From positions 4,803,501 to 4,867,500 of the forward strand of contig NZ_CP023317.1 of assembly GCF_009497655.1 (NCBI RefSeq): a DNA stretch of 64,000 bases, in the 5' to 3' direction. Numbering within the stretch: position 1 is the first letter of the stretch; every line of letters begins with the position of its first letter. Origin of the DNA: Priestia megaterium. Its GTDB lineage: Bacteria > Bacillota > Bacilli > Bacillales > Bacillaceae_H. Positions 1-64,000 of the stretch are shown piece by piece. The translations under genes and the position numbers were made by a program. A model generated the notes under the pieces. The model searched no databases. It was given only the letters and a program-made list of their open reading frames with translations, and was not told the DNA's origin.

Positions 1-351
1 TTTGGTTGCCACTTTTTGAGCAATTTCTGATTTTTTAGCATTAGGCAAGCCGGCAACGGCCAGATGACATTTACTAATATTTAAATCCAACAGCTCATAG
101 ACATCTCGTTCTTCTTCTAACATTACGTCTTTGCCTGCAATACCAAGATCCGCTACTCCGTATTCTACATAAGTAGTAACGTCCATTGGTTTCGCTAAAA
201 TAAAGCGCATGTTCTCTTCAGGAATGTCTACAATCAGCTTGCGCGAATCGTCAAATTCTGGCGGCAATTGAAAGTCTGCTTGACGCAAAAGTTCAGCTGC
301 TTCTTCAAAAATACGTCCTTTTGGCATTGCAATTGTTAATAGTTCACTCAT
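1..351 (-). CDS. hisG: ATP phosphoribosyltransferase catalytic subunit, short form (partial)
   Basis: HisG condenses ATP with PRPP, the first step of histidine synthesis. Only the N-terminal ~117 residues are in the window; the gene runs off the left edge. The visible protein begins [21 protein letters not shown] and contains the [14 protein letters not shown] segment typical of short-form HisG. The short form lacks the regulatory domain and needs HisZ, which lies directly upstream: the hisZ stop and hisG start overlap by one base (TAATG), so the two are translationally coupled. Identification is firm; the C-terminus cannot be judged. Confidence 0.93.
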
Positions 352-1532
352 TATTGTCCCCCCTTGCCTCGTTTTCCAATTAGAAACGTGACTTCTTCAA
401 ACTGTGCAGTAAATACATCAACATCATCAACGCCCGCAATTTCCTGAGTCACTACCCGGTATCCTTGCTTGCGCTGTTCAGCAGCTAAAGCTAATGCCTC
501 ATCTAAACGCTCTTGACTATATAATATGCCGTATACTACTGAAGGCTCATATACTTCTTCGCCCAGCGCTTCAATTAAGCGGTCGAGCTGAATTCCAAAT
601 CCTGTAGCTGGTGTTTTAGACGCGAATTTTTCAAGAAGCTGGTCATAACGTCCTCCATTACCGATATGGAAACCAACGTTTTCAGCAAAAACTTCAAATA
701 AAATACCTGTGTAATAGCTCATATGACTGACTAAGTTAAAATCAATTTTAATTTCATCCGTTACACCGTACGCATCAAGCATATTCCATAGCTTTTTCAA
801 ATCACCGGCTGCTTTTTGCCCAGCTTCGTTTTCAACGAGTTCAACCGCTTCTTCAATCTTCTTTTCATCTCCACGCAGGTTAAGCAGCTGAAGGAGACGC
901 TGTTTATCGATAGAAGATAGATTCAAATCTTTTACATGATTACGATAACCCACGTAATTTTTCTCATATAAAAAGCGGCGAAGCACGTTAGCACGTTCTT
1001 CATTTCCGACAATCTCTAAAAAAAGCGAATTAACGAACCCGATGTGGCCAATTGCGACTTTAAATGATTTAAGTCCCGCTCTTTTTAATGCGCCGATCAT
1101 GAGAGCAATGACTTCAGCATCGCTGCTCATCGTAGCGTCTCCAATTAGCTCAACGCCTATTTGTTCAAACTCCGCCGGGCGGCCACCCTCACGCTGCTGA
1201 GCTCGGAATACATTTGCTTCATAAGCTAAGCGCAAAGGAGAATTATTTAAAAGTTTTGAAGCGGCCACACGTGCAAATGGCGTTGTTACATCCGGTCGCA
1301 GCACAAGCGTATGCCCTTCTTTATCTAAAAGTTTAAACAATTGTTGATCTAAAATAGCTGATGCGCTTCCTACCGTCTCGTAGTATTCCACAGTAGGTGT
1401 TGCCATATATTGATAGCCCCAGCTGCTGATTTCATCTGCCAGCTGACTGCGAACTTGTTTTTTTCTTTCAAAAAGAGCTGGCAGGGTATCTCTCATTCCA
1501 AGGGGTTTTTCAAACATAAATAACTTTGACAT
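351..1532 (-). CDS. hisZ: ATP phosphoribosyltransferase regulatory subunit HisZ
   Basis: HisZ is a catalytically inactive histidyl-tRNA-synthetase paralogue that forms a hetero-octamer with short-form HisG and gives it histidine feedback control. The 393-residue protein has the class II synthetase-like core: a dimerisation segment [10 protein letters not shown] near the start, motif-2-like [22 protein letters not shown] and a late [10 protein letters not shown] motif. There is no anticodon-binding domain of the kind expected in a true HisRS, and the adjoining hisG supports HisZ. The ATG follows AAAGGACGTGTCAGA. A sigma A-type promoter and a 16-base palindrome lie upstream. Confidence 0.95.
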
Positions 1533-1600
1533 TCTGACACGTCCTTTAAGCTTGATTTTATCTATTAAGGAACCATTGATAGGTTGATTTTACTTTATCA

Positions 1601-1616
1601 CGCTAATGTATTAGCG
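1601..1616. promoter_or_regulatory. perfect palindrome in the hisZG leader (candidate operator)
   Basis: CGCTAAT-GT-ATTAGCG is a perfect 7-bp inverted repeat. It lies just downstream of the predicted transcription start of hisZG and about 70 bases before the hisZ ATG. The position suits a repressor site or a small RNA hairpin. Which protein binds is not visible; a TrpR-family His regulator is a guess. Confidence 0.4.
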
Positions 1617-1640
1617 AAATAACAAATTAAAGTTATTGAT

Positions 1641-1669
1641 AGTTTACACCCGATAAAGTCAGCCGTCAA
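1641..1669 (-). promoter_or_regulatory. sigma A-type promoter of hisZG
   Basis: On the minus strand, -35 TTGACG and -10 TAAACT are separated by 17 bases. They lie between the yvoF terminator and hisZ, so the histidine genes are probably transcribed separately from the hprK operon. Confidence 0.65.
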
Positions 1670-1689
1670 CCGCCAGCTGTTCAAATTTA

Positions 1690-1726
1690 CAAAAAAAACC
1701 ACAGCTTAGTTCTTGCTAAGTTGTGG
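1690..1726 (-). terminator. rho-independent terminator of the hprK-lgt-ppaX-yvoF operon
   Basis: An 11-bp stem (CCACAACTTAG / CTAAGCTGTGG with one G-T pair) is followed on the minus strand by eight Ts. The stem overlaps the last codons of the acetyltransferase gene. Confidence 0.85.
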
Positions 1727-2243
1727 CTTTAGGTTCTGCTTCCCTGCGCTTTTCCATTTCTTCTTTTGTATAGATGACACGCATAGGGTTACCTCCAACA
1801 AAGAAACCGGGTGCTACATCTTTATGAACCACCGTTCCAGCCGCTACAACCGCTTCGTTGCCGATTGTTACACCTGGAAGGATGGTGCTATTTGCTCCAA
1901 TCATCACTTCATCCCCAATGATGACATCTCCAAGACGATATTCCGTTATCAGATATTCATGAGCGAGAATAGTGGTATTGTATCCAATGACCGTATTGCG
2001 TCCTACTTGTATTTTTTCAGGAAACATAATATCAAGCATCACCATAAGGGCAAAGGATGTTTGAGGTCCTACTTTCATCCCTAAGCACGCTTTATACAGC
2101 CAGTTTTTCATCGAAAGAAAAGGCGTATAACGAGCGCATTGAATGATGAGGAAGTTGCGCACTACTTTCCAAAAAGGCACGGTCTTATAGACATGCCAAA
2201 GGGAGTTAGCTCCTTTAACCGGATAGCGCGTTGTTTTTCTCAC
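1716..2243 (-). CDS. yvoF: left-handed beta-helix acyltransferase, YvoF type
   Basis: This 175-residue protein has hexapeptide repeats ([30 protein letters not shown]) in its second half, the left-handed beta-helix fold of CoA-dependent O-acetyltransferases. Family membership is clear but the acceptor is unknown. Its start overlaps the ppaX stop by four bases (ATGA), so it is the last gene of the hprK-lgt-ppaX operon, as in B. subtilis. A role in modifying a wall or sugar substrate is inference only. Confidence 0.85.
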
Positions 2244-2887
2244 TGACGTTCTCCTTTTAATATATCAATTAAATCCGTCATATTTTCTAAAATAATATCA
2301 GGGTTATAAGAAGCGATATGATCTCTTCCTTTTGCACTCCAAGCAACTCCAGCTGTTTTCGTGTAAGCTCTTTGGCCGGAAACGATATCGTGATGGTTAT
2401 CTCCTACCATCAGCGCTTCTTCAGGTTTAGCATCAAGCAGATTCAGCGCTTTTTCGACCGGCTCAGGATGCGGCTTTGCATTTGTTACGTCTTCAATTGC
2501 GACAATCGTATCAAAGAACTGATCTAACTTTGTTAACTTAAGCCCCATCATGACCGTATTTCTTTGCTTAGTTGTGACAATACCTAATTTATAATTCTGC
2601 TCGTGCAGCCATTTAACTGTTTCAAGTACGCCTTCAAATTCTTTCACAAGCAAATCATGATTGGCTAGATTATGCGTGCGATACATCTCAATCATTTCGT
2701 TTACTTTCGTTTTATCCATTTCTACAAACGTGTCGTATAAAGGCGGACCCATGAACTGTAAAATATCTTCACGAGTGTATTGTTCAGGATAATAGTGATT
2801 AAGCGTATGAGTAAACGAAGCAATAATTAATTCATTTGTATCAATTAACGTACCGTCTAAATCAAACAAAACCGTATTAATCGTCAT
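2240..2887 (-). CDS. ppaX: pyrophosphatase PpaX (HAD superfamily)
   Basis: PpaX hydrolyses inorganic pyrophosphate, including that released when HprK/P dephosphorylates Ser-P-HPr by phosphorolysis. HAD motif I is FDLDGTLID (residues 8-16), motif II is IVTTKQ, and motif IV is MVGDNHHDI near residue 160. At 215 residues it matches the family. It sits in the operon with hprK, which supports the assignment over a generic phosphoglycolate phosphatase. The yvoD gene, which in B. subtilis lies between lgt and ppaX, is absent here; only 60 bases separate the two. Confidence 0.92.
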
Positions 2888-2947
2888 TATTCATTTCCTT
2901 CCCTTGCGTCAAATCAAGTTTGTCTAAACCTTGTAGCTTTTCTTCAT

Positions 2948-3781
2948 TTACGCCTTAGATTGTGCTTCTTCATTCTCTAAGTATTTCTGTTTACTCATTC
3001 CCGTCACGCGGCGGATAATAATTAAAATAATGGCGATGACAATCAGTGCAAGTGAAACAACTTGAGCGATTCTGAGTGTATGCGTCAGCATTAAACTATC
3101 CGTGCGAAGCCCTTCTACAAAGAAGCGTCCAACTGAGTACCAGATTAAATAAGATAAGAAAATTTCTCCTTTTCGCAGACTGGTGCGGCGAAGTACCATC
3201 AACAGGATAAATCCGGCAAAATCCCATAATGATTCGTATAAAAACGTAGGGTGATAATATGTACCATTAATATACATTTGGTTAATAATAAAATTTGGAA
3301 GGTGCAACCCTTCTAAAAAAGCACGGGTAACCGGCCCCCCATGTGCCTCTTGATTCATAAAGTTGCCCCAGCGCCCAATGGCTTGGCCAAGGATTAAACT
3401 AGGCGCAGCAATATCAGCCAACTTCCAAAATGAAATCTTTTTTACTTTCGAATACACAATGGCAGTTAATACGCCTCCGATTAAGCCACCATGAATGGCG
3501 ATCCCGCCTTGCCAAATCTGAGGTATTTCGTTCAAATGCTTTGAATAGTATCCCCATTCAAAGGATACATAATAAATTCGTGCACAAATAATAGCTATTG
3601 GCACAGCAAATAGAATAAGATCAACAAATGTATCTTTTGATAAGCCTCTTCTTACGCTTTCTCTTGTCGCAATATAAAGACCCAACAGAACACCTGCACC
3701 GATAATGACACCATACCAGTAGACCGTTAGAGGGCCAATTTCAAGGAAAACGCGATCTAACGGCTGAATAGTTGCTTCCAC
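2948..3781 (-). CDS. lgt: prolipoprotein diacylglyceryl transferase
   Basis: Lgt transfers diacylglycerol from phosphatidylglycerol to the lipobox cysteine of prolipoproteins in the membrane. The 277-residue protein has about seven membrane segments, the HGGLIGG segment (residues ~103-109) and the Lgt signature [17 protein letters not shown] (~141-157). Translation starts at a GTG preceded by GAAAGGGTGTTAACTT. It follows hprK by 16 bases in the same operon. The lipoprotein cytochrome CccB encoded in this window is a likely substrate. Confidence 0.96.
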
Positions 3782-3797
3782 AAGTTAACACCCTTTC

Positions 3798-4733
3798 TTA
3801 TAAATCTTCACGGTCTCCTTCTTCAATTACATCTGTTAGACGTGCAGAAAATTGTTCTGCTGCGTTAATACCCATACGCTTTAAGCGGAAGTTCATTGCT
3901 GCCACTTCAATGATAACAGCTAAGTTTCGTCCCGGACGTACTGGCAATGTAATTTTTGTAACGTCTGTATCAATAATTTTCATTTTATCTTCTTCTAAAC
4001 CAAGGCGATCATAATGTTTCTGCTGATCCCATGTCTCTAACTGAATAACAAGTGAAATTCGCTTATAGCTTCGTACAGCTCCTGCGCCGAATAGCGTCAT
4101 CACATTGATGATCCCTAGTCCTCGAATTTCAAGCAAATGCTCGATTAAACCAGGCGCATTTCCTACAAGGGTGTCTTGATCTTCTTGACGGATTTCCACA
4201 CAGTCATCGGCTACTAGACGATGACCCCTCTTAACAAGCTCTAGAGCTGTTTCACTTTTACCAACGCCGCTTTTTCCCATGATTAATACACCAATTCCGT
4301 ATATATCAACTAATACGCCGTGCAGGGCAGTCGTAGGTGCTAGCCTGCTTTCAAGAAAATTCGTTAAATGGCTGGAAAGTCGCGTTGTTTTAAAGCTTGA
4401 ACGCAGCACGGGAACTGATTCACGCTCTGAAGCTTCGATAAGTTCTTTCGGTACATCCATTTCGCGGGAAACAATGATAGCCGGCGTGATATCTGTACAC
4501 ATTTTTTCCATTCGAACTTTTTTTTGTTCCTCATCTAACTGTTTAAAAAATGATAGTTCTGTTTTACCTAACAGCTGGATACGTTCTGCTGGGTAGTATG
4601 TAAAATAACCTGCCATTTCAATACCTGGACGTGAAATATCACTTGTTGAAATAGGGCGGTCGATTCCTTCTTCTCCGCTAATAAGCTCTAATTTAAATTT
4701 CTCAATGATGTCTTTTGTACGTACTTTAACCAC
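3798..4733 (-). CDS. hprK: HPr kinase/phosphorylase
   Basis: HprK/P phosphorylates HPr and Crh on Ser46 and removes the phosphate, controlling carbon catabolite repression. The 311-residue protein has an N-terminal MurF-like domain and a C-terminal kinase domain with P-loop GKSGVGKS (residues ~153-160), catalytic HRLVADD and the family signature [11 protein letters not shown]. It is the first gene of the hprK-lgt-ppaX-yvoF operon. All catalytic motifs look intact. Confidence 0.97.
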
Positions 4734-4858
4734 CGTGCATCCTCCTTTTATAAACAGTCATATACCTGTTCATGTCTACAGTATATCCAACTCTCGCTTT
4801 TATGTCGCGTTTGGTTCTACTAGCCACTTTATTTTATCATTAATACAGAAAGAAAAGA

Positions 4859-4901
4859 AAAAAAAGATGGCATAGGCTGCATCGCCTTACCATCTTTTTT
4901 A
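4859..4901 (-). terminator. terminator of the yvl operon
   Basis: AAAAAAGATGG and CCATCTTTTTT form an 11-bp stem around an internal TAGGC/GCCTA helix. On the minus strand the T-run follows. It lies 24 bases past the YvlD stop. Confidence 0.8.
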
Positions 4902-4924
4902 GAAAATTAAATATTGCAAGAAAG

Positions 4925-5290
4925 TTATCTTCTATTTTGAAGCGGTTCAACAATCACTCGTTGAATAAGCGCATTTAGAAGCGACATAATTACCGAGGCT
5001 AAAAGCGCTGTACCAAACCCGTCAATATTAAAAGAATCTCCCATAACACTTTGTGTAATCATCAGCGTAATGGCATTAATGACGAATAAGAATAGGCCAA
5101 GCGTAAGAAATGTCACCGGCAGGGTAAGTAAAATTAAAATCGGCTTAACAAACACATTCAAAATCGATAGAATTAAGCTCGCGATAATAGCTGCACTGAC
5201 CGATTCCAAGTGAAAGGTGTCAATATAACCTGCGATTACGATTAATACGAGGGCATTGATTAAAATACTAATGATTCCACGCAATAACAT
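4925..5290 (-). CDS. yvlD: phage-holin-like membrane protein, YvlD family
   Basis: A 121-residue, very hydrophobic protein with four predicted membrane segments, beginning MLLRGIISILINALVLIVIAGYID and ending in basic residues. It belongs to the DUF360/YvlD family, sometimes labelled phage holin family IV because of its topology, but the chromosomal operon context argues against phage origin. It is last in a four-gene operon, two bases after the PspC-domain gene. The operon is sigma W-dependent in B. subtilis. Function is unknown. Confidence 0.85.
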   Translation of the reverse strand: MLLRGIISILINALVLIVIAGYIDTFHLESVSAAIIASLILSILNVFVKPILILLTLPVTFLTLGLFLFVINAITLMITQSVMGDSFNIDGFGTALLASVIMSLLNALIQRVIVEPLQNRR

Positions 5291-5292
5291 TT

Positions 5293-5496
5293 TTAGAAAT
5301 CTCCTTCTTCATTTGGAACTAAAAACACAAAAATCATATATAAAATGACCGGAGTACCTACTGTAAAAAATAAACTGATGATAAACAATACGCGGAGTAG
5401 TGAAGCATCTATTCCGATATACTGAGAAATACCGCCGATAACACCCGCAAGCTTGCGATTTGTTCGCGAACGATACAACTTTCGCACGTTAATCAT
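5293..5496 (-). CDS. yvlC: PspC-domain membrane protein
   Basis: A 67-residue protein with the PspC motif: basic N-terminus (KLYRSRTNRKLAGVIGGISQYIG), conserved Leu-Leu-Arg (DASLLRVLFII) and one C-terminal membrane helix. PspC proteins take part in phage-shock or envelope-stress responses. Its neighbours are a DUF4097 protein upstream and YvlD downstream, the normal yvlBCD arrangement. Confidence 0.9.
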   Translation of the reverse strand: MINVRKLYRSRTNRKLAGVIGGISQYIGIDASLLRVLFIISLFFTVGTPVILYMIFVFLVPNEEGDF

Positions 5497-5528
5497 CTCC
5501 TTTGTTTTTTTACTAAAACAAGCATTTT

Positions 5529-6620
5529 CTATTTTATAACAATTGAGCCCGTTTTGGATTCAGCTAACAATTTATAGCCTTTCGGCGAAGCGACATTTGC
5601 TTTGAAACGAAGTTGTTTCATCACCGTTTCTTTTTTCTCATCTACTATTTCCATCTCAGGAAGTGTACACGTAAAATTCCCAAAGTTAGATTTCAAATCT
5701 CCATCAACGGAGAGGTGGGACGGCGTATAGAGCGTAATGCTTCCTGTAGTCGTTTTGAAAAATGCTTTTTCAATGCGCTCTCCTTTTAAATACGTATCAA
5801 TATCCCCGTTAAATGTCTGAACATCAATCTTTTTTGTATCTCCATCAAATTTAACCGTTCCATTGATTGTTTCAAGCTCACATTTCGAAGCGAGTATTCG
5901 AGAAAGTTCCATATGCCCGTTTGATGTCTCCATTTCAAGAGAATGGCTATTCACATCGTAAAAGCGGATGGTGCCATTAGCTGTTTTGGCTTTTAGGTCT
6001 CGTACGCTTAGTCTTTCCCCATCGATTGAACCATTAAACATACGGAGCTTGACGCGTTCATATTCCATTTCTGGAATATAAATAATCGCTTTCACCTTCA
6101 TTTGCTTTTGCTGAATTGCAAAGCGCAGTTTGCCATTTTCGATGGAAAATGCGGTATGCTGCAAGAAAGTGCGGCGCGCTTCATCCGAATTCTCTACTTT
6201 GTAGATAGCAGCTTCACACTCTATTCGTACTTCTGTACTTCCCCAAGGTCGGAGTTGAACGCTTCCATTTGCTAAATCTACGTCAATCTCTTGAATATAT
6301 GCTTCTGATTGCTGAAAGATGTGCTGAACGTCAATCGAAGGACCAAAGTTAAAATCTAAATCTCCTTCTTTTACTTTTTTTACCGTTTGATCTACAAATG
6401 TAAATAATTTTTCCTTTAAAGAGCTTTGAGATGACTTAGAAGCGTACGTTTTTTTCTGTTTTCCTCCTACATAAGGGGATAGCTCAGCTTTATCAGGCGT
6501 AGCATAGTAAGAGTCATTAGCTGAGTCTTTTTCCAGTGAATTCAGCAGGGTTAAAGCCTCATCTACGCTAAGTTTCCCTTCTTCTACCATCTGTAAAATT
6601 TGTTTGCGCTTTTCACTCAT
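5529..6620 (-). CDS. yvlB: DUF4097 adhesin-like beta-repeat protein YvlB
   Basis: The N-terminus (EKRKQILQMVEEGKLSVDEA) is the SHOCT-like segment found in YvlB homologues. The C-terminal ~230 residues are a DUF4097 beta-helix with repeated short strands (IDVDLANGSVQLRPWG, ETINGTVKFDG, VQTFNGDID). I place the start at the ATG for MSEKRKQ, because GAGGAG lies nine bases before it, whereas an ATG three codons earlier abuts the Shine-Dalgarno. That gives 363 residues. It probably helps sense or buffer membrane stress with its PspC partner; the mechanism is unknown. Confidence 0.88.
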   Translation of the reverse strand: MSEKRKQILQMVEEGKLSVDEALTLLNSLEKDSANDSYYATPDKAELSPYVGGKQKKTYASKSSQSSLKEKLFTFVDQTVKKVKEGDLDFNFGPSIDVQHIFQQSEAYIQEIDVDLANGSVQLRPWGSTEVRIECEAAIYKVENSDEARRTFLQHTAFSIENGKLRFAIQQKQMKVKAIIYIPEMEYERVKLRMFNGSIDGERLSVRDLKAKTANGTIRFYDVNSHSLEMETSNGHMELSRILASKCELETINGTVKFDGDTKKIDVQTFNGDIDTYLKGERIEKAFFKTTTGSITLYTPSHLSVDGDLKSNFGNFTCTLPEMEIVDEKKETVMKQLRFKANVASPKGYKLLAESKTGSIVIK

Positions 6621-6658
6621 ACCTTCCATCTCCTCTTTACGTTTTAGTCATTTAACTT

Positions 6659-6970
6659 TTATCTGCTTAATATTTGTATCCCTTTTACAATATTCCATAC
6701 AAACACAACAACATTAACTAAAGAAACAACAACTAAAGCTACAATTAAAAGAATAAATACCGTTCCACTAGAGCCAGTAAGAGCAGGAAGCAAGAAAAAT
6801 AAGAACAAGATCGCTGTAGCGATAGGTAATAAATGTGACAAAAATGCAGTTTTTGCATGTTTCTTTACTTCTATGTTATGAACAACAAAATAAATAATAA
6901 TAGGTAATAAAAATGGTGCAAAGAAAACGCTAAAATAATTTAAGGAAGATAGTATGCGATTTCCTTCCAT
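6659..6970 (-). CDS. yvlA: small DUF4870-like membrane protein (YvlA position)
   Basis: A 103-residue protein with three hydrophobic segments and the layout of DUF4870 proteins: an N-terminal SLNYFSVFFAPFLLPIIIYF, then a basic loop (HNIEVKKHAKTAFLSH), then two more helices. It is the first gene of the yvl operon, 29 bases upstream of yvlB, where B. subtilis has yvlA. I assign the name mainly from position. Its promoter looks sigma W-dependent. Confidence 0.7.
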   Translation of the reverse strand: MEGNRILSSLNYFSVFFAPFLLPIIIYFVVHNIEVKKHAKTAFLSHLLPIATAILFLFFLLPALTGSSGTVFILLIVALVVVSLVNVVVFVWNIVKGIQILSR

Positions 6971-6996
6971 AATAATCAGCTCCTTATATCATGTAT

Positions 6997-7023
6997 TACG
7001 TTTTAATGAGTTAAAAAGTTTCA
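6997..7023 (-). promoter_or_regulatory. sigma W-type promoter of the yvl operon
   Basis: On the minus strand TGAAAC and CGTA are separated by 17 bases, close to the sigma W consensus TGAAAC-N16-CGTA. It sits 27 bases from the first yvl gene and just past the uvrA terminator. B. subtilis yvlABCD is a known sigma W target, which supports it. Confidence 0.7.
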
Positions 7024-7030
7024 TTCTTTA

Positions 7031-7059
7031 TAAAAAAGACACCAATGCTGGTGTCTTTT
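7031..7059 (-). terminator. terminator of uvrBA
   Basis: AAAAGACACC and GGTGTCTTTT form a 10-bp stem with a six-base loop and a T-run on the minus strand. It overlaps the uvrA stop codon. Confidence 0.85.
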
Positions 7060-9934
7060 AACGAGTTAATGCCTCTGCTTTTTCAACTTTTTTCTCCATA
7101 CGCTTACGGTCACGTTCTAAAATTGGCTTCAAATAATGGCCCGTATAGGATTCTTTTACTTTCGCCACTTCTTCTGGCGTACCCGTAGCCACAATTTGTC
7201 CGCCTTTATCTCCACCTTCAGGCCCTAAATCAAGTAGATAATCAGCTGCTTTGATCACGTCTAAATTATGTTCGATCACTAGAACTGTATCTCCATTTTC
7301 AACTAAACGCTGAAGCACTTTTAATAAACGTGCGATATCATCGACATGAAGACCGGTAGTCGGTTCGTCTAAAATGTACAGCGTTCTTCCTGTTGAGCGA
7401 CGGTGAAGCTCTGAAGCTAACTTTACACGCTGGGCCTCTCCACCCGATAAAGTAGTGGCCGGCTGTCCAAGCGTGATATAGCCAAGTCCTACATCGTAAA
7501 TGGTCTGCAGCTTCCGCTTAATCTTTGGAATGTTTTCAAAGAAGTGAAGCGCGTCTTCAACTGTCATATCCAACACATCTGAAATGTTTTGATCTTTGTA
7601 TTTTACTTCTAAAGTTTCCCGGTTATATCGTTTGCCGTGGCAGACTTCGCAAGGAACGTATACATCTGGCAGGAAATGCATTTCGATTTTAATAATACCG
7701 TCTCCTCGACAAGCTTCACATCGGCCGCCTTTCACGTTAAAGCTAAAGCGGCCTTTTTTATATCCGCGCACTTTTGCTTCGTTTGTTTGGGCAAATACAT
7801 CTCGAATGTCATCAAATACACCTGTATAGGTTGCAGGGTTTGAACGAGGCGTACGGCCTATGGGAGACTGATCAATATCAATGACTTTATCTAAATGTTC
7901 AATGCCTTTGATTTCTTTATGTTCTCCTGCTTTGCTTTTTGCTTTATGCAGCTTTTGCGCCAATGATTTGTGAAGGATATCATTTACAAGCGTACTCTTA
8001 CCTGATCCAGATACACCTGTAACAGCTGTGAATACACCTAACGGAAGCTTTGCTTTTACATTTTTTAAATTGTTTTCTTTTGCTCCTATAATTTCAATCA
8101 TCCGATCTTTATCTATCGAACGTCTTTCGGCTGGAAGTGGAATAAACTTCTCTCCTGATAGATATTGACCCGTTAAGGAATTTTCATCATCCATCACTTC
8201 CTGAGGCGTGCCTTGAGAAACAACGGCACCCCCGTGTACGCCGGCTCCTGGTCCGATATCAATTAAATAATCAGCTGCCATCATCGTATCTTCATCATGC
8301 TCTACAACAATCAACGTATTTCCAATATCGCGCATGTCTTGCATTGTGCGAATTAAGCGATCGTTGTCACGTTGATGAAGACCGATAGAAGGTTCATCTA
8401 AAATATAAAGAACCCCCGTCAAACGAGAACCGATTTGAGTAGCCAAGCGAATGCGCTGCGCTTCCCCTCCTGAAAGAGTTCCAGCAGAGCGGTTCAATGT
8501 TAAGTAATCAAGTCCCACGTTAATGAGAAAGCTTAGACGCTCACGAATTTCACGCAGTATCATATCCGCAATCTTCATGTCTTTTTCAGATAAACTGAGA
8601 CTTTCAAAAAAGTCATATGCTTCTTTTACTGAAAAGCGTGTTGTATCTCCTATATGCTTTTCGTCAATAAGCACCGCTAAGCTTTCGCGTTTTAAACGAT
8701 TTCCTTTACATTTTGGACAAGCTTGCTGAGCCATGTATTTTTCCATTTGCTCACGGATATAATCAGAACTTGTTTCATGATAACGGCGTTCTACGTTCCG
8801 AAGCACACCTTCAAATTCGATATGATTTTCTCTTACTTGGCCAAAATCATTTTCATAGCGAAAATAAATTTTTTCTTTACCGCTGCCATATAATACTTTA
8901 TCAAATAAATGTTCCGGGATATCTCGAACCGGCACATCCATGTCGATGCCGTAATGTGTACATACGGCTTCAAGCAGCTGCGGATAGTATTGAGAACTTG
9001 TTGGCTCCCAAGGTGCAATTGCGTGCTGATGAAGTGTTAAGTCATAGTTAGGAATCACTAAATCTTTATCCACTTCCAATTTCGTTCCTAAACCGTCACA
9101 CGTTGGACACGCCCCGTACGGACTATTAAATGAAAACATGCGGGGCTCAAGTTCTCCAATGGAGAAGCCACATTTTGGACAAGCATGATGCTCGCTAAAA
9201 AGTAATTCTTCCTCACCTATTACATCAATAATTACTTTCCCATCTCCAAGGCGAAGAGCTGATTCCAAAGAGTCCGACAAACGAGCGGCTACACCTTCTT
9301 TGACAACAACGCGATCAATCACTACTTCAATGGAGTGCTTTTTGTTTTTTTCCAGTTCAATTTCTTCTGTTATTTCACGCATTTCTCCGTCTACTCGAAT
9401 GCGAACGTACCCTTCCTTTTTAATATCTTCTAATACTTTTACATGGGTGCCTTTTCGGCCAGATACCACAGGGGCCAGTACTTGAAGTTTTGTACGTTCA
9501 GGGTACTCTAAAATTCTATCTACCATTTGCTCAATCGTTTGAGACGTAATTTCAATTCCATGATTAGGACAAATCGGCTTTCCTACACGAGCAAACAAAA
9601 GGCGCAAATAGTCATAGATTTCGGTCACAGTTCCGACGGTTGAACGAGGGTTTCGGCTCGTTGTTTTTTGATCGATTGAAATAGCAGGCGACAATCCTTC
9701 GATCGAATCTACATCTGGCTTATCCATTTGACCTAAAAACTGTCTTGCATACGCCGAAAGTGACTCGACATAACGTCTTTGTCCTTCAGCATAGATTGTA
9801 TCGAAAGCTAAAGAAGATTTACCAGAACCTGACAACCCTGTTAATACCACTAATTTGTCTCGCGGGATTTCAATATCGATATTTTTCAAATTGTGGGCTC
9901 GTGCACCTTTTACCACGATTTTTTCCATCGCCAT
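7058..9934 (-). CDS. uvrA: excinuclease ABC subunit A
   Basis: UvrA is the damage-sensing ATPase of nucleotide excision repair; a dimer loads UvrB. The 958-residue protein has two ABC modules, each with a Walker A ([13 protein letters not shown] at ~32; [13 protein letters not shown] at ~640) and an LSGGEAQR signature, and Cys-rich zinc modules (CPKC/CPTC near 252-279, CEAC/CEVC near 740-765). Length matches the family. It follows uvrB by six bases. The ATG is preceded by AAGGGTGATAAAAC. Confidence 0.98.
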
Positions 9935-9940
9935 GTTTTA

Positions 9941-11920
9941 TCACCCTTCCGCTTTTAATTCTAGAATCAAGTCACGAAGCTCAGCTGCGCGTTCAAAGTT
10001 AAGCGCTTTGGCTGCTTCTTTCATTTCTTGTTCCATTTCTTCTACGAGCTTTGCTTTTTCTTTTTTATTGAGTTTATCAAATGCCGGTGCTTCTTCATAC
10101 GTTTCTGTATCTTCTGCTACTACTGTTGCACGAATTGAGCCTCGAACTTCTTTTTGAATCGTTGTCGGTGTGATACCATGCTCTTCGTTGTAAGCTTCTT
10201 GAATACTTCTACGACGCTTGGTCTCATTGATAGCAATGTCCATGGAGTTTGTGATGCGATCTGCATACATAATGACATGTCCATTAGCATTTCGCGCAGC
10301 ACGTCCGATGGTTTGAATAAGCGATCGTTCTGAACGCAAGAATCCTTCTTTGTCCGCATCTAATATGGTTACTAACGAAACTTCTGGAATATCTAAACCT
10401 TCACGGAGTAAGTTAATCCCTATGAGCACATCATATTTTCCAAGCCGCAGCTCTCGGATAATTTCAATACGCTCGAGCGTCTTCACCTCAGAGTGAAGAT
10501 ATTGAACTTTAATGCCAATTTCTTTTAAGTAGTTCGTTAAATCCTCAGACATTTTCTTTGTTAACGTCGTGACGAGCACTCGTTCATTTCGCTTAATCCG
10601 GTCGTGAATTTCTCCAATTAAATCATCAATCTGCCCTTCAATTGGTCGAACTTCAATATTTGGATCTAATAATCCCGTTGGACGGATAATTTGTTCAATC
10701 ACCTCAGGCGCCTTCTCAAGTTCGTAAGGACCTGGTGTTGCTGAAACATGGACGATTTGTTTAATATGCTGTTCAAATTCATCAAATTTAAGCGGACGGT
10801 TATCTAATGCAGACGGCAAGCGGAAACCATGGTCCACCAACACTTGTTTACGCGCTTGGTCTCCATTATACATTCCTCTAACTTGAGGAATGGTAACGTG
10901 GGATTCATCCACCACAAGAAGGAAATCTTCCGGGAAGAAATCCAGCAGTGTATAAGGTGTAGAACCAGCCGGACGAAGCGTTAAATGACGAGAATAATTC
11001 TCGATTCCTGAACAAAATCCCATTTCTCTCATCATTTCTAGATCGTAGCGAGTGCGCTGCTCCAAGCGCTGCGCTTCTAAAAGCTTTCCTGCTTCTTTTA
11101 ACTTCTCTAGCTGTTCTTCTAGTTCTTTTTCAATGTTTTGAATGGCCACACGCATTTTTTCTTCCCTCGTGACGAAGTGAGATGCCGGGAAGATAGCCAC
11201 GTGTTCACGATCTCCAATAATTTCTCCTGTTAAGGCGTCGACTTCGCGAATGCGGTCAATTTCATCCCCGAAAAATTCCACGCGAATACAGTGTTCATCT
11301 CGAGACACAGGAAAAATCTCAACAACATCACCGCGAACGCGGAACGTTCCGCGCTTGAAGTCAATATCGTTTCTTTCGTACTGTACATCCACTAGCGTAC
11401 GAAGCAGCTGATTGCGTTCTTTTTCCATTCCTACTCGAAGAGATACGACCATTTCTTTGTATTCTTCCGGAGACCCTAATCCATAAATACAGGATACGCT
11501 GGCAATAATAATGACATCTTTTCGTTCAAAAAGAGCAGAAGTTGCCGAGTGACGAAGTTTATCAATCTCGTCATTAATGCTTGCATCTTTTTCAATAAAT
11601 GTATCTGTTTGAGGTACATAAGCTTCAGGCTGATAGTAATCATAGTAACTGACAAAGTATTCGACTGCATTATTAGGAAAAAACTCTTTAAACTCACTGT
11701 ACAATTGACCAGCAAGCGTTTTGTTATGAGCCATTATTAATGTCGGCTTATTTATTTCCTTAATAACATTAGACATAGTGAAGGTTTTTCCCGTTCCTGT
11801 AGCACCTAATAATACTTGATGCTGCTTACCTTCTTTAATTCCTTTCACAATCTTTTCAATTGCCTTTGGCTGATCACCTTGCGGTTGATATGGGGATACT
11901 AATTCAAACTGATCTTTCAA
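9941..11920 (-). CDS. uvrB: excinuclease ABC subunit B
   Basis: UvrB receives damaged DNA from UvrA and recruits UvrC. The 659-residue protein has Walker A GATGTGKT (~40-47), the beta-hairpin [12 protein letters not shown] (~93-104), helicase motif DESH (~338), motif [11 protein letters not shown] and a C-terminal UVR domain ([24 protein letters not shown]) that binds UvrC. The start is TTG, preceded by GGAGGCCTTCAT. A LexA box upstream indicates SOS control. In B. subtilis csbA directly precedes uvrBA; here proline dehydrogenase and a regulator gene lie between. Confidence 0.98.
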
Positions 11921-11987
11921 ATGAAGGCCTCCGTTTCTATTTTCTTGTTTTATCTATTTTTATTACGATATGTAAAAACCGAAAACA

Positions 11988-12001
11988 CGAACTGATATTC
12001 G
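11988..12001. promoter_or_regulatory. LexA (DinR) box of uvrBA
   Basis: CGAACTGATATTCG matches the Bacillus SOS operator CGAAC-N4-GTTCG with one mismatch. It lies 68 bases upstream of the uvrB TTG start. uvrBA is LexA-controlled in B. subtilis. Confidence 0.75.
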
Positions 12002-12196
12002 TATTTTATCACTTTATACTCATAAATGAAACTAATGAGTATTAATCTTATATAGTGTTTGTTTGTTTTGATTTTTTACCCTGTTACTTTATTACCCACT
12101 AAATTCTTATACTACCCTTTTCGAGGGGAATACAACTCTTTAGATGAAAGCAATAAAAGAAAGTAAGCTGCCTAATTGTTTGAAAAAGATAGGCTT

Positions 12197-12225
12197 TTGC
12201 GCCAATTTCTAAATTATGATACAGT
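12197..12225 (+). promoter_or_regulatory. sigma A-like promoter of the AAA+ regulator gene
   Basis: TTGCGC and TACAGT are 17 bases apart and end 30 bases before the ATG, which is preceded by GAGAGGGGTTTAGT. The match is moderate. Confidence 0.45.
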
Positions 12226-12255
12226 ATAAAAAATATGTACTGAGAGGGGTTTAGT

Positions 12256-13917
12256 ATGGCAAGCGTTGATCAAGTTCTTATAAATAACTCCTTTATAACA
12301 GTTGAAGAATCAACTTCTTTAGCTAAAGTGAAATCTGAACTTTCCAACTATGATTTCGTTGTAGTCACAGCAAGTACCTTTTATGTAATACAAAAAGATG
12401 AACGATACCTTTTAACAGGTCATGACGAGGCATCGTCCATTAAAAAAGTAATAGCGGACACAAATTGGCCTTCATCTTCTACTTCTACGTTAGCCAATTT
12501 ACAAGCCAACACAAACTGGAATAGACCAGTCCTCATTCAAGCAGAAAACCAAGAAACCACAATAGGACTTGTAACACCTTCACAGTGGATTACACATTTG
12601 CATAGCCAAAATGAGATATTAGCTTCCTATTTTGATACATTGGCAGAAACCATTAATGATGCAGTGACAGCGGTCGATCATGAAGGAAATGTAATCTTGT
12701 GGAATACTGCTGCGGAACATACGTATAAGATTCAGAGAGATGATATTATTGGTAGAAAAATCGGAGAGCATTTTAAAGATGAATCCATCATTCTACATAC
12801 GATTCTAAATGAAGGGCGTCCTGTGCGCGGAACGTATCATCGTCCTAATGAACAAACTCACGTGCTCATCAATGCATCTCCTATTATAAGAAACAACCGA
12901 GTCATAGGTGGAGTCGCAACCGAACATGACATTACCAATATTGTAAGACTAAATGAAGAAATTGATGTATCTCTTCTCATTCCGAAAGATAATCCATTTT
13001 CTTCTTTTGCGGGTATCAGTCCTGAAATTAAGCAAGCCGTTGACATTGCCAAAAAAGTGGCATCTACAGATATGCCTATTTTATTAACAGGAGAACCTGG
13101 TTCTGGGAAAGAAATGCTGGCTCAGGCCATCCACTACGGGGGATCCAAACATAAAGAACCTTTTTTATCTTTAAATTGCGCCACTATTCCATCTGGACTT
13201 CTGGAAATTGAACTCTTTGGTCATCAAAAAGACGTCTTTTCAGAAGATCCAACGACCATTGCAGGAAAACTGGAGCAGGCTCATAACGGGACGTTATTTA
13301 TTGAAGAAATTGATAAAATGCCTCTTGAAATTCAAGTTAAGTTTCTCCGTTACTTGGAAGAACGAGCCTTTTATCACGTTGGAGGCACGGAAGAAATTCA
13401 AGTCCAAACCCGAATTGTAGCCTCTACTACGACGCCTTTGGAAGAGTTGCTAAAAGCCGGTGAATTCCATGAAAATCTTTACTATTTGCTGACCGTCATT
13501 AATATTATCATTCCGCCGCTTCGAGACCATAAAGAAGACATTGAAGCATTAACGCAGCAATTTGTACAGGAATTTAGTAAAAAGTATAAAAAGAAGGCTC
13601 CTTTCATCAGCTCTGAAGTTCTCGAAGCCTTTATGCAATACGATTGGCCAGGAAATATTCGCGAGCTGAGAAATACGATTGAACGAATGATTTTTCTTAG
13701 TGATCAGTCGTTGATTACCCTTACGCACCTTCCTGACAATCTGAAGGATGCCAGTTCTTTCACAGAAGTTCAAAAAGAAGAAGAGTCTCTCCAAGAAGCT
13801 AGGCTAATAGAAGAGACTCTTCAAAAAACCTATGGAAACAAAAGTGCAGCAGCAGATCTGCTTGGCATTTCGCGCGGCACCCTTTATAACAAAATCAAAG
13901 AATACGGATTAAACTAA
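12256..13917 (+). CDS. PAS/AAA+/Fis-type regulator lacking sigma54-contact and arginine-finger residues
   Basis: The 553-residue protein has the layout of a sigma54 enhancer-binding protein: an N-terminal ligand or CBS-like region (~1-125), a PAS domain (~130-235), an AAA+ domain (~255-480) and a Fis-type helix-turn-helix (SAAADLLGISRGTLYNKI). Walker A (GEPGSGKE) is intact. The GAFTGA loop that touches sigma54 reads DVFSED (326-331). The two arginine fingers, normally FR-x-DL-xx-RL, are His405 and Leu411, and Walker B reads FIEEI. So it probably does not hydrolyse ATP to drive sigma54. Convergent with proline dehydrogenase through a shared terminator, it is likely its regulator (inference). 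I see no frameshift. Confidence 0.85.
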   Translation: MASVDQVLINNSFITVEESTSLAKVKSELSNYDFVVVTASTFYVIQKDERYLLTGHDEASSIKKVIADTNWPSSSTSTLANLQANTNWNRPVLIQAENQETTIGLVTPSQWITHLHSQNEILASYFDTLAETINDAVTAVDHEGNVILWNTAAEHTYKIQRDDIIGRKIGEHFKDESIILHTILNEGRPVRGTYHRPNEQTHVLINASPIIRNNRVIGGVATEHDITNIVRLNEEIDVSLLIPKDNPFSSFAGISPEIKQAVDIAKKVASTDMPILLTGEPGSGKEMLAQAIHYGGSKHKEPFLSLNCATIPSGLLEIELFGHQKDVFSEDPTTIAGKLEQAHNGTLFIEEIDKMPLEIQVKFLRYLEERAFYHVGGTEEIQVQTRIVASTTTPLEELLKAGEFHENLYYLLTVINIIIPPLRDHKEDIEALTQQFVQEFSKKYKKKAPFISSEVLEAFMQYDWPGNIRELRNTIERMIFLSDQSLITLTHLPDNLKDASSFTEVQKEEESLQEARLIEETLQKTYGNKSAAADLLGISRGTLYNKIKEYGLN

Positions 13918-13919
13918 TT

Positions 13920-13963
13920 AAAAAATTCGACACGAAGCTCAGGATACTTGTGTCGAATTTTTT
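13920..13963. terminator. bidirectional terminator between the regulator and proline dehydrogenase
   Basis: AAAAATTCGACAC and GTGTCGAATTTTT pair perfectly over 13 bp with a 16-base loop; A/T runs flank both sides, so it can serve both convergent genes. Confidence 0.85.
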
Positions 13964-13981
13964 ATGTTTCTTGGACTGAAC

Positions 13982-14896
13982 TTATTTGGAGAAATTTTTT
14001 AATACGAACCATACGTTGGCGGGGCGTTCGGCTAGGCGTCTCATGAAATACCCAAACCAATCAATTCCGTAAGGAACATAAACCCTGACTTTATATCCTT
14101 CTTTGACCAGACGATCCTGTAGCTCTACGCAAATTCCATAAAGCATTTGGAACTCAAACTGATCATTTGAAATGCCGTTTTCCCTTACTAATCGTTTTGT
14201 ATACTGAATCATTTCCTCATCATGACTTGCTACAGCTGTATAGTGTTCATTTAATAAATGCATTTTAATGATTTTTTTATAGTTTTCATCTACGTCTTTC
14301 TTTTCCGGAAACGATACTTCTGGCGATTCTTTGTAAGCTCCTTTTACCAGACGTAAATTGGCTTGATATTGATGTAAGTCATTCATATCTTGTTCTGTAC
14401 GATAAAGATACGCTTGAATCACAATTCCAATATTATCAAATTCTTTGCGTAATTCTTTATACATATCAAGGGAGATTTGGCAGTGCAAGTAGTCTTCCAT
14501 ATCAATTCGAACAAAAATATCATTCACTCTGGCTGTGTGTAGAATTCTGCGCATATTTTCCATACAAAGCTCTTTGCTAATATCCAATCCTAAAGAAGTC
14601 ATCTTTAATGATAAATTTGATTGAACGCCCGATGCTGCAATGGCTTCTAGTGTCTGAATGCACATGGCCGTAGATAACCTAGCTTCCTCTTCTGTAAAAA
14701 CAAATTCGCCTAAATGATCGAGTGTCACAACTTTCCCACCATTGTTAAGCTCCTTGGATGTTTGAATTGCTGATTCAATTGAGTCTCCAGCAACAAAACG
14801 AGCTGCCCCCATCCGCAATCCATACTTTTTAGCTAATTTATTCATTGAATGATTTTTGCCAAGCGACTGAAACATCGTTCTCATTAACACTTCCAT
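13982..14896 (-). CDS. proline dehydrogenase
   Basis: Proline dehydrogenase oxidises L-proline to pyrroline-5-carboxylate using FAD and passes electrons to the respiratory chain. The 304-residue protein matches the short monofunctional Bacillus enzymes (PutB/FadM). It carries the barrel motifs DMEDYLHC, VIQAYLYRTEQDM, RLVKGAYKE and the C-terminal YVPYGIDWFGYFMRRLAERPANV with the substrate-binding RRLAERP. The ATG follows AGGAGGTTTAGTATCG. No P5C dehydrogenase gene lies in the window. The upstream region has two related dyad sites. Confidence 0.93.
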   Translation of the reverse strand: MEVLMRTMFQSLGKNHSMNKLAKKYGLRMGAARFVAGDSIESAIQTSKELNNGGKVVTLDHLGEFVFTEEEARLSTAMCIQTLEAIAASGVQSNLSLKMTSLGLDISKELCMENMRRILHTARVNDIFVRIDMEDYLHCQISLDMYKELRKEFDNIGIVIQAYLYRTEQDMNDLHQYQANLRLVKGAYKESPEVSFPEKKDVDENYKKIIKMHLLNEHYTAVASHDEEMIQYTKRLVRENGISNDQFEFQMLYGICVELQDRLVKEGYKVRVYVPYGIDWFGYFMRRLAERPANVWFVLKNFSK

Positions 14897-15036
14897 CGAT
14901 ACTAAACCTCCTTCTATTTTTAAAAATCAAAATAAATATAATTTTCAGATTAATTTCTTTGTTTTTCTATACCCCAACTACATATTTGTACACACATTTA
15001 AAATAATTTACACAAAATTGTTTAAGTTATTTTATT

Positions 15037-15052
15037 TACAAACATATTTGTA
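15037..15052. promoter_or_regulatory. dyad TACAAA-CATA-TTTGTA upstream of proline dehydrogenase
   Basis: This is a perfect 6-bp inverted repeat with a four-base centre. A related half-degenerate copy (TACATATTTGTA) lies 62 bases nearer the gene. Together they look like a pair of operator or activator sites. The binding protein is unknown; the adjacent AAA+/Fis regulator is the obvious candidate. Confidence 0.4.
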
Positions 15053-15130
15053 TAATTAATTTAATTATACTCATTTATCGATGGAACCGTAACAACAGTG
15101 TTATGAGTTCTAACTCGTTTTTCGACATAA

Positions 15131-15161
15131 AAAAGCTCTCCACATTTCGTAGAGAGCTTTT
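15131..15161 (-). terminator. terminator after csbA
   Basis: AAAAGCTCTC and GAGAGCTTTT form a 10-bp stem with an 11-base loop; the minus strand continues with TTTTATG. Confidence 0.8.
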
Positions 15162-15211
15162 GCGTACGTTTTGATAATAGGACGATTCACTTATCATCAA
15201 AGCAACAATCT

Positions 15212-15442
15212 TTATTTTCCAGCTGCTAGCATGCCTTTTGCATATATAAAACCAATGGCTGCTGAAAGTAAATCTATTAAAATAATAAGCGGATAATCTG
15301 CGTACCCTTTATATACAGAAACAGCTATCAACAAAAGCGTCAGCGCTGTGGCAACATATAGGTTATATGTTACTCTAGCAAACAGAACAAGCAATATGGC
15401 GGGTAGAAAAACTGCGGCAATCGTTTGTTTTGACTTCCACAA
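15212..15442 (-). CDS. csbA: small membrane protein CsbA
   Basis: A 76-residue protein with three hydrophobic segments and the CsbA-type core LFARVTYNLYVATALT ... AVSVYKGYADY. B. subtilis csbA is a sigma B-dependent gene of unknown function lying between minJ/ctpB and uvrBA, as here. The start is TTG after AAGGAGAAATGT. It follows minJ by 24 bases, so it is probably cotranscribed with minJ; I see no separate sigma B promoter in that short gap. Confidence 0.85.
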   Translation of the reverse strand: MWKSKQTIAAVFLPAILLVLFARVTYNLYVATALTLLLIAVSVYKGYADYPLIILIDLLSAAIGFIYAKGMLAAGK

Positions 15443-15466
15443 ACATTTCTCCTTTTTATCCGTCTT

Positions 15467-16657
15467 TTAACCAGCTTGTGAATTACGTTTTGTATAATTG
15501 TGTACAAACAAAATACCTAGTTCATGATGTTCGTTGTCATACAATGCTCGCTGAGTAAAGCGAACTTCTCCATTTTCGTCAATAACTTCTAGCTTACAAA
15601 AAGCACGGTTATTCACTTGTAATGCTTCATAAAATTTATGGACTTCAGATATAGCGATTCCATTTACTTTAATAATCACTTCTCCTACTTTCAAACCCAT
15701 TTTCTCTGCCGGAGAATGAGGGATGATTCCTAACACAACCAAACCTTGTGTACGCTTAGTAAATAGTGCGGGCGCTTTTTCATCGCTTCGACGCTGCTGC
15801 AAACGAATCCACTCTCTTCCTATGATCGCTAGAATAACAACAGCGACAGCGGCAGGAGGATAAAAAATAGCAGCAATTGTAATAATCGTTAATCCCACGC
15901 CTAATGCTAATACACGCTTACCGGTAAATTCAATAGATTTAAACGGAACCATACTTTGAATTCGCTGATAAAAACCGATAGCAAAAGGAACAAAAAACAG
16001 GCTAAATGATGTTCCGTCAATAGATAACACAGGCCACCATGGAAACACAGACGTAATGGCGCTGCCTGGAATTAAGACAAAAAGCGGAACAACCCATAAT
16101 TTTTGAGAATAATGAGCCCCAATTTCCTGCCCTCTTTTACTTTTCACAATGGCTGGAGACGTACCTTTTGCTCCAAACTTCCAAATTAAATATCCTTCTG
16201 CTAATACAAGCAGCGACATTAAAATAGTAAGAGAAGGTAAATCTGCGTTATGAGCTTGCACAGACCACGTTTGAATAAATCCTTCACCGAAACCAGCTGC
16301 AGGAATAAGCAAGGTCGCAAGCACAGCCAGTCCTACCGTATAAGAAGGAGAAAGCCATTTAAACGTCCACGGGCCGCTTATGATAAAAGTTAAAACAGCT
16401 ACAAGTACAATCGTTCCTATAGATACATAGACACCTAGCAACACGGTAACAACGGATAAAATCAAACCAATAATGATACCTGGAAAAAATAAATATTTTG
16501 CTTCTAAAATAAAATCAAACACGCGAACATGAAAATTCTGACGCTCTCTCTTGACGCGAGAAAGACCTACAAAAAACGAGACGAGCAGAAATAAATAAGT
16601 TAACGGGTGCAAAAATAAACGCCCGATACCTTTTAAAAGCTCTAATGCAAAATCCAT
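15467..16657 (-). CDS. minJ: PDZ-domain division-site protein MinJ
   Basis: MinJ is a polytopic membrane protein that links DivIVA to MinD and places the Min system at septum and poles. The protein has about eight hydrophobic segments and a C-terminal PDZ domain (SPAEKMGLKVGEVIIKVNG). I place the start at the ATG for MDFALELL, eight codons inside the longest ORF, because AGGTGGTG lies at the right distance; this gives 396 residues, the B. subtilis length. Neighbours ctpB and ftsEX agree with the B. subtilis order. Confidence 0.88.
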   Translation of the reverse strand: MDFALELLKGIGRLFLHPLTYLFLLVSFFVGLSRVKRERQNFHVRVFDFILEAKYLFFPGIIIGLILSVVTVLLGVYVSIGTIVLVAVLTFIISGPWTFKWLSPSYTVGLAVLATLLIPAAGFGEGFIQTWSVQAHNADLPSLTILMSLLVLAEGYLIWKFGAKGTSPAIVKSKRGQEIGAHYSQKLWVVPLFVLIPGSAITSVFPWWPVLSIDGTSFSLFFVPFAIGFYQRIQSMVPFKSIEFTGKRVLALGVGLTIITIAAIFYPPAAVAVVILAIIGREWIRLQQRRSDEKAPALFTKRTQGLVVLGIIPHSPAEKMGLKVGEVIIKVNGIAISEVHKFYEALQVNNRAFCKLEVIDENGEVRFTQRALYDNEHHELGILFVHNYTKRNSQAG

Positions 16658-16774
16658 TTTTTCACCACCTGTATTTTTCACATTTTTATTACAACATTTA
16701 CGATTGATTGTTATGTATCATAGGCTTCTTTATTTTATCAAAATGCATCACTAACCGACAATGTTGTTTTTACT

Positions 16775-16814
16775 AAAAAAAGTTCCGTGCTTTGGAAAAG
16801 CACGGAACTTTTTC
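16775..16814 (-). terminator. terminator of ctpB
   Basis: A 13-bp stem (AAAAAGTTCCGTGC / GCACGGAACTTTTT) with a nine-base loop, just past the ctpB stop; the minus strand continues with further Ts. Confidence 0.88.
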
Positions 16815-16820
16815 TGCTTC

Positions 16821-18260
16821 TTATTGACTAGCTAGCTTTAAAGCCGTTTGAAGCTGACGATCTTCATCTTTGGATTTAATTTTTTCTAATAGTTTTGTTT
16901 GTAAAAGCGCTGCTGTATCTTCATCAATTTCACCTGTAGCTTTTTGCTTATTGGCTTTTTGGAATGCAGTTACAGCTGTTTCTGTCTCTTTACTAAAATA
17001 TCCGTCTGTACGTCCAGGTTCAAAGCCAAGGCCTTTTAGCATCACTTGAGCATTCTTCACTTGGTCACCTGTCATATCACGTGTTAATGGCTTTTTATCA
17101 ACTTGAATTGGATTTGCATAATAGTAATCCGGCTGCTTGACTTCTACCGTTGGTTTTATACCTTTTTCGTTAATCCAGTTTCCATCAGGCGTTAGCCATT
17201 TATAGAACGTTAATTTTAAATTACTGCCGTCTTCCATTGGAACAGCTTGTTGAACCGTTCCTTTTCCATAGGATTTTTCACCGACTAGCTTGTATCCGCC
17301 TGCTTCTTTTAATGCCCCGGCAAGAATTTCAGAAGCAGATGCACTTCCTCCATCAATCAAGGCCACAATTGGATAATCCTTTTGCTTTTTCATTGAAGAA
17401 ACCACTTTTTGACGTTCACCGTTACGATCTTCAATTTGAATGTATGGCTTTTTATTCGTTACTAATTTATCGAGCATTTTTTCAACACTCGTTAAATAGC
17501 CACCAGGATTTCCACGAACATCTAGAACTAAACCATCAATATGTTTATTTTCAAGTTTTTTCAACTGTTTCGTAAATTCGTCTCCCGTTGATTCAGAGAA
17601 TGACGTAATTTCCATGTAACCAATTTTTTTATTGTTTACATTTTTAACAGAAGAATAGACGGTTTCAATTGGAATCTCATCTCTTACAACTTTTACTTTC
17701 ATCGTTTCTTTCACGCCTGGTCTTTGAACATCTAATGTCACGGTAGAGCCTTTTTTACCTCGAATTTTTAATACCGCTTCATTCAATTCAAGACCCGCGA
17801 TACTTTTACCATCGATCTTTAAAATCTGATCATTTGGTTTTAATCCTGCTTTTTCCGCAGGAGATTGTTTAAACGGAGCTACGATTGTTACTTTTCCATC
17901 TACCATGCTTACTTCAGCACCAATCCCCTCAAACGATGAATCAAGAGACTGCGTGAATTGCTGTGCCGTTTTCTTATCCATGTAAGATGAGTGAGGGTCT
18001 CCTAAGGTTTGTACCATTCCTTGGATTGCGCCATCTAATAATTTTTTGTCATCTACATCTTTGTAATATTTTGAAGATATCAGTTCGTAAGCCTGCTTGA
18101 TTTTGTCTAGCTCTTCCTTTTCCACTTTACTATCATTTGAAGAAGTTGTAAGGGGGGTACTGACCGTTCCAGCATTTGCATACTGAATGCCAAAATATGT
18201 ACCTGCTGCTCCAACAACTAAGGAGAGTGCCATTAATAGTGCAACGATTTTCCGATTCAA
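16821..18260 (-). CDS. ctpB: carboxy-terminal processing protease CtpB (S41)
   Basis: CtpB is a secreted serine protease; in B. subtilis it helps cleave SpoIVFA to activate pro-sigma K processing. The 479-residue protein has an N-terminal membrane anchor (KIVALLMALSLVVGAAGTYFG), a PDZ domain (SPAEKAGLKPNDQILKIDG), the S41 core with catalytic Ser in DGGSASASEILAG and Lys in EKSYGKGTVQQ, and a C-terminal peptidoglycan-binding domain. The PDZ-S41-PGB order matches CtpB. It has its own terminator. Confidence 0.94.
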   Translation of the reverse strand: MNRKIVALLMALSLVVGAAGTYFGIQYANAGTVSTPLTTSSNDSKVEKEELDKIKQAYELISSKYYKDVDDKKLLDGAIQGMVQTLGDPHSSYMDKKTAQQFTQSLDSSFEGIGAEVSMVDGKVTIVAPFKQSPAEKAGLKPNDQILKIDGKSIAGLELNEAVLKIRGKKGSTVTLDVQRPGVKETMKVKVVRDEIPIETVYSSVKNVNNKKIGYMEITSFSESTGDEFTKQLKKLENKHIDGLVLDVRGNPGGYLTSVEKMLDKLVTNKKPYIQIEDRNGERQKVVSSMKKQKDYPIVALIDGGSASASEILAGALKEAGGYKLVGEKSYGKGTVQQAVPMEDGSNLKLTFYKWLTPDGNWINEKGIKPTVEVKQPDYYYANPIQVDKKPLTRDMTGDQVKNAQVMLKGLGFEPGRTDGYFSKETETAVTAFQKANKQKATGEIDEDTAALLQTKLLEKIKSKDEDRQLQTALKLASQ

Positions 18261-18354
18261 GTTCTTTCATCCTCCTCAACCTTAAGCCATCTCTTCTTAT
18301 TATAATAGATACAACCAAAACTATGTAATAAAAAGGATGCATGTGTTATTTGTA

Positions 18355-18394
18355 GCAAAAGGCACCACACAAATCAAGTGCGATGCCTTTTTGT
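18355..18394 (-). terminator. likely terminator of the M23 gene
   Basis: AAAAGGCA(CC) pairs with GATGCCTTTTT, with an inner GCAC/GTGC helix; the minus strand ends in TTTTGC. The stem is bulged. Confidence 0.6.
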
Positions 18395-18433
18395 TAAACT
18401 ATATGTTGAGCTTGTACCACGTATGCTAGGAAC

Positions 18434-19642
18434 TTAAAATTTAATATAACGTTCAGGGTTTACAGCAGAGCTTTTGCCTTTCCAATCGCCCTTATGCAAT
18501 TCAAAATGCAGGTGAGCACCAAACGAACGTCCTGTGTTCCCTATATAACCTAATTGTTGACCTTTATTGATAGATTGACCACTTGAGACGCTGTAGCTCT
18601 CTAAGTGAGCATAAACTGTAACCCACGTCTGACCTTCGACATTGTGACGAATAAATACGGCATTACCAAAAGAAGAAGAATGATATGCTCTAATTACTTT
18701 TCCGCTTGCTGCGGCTACAACTGGCACACTTTCTCCTCGCTTTCCAATATCAATACCGTAATGTCCTCTTCCAAACGTTTCTCGATATCCAAAATGAGAT
18801 GTTACCGGGCCCTTTGCCGGCCTCATAAACGACCCGCTTGTAACAGGTGGTGCCTCCTCTGTTGCCCCGGCTTTTTCAATTTCTTGCTGTTGAGCTTGTG
18901 CTGCATTTTTTTGATCGGCTAAAATAGAAGCTTGCTCTTCTAATCCAACCGCTTCTTCATTAAATTCTTTTTCCTGATCTTTGAGCGTTTGCATGAGGTG
19001 ATTCTTTTCATCCACTTGTTTTTGCAGCTGCGCACGAAGATTTTTAAGTTCTTCAAGCGCTTGATTTACTTCCGTTAGCTTGTTTTGAACTTTTGTTTCT
19101 TTCTCTTCTTTTGCCTTTTTATCAGCTTCATGCTGCATTAACAAATCGCGGTCAGCCCCTACAATTGTCGAAACCGCACTCACTCTGCTAATAAAGTCTC
19201 CGAAGCTTTCAGAGCCTAGCAGTACATCTATGTAATCCACAGACCCGCCGTTTTCTTGTAAAGCACGAGCACGCTTTTTTAATAGCTCATTTCGTTTTTC
19301 AATTCTTTTTTTTACAACGTCAATTTCATTTTTCAGCTTTTCGATGTCTTGCTTTGCTTTTTCTACTTCAGCTTCACGGCTGCGGATGTCTGCATTTGTC
19401 TGTCCGACTTCTGAATCCAAACGCGCAATCTCAGCTTCTTCGTTTTTTTGCTGTTCTTGAACTTCTTTTAATTTCTCTTTATTTTGATTAATATTTTGGT
19501 TCACATCGTTACTTTTTTTCTCTAAATCACTGAGTTTAGTAGTGCTGGCACTTTCTGCATAAGCAACTTTTTCATTACCTATCCAAGCTGTACCTAGTCC
19601 AACTAAGACTGCTGCTGTCATTACTAATGTCTTACGTGTCAT
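18434..19642 (-). CDS. EnvC/PcsB-like secreted M23 peptidase with coiled coil
   Basis: The 402-residue protein has a signal sequence (TLVMTAAVLVGLGTAWIG), a long coiled coil (~residues 40-260, rich in Lys/Glu/Gln heptads) and a C-terminal LytM/M23 domain. Its zinc ligands are present: HYGID and HLHFE, with SHFGYRETFGRG before. This is the architecture of EnvC-type murein hydrolase activators, except that the metal site is intact, so it could cut peptidoglycan itself. Its position between ftsX and ctpB suggests that FtsEX controls it through the coiled coil (inference). The B. subtilis FtsEX partner CwlO is a different family. Confidence 0.87.
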   Translation of the reverse strand: MTRKTLVMTAAVLVGLGTAWIGNEKVAYAESASTTKLSDLEKKSNDVNQNINQNKEKLKEVQEQQKNEEAEIARLDSEVGQTNADIRSREAEVEKAKQDIEKLKNEIDVVKKRIEKRNELLKKRARALQENGGSVDYIDVLLGSESFGDFISRVSAVSTIVGADRDLLMQHEADKKAKEEKETKVQNKLTEVNQALEELKNLRAQLQKQVDEKNHLMQTLKDQEKEFNEEAVGLEEQASILADQKNAAQAQQQEIEKAGATEEAPPVTSGSFMRPAKGPVTSHFGYRETFGRGHYGIDIGKRGESVPVVAAASGKVIRAYHSSSFGNAVFIRHNVEGQTWVTVYAHLESYSVSSGQSINKGQQLGYIGNTGRSFGAHLHFELHKGDWKGKSSAVNPERYIKF

Positions 19643-19736
19643 TTGTTTCTCCCCATTTGCACATATTTCCCCGTATAAACGGGCATTAGCAAGACCCCCA
19701 TTAGCACTTTTTTCTATTTTTATCTGTAATTACACA

Positions 19737-19774
19737 ACAACCTCACATCTGATAAACATCAAATGTGAGGTTGT
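19737..19774 (-). terminator. strong hairpin after ftsX
   Basis: ACAACCTCACAT and ATGTGAGGTTGT form a perfect 12-bp stem with an AT-rich loop. On the minus strand the tail is TGTGTAATT rather than a clean T-run, so it may stabilise mRNA or terminate weakly between ftsX and the M23 gene. Confidence 0.65.
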
Positions 19775-19802
19775 TATAATCTATTATGTTAAAAATCTAT
19801 CT

Positions 19803-20693
19803 TTATTTTCGTAAGAATTTACGGATGGATAATGTACTTCCCCACATCCCAATTAGACCGCCGATTACTAGTAATAATAGCGATACTTGAAGCACGAATG
19901 GAAAGGCAGGTAAAAGTTCAAAGAATCCATCGAACTTAGGCTGAACTTCATTATATAAAACGCTGTACACACCGATAATAACAGCAATTGGCACAATAGA
20001 ACCAAGCACTCCTAAAAACAGACCTTCAATAAAGAACGGCCAGCGAATAAAGGAGTTTGTGGCTCCAACTAAGCGCATAATTTCAATCTCTTCACGGCGA
20101 GCTACAATCGTAATTTTAATTGTATTTGAAATGAGGAACATCGCTGTAAATAGAAGCCCTAAAATCAGTACTACTCCGATATTACGAGCTACTTTCAGCA
20201 CTTTAAATAACTTTTCAACTTGATCTTGTCCGTATTGAACTTTTGCTGCATACGGATATTTCTCAATTTGTTTAGCTACTTTTGCGACATCAGTCGGCTC
20301 TTTTGTTTTAACAACAAACACATCATTTAATGGGTTTTGCTGCTCAAACGGTTCAAAAGCTTGTCCTTCATCACCCATACTATTAATTAAATCTTTTAAC
20401 TCTTTATCTTTAGAAGAAAACGTCACCGTATCAACTTGCTTAATTGCATCTAGCTTTTCTTTCATTGCTTTTCGATCATCCGCTGTCGCTGCAGCATCAA
20501 CGTGAACGCGAATTTCCACATCATTTTCAATCAATTTAGCAATGTGGTTTAAATTCATCATCAACATAAAAAATACGCCTACAAGCAAGAGCGTCACGGT
20601 AACCGCGCTTGCAGATGCGAATGTCATCCAGCCGTTTCTTCCTAAACTTTTAGATCCTTCACGTAAGTGGCGACCGAATGTCCTAGCCTTCAT
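19803..20693 (-). CDS. ftsX: cell division ABC transporter permease FtsX
   Basis: FtsX is the membrane half of FtsEX, which gates extracellular peptidoglycan hydrolases. It has an N-terminal membrane segment (TFASASAVTVTLLLVGVFF), a large external loop (~60-165) and three C-terminal segments with the FtsX motif RREEIEIMRLVGATNSFIRWPF. I choose the ATG for MKARTFG, eight bases after AGAGGTGA; a GTG four codons earlier sits within the Shine-Dalgarno. This gives 296 residues and an 11-base overlap with ftsE. Confidence 0.95.
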   Translation of the reverse strand: MKARTFGRHLREGSKSLGRNGWMTFASASAVTVTLLLVGVFFMLMMNLNHIAKLIENDVEIRVHVDAAATADDRKAMKEKLDAIKQVDTVTFSSKDKELKDLINSMGDEGQAFEPFEQQNPLNDVFVVKTKEPTDVAKVAKQIEKYPYAAKVQYGQDQVEKLFKVLKVARNIGVVLILGLLFTAMFLISNTIKITIVARREEIEIMRLVGATNSFIRWPFFIEGLFLGVLGSIVPIAVIIGVYSVLYNEVQPKFDGFFELLPAFPFVLQVSLLLLVIGGLIGMWGSTLSIRKFLRK

Positions 20694-21369
20694 ATCCGTA
20701 TTCACCTCTTACTTCATCACGCACAACATTTCCATTTTCAATCGCAATTACGCGCTTTCGAATTGTATTTACAATTTCACGGTTATGCGTTGCCATTAAA
20801 ATAGTCGTACCGCGTTTATTAATCTCCTCAAAAATATCCATGATTTCCCATGAAGTCTCCGGATCAAGGTTCCCTGTCGGTTCGTCGGCGATGACAACCT
20901 TAGGACTATTCACAATTGAACGCGCAATAGACACACGCTGCTGCTCTCCTCCAGATAATTCATCAGGGAAAGAATCCATTTTACCCTTTAACTTAACAAG
21001 CTCTAGCACCTCTAGCACTCGCTTTTTAATTTCTTCGGGACTTTGCTCAATTACTTCTAGTGCAAAAGCAATGTTTTCATAGACCGTTAATTTTGGAAGC
21101 AGCTTGAAATCTTGAAAGACTACACCAATATGACGTCTAAAGATAGGAACTCTGCTATCTTTTATTTTTGCTACATTTGCACCGTTTACAATGATATTTC
21201 CTGAAGAAGGCTTTTCTTCACGATACATCATTTTAATAAAAGTGGATTTTCCTGCTCCACTTGGTCCTACGATATAAGCAAACTCACCTTGATTAATCTT
21301 GATGCTAATGCCATTGATTGCTTTTACACCGTTCGGATACGTTTTATATACATTTTGCATTTCAATCAT
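20683..21369 (-). CDS. ftsE: cell division ATP-binding protein FtsE
   Basis: FtsE is the ATPase of the FtsEX complex. The 228-residue ABC protein has Walker A GPSGAGKST (~36-44), Q-loop VFQDFKLLPKLTVYENIAF, signature LSGGEQQR (~138) and Walker B VVIADEPTGNLDP. Translation is coupled to ftsX by overlap. The 320-base region upstream carries no other gene, so the operon promoter is there. Confidence 0.97.
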   Translation of the reverse strand: MIEMQNVYKTYPNGVKAINGISIKINQGEFAYIVGPSGAGKSTFIKMMYREEKPSSGNIIVNGANVAKIKDSRVPIFRRHIGVVFQDFKLLPKLTVYENIAFALEVIEQSPEEIKKRVLEVLELVKLKGKMDSFPDELSGGEQQRVSIARSIVNSPKVVIADEPTGNLDPETSWEIMDIFEEINKRGTTILMATHNREIVNTIRKRVIAIENGNVVRDEVRGEYGYEG

Positions 21370-21707
21370 AAGTAATCACCTAATCAAGTGTGTTATTTTA
21401 ATACTATGTAAAACTTGTCAAAATACGACAAAACTCTACAATTCAAACCAAAAATTCGACTCTTCTCACGCGCTTTCTCATTATAACATCACTCTTCGTG
21501 AAAATAAGCCCCAAAAATATTACATTTTTATTTCAAATATGACATAAGTAGGATATTTTTAGCAGGGTATGAGAATTTATCCTTATTTTTAATTCTGTTG
21601 TTTTTTGCTGTTCATTTTTTTACGAATATCGTTAGACAAAGCACATTCATGTCTACTTTTTTACAAACGAGGTATGATAAATAAGAAAAACGATGAGGAG
21701 AGATAAC
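21370..21707. other. divergent intergenic region ftsE / flavodoxin-fold reductase
   Basis: About 340 bases without a gene. On the minus strand a TTGACA with nearby TAAAAT or TATTAA is a possible ftsE promoter with poor spacing. On the plus strand TATGAT about 30 bases before the reductase start is a possible -10. Nothing else stands out. Confidence 0.45.
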
Positions 21708-22244
21708 ATGATCACTATTTATGGAAGTTCACGGGAAAACGGAAATACGGAAGAATTGGCTAAAGCAGTCTTAAAAGATATCAATACTGAAGAAGTTTAC
21801 TTACGTAGGCATACCATTAACCCCATTACTGATATGCGTCACGATGAACATGGATTTACCAATCAACAAGATGATTATTATGATATAGCGAAAAAGATGG
21901 CAGCGCACGATACTATTTTATTTGTTACGCCTCTTTACTGGTACGGTATGAGCGGATTGATGAAGAACTTTGTGGATCGTTGGTCTGAAAGCCTTAGAGA
22001 TTCGACAATCAACTTTAAAGAACAAATGAAAAGTAAGCGCGTCTATGTATTAGTAGTCGGGGGCACAGGAGCATCTGTAAAGGCCCTTCCTCTTATTATG
22101 CAATTTCAATACATTGTCGATTTTATTGGTTCTTCCTTTAGCGGATACATCATTGGAGAAGCCAATGCACCTGGAGACATAACAAAAGATGTCAAAGCTC
22201 AACAGCAAGCTATTGTCTTAAATGAACAATTAAAGCAGCTTTAA
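21708..22244 (+). CDS. NAD(P)H-dependent FMN reductase-like flavodoxin-fold protein (YwqN type)
   Basis: The protein has the flavodoxin-like fold of the NADPH-dependent FMN reductase family: an FMN phosphate loop YGSSRENGNTE near the start and TPLYWYGMSGLMKNFVDRW (residues ~77-95) over the isoalloxazine ring. I set the start at the ATG for MITIYGSS, seven bases after GAGGAG; an ATG five codons earlier is inside the leader. This gives 178 residues. It stands alone between ftsE and cccB, convergent with cccB. The physiological acceptor (quinone, azo or nitro compound) is not predictable. Confidence 0.8.
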   Translation: MITIYGSSRENGNTEELAKAVLKDINTEEVYLRRHTINPITDMRHDEHGFTNQQDDYYDIAKKMAAHDTILFVTPLYWYGMSGLMKNFVDRWSESLRDSTINFKEQMKSKRVYVLVVGGTGASVKALPLIMQFQYIVDFIGSSFSGYIIGEANAPGDITKDVKAQQQAIVLNEQLKQL

Positions 22245-22247
22245 CAC

Positions 22248-22277
22248 AAAAATAAGACGGATAACCGTCTTATTTTT
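22248..22277. terminator. bidirectional terminator reductase / cccB
   Basis: AAAAATAAGACGG and CCGTCTTATTTTT pair over 13 bp with a four-base loop. It lies between the two convergent genes and overlaps the 3' end of cccB. Confidence 0.88.
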
Positions 22278-22584
22278 TCTTTGCCAGCCAAGCCGCAACT
22301 TTTTTGGCATCTTCTTCATTAATCAGTCCTTTTGGCATACCGCCTTGACCATTGTTAATAATGTTTTCAATTTCAGCTTCTGAGTGCTTGCTGCCTACAT
22401 GCTGCAAGCTTGGCCCATTTGCTCCTCCTAAATCTACACCGTGACAGCCTGTACAGTTTTTCTTCACAATATCTTCTGCACTCGCTGAAGATTCACCGGC
22501 AGATTCATTTTTGGAACTGCCTCCGCCGCACGCGGACAAAACAAGCGCTAGGCCAATTGTTAACGTTAATAATACTTTTTTCAA
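22270..22584 (-). CDS. cccB: cytochrome c-551 lipoprotein
   Basis: A membrane-anchored monohaem cytochrome c. The protein has a lipoprotein signal with lipobox LSACGG, a Gly/Ser-rich linker and one haem motif CTGCHG with the axial Met in GGMPKG. I choose the TTG that starts LKKVLLTL, because AAGGGGGAG lies five to eight bases before it; this gives 104 residues. Longer readings from a GTG upstream would place the Shine-Dalgarno inside the gene. As in B. subtilis, it is next to ftsE. It probably carries electrons to a cytochrome c oxidase. Confidence 0.92.
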
Positions 22585-22708
22585 GCCTTCTCCCCCTTGC
22601 TGTAGAGTTTTCACTCTATTATAACCTACTCAAGAATGTTTAAAACACTCTGTTTACAAGGACTTTGTTTCAATTTCATGAATTCTCTCATCGTATTTAT
22701 GTATGAGG

Positions 22709-23425
22709 TCAAGCAATTGATTCGTTTCCTAAACGTTTTTTGTATACTACGCGTGAAATTGTCACACTGAGCTCATATAAGAGCAGAAGCGGGACAATGA
22801 CTAAAATATCGGAAATAAAATCAGGAGGAGTAATAAGCACAGATATCACAATTAAAGCAAAATAAGATAACTTCCTTGCTTTAGCTAACCTCACTGGATT
22901 TAGAACCCCTAAACGCGTTAAAAATAAGACAACTAAAGGCATTTCAAATAAAAAACCAAATGGTAAACACAGATTAAGCATAAAACGGAAATAATGCTCC
23001 GCCGTAAACATGAGTGAAAACTGATCATTCGACAAACCTGTTAAAAATGCTAAAACCATTGGAAATAAAACAAAATAACCAAACCCCAAGCCACTTACAA
23101 ATAAGAGAAAAAAGAATGGAATGAAGGTAATCATAATCTTATACTCTTCCTTTTTTAATCCCGGTGAAACAAACCGAAATACTTGATAAGCAGCTACTGG
23201 AAGTGTAAAAGCAAGCGCAAAAACAAATGCAAGCACCATATAAATCCATACAATTTCACTTGGTCCAAGTACAGCAAGCTTGCCGTCCAAATCTTTCACT
23301 AGCCACTGATAAATATCTTGTACAAATACAAAACTGACAATAAGTAAAACTACAAATGCACAAAGTGTTTTAATAATACGAACACGCAATTCTTCAAGGT
23401 GCTCCATCAAGCTCATTTCTCCCAT
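22709..23425 (-). CDS. tatC: Sec-independent translocase subunit TatC
   Basis: TatC is the receptor for twin-arginine signal peptides. The 238-residue protein has six membrane segments and the family motifs MEHLEELRVRI at the cytoplasmic N-terminus and FVSPGLKKEE in the first periplasmic loop. It is downstream of tatA and of phoD, which encodes the cognate Tat substrate; the set matches B. subtilis phoD-tatAd-tatCd. A perfect hairpin sits in the 59-base tatA-tatC gap. Confidence 0.96.
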   Translation of the reverse strand: MGEMSLMEHLEELRVRIIKTLCAFVVLLIVSFVFVQDIYQWLVKDLDGKLAVLGPSEIVWIYMVLAFVFALAFTLPVAAYQVFRFVSPGLKKEEYKIMITFIPFFFLLFVSGLGFGYFVLFPMVLAFLTGLSNDQFSLMFTAEHYFRFMLNLCLPFGFLFEMPLVVLFLTRLGVLNPVRLAKARKLSYFALIVISVLITPPDFISDILVIVPLLLLYELSVTISRVVYKKRLGNESIA

Positions 23426-23451
23426 TGTCTATTTCTCCTTTCTGACAAGTA

Positions 23452-23479
23452 GAAATAGACGAGTTTCCTCGTCTATTTC
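23452..23479 (-). other. perfect hairpin in the tatA-tatC intergenic gap
   Basis: GAAATAGACGAG and CTCGTCTATTTC form a 12-bp stem with a four-base loop. On the minus strand no T-run follows, so it is not a standard terminator. It could stabilise the upstream tatA message or lower tatC expression (inference). Confidence 0.55.
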
Positions 23480-23484
23480 CTTAC

Positions 23485-23703
23485 TTACAGTGTCGATTCA
23501 TTCCTTTTTTGTTCAGAAACGGTTGCTGCCTGCTTTTCTTTAACACTTTCATCATCTGATACGAGCCCTTTTGCTGCTCCTTTAAATTCAGTTAATGTTC
23601 GCCCAAACGCCCGTCCAACTTCCGGCAGCTTAGACGGCCCAAAAATAATTAACGCAATGACCAAAATAATAACTAAACCAGGAATTCCAATATTAGAAAG
23701 CAT
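23485..23703 (-). CDS. tatA: Sec-independent translocase subunit TatA
   Basis: TatA forms the protein-conducting assembly of the Tat pathway. The 72-residue protein has one N-terminal membrane helix, then the hallmark [17 protein letters not shown] amphipathic helix and a charged tail. It lies 26 bases after phoD and before tatC. Confidence 0.95.
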
Positions 23704-23729
23704 ACTTGACCTCCTTTCCCTTACTCAAT

Positions 23730-25490
23730 TTACTGCTGTACTTTTTCTTTCTTTTTCAACTCTTGTTTTTCATGTGCTTTCCCGTGTGCCCGCATACGAT
23801 CTTCCTCTACTTCCTTAGAAATCTTTAGCCCACGCGGCACGTTATTTACTTCAACTTCTGTCATACCTTTTCCATCTTTTTTATATTGAAAGGAAGCTCG
23901 AGTTGAAATTTCCGCACCAGGTTCTGTTACAAAAGGCACAACGCGATAATCAGCTTGCCATATATCAGGAGTGACCGTACACCTTACATATCCTCTGTAA
24001 TCATTAAAGAATGTGAGATGTGGATTTTGACTTAAAATTTTATCCGTATCAGCTCGTTTATCTGCTCCGTTCCCTCCGGAAGTGATGGAGGTGCCGACGA
24101 ACTCTGCACCAATAATTCTTGAATTAAGATTGGCAAAATCCGTGTGTAAATTAGAAGCCCAGTTAGCGTGCACATCTCCAGTTAGTACAATGACGTTGTC
24201 CAACTTTTTCTTTTCAATAAAATCAATAACACGCTGACGATTCGCCGTATACCCATCCCATGCATCCATGCTGTATGTAGGCTTAGCCGCCGTTCCAAAT
24301 TTTCTGGGAGCAAAGAAAATTTGTTGAGCCAGTACGTTCCAATGACACGCTGATTTTTCAAGATTAGTAAAAAGCCATTTTTCTTGTTCAATCCCTAATA
24401 GCGTACGTTTAGGATCAAGAGATTCTGGCGTTTGCGGCTTTGTTCCGTCTCCGTTTGCTTGATCGTCTCTGTATTGACGCGTATCCAACACTTGAAAGGA
24501 AGCTAGTTTCCCATATGAAAAGTCACGATACAATCTCATATCCGTTCCGTGAGGCAAGGATGTTTGACGCAAAGGCATATGTTCGTAATAAGCTTGATAA
24601 GCTGCCGCGCGGCGTTGAATAAATGCTTCTACTGATTGTCCTTTTTCAGGAATTACATTTGCATAATTGTTTTCTACTTCATGATCATCCCACGTCACAA
24701 TCCACGGAAAAGCAGCATGAGCAGACTTCAAATTGGCATCTGACCTGTACTGAGCATGCCTGTTTCGATAGTCTTGAAGCGTTTGAATTTCTGCGCTGCT
24801 GTGAGTACGAACATTTCCGCTTGCAGCCACATACTCGTTTGGTCCATATTCATAGATGTAATCGCCCAAATGAACCACAAAATCCAATTGTTCTTTAACC
24901 ATATGTTCATAGGCTGTAAAGTAACCATGTTCATACTGTTGACACGAAGCGAATGCAAACGTCATGCTGGCTACTTCTGCATTTGCTGAAGGAAGTGTTT
25001 TTGTTTTTCCAACCGGGCTTAACTCATGACCGCTTTTAAATCGATAATAATAAATACGGTTTGGCTTTAATCCTTTTACATCAACGTGAACAGAGTGAGC
25101 AAGTTCAGGTCTAGCTATTTCTGTTCCTCGTTTGACAATTCGATGAAAATCTTCATCTTCGGCAAGCTCCCATTTTACTGGAACGGGTTGATTAGGCATT
25201 CCCCCGCCATTCAATGGGTCTGGTGCTAATCTTGTCCAAAGAACAATACTATCTGCTAAAGGATCTCCCGATGCGACGCCTAAAGTGAACGGATAACTTG
25301 AAAATTTAGGCGCTGCCGCTGAAACTTCTACTGCATTTAAACCGATAGACTGAGCAATTGTTAAGCCAAGTGATACTCCTGCTACTTTTCCAGCTCCTTG
25401 TAAAAAACGCCTTCTATCAAACCCTTTACTCGAAGAAAAACTGTTCTGTTTTACTTGCTCTATTAATTCGTGTAACGATTTATTTGCCAC
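23730..25490 (-). CDS. phoD: alkaline phosphatase/phosphodiesterase PhoD (Tat-exported)
   Basis: PhoD is a secreted metal-dependent phosphodiesterase/phosphatase that attacks wall teichoic acid during phosphate starvation. The 586-residue protein has a twin-arginine signal (FDRRRFLQGAGKVAG), the PhoD N-terminal domain (LGVASGDPLADSIVLWTRLAP) and metal-site motifs FASCQQYEHG, HLGDYIYEYG, TWDDHEVENN and LTGDVHANW. The start is GTG with GGAAGGGG eight bases upstream; the nearby ATG is out of frame. It leads the phoD-tatA-tatC operon, behind a Pho box and TATAAT. Confidence 0.95.
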   Translation of the reverse strand: MANKSLHELIEQVKQNSFSSSKGFDRRRFLQGAGKVAGVSLGLTIAQSIGLNAVEVSAAAPKFSSYPFTLGVASGDPLADSIVLWTRLAPDPLNGGGMPNQPVPVKWELAEDEDFHRIVKRGTEIARPELAHSVHVDVKGLKPNRIYYYRFKSGHELSPVGKTKTLPSANAEVASMTFAFASCQQYEHGYFTAYEHMVKEQLDFVVHLGDYIYEYGPNEYVAASGNVRTHSSAEIQTLQDYRNRHAQYRSDANLKSAHAAFPWIVTWDDHEVENNYANVIPEKGQSVEAFIQRRAAAYQAYYEHMPLRQTSLPHGTDMRLYRDFSYGKLASFQVLDTRQYRDDQANGDGTKPQTPESLDPKRTLLGIEQEKWLFTNLEKSACHWNVLAQQIFFAPRKFGTAAKPTYSMDAWDGYTANRQRVIDFIEKKKLDNVIVLTGDVHANWASNLHTDFANLNSRIIGAEFVGTSITSGGNGADKRADTDKILSQNPHLTFFNDYRGYVRCTVTPDIWQADYRVVPFVTEPGAEISTRASFQYKKDGKGMTEVEVNNVPRGLKISKEVEEDRMRAHGKAHEKQELKKKEKVQQ

Positions 25491-25522
25491 TGCACATGCC
25501 CCTTCCTCTTGATTTAACTCAA

Positions 25523-25564
25523 ATTATAAAAGCTGTTTGTAAAAGAGGTATAAAGGATTGTAAA
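25523..25564 (-). promoter_or_regulatory. PhoP-dependent promoter of phoD (Pho box and -10)
   Basis: Read on the minus strand, three TTWAYA-like hexamers (TTTACA, TTTATA, TTTACA at 25559-64, 25549-54 and 25538-43, periods 10 and 11) precede TATAAT (25523-25528). This is the layout of PhoP-activated Bacillus promoters. Transcription would start about 25 bases before the GTG. Confidence 0.7.
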
Positions 25565-25733
25565 GAAGCATTTACCATAAAATAGGTATTTTAAACCATT
25601 TTATTTCATTGACAAAATAAGCGAACGGACGACAGCAACCTTTAAATTTCTGCATTTTCTTAATTTTCTATCTACAAATAGTTCTTTACGCTCGTTTTTC
25701 TTCATTCAAATTTTACAAAGTCCTAACAACTAA

Positions 25734-25765
25734 AAAAAGGCAGCATACCGAGGTATACTGCCTTT
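25734..25765 (-). terminator. terminator of prfB
   Basis: AAAAAGGCAGTATACC and its partner GCATACC/GGTATACTGCC form a long stem with a short GAG loop and a T-run on the minus strand. Confidence 0.88.
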
Positions 25766-25768
25766 TGA

Positions 25769-26867
25769 TTAAATATGAGAACGTAAATACGCATCAATAA
25801 ACGGATCTAGATCTCCATCCATTACACTTTGCGTGTTTCCGACTTCCGTATTTGTGCGGTGATCTTTTACTAACGAATACGGATGGAATACGTAAGAACG
25901 AATTTGACTTCCCCATCCAATATCTTTTTGTTCTCCGCGGATTTCAGCTAGCTGTTCTTGCTGCTTCTCAATTTCTAACTGATACAACTTAGATTTTAAC
26001 ATCTTCATTGCTTGCTCACGGTTTTTAATTTGTGAACGTTCCGTCTGACAAGATACGACTACATTAGTTGGGAGGTGAGTAATACGAACAGCTGAATCTG
26101 TTGTATTGATATGCTGACCTCCGGCACCGCTTGCACGGTACGTATCAACCTTCAAATCTTCCGTACGAATATCAATTGAAATTTCATCGTTAAATTCCGG
26201 CATTATGTCGCACGATACGAATGACGTATGACGACGGCCTGATGAATCAAACGGAGAAATACGAACGAGACGATGAACGCCTTTTTCAGCTTTTAAATAC
26301 CCGTACGCATTATGGCCTTTAATTAAAAGCGTTACACTTTTAATACCAGCTTCATCCCCAGGTAAGTAATCAAGTGTTTCTACTTTGAAACCTTTTTTCT
26401 CCGCCCAGCGCGTATACATACGTAGTAACATTGAACCCCAATCCTGTGATTCTGTTCCACCAGCACCTGGGTGCAATTCTAAAATGGCGTTATTTTTATC
26501 ATACGGCTCGCTTAAAAGCAGCTGTAATTCAAAGTCGTTCATGCCTGAAATAAGCTCTTTTAGTTCACTAACTAGTTCTTCTGCTAAATCTTCATCGTAT
26601 TCTTCTTTTACAAGTTCATGAGATATCTGTAAATTTTCGTATGTTTCATCTAAGTGGTTAAATTGATTTACTGCATCTTTTAAACCATTGGCTTCATTAA
26701 TAACAGTCTGAGCTGCCTGCTGGTCATTCCAAAAATTTGGATCAGCCATAGTCTCATCTAATTCATCGATACGAGCTTGTTTTGTATCGAGGTCAAAGAG
26801 ACCCCCTAAAGTCCGCTAATCGCTTAGCTGTTTTGTCAAGTTCTTGCTTAATTTCTACTAAATCCAT
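25769..26867 (-). CDS. prfB: peptide chain release factor 2 (programmed +1 frameshift)
   Basis: RF2 terminates translation at UGA and UAA. The gene is in two frames: a 24-codon leader from the ATG at 26867 ([20 protein letters not shown]...) ends at an in-frame TGA, and ribosomes must slip +1 there to continue, giving about 365 residues. The body has the GGQ motif ([10 protein letters not shown]) for peptidyl-tRNA hydrolysis and the recognition SPF-type motif [15 protein letters not shown]. The frameshift is the classic RF2 autoregulation, not a mutation. It follows secA. Confidence 0.96.
26793..26807 (-). promoter_or_regulatory. prfB frameshift site
   Basis: Minus strand AGGGGG TCT CTT TGA C: an internal Shine-Dalgarno-like AGGGGG placed three bases before the slippery CTT, followed by the in-frame UGA and C. 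The only change from the textbook site is TCT instead of TAT in the spacer. Confidence 0.95.
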
Positions 26868-26899
26868 GAGTTAAACACCTCTATTTTATTTTTGACGCA

Positions 26900-26933
26900 C
26901 AGGAAGGAAATGAGAAGACTCATTTCCTTCCTG
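26900..26933 (-). other. long hairpin between secA and prfB
   Basis: CAGGAAGGAAATGAG and CTCATTTCCTTCCTG form a perfect 15-bp stem with a four-base loop. The minus-strand tail (TGCGTC) has no T-run, so it may be a processing or weak termination element between secA and prfB. Confidence 0.6.
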
Positions 26934-26966
26934 TACTAGTTCATTCTATACTAATTGACTCTTATT

Positions 26967-29483
26967 TTATGATTCTTTACCGCAGCAGTTTTTATACTTT
27001 TTGCCACTTCCACAGATACAAGGATCATTTCGGCCAACTTCTATCGCATTTACTTTTGGCTTCTTCTTAGCCGGCGCGTCTCCTTCTTTTGGATGAACAG
27101 CCGCCTGACCTTGCGCTACTTCTTGACGCTCAAGGTTGTTGTTAATTTCTGCTTTCATGATATACTTCGTCACTTCTTCTTCAATGGTTGCAATCATATT
27201 TTCAAACATCGCAAAACCTTCCATTTGGTATTCGCGAAGAGGATCTGTTTGGCCGTACGCACGAAGGTGGATACCTTGGCGAAGCTGATCCATCGTATCG
27301 ATATGATCCATCCATTTAGAATCAACTGCTCTAAGAACAACTACTTTTTCGAATTCACGCATTTGTTCTTCAGGGAGCTGCTCTTCTTTTTCATTATAAC
27401 GAGCTTTTGCATGATCTACCAGCAGTTCTACCATTTCTTCAGGCTCTTTACGGCGAAGATCTTCTTCTGTGACTTCACCTTCCTCAAGAACATTAGCATT
27501 TACGTAATCAATAATCGCTTGTAAATTCCATTCTTCTTCTAATTCTTCACGCGGTGTATTTACCTCAACCACACGCTGTAGCGTTGATTCAATCATACGT
27601 TCTACAATCGCACGTAAGTTGTCTGAATCAAGCACTTCAAAGCGCTGTTTGTAAATAACTTCACGCTGCTGACGAAGAACATCATCATATTGAAGCAATT
27701 GTTTACGCGCATCAAAGTTATTACCTTCAACGCGTTTTTGAGCGGATTCAACAGCTCTTGTTACAATTTTACTTTGAATTGGCTGTGAATCATCCATACC
27801 AAGACGATCCATCATCGCCATCATATTATCAGAACCAAATCGGCGCATTAATTCATCTTCCATGGATAGATAGAATTGAGACACCCCTGGGTCCCCTTGA
27901 CGTCCAGCACGTCCGCGGAGCTGATTATCAATACGGCGTGATTCATGACGCTCTGTACCAATTACAGCAAGACCTCCAGCTTCAACGACACCTTCACCTA
28001 GTTTAATATCCGTACCACGACCGGCCATATTCGTTGCGATTGTTACCGCACCTTTGTGACCCGCATTCTCGATAATATCCGCTTCACGCTCATGCTGTTT
28101 TGCATTTAAAACGTGATGGCGAATGCCTTTTTTCTTTAATAATGCTGATAAAACTTCAGATGTTTCAATCGCAACTGTACCAACAAGAACAGGCTGTCCT
28201 TTTGCGTGGCGCTCGGCAATATCTTCCACTACCGCATTAAACTTGCCTTCCATTGACTTGTAAATTAAATCCGCTTTATCATCACGTGAAATTGGCTTGT
28301 TTGTCGGAATAACGACAACGTGCATGTTGTAGATATTACGGAATTCTTCTTCTTCCGTTTTAGCTGTACCCGTCATACCTGATAATTTTTCATACATACG
28401 GAAGTAGTTTTGGAATGTAATTGTAGCTAACGTCATGCTTTCATTTTGAATCTCAACGTTCTCTTTAGCTTCGATAGCTTGATGCAAGCCGTCACTAAAA
28501 CGTCTTCCTTTCATCAAACGACCAGTAAATTGGTCAACGATTACGACTTGATCTTCATCAATTACATAATCCACATCGTTTTGCATCGTTACATGTGCTT
28601 TAAGCGCTTGGTTGATGTGATGGTTTAGCGCTACGTGTGAAATATCAAATAAGTTTTCAATGCCAAATGCGCGCTCGGCTTTTGACATACCTTCTTCGGT
28701 TAGCTGAACGCTTTTTGTTTTGATATCAAAAGTAAAATCGGTTTCTTTATCAAGCGTGCGAACGAATGCATTAGCTTGAATATAAAGCGCAGTCGATTTC
28801 TGTGCGCTGCCGGATATAATAAGCGGCGTACGTGCTTCATCAATTAAGATAGAGTCAACTTCATCGATTACAGCAAAATGAAGCGGACGTTGAACCATTT
28901 GTTCTTTATAAAGCACCATGTTATCACGTAAATAGTCAAATCCTAGTTCATTATTTGTACTATACGTAATATCCGCTGCATATGCTTCTTGTTTTTCTTC
29001 ACGCGTTAAATGGTTTAAGTTTAACCCTACTTTCAAGCCTAGGAATTCATATAAACGACCCATTTCACTAGCATCACGGCTCGCTAAGTATTCATTGACT
29101 GTTACTACATGTACACCTTTGCCTGTAATGGCGTTTAAGTATACAGGCATAGTAGCTGTCAACGTTTTACCTTCACCCGTTTTCATTTCCGAGATATTCC
29201 CTTCATGCAGAGAAATACCCCCCATTAGCTGAACTTTGTACGGATACATGCCTAACACACGTTTCGCTGCTTCACGTACAACCGCAAAAGCTTCATCTAA
29301 TAGGTTATCGAGCGATTCACCATTTTGGTAGCGTTGTTGAAATTCAGCTGTTTTTTCACGAAGCTGATCGTCCGTTAAAGACGCTATTTCAGGACCTAAC
29401 GCATCAATTTGGTCCGCCATTTTTTCTAAACGGCCGATTTGGCGCTGATTGCCGTCAAACACTTTTTTAAATAATCCAAGCAT
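26967..29483 (-). CDS. secA: preprotein translocase ATPase SecA
   Basis: SecA drives Sec-dependent export through SecYEG. The 838-residue protein has Walker A MKTGEGKT (~101-108), DEAD-like [18 protein letters not shown] (~207), helicase motif [10 protein letters not shown] (~490-500) and the C-terminal zinc motif [13 protein letters not shown]. Length and motifs are normal. It is followed by prfB as in B. subtilis. Confidence 0.98.
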
Positions 29484-29709
29484 ATTAAAACGCTCCTCTA
29501 TTTATAATCAGTACATTTTATACTATTTTCATTCATATCTGTATCTTTCATTATAAAACATTCTGAGTAAAATTGTAACATTGCAGCTAAACAAGTAGCA
29601 ACTTGTACCCTTTTTCGTCTGTCTCTTTACTAGTACTACTCTATTAAGGAGTTATTTTCTATTGTGATTTTCCCTGCCTCACTCTTACAATAAAAAAGGG
29701 GAATGTAGA

Positions 29710-30114
29710 ATGAACGTTCAAACGATTACGAAAGAACAAGCTTGGGAAGTCCGACATATCGTCATGTGGCCTCATAAAGATTTCAGTTATGTTCAGCTGA
29801 AAGAGGATCCATCAGGCATGCACTATGGACTGTTTGAAAAAGGAGAGTTAAAATCAGTTGTTTCCTTATTTATAACAGGTGATGAAGCTCAATTCCGGAA
29901 ATTTGCTACGCTCAAAGAAGAACAAGGAAAAGGGTACGGCAGTCATTTGCTAAAAGAGGTTTTGTTCAAACTCAAGAATCTTGGGATACGAAGGGTCTGG
30001 TGTAACGCACGAGAAAATAAAGTATCTTTTTATCAGGCATTCAAAATGAAAGAAACCACGCGTGTATTCACCAAATCTTCTACACGCTATGTAGTTATGG
30101 AACTATTTTTTTAA
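29710..30114 (+). CDS. GNAT-family N-acetyltransferase
   Basis: A 134-residue protein with the GNAT acetyl-CoA motif A (FRKFATLKEEQGKGYGSHLLKEVL, residues ~68-91, with the Q/R-x-x-G-x-G/A pattern QGKGYG) and motif B (VWCNARENKVSFYQAFKM). The ATG follows AAGGGG. It is a single gene between secA and hpf. The substrate is unknown; such small proteins acetylate antibiotics, polyamines or protein N-termini. Confidence 0.85.
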   Translation: MNVQTITKEQAWEVRHIVMWPHKDFSYVQLKEDPSGMHYGLFEKGELKSVVSLFITGDEAQFRKFATLKEEQGKGYGSHLLKEVLFKLKNLGIRRVWCNARENKVSFYQAFKMKETTRVFTKSSTRYVVMELFF

Positions 30115-30122
30115 ACAGCTAA

Positions 30123-30152
30123 AAAAGCAGCGTGCGGAAGCACGCTGCTTTT
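30123..30152. terminator. bidirectional terminator GNAT / hpf
   Basis: AAAAGCAGCGTGC and GCACGCTGCTTTT form a 13-bp stem with a GGAA loop between convergent genes. Confidence 0.9.
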
Positions 30153-30187
30153 ATTTTACTGCTCTTATTTAAGAAAGACTGTAACCT

Positions 30188-30739
30188 TTAGTTTGGTTCA
30201 ATCAATCCATATCGGCCATCTTTTCTTCGGTACACAACGTTTGTAATGTTTGTCTCAGCATTTGTAAATACAAAGAAACTATGTCCTAACATATTCATTT
30301 GTAAAATAGCCTCTTCGCTATCCATTGGTTTTAAATTAAATCGTTTTGTACGAACTAGCTCTAATTCATCCTCTTCAGTTGCAACAGCTACGTTCGCTTC
30401 ACTTTCTAATGCTGCAAATAGATACTTCTCAGCACCTTTTTCACGCATTTTTCGATTCACTTTTGTTTTATGTTTACGAATTTGACGCTCTAATTTATCT
30501 AGGACAAGATCGACAGCTGCGTATAAATCACTGTGGGTCTCTTCAGCTCTCAATACGAGATCATTCATTGGGATTGTGACTTCTATTTTTTGATCGTTAT
30601 TGTAGACTTTTAAGTTTACATTTACGTCAGCAGTTGGTGTCTCGTCGAAATAACGCTCTAACTTACCAAGCTTTTTCTCTACGTATTCCCTAATTGCTGG
30701 AGTCACCTCAATGTTTTCACCGCGAATGTTATACATCAT
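30188..30739 (-). CDS. hpf: ribosome hibernation promoting factor, long form
   Basis: Long HPF dimerises 70S ribosomes into inactive 100S particles in stationary phase and stress. The 183-residue protein has an N-terminal ribosome-binding domain (MYNIRGENIEVTPAIREYVEKKLGKLER) and a C-terminal dimerisation domain (RTKRFNLKPMDSEEAILQMNMLGH). AGGAGGAG precedes the first of two adjacent ATGs by seven bases. The upstream region carries a sigma B promoter, as expected for yvyD. Confidence 0.96.
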   Translation of the reverse strand: MMYNIRGENIEVTPAIREYVEKKLGKLERYFDETPTADVNVNLKVYNNDQKIEVTIPMNDLVLRAEETHSDLYAAVDLVLDKLERQIRKHKTKVNRKMREKGAEKYLFAALESEANVAVATEEDELELVRTKRFNLKPMDSEEAILQMNMLGHSFFVFTNAETNITNVVYRRKDGRYGLIEPN

Positions 30740-30786
30740 GTTCGAACTCCTCCTTTAATCCATTGCTATACCTCTACAATTCTACA

Positions 30787-30812
30787 ATACCCGACACAAT
30801 CCCTTCCTAAAC
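30787..30812 (-). promoter_or_regulatory. sigma B promoter of hpf
   Basis: GTTTAG-N14-GGGTAT on the minus strand matches the general-stress consensus GTTTAA-N12-15-GGGTAT with one mismatch. It lies about 50 bases upstream of hpf. B. subtilis yvyD is sigma B-controlled. Confidence 0.75.
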
Positions 30813-30879
30813 TATTAAAATTTTTAGAAAATTTAGTGAAAATTTTTGGAACCTGAGAAAAGTTTATGAAAAAACCAAA

Positions 30880-30915
30880 AAAATAGACCTTCTTCATAAG
30901 AAGAAGGGTTGTATT
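30880..30915 (-). terminator. terminator of fliD-fliS-fliT
   Basis: CCTTCTTC pairs with GAAGAAGG around a short loop; the minus strand continues CTATTTTTTTGG. Confidence 0.8.
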
Positions 30916-30927
30916 TTTTACGCAAAA

Positions 30928-31266
30928 TTAATTTTTTTTATCGTAAAACATCCCATCAAACGATTTCATTTCGTAAGGGTTTACATAGCTGTTATTATGC
31001 TTTTTTTTCACTTTTAGCAAACGGAGATCTTCCATGATTCGATGCCGGATGAAGATCAGATTTTGATCAATCGTCTTATTCATTTCGACAATTTTCTTAC
31101 CCATCCATTCATGATCTCTACTTTTTGGCGGCAGCTTCTCCATGAGGTCACGTCTTTTTAATAGAAGATACTCTAATTTCTGAATGTCCTCTTCTCGATT
31201 TTTGTCAGAAAATATTTGAGTAAGTCGGTAAATCTCGTCAGTTATCTGATACAGTTCGTTTATCAT
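30928..31266 (-). CDS. fliT: flagellar chaperone FliT-like protein
   Basis: A helical 112-residue protein (MINELYQITDEIYRLTQIF ... YLLLKRRDLMEKLP) in the fliT position directly after fliS. I take the ATG two bases past the fliS stop; a reading that begins 21 codons earlier would lie inside fliS. FliT-type proteins bind FliD or export components. The similarity is at the level of family pattern, and position is the main support. Confidence 0.8.
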   Translation of the reverse strand: MINELYQITDEIYRLTQIFSDKNREEDIQKLEYLLLKRRDLMEKLPPKSRDHEWMGKKIVEMNKTIDQNLIFIRHRIMEDLRLLKVKKKHNNSYVNPYEMKSFDGMFYDKKN

Positions 31267-31268
31267 AT

Positions 31269-31670
31269 TTATGCTTGGCCGCCGCTTCCATGGACTTGCT
31301 GGCGGTGAAGCTGCACAACTTGCTTCCACGTATCGCGGAACTCTGTTACATATTGTTCGGCTTCATCCAAGCTCTCTATGTCATTTTTTGTGTTCGCTTC
31401 AATTAAACACTGGTTGATATAGTCATACATAGTCATCATAGACTTAGCAACTTGCACGTTTGTATCAAGGGTAATCATTAATTCTTGAATAATATTTTGT
31501 GCTTTTAACAAATTCGTATTTTTTAGCTCAATATTTTTTTCCTGTATGCCTGTTCGTGCAAGTTTGATAAATTTCAAACACCCGTTATACAGCATAAGCG
31601 TTAACTCTCCTGGAGAGGCAGTCTGAACAGCTCCCTGCTGATACGCTTGATATGGATTATTTGCTGCCAT
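31269..31670 (-). CDS. fliS: flagellin export chaperone FliS
   Basis: FliS binds flagellin and prevents premature polymerisation before export. The 133-residue helical protein has the signature NPYQAYQQGAVQTASPGELTLMLYNGCLKFI and later NIIQELMITLD and YDYINQCLIEAN. It lies between fliD and fliT. A second, more divergent FliS is encoded near 50.6 kb. Confidence 0.95.
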   Translation of the reverse strand: MAANNPYQAYQQGAVQTASPGELTLMLYNGCLKFIKLARTGIQEKNIELKNTNLLKAQNIIQELMITLDTNVQVAKSMMTMYDYINQCLIEANTKNDIESLDEAEQYVTEFRDTWKQVVQLHRQQVHGSGGQA

Positions 31671-31686
31671 AAACGTTCACTCCTTC

Positions 31687-33492
31687 TTAACTAAAATATT
31701 GCGATAACTGCGCGCTTTGAGCATTTGCATTTTGAATGGCTTTCTCCATTGCTGTAAACTGACGATAATACCGGTCCTCTACTTGTGTGAGCCTGCTTTC
31801 AAAACTAGTAATTTGGCTGTTTACGCTTTTTAAATTCCGCCCAAGCAAAAATTGTTCACTTGTCCATGTTGAACGGCCAGCGCGCTGCTCAACTTTGGAT
31901 ACGGTTTGAGTAATCGTATCTCGTAAACGTCGTACAATCCCTTTTTCACTTGTTGTACTTCCACTTTTCATAAATAAATCCATAACAGACTGCGGGTCTT
32001 TTTCAATTGCTTCTTTTAATTTAGTCCCGTCACCTTCAATCACTAGCTTGCCTCGATCACTATAGTTTGCGCTAGTTGAAATACCGATGTCCGTTAGCTG
32101 TGAAAATGCTCCGCTCACTCCTGATACAGAGGCATACCAGTTAGAACGCATTTGATTCAGCCCGCTTGATAAAATTGTGTCTCCTTTTAACAAACCGCTT
32201 TTTGCTTTATCATCCCACTGCTCAGCTTGTTTGTCCGTTAGCTTTTCTCTTTCTTGATCCGTCAAAGGCTGATAGTTTCGGTCTCTTTCTTCGGTAATCT
32301 TTCCATTAATTTTCTCAATCAGCTCATTATATTTAGTCACAAAATCTTTGATTGTATCAAATACTTTTTGCGTATCATTGCTTACGTTAACGCGCACATC
32401 TCCTGTGAAATTATTTTGAAGGGTATAGGTAACGCCTCCCGTTGTAAATGTATTAGACTTACGAGTTGTTTCTAGACCGTTTAGCGTAAATTTTGCGTCT
32501 GTTCCTTTCGCATTACCGGCAAGCTGTAGAAACCCCGTTGTCAAAAATGCTCCTGAAAAAACCATATTGGATCCATCTGGACTGTCAACAGAAGATAAAT
32601 TCCCCGTATCTTTACGAGTCATGACAACTTTATTCGTTCCTTCATCAAAAAAAGCTGAAATGCCTACTTTTGAATTACTGATTTGTGTGAGAAGGGTGTT
32701 TAATGAGGTGGAACCATCAAATTCAAATGGCGTACTTCCCCCATCTTGAATATTTCCTGTTGCTTTGCCTGTACTATCATAAGTTGTCATAGAAAAGTTC
32801 AGCACATTTTGCTGATACGAGAACGCTTCAATTGTACTGCCGCTTGTTAATGTGGTACCAAACGTCATTTCACCTGTGTCTTCGTTAATAAATACTTCAT
32901 TAGAATTTATAGTTCCCGCCGCTGTTCCTATTCTTACGGTATACGCTTTACTTGTACCATCCGTGGTAACGGATATAGAGTTTAAAGTGCCTGTGTTCTG
33001 ATTTACAGCAGAAACAGCACCTTTAGCTAATTTCACTGTACTAGTATCCGCACTTAATGTTATGGCGGCTTGTTCCACTGTTTTCTCAGTCCAAACACTT
33101 GAATCCATCGACCCGCGTTGAGACCACAAGCTTTTCGTCGGATCCATACTAGAATCAATACTGGTGCTAATAGTCTGAGCAGCAGTCGCCATTGTCACGT
33201 TTGAAAGGGTATAAGACGCATTTCCTGCTGAGGAAGTAGCTGCTGCTTTTACTTTTGTTTCATCTGCTGAAGATACCGTTTTGGACGAATAAGAAGACTG
33301 CAAGGTCATATTAAAAGCAAGATTATTAAAGTCTGATAACAGCAAATTCATAGAGCGATAATCGTCGCGCTGCCACTCTAACGTTTGCTTTTGTTTTTTC
33401 ATCTTATCAATAGGCATTCGTTCAGCCTTCATTAAATCACTGACGATTTGATCAATATCCATCCCACTTGCTAATCCACTTACTCTTACCAC
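31687..33492 (-). CDS. fliD: flagellar filament cap protein FliD
   Basis: FliD (HAP2) caps the filament and promotes flagellin assembly. The 601-residue protein has the FliD N-domain (RVSGLASGMDIDQIVSDLMKAER) and C-domain (SGLNQMRSNWYASVSGV ... TDIGISTSANYSDRGKLVI), with coiled coils at both ends. It is longer than B. subtilis FliD (about 500), the extra length being in the variable Ser/Thr-rich middle. It heads fliD-fliS-fliT behind a candidate sigma D promoter. flaG, normally just upstream, is absent. Confidence 0.94.
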   Translation of the reverse strand: MVRVSGLASGMDIDQIVSDLMKAERMPIDKMKKQKQTLEWQRDDYRSMNLLLSDFNNLAFNMTLQSSYSSKTVSSADETKVKAAATSSAGNASYTLSNVTMATAAQTISTSIDSSMDPTKSLWSQRGSMDSSVWTEKTVEQAAITLSADTSTVKLAKGAVSAVNQNTGTLNSISVTTDGTSKAYTVRIGTAAGTINSNEVFINEDTGEMTFGTTLTSGSTIEAFSYQQNVLNFSMTTYDSTGKATGNIQDGGSTPFEFDGSTSLNTLLTQISNSKVGISAFFDEGTNKVVMTRKDTGNLSSVDSPDGSNMVFSGAFLTTGFLQLAGNAKGTDAKFTLNGLETTRKSNTFTTGGVTYTLQNNFTGDVRVNVSNDTQKVFDTIKDFVTKYNELIEKINGKITEERDRNYQPLTDQEREKLTDKQAEQWDDKAKSGLLKGDTILSSGLNQMRSNWYASVSGVSGAFSQLTDIGISTSANYSDRGKLVIEGDGTKLKEAIEKDPQSVMDLFMKSGSTTSEKGIVRRLRDTITQTVSKVEQRAGRSTWTSEQFLLGRNLKSVNSQITSFESRLTQVEDRYYRQFTAMEKAIQNANAQSAQLSQYFS

Positions 33493-33605
33493 TTACCATC
33501 ACCACCGTTTTTTTATTCATCTATCCATCAACTGCTAGCCATAAAATATAAGTATATTTTTTCGAATCTCCCTATTCGTTCATAGGTTCACCACTTCTCT
33601 ATTTT

Positions 33606-33632
33606 GTATCGGTAAAACGAACATTTTTTTCA
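33606..33632 (-). promoter_or_regulatory. candidate sigma D promoter of fliD-fliS-fliT
   Basis: TGAA-N15-ACCGATAC on the minus strand resembles TAAA-N15-GCCGATAT. It lies about 115 bases before fliD. Because flaG is missing, fliD needs its own promoter. Confidence 0.6.
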
Positions 33633-33654
33633 TAGGTCAAAGGGTGCAAGATAG

Positions 33655-33692
33655 AAAAAGCTCACTTATTTTTTTACAATAAGTGAGCTTTT
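33655..33692 (-). terminator. terminator of the DUF2140-like gene
   Basis: AAAAGCTCACTTATT and AATAAGTGAGCTTTT form a 15-bp stem; the minus strand continues with T-rich sequence. Confidence 0.88.
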
Positions 33693-33694
33693 TA

Positions 33695-34375
33695 TTATTG
33701 GCCAAACAAGTTCAGTTTCTGGGATAAATTCCTTTGAATATCCTTAGGAATAAGGTATGGTGCTAGATTTATAATATCTCGTAACGAATCAATGGTTACA
33801 GAGGCAGATAAATTTATATATTCATCCGTTGTATCTGCTTGCTCAAACGAAATGGAATCTGGCAAATTATTGAGCAGAGTAATTTCATTCATTTCTTTAT
33901 CGACCGTGACATCAGAAGACTCGTTAATATTTAAGCGATCCCATACAAGAGACCTCGGAATCGGCATTCTTCCTAAATGCACACTATTCACCTTCAAAAC
34001 AAGCTTTCCATTCTCGGCATTTGGTGTTACATCAACTACAAACTGTGATTCCATAAAAGATACTACATGTTTATTAATATAAAATTTTATATGTTCCGGA
34101 AGCAACTCCGCTTCTGCTCCCTCAACCGTTTCATCATTTTCATAAAGGTAGCTGCGCAAATAATCGTTAACATCGCTCTCGCTCAATCGGTAGCCTAAAA
34201 TAGGGGAGCCTCCGTTCAGTTCTAGCGACGTCGCACGAGCGGACTTTTCTTGTGCTAGTGAAGATAATGAAGCAGTCTGATCAAGCTTTTCAACATTTCT
34301 AACTGGACTAACGAAAAAATACAACCCAAATAAAAGGATAATAAATAGAAAAATAACAGCTATAAATTTTCTCAA
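33695..34375 (-). CDS. DUF2140/YpmS-like membrane-anchored protein
   Basis: The protein has one N-terminal membrane helix (FIAVIFLFIILLFGLYFFVSPV) and an extracytoplasmic region resembling YpmS proteins (NGKLVLKVNSVHLGRMPIP, SASVTIDSLRDI). I choose a TTG start (LRKFIAV) nine bases after AAAGGG, giving 226 residues; a GTG two codons earlier is too close to the Shine-Dalgarno. Function unknown. It has its own terminator and stands at the left edge of the block that replaces hag-flaG. The family assignment is tentative. Confidence 0.6.
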   Translation of the reverse strand: MRKFIAVIFLFIILLFGLYFFVSPVRNVEKLDQTASLSSLAQEKSARATSLELNGGSPILGYRLSESDVNDYLRSYLYENDETVEGAEAELLPEHIKFYINKHVVSFMESQFVVDVTPNAENGKLVLKVNSVHLGRMPIPRSLVWDRLNINESSDVTVDKEMNEITLLNNLPDSISFEQADTTDEYINLSASVTIDSLRDIINLAPYLIPKDIQRNLSQKLNLFGQ

Positions 34376-34452
34376 ACACACGCACCCTTTCAAACATTCT
34401 TCTTGGAACATAATACCGATTTATCTTTTATCATACAAGATAAATAAGATGT

Positions 34453-34580
34453 ATGTCGAAAACTTGTATAAAATGTACGTATATACTCGACATCCCAAAT
34501 GGCGAATAAGTCTATAGTGAATAAAACGAGTCTTGTTCGACTTAAAATGCGTCGATTTTAGTAACTTAAAGTCGATTTTT
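34453..34580 (+). promoter_or_regulatory. clustered GTCGA/TCGAC sites upstream of the gabP promoter (candidate UAS)
   Basis: Five GTCGA or TCGAC pentamers occur in about 130 bases: ATGTCGA and TCGACAT as inverted arms 34 bases apart (34453-59, 34487-93), TCGAC (34537-41), and GTCGATTTTA/GTCGATTTTT as direct repeats exactly 20 bases apart (34551, 34571). They lie 20-145 bases upstream of a sigma54 promoter, where an enhancer-binding protein would bind. Confidence 0.55.
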
Positions 34581-34596
34581 ATAGGAATTTGATAAT

Positions 34597-34612
34597 TGGC
34601 ACACTTCTTGCT
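34597..34612 (+). promoter_or_regulatory. sigma54 (SigL) -24/-12 promoter of gabP
   Basis: TGGCAC-N5-TTGCT is an exact match to the -24/-12 consensus TGGCAC-N5-TTGCW, with the invariant GG and GC 10 bases apart. The start codon follows about 95 bases later. Confidence 0.9.
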
Positions 34613-34706
34613 TATTATAAAGGTAAGGGGAGGAATTTCTATTTATATTTTCAGAATTTACTTTATTTTCTAATAGTCTTTCGATAATTTTAAAGGAGTG
34701 AATACG

Positions 34707-36104
34707 ATGGGAAACAAAACAGAATCACACGGAAAGTTAAAGCAACGTCACGTTTCCATGATTTCCATTGCAGGTATTATCGGGGCCGGCTTGTTTGTAG
34801 GAAGCGGATCCGTTATTAACGCAACAGGCCCAGCAGCAGTAGTTTCATATGCAGCAGCCGGACTGTTAGTCGTTCTATTAATGCGTATGCTCGGTGAAAT
34901 GGCTATGGTAAATCCAGATAAAGGTTCATTCGCGACATATGCTCAGCAAGGAATTGGCCCGTGGGCAGGTTATGCTGTTGGATGGCTTTACTGGTTTTTC
35001 TGGCTAATTGTAATTGCAATCGAAGCCACTGCAGGAGGAGCAATTGTTCATGAATGGCTCCCTTCCGTACCAATTTGGCTTTTAAGCTTAATCTTAACCT
35101 TTGCATTAACCTTAACAAACTTATTCTCTGTCAAATCATTTGGAGAATTTGAATATTGGTTTGCAATGATTAAAATTGTGGCAATCGTTGCTTTTATGGG
35201 AATCGGTTTAGCTATTATTTTCGGATTAATCCCAGGTACATCTTCACCTGGTTTAGCTAATTTAACGGGGCACGGAGGCTTTATGCCAAAAGGTACGAAC
35301 TCTATCTTTTTAGGAGTTATTACCGTTATTTTCTCTTATTTTGGAGCTGAAATTGCGGCTATTGCAGCTAGTGAATCAGAAAATCCAGCAAAAGCTATTA
35401 CAACTGCTATTCGCAGTGTCGTATGGCGAATTTTAATTTTCTATATTGGTTCAGTTGCTATTTTAGTAACTCTTTTACCTTGGAACTCAGCTGATTTACT
35501 AAAAAGTCCGTACGTAACAATGTTAGAAATGGTCAACATTCCAGCAGCTGCACAAATTATGAATTTAGTCGTATTAGTATCCGTTTTGTCTTGCTTAAAC
35601 TCTGCTTTATATACGAACTCGCGAATGATTTTATCATTAGCTCAAAAAGGACAAGCTCCTCGTGCTTTAGCAAAGGTAAGCAAATCAGGCGTGCCGGCAA
35701 GAGCCGTATGGATTAGCACAGCTGCCGCATATGTATGTGCTATCTTTAGCTTCGTTTCGCCGGATAAACTCTTTTTATTCTTAGTTAATGCATCAGGAGC
35801 CATTGCTCTTATTGTGTACTTAGCTATCGCTATTTCGCATTTACGCCTGCGTAAGAAAATGATTCAAGCCAACCAGCCAATTAAAGGAATGAAAATGTGG
35901 TTGTTCCCGTATTTAACATACGTAACAATTGCTGTTATTACCGTGATCTTCTTATCAATGGCATTTATTGATTCGATGCGCTCACAGTTTTTCTTAACTC
36001 TTGGATTAACCGCTGTTGTTCTTCTTTCATACTCATTCATCAAAAAAACAAATAACAAGCGACCTGACGATCAATTTTCCGAGTCAGAAAATATTGCAAA
36101 ATAA
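34707..36104 (+). CDS. gabP: GABA permease (APC family)
   Basis: GabP imports 4-aminobutyrate and some related amino acids by proton symport. The 465-residue protein has twelve hydrophobic segments and the AAT-family motifs SMISIAGIIGAGLFVGSG, SVKSFGEFEYWFAMIKI and AAQIMNLVVLVSVLSCLNSALY, very close to what I recall of B. subtilis GabP. The start is the ATG for MGNKTES, after AAAGGAGTGAATACG. Unlike an ordinary sigma A gene, it sits behind a perfect sigma54 promoter, so it should need SigL and an enhancer-binding protein encoded elsewhere. RocE is the alternative identity. Confidence 0.85.
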   Translation: MGNKTESHGKLKQRHVSMISIAGIIGAGLFVGSGSVINATGPAAVVSYAAAGLLVVLLMRMLGEMAMVNPDKGSFATYAQQGIGPWAGYAVGWLYWFFWLIVIAIEATAGGAIVHEWLPSVPIWLLSLILTFALTLTNLFSVKSFGEFEYWFAMIKIVAIVAFMGIGLAIIFGLIPGTSSPGLANLTGHGGFMPKGTNSIFLGVITVIFSYFGAEIAAIAASESENPAKAITTAIRSVVWRILIFYIGSVAILVTLLPWNSADLLKSPYVTMLEMVNIPAAAQIMNLVVLVSVLSCLNSALYTNSRMILSLAQKGQAPRALAKVSKSGVPARAVWISTAAAYVCAIFSFVSPDKLFLFLVNASGAIALIVYLAIAISHLRLRKKMIQANQPIKGMKMWLFPYLTYVTIAVITVIFLSMAFIDSMRSQFFLTLGLTAVVLLSYSFIKKTNNKRPDDQFSESENIAK

Positions 36105-36130
36105 AAAAAGCCGCATCTGCGGCTTTTTTT
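36103..36130. terminator. bidirectional terminator gabP / choline-type symporter
   Basis: AAAAAAAGCCGC-ATCT-GCGGCTTTTTTT, between convergent genes. Confidence 0.9.
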
Positions 36131-36143
36131 ATTTTGTTTTTGA

Positions 36144-37856
36144 TTATTTCTCAACCGATATGTCACGATGAAGGTTTCGAAGCGGCTGAGGAGGGCAAAT
36201 ACGTCGCGTTGCGTAAGAAACAATAAAAATAGTTAACAACCCGCCTACCATCGCAAATGTACGAAATGGAAACATGACCACCCCGTCTTCTATCATCGGA
36301 TACGGAAGCAGCGCTTTTAAATGAAGCAGCGGTTCCCCTCCACCGATTCGAAGAACAAGAGACACAATGAATCCAGCCAAAGATCCGTACCAGTTTGCTC
36401 CTTTAAAGAACAAAGCGCAAACCAATTGTGGAAAAAGAATACAATACACTAGGTCCCCTGATAAATACCATAAGGAGTAGACACTCTCAGAGTTTAAAGC
36501 AATTAAAGTTGCTCCAGTTCCAATGATAATGATAGAACGTTTAATAACTTTATCTAACTGCGCCTGTGTCGCATTTGGTTTTACAATCGGACGATACACG
36601 TTCCAAGCTGCCATTCCCGAAGCTGAAAGTAACGAAGCCGCTACTGCAGCCATGACGGCAGCAGCTAGTCCTCCAAGCGCAATCGCTCCTACTAAATCAG
36701 GCGTTAGATATTTAAATACGTATGTTAAAATCATAGACGCGCTCTCAGGGCTTGACGCTCCAAATGAAGACCAGTCCGCACTGTAACCAATCATTCCTAT
36801 TAAAGTTGGAGGCAAGGCCGCTAGAGCGCAAAAAATGCCGGCTGTAATAGATAGCCACATTGCTGCTTTTTCATTTTTAGCAGATAACACGCGCTGAAAA
36901 TAAATCTGCCATGGAATACCACCAAAAATAAGTAAAAATGTGCTATCCCACCATTGCCAATATGTATTTCCCCATTTTGGATCTTCCCAGCCTTTTAATG
37001 GAGGAAATAAATGAAGAGAACCAGTCATACCTTCTGAATAAGTAGAAAAAACGGCTCCCACCCCTCCCGTATTCGAAAATGCAAAAGGAAGCACCAGAAA
37101 TAATCCTAAAAACATAATAGAAAGCTGTAAGATATCGGTATGTGCTACTGCCCACAAGCCGCCAATCACGGTGTATGCAATGGCAATAAGTGCGGAAAGA
37201 ATGATGGAAATTGAAAAACTGAGGCCTAAAATCACACCGAATGTTGTTCCTAAAGCAGTTAAGATAGCTGCGCTCCAAAACAGCTCTCCTAATATAGCTG
37301 GAAAATAAAGAACCGTAGCCATTTTCTTACCGAAACGAGATTCTAGAGGATCGAGCATTGTCATAAACTCAAACCTTCTCATCTTTCTAGCAAAAAAGAT
37401 ACCGCCTAAAATTAAGCTGATTGAATAACACCATGGCGCTTGCGTCCAAGTCAGTCCTGAGGAATAAACAGTTTCGGCCGTTCCAGCAATATACCCTCCA
37501 CCTACCCAAGTAGCGGTCATTGTGAACATTGAAATCCATAGCGGCATAGATCTTCCCGCAACAAGCATATCATCTGATTTTCCTTTTTTACTTGCAGCAG
37601 CTCGAGCACCAATAAAGTAAATAACACCATACATAATGAACATTAAAATGAGGCCTGGCCAATAGAGATCTGGATTATAGAGAGAATAGATAAATGCGAC
37701 AACCATAAAGATGAAAAATCCTATAATAGTTGTCCATAAGGGGGTTAGTAGACGGTTGTTTCTGTTTGATTTCCCTGAAAAGTCAGAAGTCTCATTCGAC
37801 TTTTCAGGCCTGGCTTGTTGTGTGTCTGAACGAAATGGCTTTTTAGCATTTTGCAT
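36144..37856 (-). CDS. sodium:solute symporter resembling the high-affinity choline transporter CHT1 (SLC5A7)
   Basis: The 570-residue protein has about 13 membrane segments and a hydrophilic N-terminal extension of ~35 residues. Several stretches match, from memory, the animal choline transporter CHT1: FTMTATWVGGGYIAGTAE, YSISLILGGIFFA, TMLDPLESRFGKKM, FWSAAILTALG and GGIPWQIYFQRVLSAKN. The neighbours gbsA, gbsB and gbsR convert choline to glycine betaine, so choline import is the likely job. Most Bacillus choline uptake runs through ABC (Opu) or BCCT carriers. It is transcribed away from gbsAB. Sodium-coupled choline uptake is inference from similarity plus context. Confidence 0.8.
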   Translation of the reverse strand: MQNAKKPFRSDTQQARPEKSNETSDFSGKSNRNNRLLTPLWTTIIGFFIFMVVAFIYSLYNPDLYWPGLILMFIMYGVIYFIGARAAASKKGKSDDMLVAGRSMPLWISMFTMTATWVGGGYIAGTAETVYSSGLTWTQAPWCYSISLILGGIFFARKMRRFEFMTMLDPLESRFGKKMATVLYFPAILGELFWSAAILTALGTTFGVILGLSFSISIILSALIAIAYTVIGGLWAVAHTDILQLSIMFLGLFLVLPFAFSNTGGVGAVFSTYSEGMTGSLHLFPPLKGWEDPKWGNTYWQWWDSTFLLIFGGIPWQIYFQRVLSAKNEKAAMWLSITAGIFCALAALPPTLIGMIGYSADWSSFGASSPESASMILTYVFKYLTPDLVGAIALGGLAAAVMAAVAASLLSASGMAAWNVYRPIVKPNATQAQLDKVIKRSIIIIGTGATLIALNSESVYSLWYLSGDLVYCILFPQLVCALFFKGANWYGSLAGFIVSLVLRIGGGEPLLHLKALLPYPMIEDGVVMFPFRTFAMVGGLLTIFIVSYATRRICPPQPLRNLHRDISVEK

Positions 37857-38400
37857 CGTCTCACATCCTTTAAATTGATAAAGAAATCTAAAGACATAAC
37901 TGTCCTCTATTCCTTTTTCCTACCAGCATACAATTAAACCTAAAAATAGATTTTTTTAGAATAAACTATAAATAGTTGGATTATAAATACCAATACGAAG
38001 GGGAGAAATTACGTTTATATAATTATATTAAAATAATTTAAATTGACTTATTTTATTATTCAGCTAAAAATTCATAATTATTTTCATCTTCTCTCTAAAC
38101 TCCTTTCTTAATTTCCACATTCAAAATCCTTTGTTTCTCAAGGTTTGTATGCAAGCAGATATCGTACTATGGTTAATATATCTGAATGTTTAGGATATTG
38201 TCAAAAAAGTTTAAGGGTTTTCATATAAAAAAAGAATAATATTCTCATAGCTCATACATAAAAAAACCTTTTGTATCAAGGGACATAGCAATCAGTATTT
38301 TTTAATTGCTTTTTGTTAAATTTTTTCTTAATATCCGAATAATCAGCTCTTAATAGAGAAGAAAATCAATTTAAATTCAGAACATTTAAAGTTTTTGAAT

Positions 38401-38430
38401 TTGACTAAATTAAATGGCCGATGCTATAAT
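38401..38430 (+). promoter_or_regulatory. sigma A promoter of gbsAB
   Basis: TTGACT, an 18-base spacer and a perfect TATAAT. The transcription start would fall about 55 bases before the gbsA start, just ahead of a palindrome. Confidence 0.8.
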
Positions 38431-38446
38431 TCAAATTGTTAAGAAC

Positions 38447-38464
38447 GTTAAATATAAATTTAAC
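38447..38464. promoter_or_regulatory. candidate GbsR operator in the gbsAB leader
   Basis: GTTAAAT-ATAA-ATTTAAC is a perfect 7-bp inverted repeat about 10 bases past the predicted transcription start. A related inverted repeat flanks the gbsR -10 region. A repressor here would block elongation. Assignment to GbsR is inference. Confidence 0.5.
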
Positions 38465-38492
38465 AAATTCTATTATTTGGAGGTCGATGCTA

Positions 38493-39977
38493 TTGGAACA
38501 AACACTTATGCTTGAGAAAATGCACATAAACGGCCAATGGGTTGAAGCACGCAGCGGCGAGAAAAGAGAAATTGTAAACCCCTTTAATCAAGAGGTTATC
38601 GCTGTCGTTACAGAAGGAAATCGTGCTGATGCCATAGAAGCCATTGAATCAGCTAGAAAAGCTTTTGATGCAGGTGAATGGTCTAAATTTACAGCGGCCG
38701 AAAGAGGTTCTTTGTTATTTAAAGTAGCGGAAGAAATTCGCAATGATCGCGAGGAACTAGCAAAGCTTGAAACCTTAAATACCGGAAAAACCCTCGTTGA
38801 AAGCCTAGCAGACATGGATGGAATTGCTGATGTCTTTCAATACTATGCTGGATTAGCAGATAAAGATGGCGGACAGATGATTGAGTCACCTAATCCTGAT
38901 TCTGTTAGCCGCGTTGTCCGTGAGCCTGTAGGCGTGTGCAGCCAAATTACTCCTTGGAATTACCCGTTATTGCAAGCCTCTTGGAAATTGGCTCCCGCAC
39001 TTGCTGCTGGGAACACAATTGTTATTAAACCAAGCGAAATCACCCCTTTAACAACTATTCATATGATGAAAATTTTTGAAAGAGTTGGCTTTCCAGCAGG
39101 CGTCATTAACATTGTACTCGGTCCAGGTGCGACCGTTGGACAAGAAATGGCAGAGAGTCACTTAGTAGATTTAGTTTCCTTTACAGGTGGCGGAGTATCT
39201 GGACGTAAAGTCATGCAGGCTGCCGCAGGCAACTTTAAAAAAATTGCTCTTGAACTCGGAGGGAAAAATCCGAATATCGTCTTTGCTGACGCTGACTTTG
39301 ACACTGCGGTTGACTATGCATTAAATGCGGTCTTCTTTCATGCTGGTCAAGTTTGTTCAGCTGGTGCGAGATTACTCGTTCAAGATGATATTCACGATAA
39401 ATTTGTTTCAGCAGTTATTGAACAAGCCAAAAAAATTAAGCTAGGGGACGGCATGGACGAAGCCACTCAAATGGGACCCGTTATCTCAAAAGAACATCTA
39501 GCTAAAGTGGAACATTATATTGAGCTAGGGAAACAAGAAGGTGCTTCTCTTGTTTTAGGAGGCAAGCGTCCAACTCAGGATTCTTTACAAAAAGGCTTAT
39601 TTATCGAACCAACTATTTTTACAAACTGTCATGGAGACATGAAAGTTGTCCAAGAAGAGTCATTTGGTCCGATTATGACAATTGAGCGCTTCAGTACTGA
39701 AGAAGAAGCAGTCGCACTTGCTAACGATACGATCTATGGATTAGCTGGAGCTGTTTGGACAAGTGATATGAACCGAGCTGAACGTGTAGTGAAAGCACTC
39801 CGTATGGGAACAACTTGGATTAACGATTATCATCCCTACTTCCCGCAGGCTCCTTGGGGAGGTTATAAGCAATCTGGGATTGGAAGAGAGCTTAGCCATA
39901 TCGGTCTAGAAGAGTATACGGAAATTAAACATATTTATACCAATACAAATCCACAGCCAATGCGCTGGTTTCAATAA
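38493..39977 (+). CDS. gbsA: betaine aldehyde dehydrogenase GbsA
   Basis: GbsA oxidises betaine aldehyde to glycine betaine with NAD, the second step of osmoprotectant synthesis from choline. The protein has the ALDH motifs QITPWNYPLLQASWKLAPALAAGN, LELGGKNPNIVF (catalytic Glu) and HAGQVCSAGARL (catalytic Cys), and matches B. subtilis GbsA closely as far as I recall. I choose the TTG start (LEQTLMLEK) nine bases after GGAGG; an ATG two codons earlier is only three bases from it. This gives 494 residues. gbsB follows by 21 bases. Confidence 0.94.
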   Translation: MEQTLMLEKMHINGQWVEARSGEKREIVNPFNQEVIAVVTEGNRADAIEAIESARKAFDAGEWSKFTAAERGSLLFKVAEEIRNDREELAKLETLNTGKTLVESLADMDGIADVFQYYAGLADKDGGQMIESPNPDSVSRVVREPVGVCSQITPWNYPLLQASWKLAPALAAGNTIVIKPSEITPLTTIHMMKIFERVGFPAGVINIVLGPGATVGQEMAESHLVDLVSFTGGGVSGRKVMQAAAGNFKKIALELGGKNPNIVFADADFDTAVDYALNAVFFHAGQVCSAGARLLVQDDIHDKFVSAVIEQAKKIKLGDGMDEATQMGPVISKEHLAKVEHYIELGKQEGASLVLGGKRPTQDSLQKGLFIEPTIFTNCHGDMKVVQEESFGPIMTIERFSTEEEAVALANDTIYGLAGAVWTSDMNRAERVVKALRMGTTWINDYHPYFPQAPWGGYKQSGIGRELSHIGLEEYTEIKHIYTNTNPQPMRWFQ

Positions 39978-39998
39978 AAATTAAGGGGGAATTTAAAG

Positions 39999-41201
39999 AT
40001 GTTTATGCGATTTGAAAGAATGGAACGTTTAAAAAGTTTTGAGATGCCAACGGTTGTAAAACATGGAATTGGTGCTGTAAAACATACTGGAGAGGAAGTA
40101 AAAAACCTAGGTGTGTCTAAAGTTTTATTAGTAACAGATCCTGGTGTAAAAAAAGTAGGTTTAGCAGATCCCGTAATCGCTAGTTTAAAAGAAGCGGACG
40201 TAGACGTTATTCTATTTGACCAAGTAGAAGCCAACCCTTCTATTCACGTAGTAGCAGACGGCACAAAAATGTACAAGGAAAATGGATGCAACGGACTAGT
40301 AGCTGTTGGAGGCGGAAGTTCAATGGATACGGCAAAAGCTATTGGTGTAGAAGTAGCTCATAATGCTCCCGTCTTAGATTATGAAGCAGCTGAAGGAAAA
40401 AAACCTTTAACAAAACGTATCCCTCCTTTAACAACAATCCCTACAACTGCGGGTACAGGAAGCGAAGTCACACAATGGGCCGTCATTACGGATCCTGTTC
40501 GTGAGTTTAAGTTTAATACAGGTGGACCTTTAATTGCTGCTCACTTAACAATTATTGATCCAGAACTGCACGTATCTATGCCTTCACATATTACGGCCGG
40601 TACAGGAATTGACGCATTAGCTCATGCAATTGAGTGTTATACATGCCACTTTGCGCAACCAATGACAGACTCTGTTGCTTTATTGGCTATTGAGTACGTT
40701 GGAAAATACTTACGACGTGCAGTTGCAAATGGACAGGATATCGAAGCACGCTATGGAATGGCGCATGCAGCTATGCTTGCTGGCCTTTCATATGGAAGTG
40801 AATCTGCAGGAGCAGCTCACGCGATGGCTCAAACATTAGGAGGCATTTATCCAATTGCCCATGGCCCTTGCGTAGCAGCAATGCTAGGTCCTGTAATGGA
40901 GTATAACTGGATGGGTGAGCCTGAGAAATTTGCGCGCATAGCTCAAGCTCTAGGGGTTAATACACATGAACTAACACTTGAAGAAGCAGCTCAAGCAGCT
41001 GTTCGTGAAGTATATCAATTAGTTAAAGATGTACAAATCCCTTCTTTAGAAGAACAAGGTGTTCCAAAAGAAGCGGTTTCTCGCTTAGCGCAAGAAGCAT
41101 TTAATGATCCTCAAACAGTTGGGAATCCTCGTGATTTAACTGTAAAAAGTTACGAATGGATTTATAACCGCTGTTTTGAAGCTACACCATTAACCGTATA
41201 A
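39999..41201 (+). CDS. gbsB: choline dehydrogenase, type III iron-containing ADH, GbsB
   Basis: GbsB oxidises choline to betaine aldehyde using NAD. The 400-residue protein has the iron-ADH fold: nucleotide loop VGGGSSMDTAKAIG, TIPTTAGTGSEVT, and the metal ligands in TAGTGIDALAHAIECYTCHFAQP and AHAMAQTLGGIYPIAHGPCVA. The ATG follows AAGGGGGAATTTAAAG. This is the alcohol-dehydrogenase type used by bacilli, not the FAD-dependent BetA. It shares a terminator with gbsR. Confidence 0.94.
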   Translation: MFMRFERMERLKSFEMPTVVKHGIGAVKHTGEEVKNLGVSKVLLVTDPGVKKVGLADPVIASLKEADVDVILFDQVEANPSIHVVADGTKMYKENGCNGLVAVGGGSSMDTAKAIGVEVAHNAPVLDYEAAEGKKPLTKRIPPLTTIPTTAGTGSEVTQWAVITDPVREFKFNTGGPLIAAHLTIIDPELHVSMPSHITAGTGIDALAHAIECYTCHFAQPMTDSVALLAIEYVGKYLRRAVANGQDIEARYGMAHAAMLAGLSYGSESAGAAHAMAQTLGGIYPIAHGPCVAAMLGPVMEYNWMGEPEKFARIAQALGVNTHELTLEEAAQAAVREVYQLVKDVQIPSLEEQGVPKEAVSRLAQEAFNDPQTVGNPRDLTVKSYEWIYNRCFEATPLTV

Positions 41202-41209
41202 AAATGATA

Positions 41210-41238
41210 AAAGGCTGTTGATTTTTCAACAGCCTTTT
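41210..41238. terminator. bidirectional terminator gbsB / gbsR
   Basis: AAAGGCTGTTGA and TCAACAGCCTTT form a 12-bp stem with a four-base loop, followed by Ts on the plus strand, between convergent genes. Confidence 0.9.
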
Positions 41239-41243
41239 TTATG

Positions 41244-41798
41244 TTACTCTTTCGCTAATTCTTCATTTAAAATATCGATGATTCTTCGGTCGTCAAAAAC
41301 TTTCACTACTTTTTTCAAGAAATGATAATAATGTTTGGACTCTATAATCTGCGCTAAATTACGCTTTGCTTTTACTGCGATCTCCTCAGGTACATCTTCA
41401 TCATTTAAAAGAATCTGCAGCTTGTTTTCCGCTTCTTCGATTGCCTCTAAATTAACTGAAATTTCTCTTTGCCACTTCTTACAGAAAAATGAAAAAAAGG
41501 ACTTAGAAAAATCTTTTTCTGCTTCATATAAGTCTTTTCGAACACCTTTTTTCCACACTTTGTGGACCATGTCAATATTTTGAAGTGAACGAATAGATGT
41601 ACTCATCGTTGGTTTACTCATACCCAATTCTTCACTCATTTGATCTAATGTAACAGGTTCATCCATAAAATAAAGCATGCCATACAGCCTTCCTACTGAA
41701 GGTGTAACACCATATAAATCCATCGTATCAGCTAAAGCACTGACAACCACATCTTCGGCTTCTTTTAATAAATCATGATACTCTTGAACATCACTCAT
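41244..41798 (-). CDS. gbsR: choline-sensing repressor GbsR (MarR-like)
   Basis: GbsR represses gbsAB (and opuB in B. subtilis) until choline binds. The 184-residue protein has a winged-helix DNA-binding region (SVGRLYGMLYFMDEPVTLDQMSEELGMSKPTMSTSIRSLQ, residues ~35-75) typical of the GbsR subfamily, and a helical C-terminal part with several aromatic residues. It is convergent with gbsAB here. An inverted repeat bracketing its own -10 suggests autoregulation. Confidence 0.93.
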   Translation of the reverse strand: MSDVQEYHDLLKEAEDVVVSALADTMDLYGVTPSVGRLYGMLYFMDEPVTLDQMSEELGMSKPTMSTSIRSLQNIDMVHKVWKKGVRKDLYEAEKDFSKSFFSFFCKKWQREISVNLEAIEEAENKLQILLNDEDVPEEIAVKAKRNLAQIIESKHYYHFLKKVVKVFDDRRIIDILNEELAKE

Positions 41799-41817
41799 TT
41801 ACTCTTCTCCTCTTTTG

Positions 41818-41851
41818 TTAAATTTATTTGAATTATACTTAATAAATTTAA
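41818..41851. promoter_or_regulatory. inverted repeat over the gbsR promoter
   Basis: TTAAATTTATT and AATAAATTTAA are perfect 11-bp arms 12 bases apart. Between them, on the minus strand, is TATAAT (41832-41837), the likely -10 of gbsR. The TTAAAT half-site also occurs in the gbsA leader palindrome. Confidence 0.55.
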
Positions 41852-41901
41852 TGATACACGATAAAAAGGAAAAAAACAGAAATTCAGTTCAATTTTTTGA
41901 T

Positions 41902-41934
41902 AAAAAAGAAGCCTTCTCTTAAAGAGAAAGGCTT
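41902..41934 (-). terminator. terminator of fliW-csrA
   Basis: AAGCCTTTCTCT and its partner AAGAGAAGGCTT form a stem followed on the minus strand by CTTTTTTATC. Confidence 0.85.
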
Positions 41935-42024
41935 AAGACATAGTGGGGAATACTATATGTTTATCTTTCCCGATTTAGATATTATTTATACGGTATATTT
42001 TTAATTATTTTCAATCTGATTGTT

Positions 42025-42255
42025 TTATTTCTTTTTCGGTAATTGTTTCAGCATATCAATAGCATGTAATGTAATTTGAGAAGCACTTTTATTTTCATTA
42101 CGTATTTCTTCATAAATCTCTTGTCTATGAATATCTACAGACTTTGGAGCTTGAATTCCTAACTTTACTTGATCACCATTAACTGCAAGGACGGTCACTT
42201 CAATTTCATCACCTATTTTGATTGTTTCATATAACTTTCGTGTTAAAACAAGCAT
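42025..42255 (-). CDS. csrA: translational regulator CsrA
   Basis: CsrA binds GGA motifs in mRNA leaders; in B. subtilis it represses hag translation and is held in check by FliW. The 76-residue protein begins MLVLTRKLYETIKIGDEIEVTVL and carries the binding edge DIHRQEIYEEI. It follows fliW by 24 bases. In B. subtilis hag is next; here it is not. Confidence 0.96.
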   Translation of the reverse strand: MLVLTRKLYETIKIGDEIEVTVLAVNGDQVKLGIQAPKSVDIHRQEIYEEIRNENKSASQITLHAIDMLKQLPKKK

Positions 42256-42279
42256 GGACTCACTCCTTATCTATTCCTC

Positions 42280-42702
42280 TTACTCAAATAACCTGTGCTT
42301 CGTTTCGTAAGCTGTATTCATTAAAATCACTTGCTTAGCAAGCTGTTGCTTTGTATTAATAATAACAGGAGCCTGCAAATTAGCCGTTATCTTTTCCACA
42401 GAATCTGACATCGTAAGCAATACGTAAACAGCTGCATCTTCCGCTTGTTGTAATTGAAGCTTTTCGATTTCCTGAGGTTCTAGTTGAAAATCATAATCTA
42501 AAAAAAACTGAAATGGATCCGTGATAATAAAAGCTAATTCTTTGGTTTGAGTAGACTGCAGAACTTGGAAAGCTTCGGCTTCCGGAAGTGGTAAAATAAC
42601 AAATTCAGTTTCTTCCAAAAAACCTGGAATCCCTTGATTAAATGTCAGTGTTTGCTGATTATCTATTTCTATATCTCCATGATAGCTTGTGAAAATTTTC
42701 AT
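42280..42702 (-). CDS. fliW: flagellar assembly factor FliW
   Basis: FliW binds free flagellin or CsrA, coupling flagellin supply to its translation. The 140-residue protein has the family pattern GIPGFLEETEFVILPL and ITDPFQFFLDYDFQL. It lies between flgL and csrA. The yviE gene found between flgL and fliW in B. subtilis is absent. Confidence 0.95.
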   Translation of the reverse strand: MKIFTSYHGDIEIDNQQTLTFNQGIPGFLEETEFVILPLPEAEAFQVLQSTQTKELAFIITDPFQFFLDYDFQLEPQEIEKLQLQQAEDAAVYVLLTMSDSVEKITANLQAPVIINTKQQLAKQVILMNTAYETKHRLFE

Positions 42703-42750
42703 CTCATCACACCTTTGCTAATTAATTTTTTCTTGTTATCTTTTTTCATT

Positions 42751-42785
42751 ATAAAAAAGCTCCTTCTGTGTAGAAGGAGCTTTTT
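42751..42785 (-). terminator. terminator of the flgM-flgN-flgK-flgL transcript
   Basis: AAAAAGCTCCTTCT and AGAAGGAGCTTTTT form a 14-bp stem with a four-base loop and a T-run on the minus strand, touching the flgL stop. fliW-csrA is thus probably expressed from a separate start or by read-through. Confidence 0.9.
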
Positions 42786-43665
42786 AACGCAAGAAATCTA
42801 GCAGCGTAGGCTGAATAATTTGAGCCCCTACTCCCAAAGCAGCACGATGCACGCTTTCTTGTACGGTTAAATCCGTAATGACTTTTTCAATATCTGCATC
42901 TTCATTATTTGAAAGCATCTTAGTAGCCGTAATTTCCTGTGAATCAAGGCGGTTTTCGATCAGCTCAAGCCGATTGCTCCTTGCTCCCAATTCAGATCGC
43001 TCCGCTAATAGCGTAGACAGCTGCGTGTCTACCTGTGTAGAAAGATCTTTTAGTGAGTTTACATCGTTTTGTTCAAAAGCTGTTTGAACATTGTTCATTA
43101 AGTCGAATGCACCTTGTCCAAAGATGTTTTCAGGATGAATATTGACTCTCAGCTGGATACCTTTTGATACCTCAACCGAAAAAGGATCCAGATTAATATT
43201 CGATTCTATCATACCGCTTGCATTCTCACTAATCGGCGGTGCTCCCACATTTACACCGTTAAAGATATAGTTTCCTGCCACCTGCGTATTGCCGACTTGC
43301 ATATAATCCAGCTTTAACTGTTCAATTTCACGTGCAATCGCTTGTCGGTCATCACTTTCATTCGTACCGTTTAACCCTTGCACGACCAGCTCTTTAGTGC
43401 GCTGAAGAATGGAATTGACTTGTTCAAGTCCTGATTCTGAACTATCAAACCAAGACTGAGCTTCTGTTAAATTACGTTTATATTGATTTACTTCAGAAAG
43501 ATTAGACCGATACGCCATTCCTTTCGTAGCGACTACCGGGTCATCGGAAGGACGAGTAATTTTCTTTCCCGTTGATAATTGGTTTTGAAGGGTTTCCAGC
43601 TTATTATAGCTATTGCTAATCTGTTTTAACGAATTAGCCGCTAACATTCCTTGTGTGACACGCAT
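42784..43665 (-). CDS. flgL: flagellar hook-filament junction protein FlgL
   Basis: FlgL (HAP3) joins the hook-associated ring to the filament. The 293-residue protein has the flagellin-like N-terminus (RVTQGMLAANSLKQISNSYNKL, then STGKKITRPSDDP) and C-terminal helix (TDLTVQESVHRAALGVGAQIIQPTLLDFL). It follows flgK by two bases. Confidence 0.96.
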   Translation of the reverse strand: MRVTQGMLAANSLKQISNSYNKLETLQNQLSTGKKITRPSDDPVVATKGMAYRSNLSEVNQYKRNLTEAQSWFDSSESGLEQVNSILQRTKELVVQGLNGTNESDDRQAIAREIEQLKLDYMQVGNTQVAGNYIFNGVNVGAPPISENASGMIESNINLDPFSVEVSKGIQLRVNIHPENIFGQGAFDLMNNVQTAFEQNDVNSLKDLSTQVDTQLSTLLAERSELGARSNRLELIENRLDSQEITATKMLSNNEDADIEKVITDLTVQESVHRAALGVGAQIIQPTLLDFLR

Positions 43666-43667
43666 CT

Positions 43668-45191
43668 TTACCTTCCTCCAGTTCCAAGACCGTTTACAAT
43701 TTTATCAAGCATTTCATCAATCATCGTCACCATACGGGCACTAGCGTTATATGCATGCTGAAACTGAATCATATTGGTCATCTCTTCATCCAATGAAACT
43801 GCACTGGTAGACTGGCGCCTTTGCTCCACAGCTCCTTGGAGAGTTTCTGAATTACTTTTTAAGCGGTTGGCTTGTTGGGCATCTACTGACATTTGGCCAA
43901 TGACAGATTGATAAAATCCATCTAATGAAACAGCTCCGTTTCCGGAATTAATAAGCACCTTTTGACGAAATTGAGACAACAGCTGAGCATTTTGTCCATC
44001 TCCTTTGCGGCCAGTTCCATCATCTTCAGAAGAGGCCGAAGAAGCAGCAGCGATATTGTTTGTGTTTTGTTTGATTTTATCAGCAATAACAATTCCAGTT
44101 GCAGCTCCTTCTTTCTGAGAAATCTCATTAAAAAAGGACACACCATTCTCACCATCTAGCGTGACACCTTGTTCGTGCTTATCATTAAACCAGTTCACAA
44201 ATTCATATGCCATTTCATCTAAATCATCAATCATTGAAGCGTAAACACCAGTTCTATTACCACTATTATCTATATATCCAGAAGCCTCAATTAACCCTTT
44301 AAGTTTTCCTTGAGGAAATGACTCAGGGTTCCGTATCTCATCCCCTATATGAATGCCCGTCACATAGGAATCTTGATTTGTTGTCAAACTGATGGCATTT
44401 ATTTGATGAGTTTTCCCATCTAAAAGAGTAATAGGTCCTTGAGACGTTTGAAGCTGAACCGTTACCACTCCTTCTGACGTTGCAGAAGCGTTCCCGCTGC
44501 TTTTTGTATACTCTAAAGAAACCGGCATAAATTTAGAAATCTCATCTAGCAGCCGATCTCTTTCATCATACAAATCATTAGGTAAATAGCCATTTGGTTC
44601 TACGTTTTGTATTTGTTGGTTCACATTATTTATTTGCTCTAGCAACGAATTTACTTGTGTTACGGCTACGTCACGCTCGTTTTGTAAATCACCTTGAATC
44701 GTTTTTAAAGAAGTAGATAAATAAGAGAAAGTATCGCCTACTGCTTCAGCTCGTTCAATCATAACAGACCTGGCTCCTGCTTCTGAAGGGTGTGAAGCTA
44801 CATCTTGAATGGCCTCAAAGAATTGATTAAAAACAGCTGAAAGTCCATCTTCAGTAGGTTCATTCATAATTTCCTCCATTTTTTCAAGAGCACCAGCGCG
44901 TGCATCCCAATACCCCACTTTAATGGTTTCATCTCGATACTGGGTATCTAAAAATGTATCACGTATTCGCTCTACCGTGCTGGCTTCTACTCCCATTCCT
45001 ATTTGACCCGCAGTCCCAGTCTGATTCATCCCTGGGGCCGGATAAGCTGGGAACGTTTCTAAACTTACTCGCTGACGCGTATAGCCCGGCGTATTTGCAT
45101 TAGATACGTTATGGCCAATCGTGTAAAGAGCCGCTTGTTGGGCGTCCATTCCTCGTTTAGCCACCTGCAAACCATGAAATGTTGAACTCAT
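43668..45191 (-). CDS. flgK: flagellar hook-associated protein FlgK
   Basis: FlgK (HAP1) forms the first ring at the hook-filament junction. The 507-residue protein has the rod/hook signature AALYTIGHNVSNANTPGYTRQ and the C-terminal motif SAVSLDEEMTNMIQFQHAYNASARMV. It follows flgN by 18 bases. The length is normal. Confidence 0.96.
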   Translation of the reverse strand: MSSTFHGLQVAKRGMDAQQAALYTIGHNVSNANTPGYTRQRVSLETFPAYPAPGMNQTGTAGQIGMGVEASTVERIRDTFLDTQYRDETIKVGYWDARAGALEKMEEIMNEPTEDGLSAVFNQFFEAIQDVASHPSEAGARSVMIERAEAVGDTFSYLSTSLKTIQGDLQNERDVAVTQVNSLLEQINNVNQQIQNVEPNGYLPNDLYDERDRLLDEISKFMPVSLEYTKSSGNASATSEGVVTVQLQTSQGPITLLDGKTHQINAISLTTNQDSYVTGIHIGDEIRNPESFPQGKLKGLIEASGYIDNSGNRTGVYASMIDDLDEMAYEFVNWFNDKHEQGVTLDGENGVSFFNEISQKEGAATGIVIADKIKQNTNNIAAASSASSEDDGTGRKGDGQNAQLLSQFRQKVLINSGNGAVSLDGFYQSVIGQMSVDAQQANRLKSNSETLQGAVEQRRQSTSAVSLDEEMTNMIQFQHAYNASARMVTMIDEMLDKIVNGLGTGGR

Positions 45192-45209
45192 TCTGCTTTC
45201 CTCCGTTCT

Positions 45210-45677
45210 TTATGCCTTCGAATTAAAAATAGAGTTGGACTGAAACGATCTATTATTTGTTTTTGTGTAATTGAACGAATCCTCTCGCTTCGATGGAACA
45301 AGAAGGTCTAGTTCGGTATGAATCAGCTGTAAAGACTGTGTGAGCAGCTGATTGTTTAAGTCATTTGCATACTTTATATCTTGAATGATATCTATTAGCT
45401 GTTTTTGAAAGGGTATCAAGATGGAGTATTCAGAGAATGAGCCTGCTATTTCTTCAATGGAGCGAGCAGTATGTCCGCTTTTTTCCATTGCTTCTATACG
45501 TTTTGTTTCCAGTGCAGAAATAGCAGCTATATGAGATTGCTCTTTTTGCAAAGAAGCCGTCAATGCCTTTACATCTTGTTTAATAATAAAATTCGTTTTC
45601 TCTTTAACAATGACATACAAACTTTTATGAAGCGTTACTTGTTTTTCTAGTATCGTTTGAATTTCTTGCACGTTCAA
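45210..45677 (-). CDS. flgN: flagellar export chaperone FlgN (YvyG)
   Basis: A helical 155-residue protein in the flgN position between flgM and flgK. Its pattern (TILEKQVTLHKSLYVIVKEKTNFIIKQDVKAL) fits the FlgN family, chaperones for FlgK and FlgL. In B. subtilis the gene is called yvyG. It lies 15 bases after flgM. Confidence 0.88.
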   Translation of the reverse strand: MNVQEIQTILEKQVTLHKSLYVIVKEKTNFIIKQDVKALTASLQKEQSHIAAISALETKRIEAMEKSGHTARSIEEIAGSFSEYSILIPFQKQLIDIIQDIKYANDLNNQLLTQSLQLIHTELDLLVPSKREDSFNYTKTNNRSFQSNSIFNSKA

Positions 45678-45692
45678 TCAATGTCAGTCCTT

Positions 45693-45947
45693 TTATTTTT
45701 TATAGAAATCTACAATACTTTTAGCAATTTCTTTTCCGTTAATTTCGTATGTTCCGCTGTTAATTTGCTGTTTGAGCTTCTCCAATTTTTCAAGTCTTTC
45801 TGGAGATGGTTCATTTCCCTGAAGTTTCTTCGCCTCAGATGAAATATGAATCTGATCTTGTGGATTTTTTTTAGAGACCTGTTCTGTTTTTTCTGATTGT
45901 TTTTTGTACGGATTTATTCCAAATAAGTTCGATGGGTTAATCTTCAT
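45693..45947 (-). CDS. flgM: anti-sigma D factor FlgM
   Basis: FlgM binds and inhibits sigma D until the hook is finished. The protein begins MKINPSNLFGINPYKK and contains the C-terminal sigma-binding region ERLEKLKQQINSGTYEINGKEIAKSIVDF. I take the ATG for MKINPS, preceded by AGAGGTGAGAGAG; a GTG three codons upstream overlaps that site. This gives 84 residues. A near-consensus sigma D promoter lies 46 bases upstream. Confidence 0.95.
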   Translation of the reverse strand: MKINPSNLFGINPYKKQSEKTEQVSKKNPQDQIHISSEAKKLQGNEPSPERLEKLEKLKQQINSGTYEINGKEIAKSIVDFYKK

Positions 45948-45992
45948 CTCTCTCACCTCTTTTTATATTTGTATCCGTTATCTCTATTCATT

Positions 45993-46019
45993 ATATCGGA
46001 ATTTCCACCTAAACCTTTA
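45993..46019 (-). promoter_or_regulatory. sigma D promoter of flgM
   Basis: TAAA-N15-TCCGATAT on the minus strand matches the sigma D consensus TAAA-N15-GCCGATAT with one mismatch. Confidence 0.85.
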
Positions 46020-46106
46020 GCATCCGCAAGGAAGTTGAGACCATTTTCACAGTCCACCTTAAACATAGGTCTATAGATAGAGAGTCTGCAAACATTCAGC
46101 ACACTT

Positions 46107-46520
46107 TTACTCTTTTTTCCTTTCGTTAGAACGATAGGTGGGACGCGTGGGCTCTTCATTTGAACGAATCATCTCACGATTATGCTTTTCTAACCCATGT
46201 TTAATTTCTTGAGAGCATGAATGGCAAAGTTTCCCTTCCCGAATCTGAGCGTTGCATTGCATGCATGGATAGCTTATATTTGGAAAGTTAGCTAACACTA
46301 AGCGACCTTGTCGAATAAATTGATGAATTAACAAATCTGAAACGCCCGTTTCTTTCATCACTTCGTAAGTCGTTGCTGTACGATTTGCTCTTTTCTTCAA
46401 GAATGAAGAAACACGTTGAAACAGAGCTTCTTCTTTGTCAAAACATGATTTACATATACTTATTGATCCAATTTTCACAAATAAATGACCGCATTCCCTG
46501 CAATTATCTAACGTTCCCAT
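46107..46520 (-). CDS. yvyF: flagellar operon protein YvyF
   Basis: A 137-residue Cys-rich protein in the yvyF slot between comFC and flgM. It has two zinc-ribbon pairs (CRECGHLF ... CKSC near the start; CMQCNAQIREGKLCHSC near 95-111) and a helix-turn-helix-like middle (TATTYEVMKETGVSDLLIHQFIRQG). YvyF is sometimes described as a flagellar regulator; its mechanism is not established. Confidence 0.88.
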   Translation of the reverse strand: MGTLDNCRECGHLFVKIGSISICKSCFDKEEALFQRVSSFLKKRANRTATTYEVMKETGVSDLLIHQFIRQGRLVLANFPNISYPCMQCNAQIREGKLCHSCSQEIKHGLEKHNREMIRSNEEPTRPTYRSNERKKE

Positions 46521-46581
46521 ATTCGAAACTCCTCATTTGTTTTTTATTTTACTATCGGTCAAAGTTTTAAATTATACATCT

Positions 46582-47274
46582 TCATGCACGAATTAAAGTG
46601 AGCGAACGAACTGAACGTGCCCCAGCTTCCTGCAAACACTTTGCCGCTTGGCGCACGGTTGCTCCTGTTGTATAAATGTCATCAATCAAGAGAAATTCTT
46701 GATTCGTAACCATTGAGGAGTCGACTACTTTAAATTCCAGCCTTTCTGTCAGCCGACTTCGCCTATTTTTCTTTGATTGCTTTGTTCCTGAACAACGAAC
46801 AAGAGGCATTTCTATGTTGTCACTGATCAGTTCAGCTAGTGCTAAAGATTGGTTAAACCCTCTTTCGTATAATCTCTCCTCCGTTAAAGGTACAGGAACT
46901 AGTATAGCTTTTGGGTTACATTCTTTTTTATAGAACTTATACCACTGCTCCTTGAATGCTTGGATAATTTCATAGTCTCCTTGAAATTTAAAACGCTCTA
47001 TTATGCTTTGCATAAAATCACTGTACGTATAAAGAGAACGGTTAAAAAAAGAAGCATCATTCCATTTCTGACAGTCCTTACATGTGTCTAGCTCATAATG
47101 AGAAGGAGCCAGGTCTGCAAGAGAGCGGCCGCATCCCCTGCAAACGCTACTGGTGATGATGGGACATCTTTGCAAGCAAACAGTGCAAATCCTATCCGTT
47201 GAAGAAGATTTTAACAATGACCTCCAATCGAAAGAAGAGACAAGAGGTTCAAAACAAATCAGACATATTGTCAT
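46582..47274 (-). CDS. comFC: competence protein ComFC (phosphoribosyltransferase fold)
   Basis: ComFC is needed for DNA uptake and works with ComFA. The 230-residue protein has N-terminal zinc ribbons (CLICFEPL ... CTVCLQRC; CRGCGRSL ... CKDCQKW) and a type I PRT motif FLLIDDIYTTGATVRQAA. It overlaps comFA by four bases. In B. subtilis comFB lies between comFA and comFC; here it is missing. Confidence 0.94.
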   Translation of the reverse strand: MTICLICFEPLVSSFDWRSLLKSSSTDRICTVCLQRCPIITSSVCRGCGRSLADLAPSHYELDTCKDCQKWNDASFFNRSLYTYSDFMQSIIERFKFQGDYEIIQAFKEQWYKFYKKECNPKAILVPVPLTEERLYERGFNQSLALAELISDNIEMPLVRCSGTKQSKKNRRSRLTERLEFKVVDSSMVTNQEFLLIDDIYTTGATVRQAAKCLQEAGARSVRSLTLIRA

Positions 47275-48761
47275 CGATCAATCAGCCCTTCCTTATAAGC
47301 TAGAGCATTCATATGTTCAATATGTCCTTTTGCTTTTCGCATAGACAGAGATTGTCCATAATGAAAAAAGACCACGTCTCCCGTTGGAAATTGAGCACTC
47401 CTCCCCACCCTTCCTGAAATCTGCACAAGAGCACTTTCAGTAAAAATCGTTTCTTCTGCTCCCAATACTGCAACATCTATGTTGGGAACCGTTACGCCTC
47501 GCTCCAATATGGTTGTCGTTACTAAAATAACGAGCTGCCCTTCTCTAAATTTCATTACTTTTTCTTTTCGCTGGGAATCTTCAGCATGGACACCGTCTAC
47601 CTTTTCGGTCAGCTTTCGAATCATGTCTGTGATCGGAGCAATCCACTTAATTTGCGGGACGAAGACAAAGCATTGTTTCCCTTCATCTATTCTTTTTTTT
47701 ACCCATTTCTCAACATTAGCAGGCAAGGTATCTGTTTTTATTTTTTTCTTCCAATTGCCACACCATTCAAACCGAGGAACAGGAATAAGCATTCGGTGAT
47801 AGCGGGCTGGAATTTTAACTACTTGTTTTTTTCCTTGCTCAACGTCTTTTTTTAATGATTCACTTGGAGTCGCTGTTAAATAAATCTTTGACGCAACGTG
47901 TTTAGCTGCTTTTGCAACAGCATAGTGCAGCATAGGCTCTGTTGAATACGGGAATGCATCTACTTCGTCAATAATCAGCACATCGAATGCTTGATAATAA
48001 TGCAAAAGTTGATGAGTGGTGGAAATAATAAGAGAGGATTCATGAAAACGGTCTTCGCTGCCTCCATACATAGCCAGCACAGATATATCCGGAAATGCCG
48101 ATTGAATTCTTGGCTTTAACTCAATAACCACGTCTGTTCTTGGAGTAGCAATACAGACTTTCTTTCCGCTGTTCAACGCGGATTCAATACCTTTAAATAA
48201 AATTTCCGTTTTTCCTGCTCCGCAAACAGCCCAAATTAACAGCTCTCCATCCTTTTTTATAGCTTGAATGAGTTCATTTGAAGCACGTTCTTGAGCTTTA
48301 GACAGCGTGCCTTTCCAATTCATCACGCTGCTTTTTGGCAGGACATTACTTGCTGGCCCTTCCCAGTTTATAAAGGGTGTGCATTCACTTACTTTGCCCA
48401 TTACAATACATGCTCGGCAATAGTAGCAGTTCTGGTGACATCTACTGCATGGAAATGAAGCGAAATAAAAAGGGCTATCACTTCCACACCGGTTGCATCT
48501 GTATCGATTTTCTTTTTGGGTAATTGCTTTTTGATAGGAAATATATCCGTTTAGGTAATGTTCATGAATGAGGGGTAAAGGATAGGGAGTCTGATTGAGT
48601 AGCAGCTGCTTTCCGCTTAAAGAGCGCTGAAGATCTAAAGAGTAAGGGTATGAAGGATTTAAAGGTGGAGTTCTCCACGTATCGATTTGAGAGAGAGGAA
48701 AAGCATCAGGACTAGGCACTTGAACGGGATCTAGCAGTTCTTGTTTAACAGTAAAAAGCAT
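47271..48761 (-). CDS. comFA: late competence DNA helicase ComFA
   Basis: ComFA is a membrane-associated DEAD-box ATPase that helps pull transforming DNA into the cytoplasm. The protein has an N-terminal four-Cys zinc motif (CNRCGSDSPFYFASFPCSRC then CYYCRAC), Walker A AVCGAGKTE, DEVD (LIIDEVDAFPYS) and motif VI QISGRVGRS. I choose the ATG for MLFTVKQ, nine bases after AAAGGA, giving 496 residues. One AAAA-N5-TTTT half of a ComK-type box lies 45-60 bases upstream. Confidence 0.94.
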   Translation of the reverse strand: MLFTVKQELLDPVQVPSPDAFPLSQIDTWRTPPLNPSYPYSLDLQRSLSGKQLLLNQTPYPLPLIHEHYLNGYISYQKAITQKENRYRCNRCGSDSPFYFASFPCSRCHQNCYYCRACIVMGKVSECTPFINWEGPASNVLPKSSVMNWKGTLSKAQERASNELIQAIKKDGELLIWAVCGAGKTEILFKGIESALNSGKKVCIATPRTDVVIELKPRIQSAFPDISVLAMYGGSEDRFHESSLIISTTHQLLHYYQAFDVLIIDEVDAFPYSTEPMLHYAVAKAAKHVASKIYLTATPSESLKKDVEQGKKQVVKIPARYHRMLIPVPRFEWCGNWKKKIKTDTLPANVEKWVKKRIDEGKQCFVFVPQIKWIAPITDMIRKLTEKVDGVHAEDSQRKEKVMKFREGQLVILVTTTILERGVTVPNIDVAVLGAEETIFTESALVQISGRVGRSAQFPTGDVVFFHYGQSLSMRKAKGHIEHMNALAYKEGLIDR

Positions 48762-48804
48762 CTCTTCATTCCTTTCCATTTTTATCGTACACATCTATAT
48801 ACGC

Positions 48805-48821
48805 AAAAAAAGGTGTTTTTT
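48805..48821. promoter_or_regulatory. possible ComK AT-box upstream of comFA
   Basis: AAAA-N5-TTTT occurs once within AAAAAAAGGTGTTTTTT. ComK normally needs two such boxes at a set spacing, and I see only one clear copy, so this is weak. Confidence 0.3.
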
Positions 48822-48825
48822 CCTG

Positions 48826-48855
48826 CAAAAAAACCAAATCAAATGATTTGGTTTT
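48826..48855 (-). terminator. terminator of degV
   Basis: AAACCAAATCA and TGATTTGGTTT form an 11-bp stem; minus-strand Ts follow. Confidence 0.85.
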
Positions 48856-48858
48856 CGA

Positions 48859-49704
48859 TTACTTTTTATACCAGCCTATACCGATGGCACCTTCACCTAA
48901 ATGCGTGCCAATGACAGCCCCAAAATAAGAAAGGCTCCATTCAATATGAGGATATTCTTGTTCTAAGTCTCGTTGAATTTCTTTTGCTTCATTTTCACGA
49001 TTAGAATGAATAACTACAGCTTTCATAGGTACGTTTTCTTTTGCATCTTCATCAAGAAGCTCGGTAATTCGTTTTAATGCTCGCTTACGCGTACGAATTT
49101 TTTCAAACGGAACGATTTTTTTAGATTCAAAATGGAGCACGGGCTTTACTTGAAGAAGACTGCCAATAATAGCCTGAGCAGCATTTAGGCGACCTCCGCG
49201 CTGTAAGTGAGATAAATCATCTACCATAAAATAAGCACGCATTGATAGTTTCATCTCTTCGAAACGCGCAATGATTTCGTCAGGATGTTTATTTAATCGG
49301 ACCATCTCGGCTCCTTCAATCGCATAAAAGCCCTGAACCATACAGCTGATTTCTGAATCAAATACGTGCACATCAAAGTCTTCTACCATGCTACCTGCCG
49401 TCAAAGCACCCTGATACGTTCCGCTAATTCCACTAGATAACGTAATAACGATAGCAGCATCGAACTGATCTCGTTTTAACTGTTCAAACAACTCTACAAA
49501 TTCTCCAATAGCAGGCTGAGAAGTGGTTGGAAGATTTTTTGCTTCTTTAATTTTTTCAAAATATTGTTTTGCAGTCATATCTACTTCTTCACGATATGTT
49601 TCTTCACCAAAAATAACGCTTAGCGGTACCATATGTATATGATAGTTTGATCGAATTTCCTCTGATATATAGGCGGTACTATCTGTAATAATTGCTGTTT
49701 TCAT
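48859..49704 (-). CDS. degV: DegV-family fatty-acid-binding protein
   Basis: DegV proteins bind long-chain fatty acids; relatives act as FakB in exogenous fatty-acid phosphorylation. The protein has the family motifs AIITDSTAYISEE, TLSSGISGTYQGA and HLGEGAIGIGWYKK. I choose the ATG for MKTAIITD; the upstream ATG overlaps the Shine-Dalgarno AAAGG. This gives 281 residues, matching the B. subtilis DegV (YviA) that lies between degU and comFA there too. Confidence 0.92.
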   Translation of the reverse strand: MKTAIITDSTAYISEEIRSNYHIHMVPLSVIFGEETYREEVDMTAKQYFEKIKEAKNLPTTSQPAIGEFVELFEQLKRDQFDAAIVITLSSGISGTYQGALTAGSMVEDFDVHVFDSEISCMVQGFYAIEGAEMVRLNKHPDEIIARFEEMKLSMRAYFMVDDLSHLQRGGRLNAAQAIIGSLLQVKPVLHFESKKIVPFEKIRTRKRALKRITELLDEDAKENVPMKAVVIHSNRENEAKEIQRDLEQEYPHIEWSLSYFGAVIGTHLGEGAIGIGWYKK

Positions 49705-49810
49705 AAGATAGGGATCCATCCTTTGTTATATAAAATAATTTCACTCTATTCTACAACATTTAGGATTAAAATGCATGTAACGAGAGGTTTACCTATTAGT
49801 AAAAGCTCCT

Positions 49811-50248
49811 TCACGTATACATATTAATTAACAAACCTTGAATTTCCCCTACCTGCTTGAGTAAATTTAAACTGTCTTTTTCTTTTTGAAGGATATCATT
49901 TGTCAAGTCAACTAGTTTCGTATCCACTTCTTTCACTAGCTTATATACTTTAGTCGTTCCTCTGTGGTTAAATCCTCTTTCTTCATGCAGTTCAAAACTA
50001 TTTTTAACGACTTCGTTCATAAACTGCTTCACAAGCGTCTTGTATTTCCGCAAAGAATCAATAGTTTGACTTTTTACTAACTGCTTTCCCTGTTCTTCAA
50101 TTTTATTTATCACTTGAGTTAAATGTTCATAGGTCAGTTCTTTTTGTTTCTTTACCATTACTCCTGTAAATGAAGCCGAACTACTTACTTCTTTTTCTCT
50201 AATGAGATTCACGGAAGAAGAAAGACCGTTAATTCGCTGTAACTCCAC
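49811..50248 (-). CDS. DUF327 protein YaaR-like
   Basis: A 145-residue, highly charged helical protein matching the YaaR/DUF327 pattern (IEEQGKQLVKSQTIDSLRKYKTLVKQFMNEVV ... NHRGTTKVYKLVKEVDTKLVDL). The start is GTG after AAAGGAGAGATACATA. B. subtilis yaaR lies elsewhere, near the origin. Here it sits 120 bases after a FliS-like gene, which hints at a flagellar or export-related role (inference). Function is unknown. Confidence 0.8.
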   Translation of the reverse strand: MELQRINGLSSSVNLIREKEVSSSASFTGVMVKKQKELTYEHLTQVINKIEEQGKQLVKSQTIDSLRKYKTLVKQFMNEVVKNSFELHEERGFNHRGTTKVYKLVKEVDTKLVDLTNDILQKEKDSLNLLKQVGEIQGLLINMYT

Positions 50249-50368
50249 TATGTATCTCTCCTTTCTCTGTTAGTATACACTTCATTCAGTTTAGACTTTT
50301 AGATGTGCTTGCTTGATTAGCTGAAAAGTTTCGAGAGGCATCTGATGCGTGGATATGATGATTATCCT

Positions 50369-50800
50369 TTAGCTAAGAGTAATACGTATGTGCTGTTCAT
50401 AAGAAGACAGCTTGTTTTTGCGGGGCGAAGAGGTAACTTTAGGCGTCTCTTTTAACACTTCATTCCAAGCGTTAGAAAGCTTCTTCATCATTTGTTGAAC
50501 TTCACATAAAATAAACGTATCTTTTTTTAAATTAGCCATAATTAATCTCTCAGACATATAGTTGTAAAGGGTATCTAACTGCTCTGCAATAATACCTGCT
50601 TGATATGTTAAGCCAATTCCTAGACGATATAAAATATCGTTGCACTGTTTAATTTTTTCATTCGCTGTAAAATAATCGCTGTGTTGAATTGCTCTAACAG
50701 CTTCATCAATATTTTGAATAAATTTTTCATACATCATAGCTGTTAGCTCTTGAGGAGATTTATGATAGATTAATTCTTCCGTTATAAAATTCAGCTTCAT
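50369..50800 (-). CDS. second FliS-like flagellar chaperone
   Basis: A 143-residue helical protein with the FliS pattern: HKSPQELTAMMYEKFIQNIDEAV near the start, ANEKIKQCNDILYRLGIGL, and LYNYMSERLIMANLKKDTFIL. It diverges strongly from the FliS encoded after fliD and has an extended basic C-terminus (SSPRKNKLSSYEQHIRI). The ATG follows AAGAAGGCAAGAAGGTG. It may serve a different filament or export substrate than the main FliS (inference). Confidence 0.82.
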   Translation of the reverse strand: MKLNFITEELIYHKSPQELTAMMYEKFIQNIDEAVRAIQHSDYFTANEKIKQCNDILYRLGIGLTYQAGIIAEQLDTLYNYMSERLIMANLKKDTFILCEVQQMMKKLSNAWNEVLKETPKVTSSPRKNKLSSYEQHIRITLS

Positions 50801-50858
50801 CACCTTCTTGCCTTCTTTAAATCCATTTTCTATGTGTTGCGCTATAACTCTTAAATTT

Positions 50859-51017
50859 TTAAAGTATACCAGTTGAGGTTTGAATAAATTCTTTTACGAC
50901 CTCATATGTATCTGAATGTATTGAAGACCTTCCTTTACAAGAGCTTGCATCAAATGGATGGACATTGTTTTGAGGTATGGATGCTTTTGTCGAAAGTTGA
51001 AGGACGAGTAAATGCAC
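50859..51017 (-). CDS. possible small ORF upstream of the fliS paralogue
   Basis: A 52-codon frame starting at GTG, with GAAGGG ten bases before it, ends 58 bases before the FliS paralogue. It reads VHLLVLQLSTKASIPQNNV near the start and DTYEVVKEFIQTSTGIL at the end. It lies 48 bases downstream of a sigma D-like promoter. I recognise no family. It could be a small flagellar gene, a remnant (for example of flaG) or chance. Confidence 0.25.
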   Translation of the reverse strand: MHLLVLQLSTKASIPQNNVHPFDASSCKGRSSIHSDTYEVVKEFIQTSTGIL

Positions 51018-51064
51018 AGAGCTATCACCCTTCGCCTTCCTAGAAGATATCTTCTTCCCTTAAC

Positions 51065-51090
51065 TTATCGGTTGGTTTCCTCTCTCATTA
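51065..51090 (-). promoter_or_regulatory. sigma D-like promoter upstream of the fliS paralogue
   Basis: TAAT-N14-ACCGATAA on the minus strand resembles the sigma D consensus TAAA-N15-GCCGATAT. It lies about 265 bases before the FliS paralogue, with only a small ORF between. Confidence 0.45.
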
Positions 51091-51139
51091 CACATGACTT
51101 TTTACCCACAATTTCAAAAAAAGTTATAAAAAGAAAAAA

Positions 51140-51175
51140 AAAAGTCCGATATACCTAGCGGTATATCGGACTTTT
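51140..51175 (-). terminator. terminator of degS-degU
   Basis: AAAAGTCCGATATACC and GGTATATCGGACTTTT form a perfect 16-bp stem with a TAGC-type loop and a long T-run on the minus strand. Confidence 0.95.
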
Positions 51176-51179
51176 GAAC

Positions 51180-51863
51180 TTATCTTACTTCTACCCAACC
51201 GTTTTTGATTGCCACAACAACAGCTTGCGTGCGATCATTTACATTCATTTTTTGCAAAATATTACTCACATGGTTTTTAACGGTTTTTTCACTAATATAT
51301 AATGCTTCTCCGATTCCTCGGTTACTTTTACCATCAGCCAACAATTGTAGCACTTCGCACTCACGACGTGTTAGCAAATGCAGTGGACGGCGAATCTCAA
51401 TTGGTTCGTGCGGATAAGAAGACGACTGTCCTTGAGCTGCTAGTCGACGGTACTCTTTTACTAAACTATGCGTTACTTTAGGGTGTAAATATGAACCACC
51501 TTCTGCAACTACTTTCACCGCTTCAATTAACGCATCCGCATCCATTTCTTTTAGCAGATAGCCTCGTGCCCCTGTTTGCAAGGCATGAGTTACATACGTC
51601 TCATCATCATGAATAGATAAGATAATAACTTTAGCATCCGGATTTACTTCTACAAGCTTTTTCGTAGCTTCTACACCATTCACAGCCGGCATGTTAATAT
51701 CCATGATTACAACATCAGGTTGATGTTCTTCTACAAGGTCAATAACTTCGCTACCGTCGTCACCTTCTGCAACTACTTCAAAATCTTTTTCGAAATCTAA
51801 AATTCTTTTTACTCCTTCACGGAATAATTGGTGATCGTCGATTATGATAATTCTTGTCTGCAT
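51180..51863 (-). CDS. degU: response regulator DegU (NarL/FixJ family)
   Basis: DegU controls exoenzymes, competence, motility and biofilm genes according to its phosphorylation. The 227-residue protein has a receiver domain (acidic pocket DDHQ, phosphoacceptor Asp in [13 protein letters not shown] at ~56, LLKEMDAD) and a LuxR-type DNA-binding domain ([22 protein letters not shown] ... [26 protein letters not shown]). It follows degS by 77 bases. Confidence 0.97.
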
Positions 51864-51940
51864 GTTTGATTCCTCCCCAAATCGAACAACAAATGTTTTA
51901 CTCTATATTGACCCCTATTTATATACATATCTCTGCCTTT

Positions 51941-53089
51941 TTAAGCGGCTATAATCGGTACTTTAATCATAACAAGCGTGCCTTGGTTAATTTTCGAATG
52001 AACAGAAATAGTCCCATCTAACAAATCAACACGCTCTTTCATTCCTATTAAGCCGAACGAATTCTCTTTTTTCTCTTCTTGATTAAAACCACAGCCGTCA
52101 TCTTTGACCAGCAAAATAGCGTGTTCATTGTTGAACTCTATCTTCACCTGGATTTCCGTCGCGTCTGCATGTTTTAATGCGTTCGTTACAGCTTCTTGCA
52201 CTAGACGAAACAGTGCTACTTCTAATTTTGAAGCAGTTCGCTTCTCTTGTCCAATGGAAATAAACGTAATCCGAGGCTTGCCTTCGTTATAATCTTCGAT
52301 TGTATCAAGATATTTACGCAGCGTCGGAATTAGACCTAAGTCGTCAAGTGCCATCGGTCTTAAATCATATATAATTCGACGTACTTCGTATAGGGCAGAA
52401 CGAACCATTTTTCGTAAATCTCGAATTTCCTCCATTGCTTCTTTTGCACTACGTTCCCGGTAAATTCGGTCAATTAATTCTGATCTCATCATAACATTTG
52501 CAAGCATTTGAGCTGGGCCGTCATGAATCTCTCTTGACAAACGTTTCCGTTCCTCTTCCTGAGCTTCAATAATCCGAAAGCCAAAATACTCTTTTTGAAT
52601 AGCATCTTCTACTATTTCCCCTACTTGTTTTAAGTCACTTGTTAAATAATTTAACACAACGGAAATTTGACCTACTAAGTGATCTGCACGTTTAATCGTT
52701 TCTTCCAATGTAAGCAAGCGTCTTTCTAGTTCATCTCGACGATTACGCAGCTGATATTCGCTTTGCTGATTCATCAGCAGCTTAGTTTGTAATTCGTGTG
52801 CTTTTTCATAAGCGTCTTTTACTTCAGGCTCTGAATAAATTTGAAAATGTCGGCTCACATCAGACAAACGCTTTCGAGCCAACCTTGCCTGAGTTTCCAA
52901 TTTATCACCTTGCTCTATCGTCTCAAGAACTTTTCCTTTTAACACTTCTAACTCTTCTTTAATTTGCTGATATTCTTGTCTGGCATCTTCAGAAAGGCGA
53001 TAGACTTCATTTTTACTATCTCCCACTGTGCCAATAATCTTCTCAAAAATTTCATCAAGTGCCTTGCTTGTTAATTTATGTTTCGACAT
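51941..53089 (-). CDS. degS: cytoplasmic sensor kinase DegS
   Basis: DegS phosphorylates DegU. The 382-residue protein has no membrane segment; residues ~1-170 are coiled coil (the DegS sensor domain), followed by the HisKA_3 phosphoacceptor SREIHDGPAQMLANVMMRSEL (His at ~190) and an HATPase with LFRLVQEAVTNALKHADA and VKDDGCGFN. It is upstream of degU in the usual operon. Confidence 0.97.
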   Translation of the reverse strand: MSKHKLTSKALDEIFEKIIGTVGDSKNEVYRLSEDARQEYQQIKEELEVLKGKVLETIEQGDKLETQARLARKRLSDVSRHFQIYSEPEVKDAYEKAHELQTKLLMNQQSEYQLRNRRDELERRLLTLEETIKRADHLVGQISVVLNYLTSDLKQVGEIVEDAIQKEYFGFRIIEAQEEERKRLSREIHDGPAQMLANVMMRSELIDRIYRERSAKEAMEEIRDLRKMVRSALYEVRRIIYDLRPMALDDLGLIPTLRKYLDTIEDYNEGKPRITFISIGQEKRTASKLEVALFRLVQEAVTNALKHADATEIQVKIEFNNEHAILLVKDDGCGFNQEEKKENSFGLIGMKERVDLLDGTISVHSKINQGTLVMIKVPIIAA

Positions 53090-53211
53090 TTACTCACCCC
53101 AAACTATACTCACATTCGGAGAAATGTCTATACGTTCATGCTATATATAGTATTCGTATGACCTATCTGAATTGTGAGGATAAGATCCATATTTTCTCCC
53201 TATCTGACTTT

Positions 53212-53298
53212 TTATATCCAAAAAGTAACGGTTGTTTTAGTACCCTCAAACTCGACATCAATCGACGCTTGACTCGCGTTATTTGAATAGATTACCAT
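53212..53298 (-). CDS. possible 28-residue ORF upstream of degS
   Basis: ATG to TAA, reading MVIYSNNASQASIDVEFEG and ending TTVTFWI. A weak GAGTGAG lies upstream. The composition (alternating polar and hydrophobic residues, Val/Thr-rich end) looks coding-like, but I recognise nothing. It could be a small gene or the broken end of a larger one. Confidence 0.25.
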   Translation of the reverse strand: MVIYSNNASQASIDVEFEGTKTTVTFWI

Positions 53299-53430
53299 TT
53301 ACGCTCACTCTTCAACAGTGACTAACTGCCTGTTTAAATCATTTCATTATTTAGCTATACAAGCCTGCACACTATTTTATTATAACGTATATTCTGTATG
53401 GGTTGTTTAAGTGATGTTGAATTTGATTAA

Positions 53431-53459
53431 TTGATGTCTTTTCATAAACATTTTATACT
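53431..53459 (+). promoter_or_regulatory. sigma A promoter of yvyE
   Basis: TTGATG, a 17-base spacer and TATACT, about 70 bases before the TTG start. Confidence 0.65.
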
Positions 53460-53527
53460 AATAGCAAGTAAACAGTACGTAAATACCCGTTTTTCTTCTA
53501 TTTATAACGCTAAGGAGGATTTTTTGA

Positions 53528-54163
53528 TTGTTATCACAATATTATACCGTAAAACAAGAAGGTTCACATGAAATCACTATTCAAAAATCTAGATTCATTT
53601 GTCATATGAAACGTGTAACAACTGAGGAAGAAGCTCAGCAATTTATTCAAGACATTAAAAAACAGCACTGGAATGCTACTCATAACTGTTCAGCTTACCT
53701 AATTGGAGAACGAGATCAATTTCAAAAAGCAAACGATGATGGAGAACCAAGTGGAACAGCAGGCGTACCAATGTTAGAAGTGCTTAAAAAGAGAGGCTTA
53801 AAAGATACGGTAGTCGTCGTTACGCGCTATTTCGGAGGTATTAAATTGGGCGCAGGTGGATTGGTGCGCGCGTATGGAAAATCCGTTTCCGAAGCGTTAA
53901 ATGAATTAGGTACAGTCAAACGAACTCTCATGGCGGTTATGCATACAACCGTCGACTATACATGGCTTGGAAAATTAGAAAATGAGCTTCGCAGTTCCGT
54001 TTATCTATTAAAAGAAATCCACTACGCAGACATGGTAGAGATTGAAACATTTGTAGAGGAAGCTCAAACAGAAGCATTTATTGAATGGATGACCGAGCTA
54101 ACAAACGGCCAAGCAGATATTCGAGCAGGTGAGACGACCTATTTAGAAGAAGATGTAGAATGA
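53528..54163 (+). CDS. yvyE: YigZ/IMPACT-family protein YvyE
   Basis: The 211-residue protein has the IMPACT N-terminal domain (QKSRFICHMKRVTTEEEAQQFI ... NDDGEPSGTAGVPMLEVLKKRGLKDTVVVVTRYFGGIKLGAGGLVRAY) and a C-terminal DUF1949 ferredoxin-like domain. The start is TTG, nine bases after AAGGAGG. Biochemical function in bacteria is unsettled; a link to translation has been suggested for the family. Position next to degS is as in B. subtilis. Confidence 0.92.
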   Translation: MLSQYYTVKQEGSHEITIQKSRFICHMKRVTTEEEAQQFIQDIKKQHWNATHNCSAYLIGERDQFQKANDDGEPSGTAGVPMLEVLKKRGLKDTVVVVTRYFGGIKLGAGGLVRAYGKSVSEALNELGTVKRTLMAVMHTTVDYTWLGKLENELRSSVYLLKEIHYADMVEIETFVEEAQTEAFIEWMTELTNGQADIRAGETTYLEEDVE

Positions 54164-54203
54164 ATTATTTACTCTTATTAAAAAACATTGTACAATTGAT
54201 AAA

Positions 54204-54231
54204 TAGCGCAACTATTCTGATGGTTGCGCTA
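54204..54231 (+). terminator. hairpin after yvyE
   Basis: TAGCGCAAC and GTTGCGCTA form a 9-bp GC-rich stem about 40 bases past the stop; the tail CTTGTC is poor in Ts. Confidence 0.55.
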
Positions 54232-54358
54232 CTTGTCAATGAGTAAAAACCTCGTAAAGACGCATAGCTTTGACGAGTTTGATTCATACATTCCAATTTA
54301 TAACACATACTAAGTGTCACAATAAGTGTTCGAATATACGAATAAAAGGAGAAACCGT

Positions 54359-55357
54359 ATGGCTCAATATAGACGTTTTCAAAAAAGAGTAAACAAACGG
54401 AAAAGAAAACGAAGGCTTTTTACATTTTTTCTGTTACCTATCCTTATTTTAGGGCTTTCTGCAACCGCTTATGGCTCTTATTTATTTGTTAAGGCTAAAA
54501 CAGTAGCTTCTGATTCTTATGAAGGACTTGGAGATCGCGATAACTCTCCTATGCGTGATCGTAAAATCGATCCCAAAAAAGATGATATATCCATTTTATT
54601 TATGGGCGTAGATGACAGTGAAACCAGGAAGTTCGGAAAATCAGCCCGTACAGATGCTTTGATTTTGGCGACCTTTAACGAAACAAATAAAACCGTAAAG
54701 CTTGTAAGCATACCTCGAGATTCGCGGGTTTATATACCTGAAGTGAACAAAAAAGATAAAATTACGCATGCGCATGCGTACGGAGGTCCAAAAGCAACTG
54801 TAGAAACGGTAGAACAGCTGTTTAATGTCCCTGTTGATTACTATGTTAAAGTGAATTTTAAAGCTTTCACAGACATTGTAGACTCACTTGGGGGAATCGA
54901 TTTTGATGTACCTTATGCGATGAGTGAAAAGGACTCAAAAGATCGTCATAATGCTATTGTCTTAAAACCAGGAAACCAACATTTGAATGGTGAAGAAGCG
55001 TTAGCTGTTGCTCGAACACGAAAACAAGACAACGATATTGAGCGAGGAAAAAGACAACAGCAGTTGATCGAAGCCATGATTAAAAAAGCTGCTTCCATTG
55101 GATCACTTAATAAATATGGCAATCTTATCGAAGCGGTTGGCGATAATATGAAAACGAATTTAATGTTCGGTGAAATGCTTTCGTTTTATGATTACGCTTC
55201 GAAAAAAGTAGACATCGAAACCATTAACTTAGACGGTAGCGATGAAAAAATTAACGGCGTTTACTACTTCAAACTAGACAATGATTCAGTGGAAAAAGTA
55301 AGTGAAAAGCTCCGCAAGCATTTAGGCATTGAATCAACTTCAGATACAACAGAATAA
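54359..55357 (+). CDS. tagV: LCP-family wall-polymer ligase (TagV/YvhJ position)
   Basis: LCP proteins attach wall teichoic acid and related polymers to peptidoglycan. The protein has a basic cytoplasmic N-terminus, one membrane helix (LFTFFLLPILILGLSATAYGSYLF) and the LCP domain with DDISILFMGVD, SARTDALILATFN, SIPRDSRVYIP and the polyprenyl-phosphate motif ARTRKQDNDIERGKRQQ. The ATG after AAAGGAGAAACCGT gives 332 residues. It lies between yvyE and tagO as yvhJ does in B. subtilis; other LCP paralogues cannot be ruled out. Confidence 0.9.
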   Translation: MAQYRRFQKRVNKRKRKRRLFTFFLLPILILGLSATAYGSYLFVKAKTVASDSYEGLGDRDNSPMRDRKIDPKKDDISILFMGVDDSETRKFGKSARTDALILATFNETNKTVKLVSIPRDSRVYIPEVNKKDKITHAHAYGGPKATVETVEQLFNVPVDYYVKVNFKAFTDIVDSLGGIDFDVPYAMSEKDSKDRHNAIVLKPGNQHLNGEEALAVARTRKQDNDIERGKRQQQLIEAMIKKAASIGSLNKYGNLIEAVGDNMKTNLMFGEMLSFYDYASKKVDIETINLDGSDEKINGVYYFKLDNDSVEKVSEKLRKHLGIESTSDTTE

Positions 55358-55360
55358 TTA

Positions 55361-55392
55361 AAAAGACCTCTTGGATATCCAAGAGGTCTTTT
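55361..55392. terminator. bidirectional terminator tagV / tagO
   Basis: AAAAGACCTCTTGGAT and ATCCAAGAGGTCTTTT form a nearly uninterrupted palindrome between convergent genes. Confidence 0.92.
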
Positions 55393-55395
55393 TAA

Positions 55396-56448
55396 TTAAT
55401 TTTTTAAACGAAGCCCACGAACCATGTTAAGAATTGGCCTATATGTCTTATCAACTAATCCTATTTTTTCAACGATAATTTCAATCGCCACAAGGAGGAT
55501 AGCTAGTACAAGAAAAGACCCCCACATTGTTTGTACCTTTGAAAAGATAACTGCCGCTAAACCAAATATCGCACTCATTCCATAAATAATTAAAACCGTT
55601 TGTCTATGGCTGTACCCTAAGCGCAACAAGCAATGATGCAAATGAGATTTATCAGGAGCCGATAACGGTTGATTTTTTACGATTCGGCGAATAATAGCAA
55701 AGAACGTATCTGAAATTGGTACCCCTAAAATAATAACTGGAACAATGAAGGAAATAACCGCTACATTTTTAAATCCTAACAGAGACAATACAGAAATCAT
55801 ATAGCCTAAAAATAGTGCTCCTGTATCGCCCATGAAAATCTTAGCGGGGTGAAAGTTGTAAAACAAAAATCCGAGCGTACTTCCCAATACGATGAAACCC
55901 ATGCTTGTCACAAACACATTACCCATCATAATAGCCATACCAGAGATGGTAATCAATACAATAGAGGAAACGCCGGCAGCTAATCCATCCAATCCATCAA
56001 TTAAATTAATAGCATTGGTAATTCCTACAATCCATAATACCGTAATTGGAATACTTAACATTCCGAATTCTAATTTTCCGCCAAACGGCAAGTTAATGAA
56101 GTCAATTTGGACTCCACCGTATACAACAACAATTAATGTCGCTACTAGCTGACCGCCTAATTTGATTTTAGCGGATAGCTCAATCATATCATCTAAGACA
56201 CCGGTAATGATGATAATGATGCTTCCGATTAAAATCGGCAGCGCATATTTACTGTCAGGCTGTAAAACGAGGTATCCAATAAGAAAACTAAAAAATATCG
56301 CCAAACCTCCAAGGCGAGGCATAATTTTTTGATGAACTTTTCGTTGATTTGGTTTATCCGTTGCACCTATTTTAAACGCCAGCTTCTTAACCAGCGGAGT
56401 GATCAGAATAGATGTAATAAAACAAATAAACAAGGTCAAATATAGCAT
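55396..56448 (-). CDS. tagO: undecaprenyl-phosphate GlcNAc-1-phosphate transferase TagO
   Basis: TagO starts wall teichoic acid (and teichuronic acid) synthesis by moving GlcNAc-1-P from UDP-GlcNAc to undecaprenyl phosphate. The protein has ~11 membrane helices and the family motifs KPNQRKVHQKIMPRLGG, GVLDDMIELSAKIKLGGQ, NAINLIDGLDGLAAG, MGDTGALFLG and DKSHLHHCLL. I choose the ATG for MLYLTLF, after GAGGAGGGTCTCC, giving 351 residues; the upstream codons are leader. Confidence 0.96.
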   Translation of the reverse strand: MLYLTLFICFITSILITPLVKKLAFKIGATDKPNQRKVHQKIMPRLGGLAIFFSFLIGYLVLQPDSKYALPILIGSIIIIITGVLDDMIELSAKIKLGGQLVATLIVVVYGGVQIDFINLPFGGKLEFGMLSIPITVLWIVGITNAINLIDGLDGLAAGVSSIVLITISGMAIMMGNVFVTSMGFIVLGSTLGFLFYNFHPAKIFMGDTGALFLGYMISVLSLLGFKNVAVISFIVPVIILGVPISDTFFAIIRRIVKNQPLSAPDKSHLHHCLLRLGYSHRQTVLIIYGMSAIFGLAAVIFSKVQTMWGSFLVLAILLVAIEIIVEKIGLVDKTYRPILNMVRGLRLKN

Positions 56449-57077
56449 GGAGACCCTCCTCAGGTTTATGTTAACCAAAACCATAAAAAATGTATCCAAC
56501 TTTATATAATTGGATAGTATTTCAAATTGCGTATAACAATAATTACTTACTTATTCCCAAAATGGATTATATCACAATGATTCTACTACTTAAATAGAAA
56601 TTTATTCTCAAAAATTAGCACATTTACAAACTATTAATAGAAAAGAACTGTATTTTTTGGTGTATAAACAGCTGATTTACTTTATTCTTATGTGGTTATT
56701 TTATGTAGAACATTTTCTTTACTGTATTTTATTAAAATATAAGCGAACTCCCCCCTTTTCGTCTAATTTATTCGTCATCTTTAACTCTTTTTCCTTTTTA
56801 TTAAGCATATTTAAACCTTTATTTTTATTTCACATGGCCCCACTCATTATATGAACAAACTTTTGACCTATGCATGTCCACTACTTCAAACCACATTCGC
56901 TGAATCGTTGTCCTTATCTTATATCATTTAAAAGTTAAAATATAGTGAAATGGACAGAGATAAAATTAAACAAAAAAAGGAATTTTATCAAAAAAATGAA
57001 ACTTTTTTTGATGCGGTTCGTAATACATAGTAGAAACAGTATCAATCATCTTACATAAAGGGGGTGTTGAATGAACT
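56449..57077. other. long divergent region between tagO and yuaF
   Basis: About 630 very AT-rich bases. The right end contains the sigma W promoter of yuaF-floT. A 65-codon plus-strand frame near 56.7 kb is hydrophobic because the DNA is T-rich, and has no ribosome binding site. No tagO promoter is obvious. Confidence 0.5.
56997..57022 (+). promoter_or_regulatory. sigma W promoter of yuaF-floT
   Basis: TGAAAC-N16-CGTA is an exact match to the sigma W consensus in sequence and spacing, about 55 bases upstream of yuaF. The B. subtilis yuaFGI operon is a known sigma W target. Confidence 0.9.
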
Positions 57078-57611
57078 ATGTTCGGTCTATCTGTTCAAAC
57101 AGTGTATTTGTATGGATTAATTATCTGCGGAAGTCTCACCTTCTTATACATTTTATTTAGCGATTTGTTAGATGGATTATCCGAAGCGATACCTTTTTTT
57201 AACCCCACTCTTCTTTTTTCTTTTTTAACATTCTTTAGTGCCAGTGGATATTTGTTCACCTATACGTCATTGCAAAATTATTGGATTATTTCGATTTCCG
57301 CTCTTATTGCCCTTCTACTCGTTATTTTGCTCAACGTTTTCGTATTGATTCCTTTATCATCGGCTGAAGAGTCTCTTGCTTTTACTGAAGATTCGTTAAA
57401 AGGAAGACTTGGTACCATTATTACTTCCGTTCCTGCAGATGGTTATGGAGAAGTATTTATCGAAGGGGTTAGCGGCACGATCTCCAAACCCGCTGCCAGC
57501 TTTAAAAACACTGCTATACCTTTAGGCAGCAAAGTGCTTGTGGTAGATATACAAAGGGGCAACGCACTCGTTGTGATTTACGAAGAAGTTATGACCAATC
57601 ACTCATTATAA
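57078..57611 (+). CDS. yuaF: NfeD-like membrane protein YuaF
   Basis: NfeD partner of the flotillin encoded next. The 177-residue protein has three hydrophobic segments and a C-terminal OB-fold-like domain (LKGRLGTIITSVPADGYGEVFIEG ... GSKVLVVDIQRGNALVVIYEE). The ATG is the first possible start in this frame, just after an in-frame TGA; AAGGGGGTG lies about 13 bases away, longer than usual. A second ATG seven bases earlier is out of frame and soon stops. floT follows by 20 bases. Confidence 0.88.
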   Translation: MFGLSVQTVYLYGLIICGSLTFLYILFSDLLDGLSEAIPFFNPTLLFSFLTFFSASGYLFTYTSLQNYWIISISALIALLLVILLNVFVLIPLSSAEESLAFTEDSLKGRLGTIITSVPADGYGEVFIEGVSGTISKPAASFKNTAIPLGSKVLVVDIQRGNALVVIYEEVMTNHSL

Positions 57612-57631
57612 ATAGTATTAGGGGGAGTTTT

Positions 57632-59161
57632 ATGTTTTCAACACCTATATTAGTTGTCGTTGGAATTGTTGTTTTTTTATTAATTGCGCTGATTGCCGTA
57701 TTTATTACAAAATACCGTACAGCAGGTCCAGATGAAGCGTTAATTGTAACAGGGAGCTATCTCGGAAATAAAAACGTGCACGTCGATGAATCCGGAAACC
57801 GCATTAAAATTGTTCGCGGCGGCGGTACGTTTGTACTGCCAGTTTTTCAGCAGGCTGAGCCTCTGAGCTTGCTGTCAAGCAAACTGGAAGTATCTACACC
57901 TGAAGTATATACAGAACAAGGTGTTCCTGTTATGGCTGATGGGGTATCAATCATCAAAATTGGAGGTTCTATTTCAGAAATCGCAACGGCCGCTGAGCAG
58001 TTTTTGGGCAAAGCAAAAGAAGATCGTGAAACCGAAGCTAGAGAAGTCTTAGAAGGTCACCTTCGTTCGATTCTTGGTTCTATGACGGTCGAAGAAATTT
58101 ATAAAAACCGTGAAAAATTCTCTCAAGAAGTACAGCGCGTAGCTTCACAAGATCTAGCTAAAATGGGATTAATTATTGTATCGTTTACAATTAAAGACGT
58201 TCGGGATAAGAACGGCTATCTAGAATCGCTAGGGAAGCCTCGTATTGCTCAAGTTAAGCGAGATGCTGACATTGCAACAGCGGAAGCTGAAAAAGAAACA
58301 AGAATCAAGCGTGCCGAGGCTCATAAAGATGCCCAAAAAGCGGAGCTTGAGCGAAATACAGAAATCGCGGAAGCTGAAAAAATGAATCAATTAAAAACCG
58401 CTGAATATCGTCGCGAACAAGATATTGCCAAAGCTCGTGCTGACCAAGCGTATGATCTAGAAACAGCTCGCGCGAAACAAGATGTAACAGAACAAGAAAT
58501 GCAAATCCGCATTATTGAACGTCAGAAACAAATTGAATTAGAAGAAAAAGAAATTCTTCGTCGTGAGCGTCAATACGATTCTGAAGTAAAAAAGAAAGCA
58601 GATGCAGATCGTTACTCTGTTGAGCAATCCGCAGAAGCTGAAAAAGCAAAACAGCTTGCGGAAGCTGACGCCAACAAATATCGAATTGAAGCAATGGCTA
58701 AAGCTGAAGCTGAACGCGTTCGAATTGATGGTTTAGCAAAAGCTGACGCTCAGCGTGCCCAAGGTGAATCTGAAGCTGAGATTATCCGCTTAAAAGGTTT
58801 AGCAGAAGCAGAGGCTAAACAAAAAGTTGCGGAAGCATTCGAGCAGTTTGGTCAAGCGGCTATTTTAGATATGATTATCAAAATGCTTCCTGAATATGCA
58901 AAACAAGTTGCAAGTCCTTTAGCAAATATCGATAAAATTACGGTTGTGGATACAGGAAGCAACGGTGAAAACAGCGGAGCTAATAAAGTGACTGGTTATG
59001 CAACAAACTTAATGTCTTCTCTTCAAGAATCGCTGAAAGCATCCTCAGGTATAGATGTAAAGGAATTGATTGAGAACTTTTCTGGAAAAGGAAATGTGCG
59101 CCAGAGCTTGCACGAACTAACGGATGAAATCAAGCAACAAAACAAAAAAGAAGATATCTAA
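57632..59161 (+). CDS. floT: flotillin FloT (YuaG)
   Basis: FloT scaffolds functional membrane microdomains. The 509-residue protein has an N-terminal membrane hairpin (ILVVVGIVVFLLIALIAVFI), an SPFH/PHB domain (~30-200) and the flotillin coiled coil with repeated Glu-Ala pairs (AEAEKETRIKRAEAHKDA and many more, ~210-400). It is second in the sigma W operon. The third B. subtilis gene, yuaI, is absent; a terminator follows. Confidence 0.95.
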   Translation: MFSTPILVVVGIVVFLLIALIAVFITKYRTAGPDEALIVTGSYLGNKNVHVDESGNRIKIVRGGGTFVLPVFQQAEPLSLLSSKLEVSTPEVYTEQGVPVMADGVSIIKIGGSISEIATAAEQFLGKAKEDRETEAREVLEGHLRSILGSMTVEEIYKNREKFSQEVQRVASQDLAKMGLIIVSFTIKDVRDKNGYLESLGKPRIAQVKRDADIATAEAEKETRIKRAEAHKDAQKAELERNTEIAEAEKMNQLKTAEYRREQDIAKARADQAYDLETARAKQDVTEQEMQIRIIERQKQIELEEKEILRRERQYDSEVKKKADADRYSVEQSAEAEKAKQLAEADANKYRIEAMAKAEAERVRIDGLAKADAQRAQGESEAEIIRLKGLAEAEAKQKVAEAFEQFGQAAILDMIIKMLPEYAKQVASPLANIDKITVVDTGSNGENSGANKVTGYATNLMSSLQESLKASSGIDVKELIENFSGKGNVRQSLHELTDEIKQQNKKEDI

Positions 59162-59165
59162 AAAT

Positions 59166-59199
59166 AAAAAGCATGCGGATATAATCCGCATGCTTTTTT
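59166..59199. terminator. bidirectional terminator floT / tagA-like gene
   Basis: AAAAAGCATGCGGAT and ATCCGCATGCTTTTT form a 15-bp stem with a three-base loop. Confidence 0.93.
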
Positions 59200-59905
59200 A
59201 ACCTCTTAACACTCGAAGAAGAAACCTAGGCAATTCTAACTGACGCTTCCATCTCCATGGTTCTTTTAATAGTCGATAAAGCCACTCTAAACCAAATTTT
59301 TGAAAAACAGCCGGTGCCCGGTTCAATCGTCCTGAAATAACATCAAACGAGCCGCCTACGCCTTGATAAACAGAAGGATTGAGTTTTTCTTTATGAGCAA
59401 TAATCCAATTTTCTTGCGCTGGACTGCCTAAAGCGACAAACACAATTTCTGCTCCTGAATCATTAATCGTACGTTCAATAACTTCTTCATTTTTTTCATA
59501 GCCATTTAATGTTCCAACAATTAAAATCCCTGGAAACATCTCTTCCAATTTAGCTTTGGCTTCATCTGCAATGCCAGGCTTGGCTCCGTATAAAAAAATT
59601 CTTTTACCGTTATTAGTTGCTTCTTTGCACAGCTTCAGCATCATATCAATACCCGTTACACGCTCACGAATACGTCCCTTTTTGAGCTTTGAAGCTAAAA
59701 TCACACCGATTCCATCTGGAATTTGATAAGTCGCTTGATTTAACAGTGACTTTAGTTCCTGATCTTCTTGTGCTTTCATAATTTTTTCAGGATTGATTGC
59801 TACAATAAATGATTTTCGGCCTTTATCTATATCCTGAAGTAACTTTGCCGCTAGCTCATCGTACGTGTCGCTACAAACGTCTATTCCTAAGATGTTTTCC
59901 TTCAT
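59198..59905 (-). CDS. tagA: WecG/TagA/CpsF-family glycosyltransferase
   Basis: This family adds ManNAc (TagA) or ManNAcA (WecG) to lipid-linked GlcNAc. The 235-residue protein has the family motifs FIVAINPEKIMKAQ, YQIPDGIGVILASKLK, RVTGIDMM and VALGSPAQENWI, plus a C-terminal basic segment (FGLEWLYRLLKEPWRWKRQL) that binds the membrane. The next upstream gene is a UDP-ManNAc dehydrogenase-type enzyme, so the donor could be UDP-ManNAcA rather than UDP-ManNAc. The symbol follows the family, not proof of poly(glycerol-P) synthesis. Confidence 0.85.
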   Translation of the reverse strand: MKENILGIDVCSDTYDELAAKLLQDIDKGRKSFIVAINPEKIMKAQEDQELKSLLNQATYQIPDGIGVILASKLKKGRIRERVTGIDMMLKLCKEATNNGKRIFLYGAKPGIADEAKAKLEEMFPGILIVGTLNGYEKNEEVIERTINDSGAEIVFVALGSPAQENWIIAHKEKLNPSVYQGVGGSFDVISGRLNRAPAVFQKFGLEWLYRLLKEPWRWKRQLELPRFLLRVLRG

Positions 59906-59945
59906 TAAATCACCCGTATGTTGATTTTTTAGTTTTTTACAAACG

Positions 59946-59973
59946 AAAGACAGGCTGTTCAGCCCGTCTTTTT
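59946..59973 (-). terminator. terminator after the wecC-like gene
   Basis: AAAGAC-A-GGCTG and CAGCC-C-GTCTTT form a stem with one mismatch and a two-base loop at the gene's stop codon; minus-strand tail CTTTCG. Confidence 0.7.
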
Positions 59974-61255
59974 ATAAAGTAGAAACTTTTGAATCACCAA
60001 GTAACACTACGTCAAAGCCTGCTGCTTTCCATTGATCACGCTGAATGCAGTTTTTCGTATCAAAAATAATCTTTGTACGCATATGATTTTCAACAGCTGA
60101 TGGAAGAAGCTCTTTGAACTCATTATGATCTGTTAAAATAAGAATCACATCTGCATGTGCAACAGCTTCATCCAAACTTTGCGTCTGACGTTCGATTTTA
60201 TTCTCTTTGATATGAGGATCAAATGCTGTGTAATCAACACCTAGCTTTTCTAAGTGATGAAGCACATCCGTTGATGGACTTTCACGCATATCATCAATAT
60301 TTCCTTTAAAAGCTAAACCTAAAACAGCTACACGTCCATGTTGAATGCCCTTCTCATCTAGTAGGCTTTTCGTTTTTAATGCTGTATATTCAGGCATTGA
60401 ATCATTTGTCTGACGAGAAAGAGAAATAATTTTCGCAAGTTCTGGCTGAAGCTCCGTTAAGAACCAAGGGTCAACAGCAATACAGTGGCCGCCTACACCA
60501 GGACCTGGTAAATGGATGTTTACACGTGGATGATAGTTCGCTAACTTAATCGCTTCCCACGCATTTACACCAATTTTTTCACTGATTTTTGCCAGCTCAT
60601 TTGCAAAGGCAATGTTCACATCACGATATGTGTTTTCAATTACTTTCACCATTTCAGCTGTTGTAGCATCCGTTACGTGAATATTTCCTTTTACAAATGT
60701 TTTATAAAGCTCAACAGTCAAGCGACTGGACTCTTCGTTAATACCACCGACAATACGGTCATTATTTACTAGTTCCTCAAATACTTTTCCTGGAATAACA
60801 CGTTCAGGTGAGTGAGAAACAAATAACTCACTGCCTAATTCTAAACCAGTTTCTTTTAGCACAGGTAGCATAACGTCTTCTACTGTACGCGGAGGAACTG
60901 TGGATTCTAAAATAACTAAATTTCCTTTACGAACGTAAGGAACAATTGATTTTGTCGCTTCTCGAACATAGTTCAAGTTTGCCGTTTTATCTTCATTAAT
61001 TGGTGATGGTACAGCAATAATAAAAATATCCGCCTCTTCAGCTGTTGTGCCTACCGTAAAGTGGCCGTTGTCAACTGCTGATTCTAAACGTTCTTGTAAG
61101 CCATTTTCTTCTATATGAAGTTGCTTATTTTTAATTAATTCTACTGCTTTTTCATTTACGTCAACACCATGTACATATAAGCCGTGATTGGCAAACATAA
61201 CAGCTGTCGGTAAACCTATATATCCTAAACCAACTACACACAATTTCTTTGTCAT
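59972..61255 (-). CDS. wecC: UDP-N-acetyl-D-mannosamine dehydrogenase-type nucleotide-sugar dehydrogenase
   Basis: Oxidises C6 of a UDP-sugar to the uronic acid with two NAD. The 427-residue protein has the Rossmann motif VVGLGYIGLPTAVMFA, SHSPERVIPG, and the catalytic Cys in GPGVGGHCIAVDPWF. The GLGYIGLP and GGHCIAVDP forms are those of the WecC/ManNAc group; UDP-glucose dehydrogenases such as TuaD usually read GTGYVGL. The ManNAc specificity is a family inference. The UDP-GlcNAc 2-epimerase (mnaA) that would supply it is not in the window. Confidence 0.87.
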   Translation of the reverse strand: MTKKLCVVGLGYIGLPTAVMFANHGLYVHGVDVNEKAVELIKNKQLHIEENGLQERLESAVDNGHFTVGTTAEEADIFIIAVPSPINEDKTANLNYVREATKSIVPYVRKGNLVILESTVPPRTVEDVMLPVLKETGLELGSELFVSHSPERVIPGKVFEELVNNDRIVGGINEESSRLTVELYKTFVKGNIHVTDATTAEMVKVIENTYRDVNIAFANELAKISEKIGVNAWEAIKLANYHPRVNIHLPGPGVGGHCIAVDPWFLTELQPELAKIISLSRQTNDSMPEYTALKTKSLLDEKGIQHGRVAVLGLAFKGNIDDMRESPSTDVLHHLEKLGVDYTAFDPHIKENKIERQTQSLDEAVAHADVILILTDHNEFKELLPSAVENHMRTKIIFDTKNCIQRDQWKAAGFDVVLLGDSKVSTL

Positions 61256-61448
61256 TGCAGAAAATCTCCTTTATATGACATGCTTAATAAATAAAACCTA
61301 TCTGATATTATATCGAAAAATGTCATTTCATGATAGCATTTATATAAAAACATGAAATAATTTCTTTTACTTATTATTATGTAACATTTTATGAGAATTC
61401 ATCAATAAACGATATAACCATCTTTTGTACAACGGGCTCTAACCCAAA

Positions 61449-61485
61449 AGAACTATTGAAAATCTCCATGATTCCCAATAGTTCT
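61449..61485 (-). terminator. possible terminator of gtaB
   Basis: AGAACTATTG and CAATAGTTCT form a 10-bp stem with a 17-base loop; minus-strand tail TTTTGG. Confidence 0.45.
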
Positions 61486-61501
61486 CCTAGTAAATCTATT
61501 T

Positions 61502-62386
61502 TTACATATGCCCTTCTTTTTCGACAATTTCTCTAAAATAGCTCACTAACTCTTCTCGCAGCGGTTCTCTTTGTAAGGCTAAATCAATTGTTGCTTTAAT
61601 GAATCCAAATTTATCTCCAACATCATAACGTTTTCCTTCGAAATAATAAGCAAGAACACGTTGAAATTCATTCAGACGTAAAATAGCATCTGTTAATTGA
61701 ATTTCTCCACCTGCACCAATCTCTTCTCTGCTTAAGATATCAAAAATTTCCGGTGTTAAAATATAGCGCCCCATAATTGCATAGCCTGAAGGGGCATCTT
61801 CTGGATTCGGTTTTTCAACGAGCGTTTCTACGTCTAATAATCCTTTTTCAAGAGGCTCTCCTTTAGGACCTACAATTCCGTACTTTGAGGTTTCTTTCCT
61901 AGGCACCTCCTGTACACCAACTACAGCGCATTCATATTTTTCGTATACGTCCATTAACTGTTTCAAACAAGGTGTTTCTGATTGGACTACATCATCCCCT
62001 AGCATAACAGCAAACGGTTCATCTCCGATAAAACTTCTTGCACAGTGAATGGCATGACCTAATCCTTTAGGTTCCTTTTGACGAATGTAGTGAACATTAG
62101 CCAAATTCGAAATCCCCTGCACTTCTTCAAGCATGTCCCACTTTTCCTTTGCCGCTAATGTTTCTTCTAGCTCATATGATTTATCAAAATGATCCTCGAT
62201 TGCTCGTTTTCCGCGACCGCTTACAATTAAAATATCTTCAATACCTGATGCTACTGCTTCTTCCACAATGTATTGAATCGTTGGTTTATCTACAATTGGC
62301 AGCATTTCTTTAGGCTGTGCTTTTGTAGCCGGCAAAAAGCGTGTCCCTAATCCAGCTGCTGGAATAATAGCTTTACGAATTTTCAC
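61502..62386 (-). CDS. gtaB: UTP-glucose-1-phosphate uridylyltransferase
   Basis: GtaB makes UDP-glucose for teichoic-acid glucosylation, glycolipid anchors and the UgtP nutrient signal. The 294-residue protein has the nucleotidyltransferase motif [56 protein letters not shown] and the Gly-Glu-Ile-Gln motif [11 protein letters not shown]. Length and motifs are typical of GalU/GtaB. Paralogues (YngB, YtdA) exist in B. subtilis, so the exact one is uncertain. Confidence 0.93.
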
Positions 62387-62627
62387 TTACTTTTCCTCCT
62401 GTCAATGTCAATCGTGCTTATTGGTTATAGTATAGTAAGTCTTCGATTGAGTATGTACACAAAGTCATGTTGAATCCATTTCTTTTTATAAAGAGTCATG
62501 TTGGATTCTGCTTTATCATAACAAAAGATTTTGTATAATTCTATTTTTATCATTTATAATGAAAAGAAAATTAATCACTTATAAATATAATTTTATGTTC
62601 CATTTATGTATAGAAAGGAATGGGATT

Positions 62628-64000
62628 ATGAGTTCGTTTTCAGATCACTTACAGCACCAATTTATACATCATTTCCCGTACAGTGATGCACGCTATCGTA
62701 CAAATGCCCAAGCAGGACTAGACCTTTACCGTACCCATTCATTCTTCATTTTGCACAATGATGAACAGATATTAAACGTTAAAATCGATTCGTTTTATGT
62801 TGAACTAAACAAACAGCTACTCCCTGAAAGTACCTGTTCTTGTCAGCATAACGGATTTTGTGAACACTGCTTTGCAGCGTTTTTTTATATGTATTCATTA
62901 ATAGAACCGCTTTCGCCCCTATTCAAAGAATGGCGAAACCATGAGAAAGAAGCTTTGACTATGCTATCTGCCAAACAAGTGTTAAAAAAACCCAAGGCAA
63001 CTTTTCAAGAGTGGAGACAAACTTTTGAGGAGCAGTATACGCTTTTTATGCAGGGGCGGAACGAAAATGACCGGTCCATTTATCATGAATATTATCAGTA
63101 CTATTACCGTTCTTTAGTGAAAAAAGCTCCTGAGCATCCATTGCTTTATGCTTTATTTTGTATGTATGGAGCGGTTCATACATTTTATAAACTATCAGCT
63201 CAATTACAGGCACATCAGCTTTCTACTAACATCGAGGAATCATTCGTATATAGTCACGTCTACAAAATAACAAATGAAATTTATGCTACCGCTGATTCAT
63301 TAAAGCAAACGAAATACGATCGGGATGCATTATCTATTATAGAGGACAGCATCCCATACATCCGAGAATTATTGCATAATGATATGCCTTTACAATATGA
63401 GCGTATTGAAATTTATCGCGTTATTTGGCAAAAAGTCTTCACGTTAGAAAGATGGCGAAAAAATGAGGAACGCGAATTAAAAGCCAAGCATGGTTCTTTT
63501 ATAAATAATACAGCTCTTTCCTATCTTTTATTTCTTCAAGAAAAAGATAGAGAAGCAAAAGAACGTTTGAGCGATGGAACATTACAAATGATTCCCTATC
63601 TTATCCCTTGGTTAAATGATTTATTGCACGAAAAAGAAACTGACCGCTTTGCTCAGTGGGGCTCTTATATAATGACCTATATAGGAGATTACGTACGCAC
63701 CGTTCCAACTACTTATCAAGGAAGCCGAAATATGGTCTCCATGATTGTAAATTTATTTCAGCACTATAAAGACTTAACGAACGAGCAAACTTTGTATACT
63801 GAAGCATTGCAAACATTACTTCCCTATAGTTTTATTGAATACAGTGATTTTCTATATGCTTCTAACCAATTAAAAAAATGGGTTGAATTACAGGTGCTTC
63901 TTCAATATGACAGCATTAAATATGACGAGCAAACGATAGAGGCCTTAAAACAAAAAGATGAAAAGCTGGTTATTCCTCTTTATCATCAAATGATTTCAAA
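62628..64000 (+). CDS. SWIM zinc-finger protein, YwqB-like (partial)
   Basis: The frame is open for 457 codons from an ATG after AAAGGAATGGGATT and runs off the right edge. Residues near 80-95 contain the SWIM motif CSCQHNGFCEHCFAAFF (C-x-C-x5-C-x-H pattern). The rest is helical and low in similarity to anything I recognise. B. subtilis ywqB, a SWIM protein, lies beside the SNF2 helicase gene ywqA; the window ends before it can be seen whether a helicase follows. Confidence 0.8.
   Translation, partial: MSSFSDHLQHQFIHHFPYSDARYRTNAQAGLDLYRTHSFFILHNDEQILNVKIDSFYVELNKQLLPESTCSCQHNGFCEHCFAAFFYMYSLIEPLSPLFKEWRNHEKEALTMLSAKQVLKKPKATFQEWRQTFEEQYTLFMQGRNENDRSIYHEYYQYYYRSLVKKAPEHPLLYALFCMYGAVHTFYKLSAQLQAHQLSTNIEESFVYSHVYKITNEIYATADSLKQTKYDRDALSIIEDSIPYIRELLHNDMPLQYERIEIYRVIWQKVFTLERWRKNEERELKAKHGSFINNTALSYLLFLQEKDREAKERLSDGTLQMIPYLIPWLNDLLHEKETDRFAQWGSYIMTYIGDYVRTVPTTYQGSRNMVSMIVNLFQHYKDLTNEQTLYTEALQTLLPYSFIEYSDFLYASNQLKKWVELQVLLQYDSIKYDEQTIEALKQKDEKLVIPLYHQMIS

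Follow-up and report, generated by a model that had tools for sequence, protein, structure and literature searches.

The window analysed here, i.e., the whole stretch of 64,000 nucleotides of Priestia megaterium DNA, carries a gene for an SSS-family transporter of the choline transporter (CHT) type beside the genes for glycine betaine synthesis. The genes and candidate regulatory elements at this locus are as follows.

36096..36137, no strand assigned: hairpin resembling a bidirectional terminator, between the CHT gene and a convergent GABA-permease-like gene
36144..37856, (-): CHT (SLC5A7)-type SSS transporter gene, 570 amino acids, called from the open reading frame (ORF) and homology
36636..36650, (-): codons 403-407 of the CHT gene, GCT GCA GTA GCG GCT, where Na+-coupled relatives have Ser-Ser-x-Asp-Ser (coordinates derived from the CHT start codon, 37856)
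38175..38204, (-): candidate SigA promoter of the CHT gene, TTGACA-18-TATATT (11/12)
38401..38430, (+): candidate SigA promoter of gbsAB, TTGACT-18-TATAAT, with TG before the -10 (11/12, consensus match only)
38447..38464, (+): candidate GbsR operator, a perfect A/T-rich palindrome with 7-bp arms and a 4-bp spacer, lying downstream of where gbsAB transcription is predicted to start
38487..39977, (+): gbsA, betaine-aldehyde dehydrogenase (TIGR01804, 709 vs. 669 bits; mechanical ORF 38436-39977, start revised)
39999..41201, (+): gbsB, type-III choline dehydrogenase (NF053866, 729 vs. 550 bits)
41244..41798, (-): GbsR/CudC MarR-type regulator (CudC NF047500, 225 vs. 218 bits)

The genes gbsA and gbsB and the regulator gene are adjacent, each scoring above its curated cut-off, and make up a betaine locus of the GbsR/CudC type. 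The coordinates and strands agree with the arrangement described in an earlier note on this DNA, in which the CHT gene is divergent from gbsA-gbsB and gbsR lies at the far end. The listed TTG start of gbsA at 38436 is probably too early, since it coincides with the predicted transcription start; the in-frame ATG at 38487 follows a GGAGG sequence. The palindrome at 38447-38464 has the geometry reported for the GbsR operator of B. subtilis (PMC7396694), and it is the sole exact match in the 64 kb, while loose matches with up to 3 mismatches occur at chance level (12 vs. 11.6 expected). Promoter-like matches in the region are no commoner than in shuffled sequences (13 vs. a mean of 17.1). For the CHT gene of the window itself, no operator-like palindrome lies within 420 bases upstream, and the idea of one at its promoter was rejected. 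Among 40 relatives, the gbsA palindrome (with at most one mismatch) is found upstream of CHT in three (L100, L102, and L107) and a sister form of it in four (L103, L106, L109, and L110), the corresponding shuffle means being 0.01 and 0.03 regions. An Rfam search of positions 34500-42300 gave no RNA element at gathering score. In P. megaterium, gbsA and gbsB have been reported to rise about 3-fold in high salt (PMC7053513).

The association of CHT with betaine genes extends to its relatives. For 40 of 57 genomes with a CHT match, flanks of up to 7 kb to either side of the gene were covered, and a gbsA, gbsB, or gbsR homologue was found near CHT at 39 of the 40 loci (gbsA at 34, gbsR at 36), with nothing of this kind at the remaining one (L108). 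At 22 of the 40 loci, gbsR lies between gbsA and CHT and points in the same direction as CHT, whereas in the window it stands at the far end.

A phmmer search of the CHT ORF against PDB sequences gave as best match sfCHT of Salimicrobium flavidum (9rws, 2e-223; also PDB 9rwt), which was reported in 2026 as a proven bacterial Na+-dependent choline transporter (PMC13220886). Human CHT1 follows (8j74, 2.4e-119; 9bfi, 2.9e-119), and the next family, among solved structures only, is vSGLT at 1.4e-16. Over 524 aligned residues the protein shares 61.8% identity with sfCHT, and over 473 it shares 47.8% with human CHT1. The Pfam SSF score (PF00474, 125.3 vs. a cut-off of 22.8 bits) assigns the ORF to the SSS/SLC5 superfamily, while the NCBIfam TIGR00813 score stays under its cut-off (156 vs. 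184). The earlier note had proposed a CHT1-like SSS protein, to be checked against the PutP and PanF clades, and this identification holds: the nearest solved relatives, sfCHT and human CHT1, are far ahead of vSGLT, and PutP and PanF identities were rejected, with scores far under both equivalog cut-offs (80.6 vs. 515.5 and 74.7 vs. 328 bits, respectively). The near-identical stretches that it had quoted are also found in human CHT1, TMTATWVGGGYI being identical and SLILGGIFFA and GGIPWQIYFQRVLS having one mismatch each. An AlphaFold2 model of the CHT protein was built from 29 sequences (mean pLDDT 78, pTM 0.80), and a Foldseek search with this predicted structure placed nine human CHT1 structures at ranks 1-9, followed by SGLTs; sfCHT was absent among the best 50 matches in a structure library up to April 2026. 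Within Priestia, the protein matches P. aryabhattai B8W22 in two pieces, at 99.6% and 95.7%, and a P. megaterium plasmid at 99.1%. The B8W22 copy (L006/L011) is split over two frames.

The choline pocket is preserved in full. In human CHT1, choline is surrounded by the aromatic residues W62, Y67, Y91, W141, W254, and W406 (PMC11589582), and the aligned residues of the CHT protein, W117, Y122, Y144, W194, W316, and W463, are identical at all six positions; the cation-pi residues, which the earlier note had suggested comparing with those of CHT1, are thus present. For relatives of the CHT protein, choline in a tryptophan cage and its exit via Q/R gates have been shown or modelled, and R47, Q259, R260, and S263 on the exit path are needed for uptake by sfCHT and CHT1 (PMC13220886). 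All four are kept in the alignment, as R102, Q321, R322, and S325. The HC-3 contact E73 of human CHT1 (PMC11589582) aligns with E128, and the VGGGY motif in the loop of the Cl- site is identical in the CHT protein, sfCHT, and human CHT1. The view that this is a CHT-type choline importer in a betaine locus, as the earlier note had claimed, is well supported by sequence, fold, cage residues, and conserved neighbourhood, and the protein very probably imports choline.

The sodium sites present a different picture. In human CHT1, Na+ at the Na2 site is bound by the hydroxyls of S346 and S347 plus backbone oxygens, and the Na3 site has been ascribed to D188, D349, and S350; the single mutations S346A, S347A, and D188A each abolish uptake (PMC11589582). 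In the alignment, the Na2 ligands S346 and S347 are replaced by A403 and A404, and the Na3 ligands D349 and S350 by A406 and A407, while D188 is kept as D241, i.e., one of the five Na+ side chains of human CHT1 is retained. This D241 is invariant across the 29 aligned sequences. Sequencing error was rejected as the source of the Ala changes, as four separate Ala codons are involved and the same residues occur in 12 genomes. Proteins with this pattern (A,A,x,A,A at the TM8 sites) are called Ala-type here, and those with S,S,x,D,S are called Ser-type. The earlier note had inferred a sodium-coupled carrier, and this part of its claim is weakened: alanine occupies all four TM8 positions that supply side chains to Na2 and Na3, both in the CHT protein and in its lineage. 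On the other side, the inward-facing structure of sfCHT contains a modelled Na+ held by A97, T98, V100, and Q226 (PMC13220886), and all four residues are kept (A115, T116, V118, and Q244), so that weak or altered Na+ binding is possible.

Position 239, two residues before D241, also differs between the types. It is His in eight of nine Ala-type rows of the alignment (L007 and L064 belonging to one genome) and in the divergent row L065, Gln in the Ala-type row L036, and Phe, Tyr, or Leu in 35 Ser-type rows; the block 231-240 of the predicted structure, which contains H239, has a mean pLDDT of 55. The start of TM5, VAHTDILQL, contains no Lys, in contrast to K196 at the Na2 site of CbrA, and a CbrA-like lysine replacement at Na2 was therefore rejected. 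In a low-identity alignment of the other SSS proteins of the same genome, L002 and L003 keep the S-T pair and L004 and L005 do not, which shows that the Ser/Thr pair is not universal.

Homologues were sampled at a threshold of E<=1e-60. A CHT match was found in 39 of 397 genomes of the order sample, in 19 of 398 of the class sample, and in 1 of 398 of the phylum sample, namely the window's own genome; in the genus itself, it is present in 5 of 10. The order and class samples combined give 57 genomes with a CHT match, the own genome being common to both. Scans around other Ala-type or near-Ala-type genomes (1/4, 2/39, 1/4, 2/14, and 12/42) returned only genomes already found, so that the distribution is patchy. 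The Ala-type pattern occurs in 12 of the 57 genomes, from 7 family groups, with the whole choline cage kept, and 43 are Ser-type (L077 reads S,S,x,D,A, and L129 is also a broken gene). One genome (G554, row L065) has G,S,x,A,A plus Y91F, W141C, and S263A, and another (G089, L130) has a broken gene with unclear TM8 sites. No genome among the 57 was seen to contain both types; a further CHT copy in G264, split across two contig ends, is also Ser-type.

In the phylogenetic tree, the eight Ala-type rows and L065 form one group with support of 100/100, and the Ala-type rows without L065 are held together at 94/92. After the 13 trait columns were removed and L062 was added, one Ala/Ser change suffices (91/100; 90% of bootstrap trees). 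Ser-type residues are found both in human CHT1 and in L066, the lowest bacterial branch (placement only 93/47), so that the Ala state is most simply taken as derived, on a root that is not firm because the human branch is very long. As the alignment and tree together show, all four TM8 side chains that serve Na2 and Na3 were lost jointly, in one lineage.

Whether the losses exceed drift was examined in the 222 columns that are conserved in the Ser type (36 rows), using seven Ala-type rows from which near-copies, L062, and L065 were excluded. The Ser-type residue is lost in all seven Ala-type rows in 12 of the 222 columns. These comprise 4 of the 5 Na+ side-chain ligands vs. 8 of the 217 other columns (Fisher p = 2.4e-5, with columns treated as independent, which counts the changes of one lineage as independent), and none of the 6 cage or 4 exit-path residues is lost in the same rows. 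Within Priestia, CHT genes differ from that of the window by 52 to 67 synonymous and 2 to 5 amino-acid codon changes, corresponding to a dN/dS of 0.011-0.023. These codon changes show strong purifying selection on the CHT gene, and a decaying gene was rejected on the same values.

From these observations a mechanism can be proposed. Choline would be imported by the CHT carrier and oxidised by GbsB and GbsA to glycine betaine. Loss of the TM8 side chains would entail loss of Na+ coupling, and the inside-negative membrane potential could drive uptake instead, because choline is itself a cation, with its oxidation serving as a trap. Another option is that Na+ is replaced by a proton carried on D241, the Na3 aspartate that is retained, perhaps together with the lineage-specific H239. 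The missing Lys at the start of TM5 points to either of these two options, i.e., the charge of choline itself or a proton taken up by D241. A precedent within SLC5 is CbrA, which lacks the Ser340/Thr341 pair of PutP; Na+ does not stimulate it, and H+ probably drives it (PMC7096432; PMC7918813). Its Na2 site is filled by the lysine K196 according to a preprint (PMC13022988). PutP of S. aureus keeps the Na+ residues and yet shows no stimulation by NaCl (PMC7918813), so that sequence alone does not settle coupling. Given choline import, the CHT protein is probably Na+-independent, and we lean, with slightly less confidence, towards the full reading of a choline importer uncoupled from Na+ and driven by the membrane potential or H+.

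The protein could instead be an ordinary Na+/choline symporter like sfCHT, in which Na+ is held by TM1 backbone oxygens, T116, Q244, and D241, and the Ser/Asp-to-Ala changes merely lower affinity or alter stoichiometry. The conservation of all four Na+ ligands named in the sfCHT structure and of the invariant D241 speaks for this, as does the Na+ dependence of the Ser-type relative sfCHT itself, of which the uptake in liposomes shows an overshoot in NaCl and none in KCl or NMDG (PMC13220886). However, a single S346A or S347A change abolishes transport by human CHT1 (PMC11589582), and substitutions at Na2 are reported to be highly deleterious in every SSS transporter studied (PMC7918813). The joint loss of four ligands in 12 genomes of 7 families is also hard to square with an intact site, and an ordinary symporter appears rather unlikely.

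Loss of Na+ might also have turned the carrier into an exchanger, e.g., taking choline in and betaine or another quaternary amine out, or into a low-activity choline sensor. Na+-free exchangers arose in another LeuT-fold family, e.g., CaiT of the BCCT family, and the own genome has seven OpuAC-type binding-protein matches above cut-off, suggesting that other uptake routes may exist. However, betaine export would defeat the purpose of the gbs pathway, the residues required for uptake (R102, Q321, R322, and S325) are all kept, and no extra domain was matched in the CHT ORF, which makes this reading improbable. That the substrate is some other small cation or zwitterion, with the gbs linkage reflecting general osmoprotection, is more doubtful still and would be quite surprising: the Y91F and W141C changes of L065 indicate that pocket drift occurs in the Ala-type lineage, but the six cage residues and VGGGY of the CHT protein are identical to those of two proven choline transporters, the linked genes oxidise choline, and the regulator belongs to the choline-responsive GbsR/CudC family. 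The balance tilts modestly towards a sodium-free CHT, in which one bacterial lineage would have dismantled both sodium sites with the choline site untouched and would run on the membrane potential or on protons at D241/H239.

Several elements of this account are already in print, namely the gene in the gbs locus, the guess of choline import, and a bacterial CHT with Na+-dependent uptake. A 2018 paper noted that the gbs clusters of B. megaterium and B. licheniformis include an SSS gene, and guessed choline import (PMC6207618). The B. megaterium gene is evidently the same gene and locus as in the window, judging from the genus, and the passages of that paper dealing with it contain neither the CHT relationship nor an ion-site analysis. 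None of S385, S386, D388, Na3, gbs, or operon was matched in the main text of the sfCHT paper (PMC13220886); 'Bacillus aryabhattai' is among the names in its alignment set, so that the Ala substitution may be visible there. A literature search on bacterial or Na+-free CHTs gave, among the matches listed, no paper on an Ala-type CHT or a CHT without sodium ligands. The loss of the sodium sites is the new part, and it runs against the inference of sodium coupling.

According to the 2026 sfCHT paper, what Na+ and Cl- do in transport by CHT is unresolved (PMC13220886). In a sister lineage that shares the choline pocket and neighbourhood and lacks the TM8 sodium side chains, binding energy and conformational control, the two jobs of the ion, would become separable by comparison of natural counterparts. 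For bacterial CHTs, the role of which is called unclear in the same paper (PMC13220886), the link to gbs genes also provides a place in physiology, namely betaine synthesis. If the proposal is true, the lineage would be a natural experiment on a change of coupling ion in an SLC5 symporter that does not use the CbrA lysine.

Among known systems, sfCHT shares with the CHT protein the choline cage and exit path, and in a genome at the same tip of the tree (L042/L103, end branches 0) the gbsA start lies ~0.6 kb from CHT; in contrast, the Na+-dependent sfCHT has S385, S386, D388, and S389 where the CHT protein has Ala at all four positions. Human CHT1/SLC5A7 (8j74, 9bfi, and others) is alike in the cage residues, the VGGGY loop, and E73 (E128 here), and differs in the Na2 residues Ser346/Ser347 and the Na3 residues Asp349/Ser350, all four of which are Ala in the CHT protein, and in Y186, which corresponds to H239. 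The CHT protein also extends ~66 residues ahead of the point where human CHT1 begins, and its predicted structure has a helix at 39-60. GbsU of Halobacillus was rejected as an equivalent, being an ABC-type binding protein. The SLC5 domain of Pseudomonas CbrA resembles the CHT protein in its fold and in the non-conserved Na2 side chains, whereas it takes histidine as substrate, is fused to a sensor kinase, and carries K196 in Na2, a lysine without counterpart in the CHT protein.

Operator-like palindromes (7-bp arms around a 4-bp spacer, the candidate GbsR operator form), with at most one mismatch to GTTAAATNNNNATTTAAC or GTTTAATNNNNATTAAAC, the two forms that were matched, are found upstream of the CHT gene in seven Ser-type relatives (S,S,x,D,S at the Na+ positions of human CHT1): L100, L102 and L107, and L103, L106, L109 and L110. 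Upstream of Ser-type CHT, these palindromes may represent a mark of the GbsR regulon.

At the Na2 position, two other SSS paralogues of the same genome, L004 and L005 (G000:C1:1806841 and 891850), lack the Ser/Thr pair and show V-G and A-V, respectively, in alignments at 23–25% identity. These residues suggest that the genome encodes further sodium-free SSS carriers. Residues also differ in the CHT relative L065 (genome G554; locus context L085), which adjoins gbsAB and carries G,S,x,A,A when aligned to the human CHT1 sodium positions, together with Y91F, W141C and S263A in human numbering. Because its choline cage is altered, L065 perhaps acts on a substrate other than choline.

Within 31272–45191 of the window, flagellar genes flank the GABA-permease-like, CHT and gbs genes, with fliS-fliD at one end and fliW-flgL-flgK at the opposite end; the arrangement looks like the insertion of a betaine locus into a flagellar cluster. 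A CHT gene of 99% identity lies on a 410 kb P. megaterium plasmid (NZ_CP140268.1:224365-226071).

The CHT copy of Priestia aryabhattai B8W22 (G001; L006, L011) is split near codon 91–94 over two overlapping frames, which means either a frameshift or an assembly error there. The CHT genes L130 (G089) and L129 (G048) are both broken, one by seven in-frame stops and the other by a frame change plus a stop. Genome G264 holds, besides the whole copy L127, an additional Ser-type copy (L131, L132) interrupted by two contig ends.
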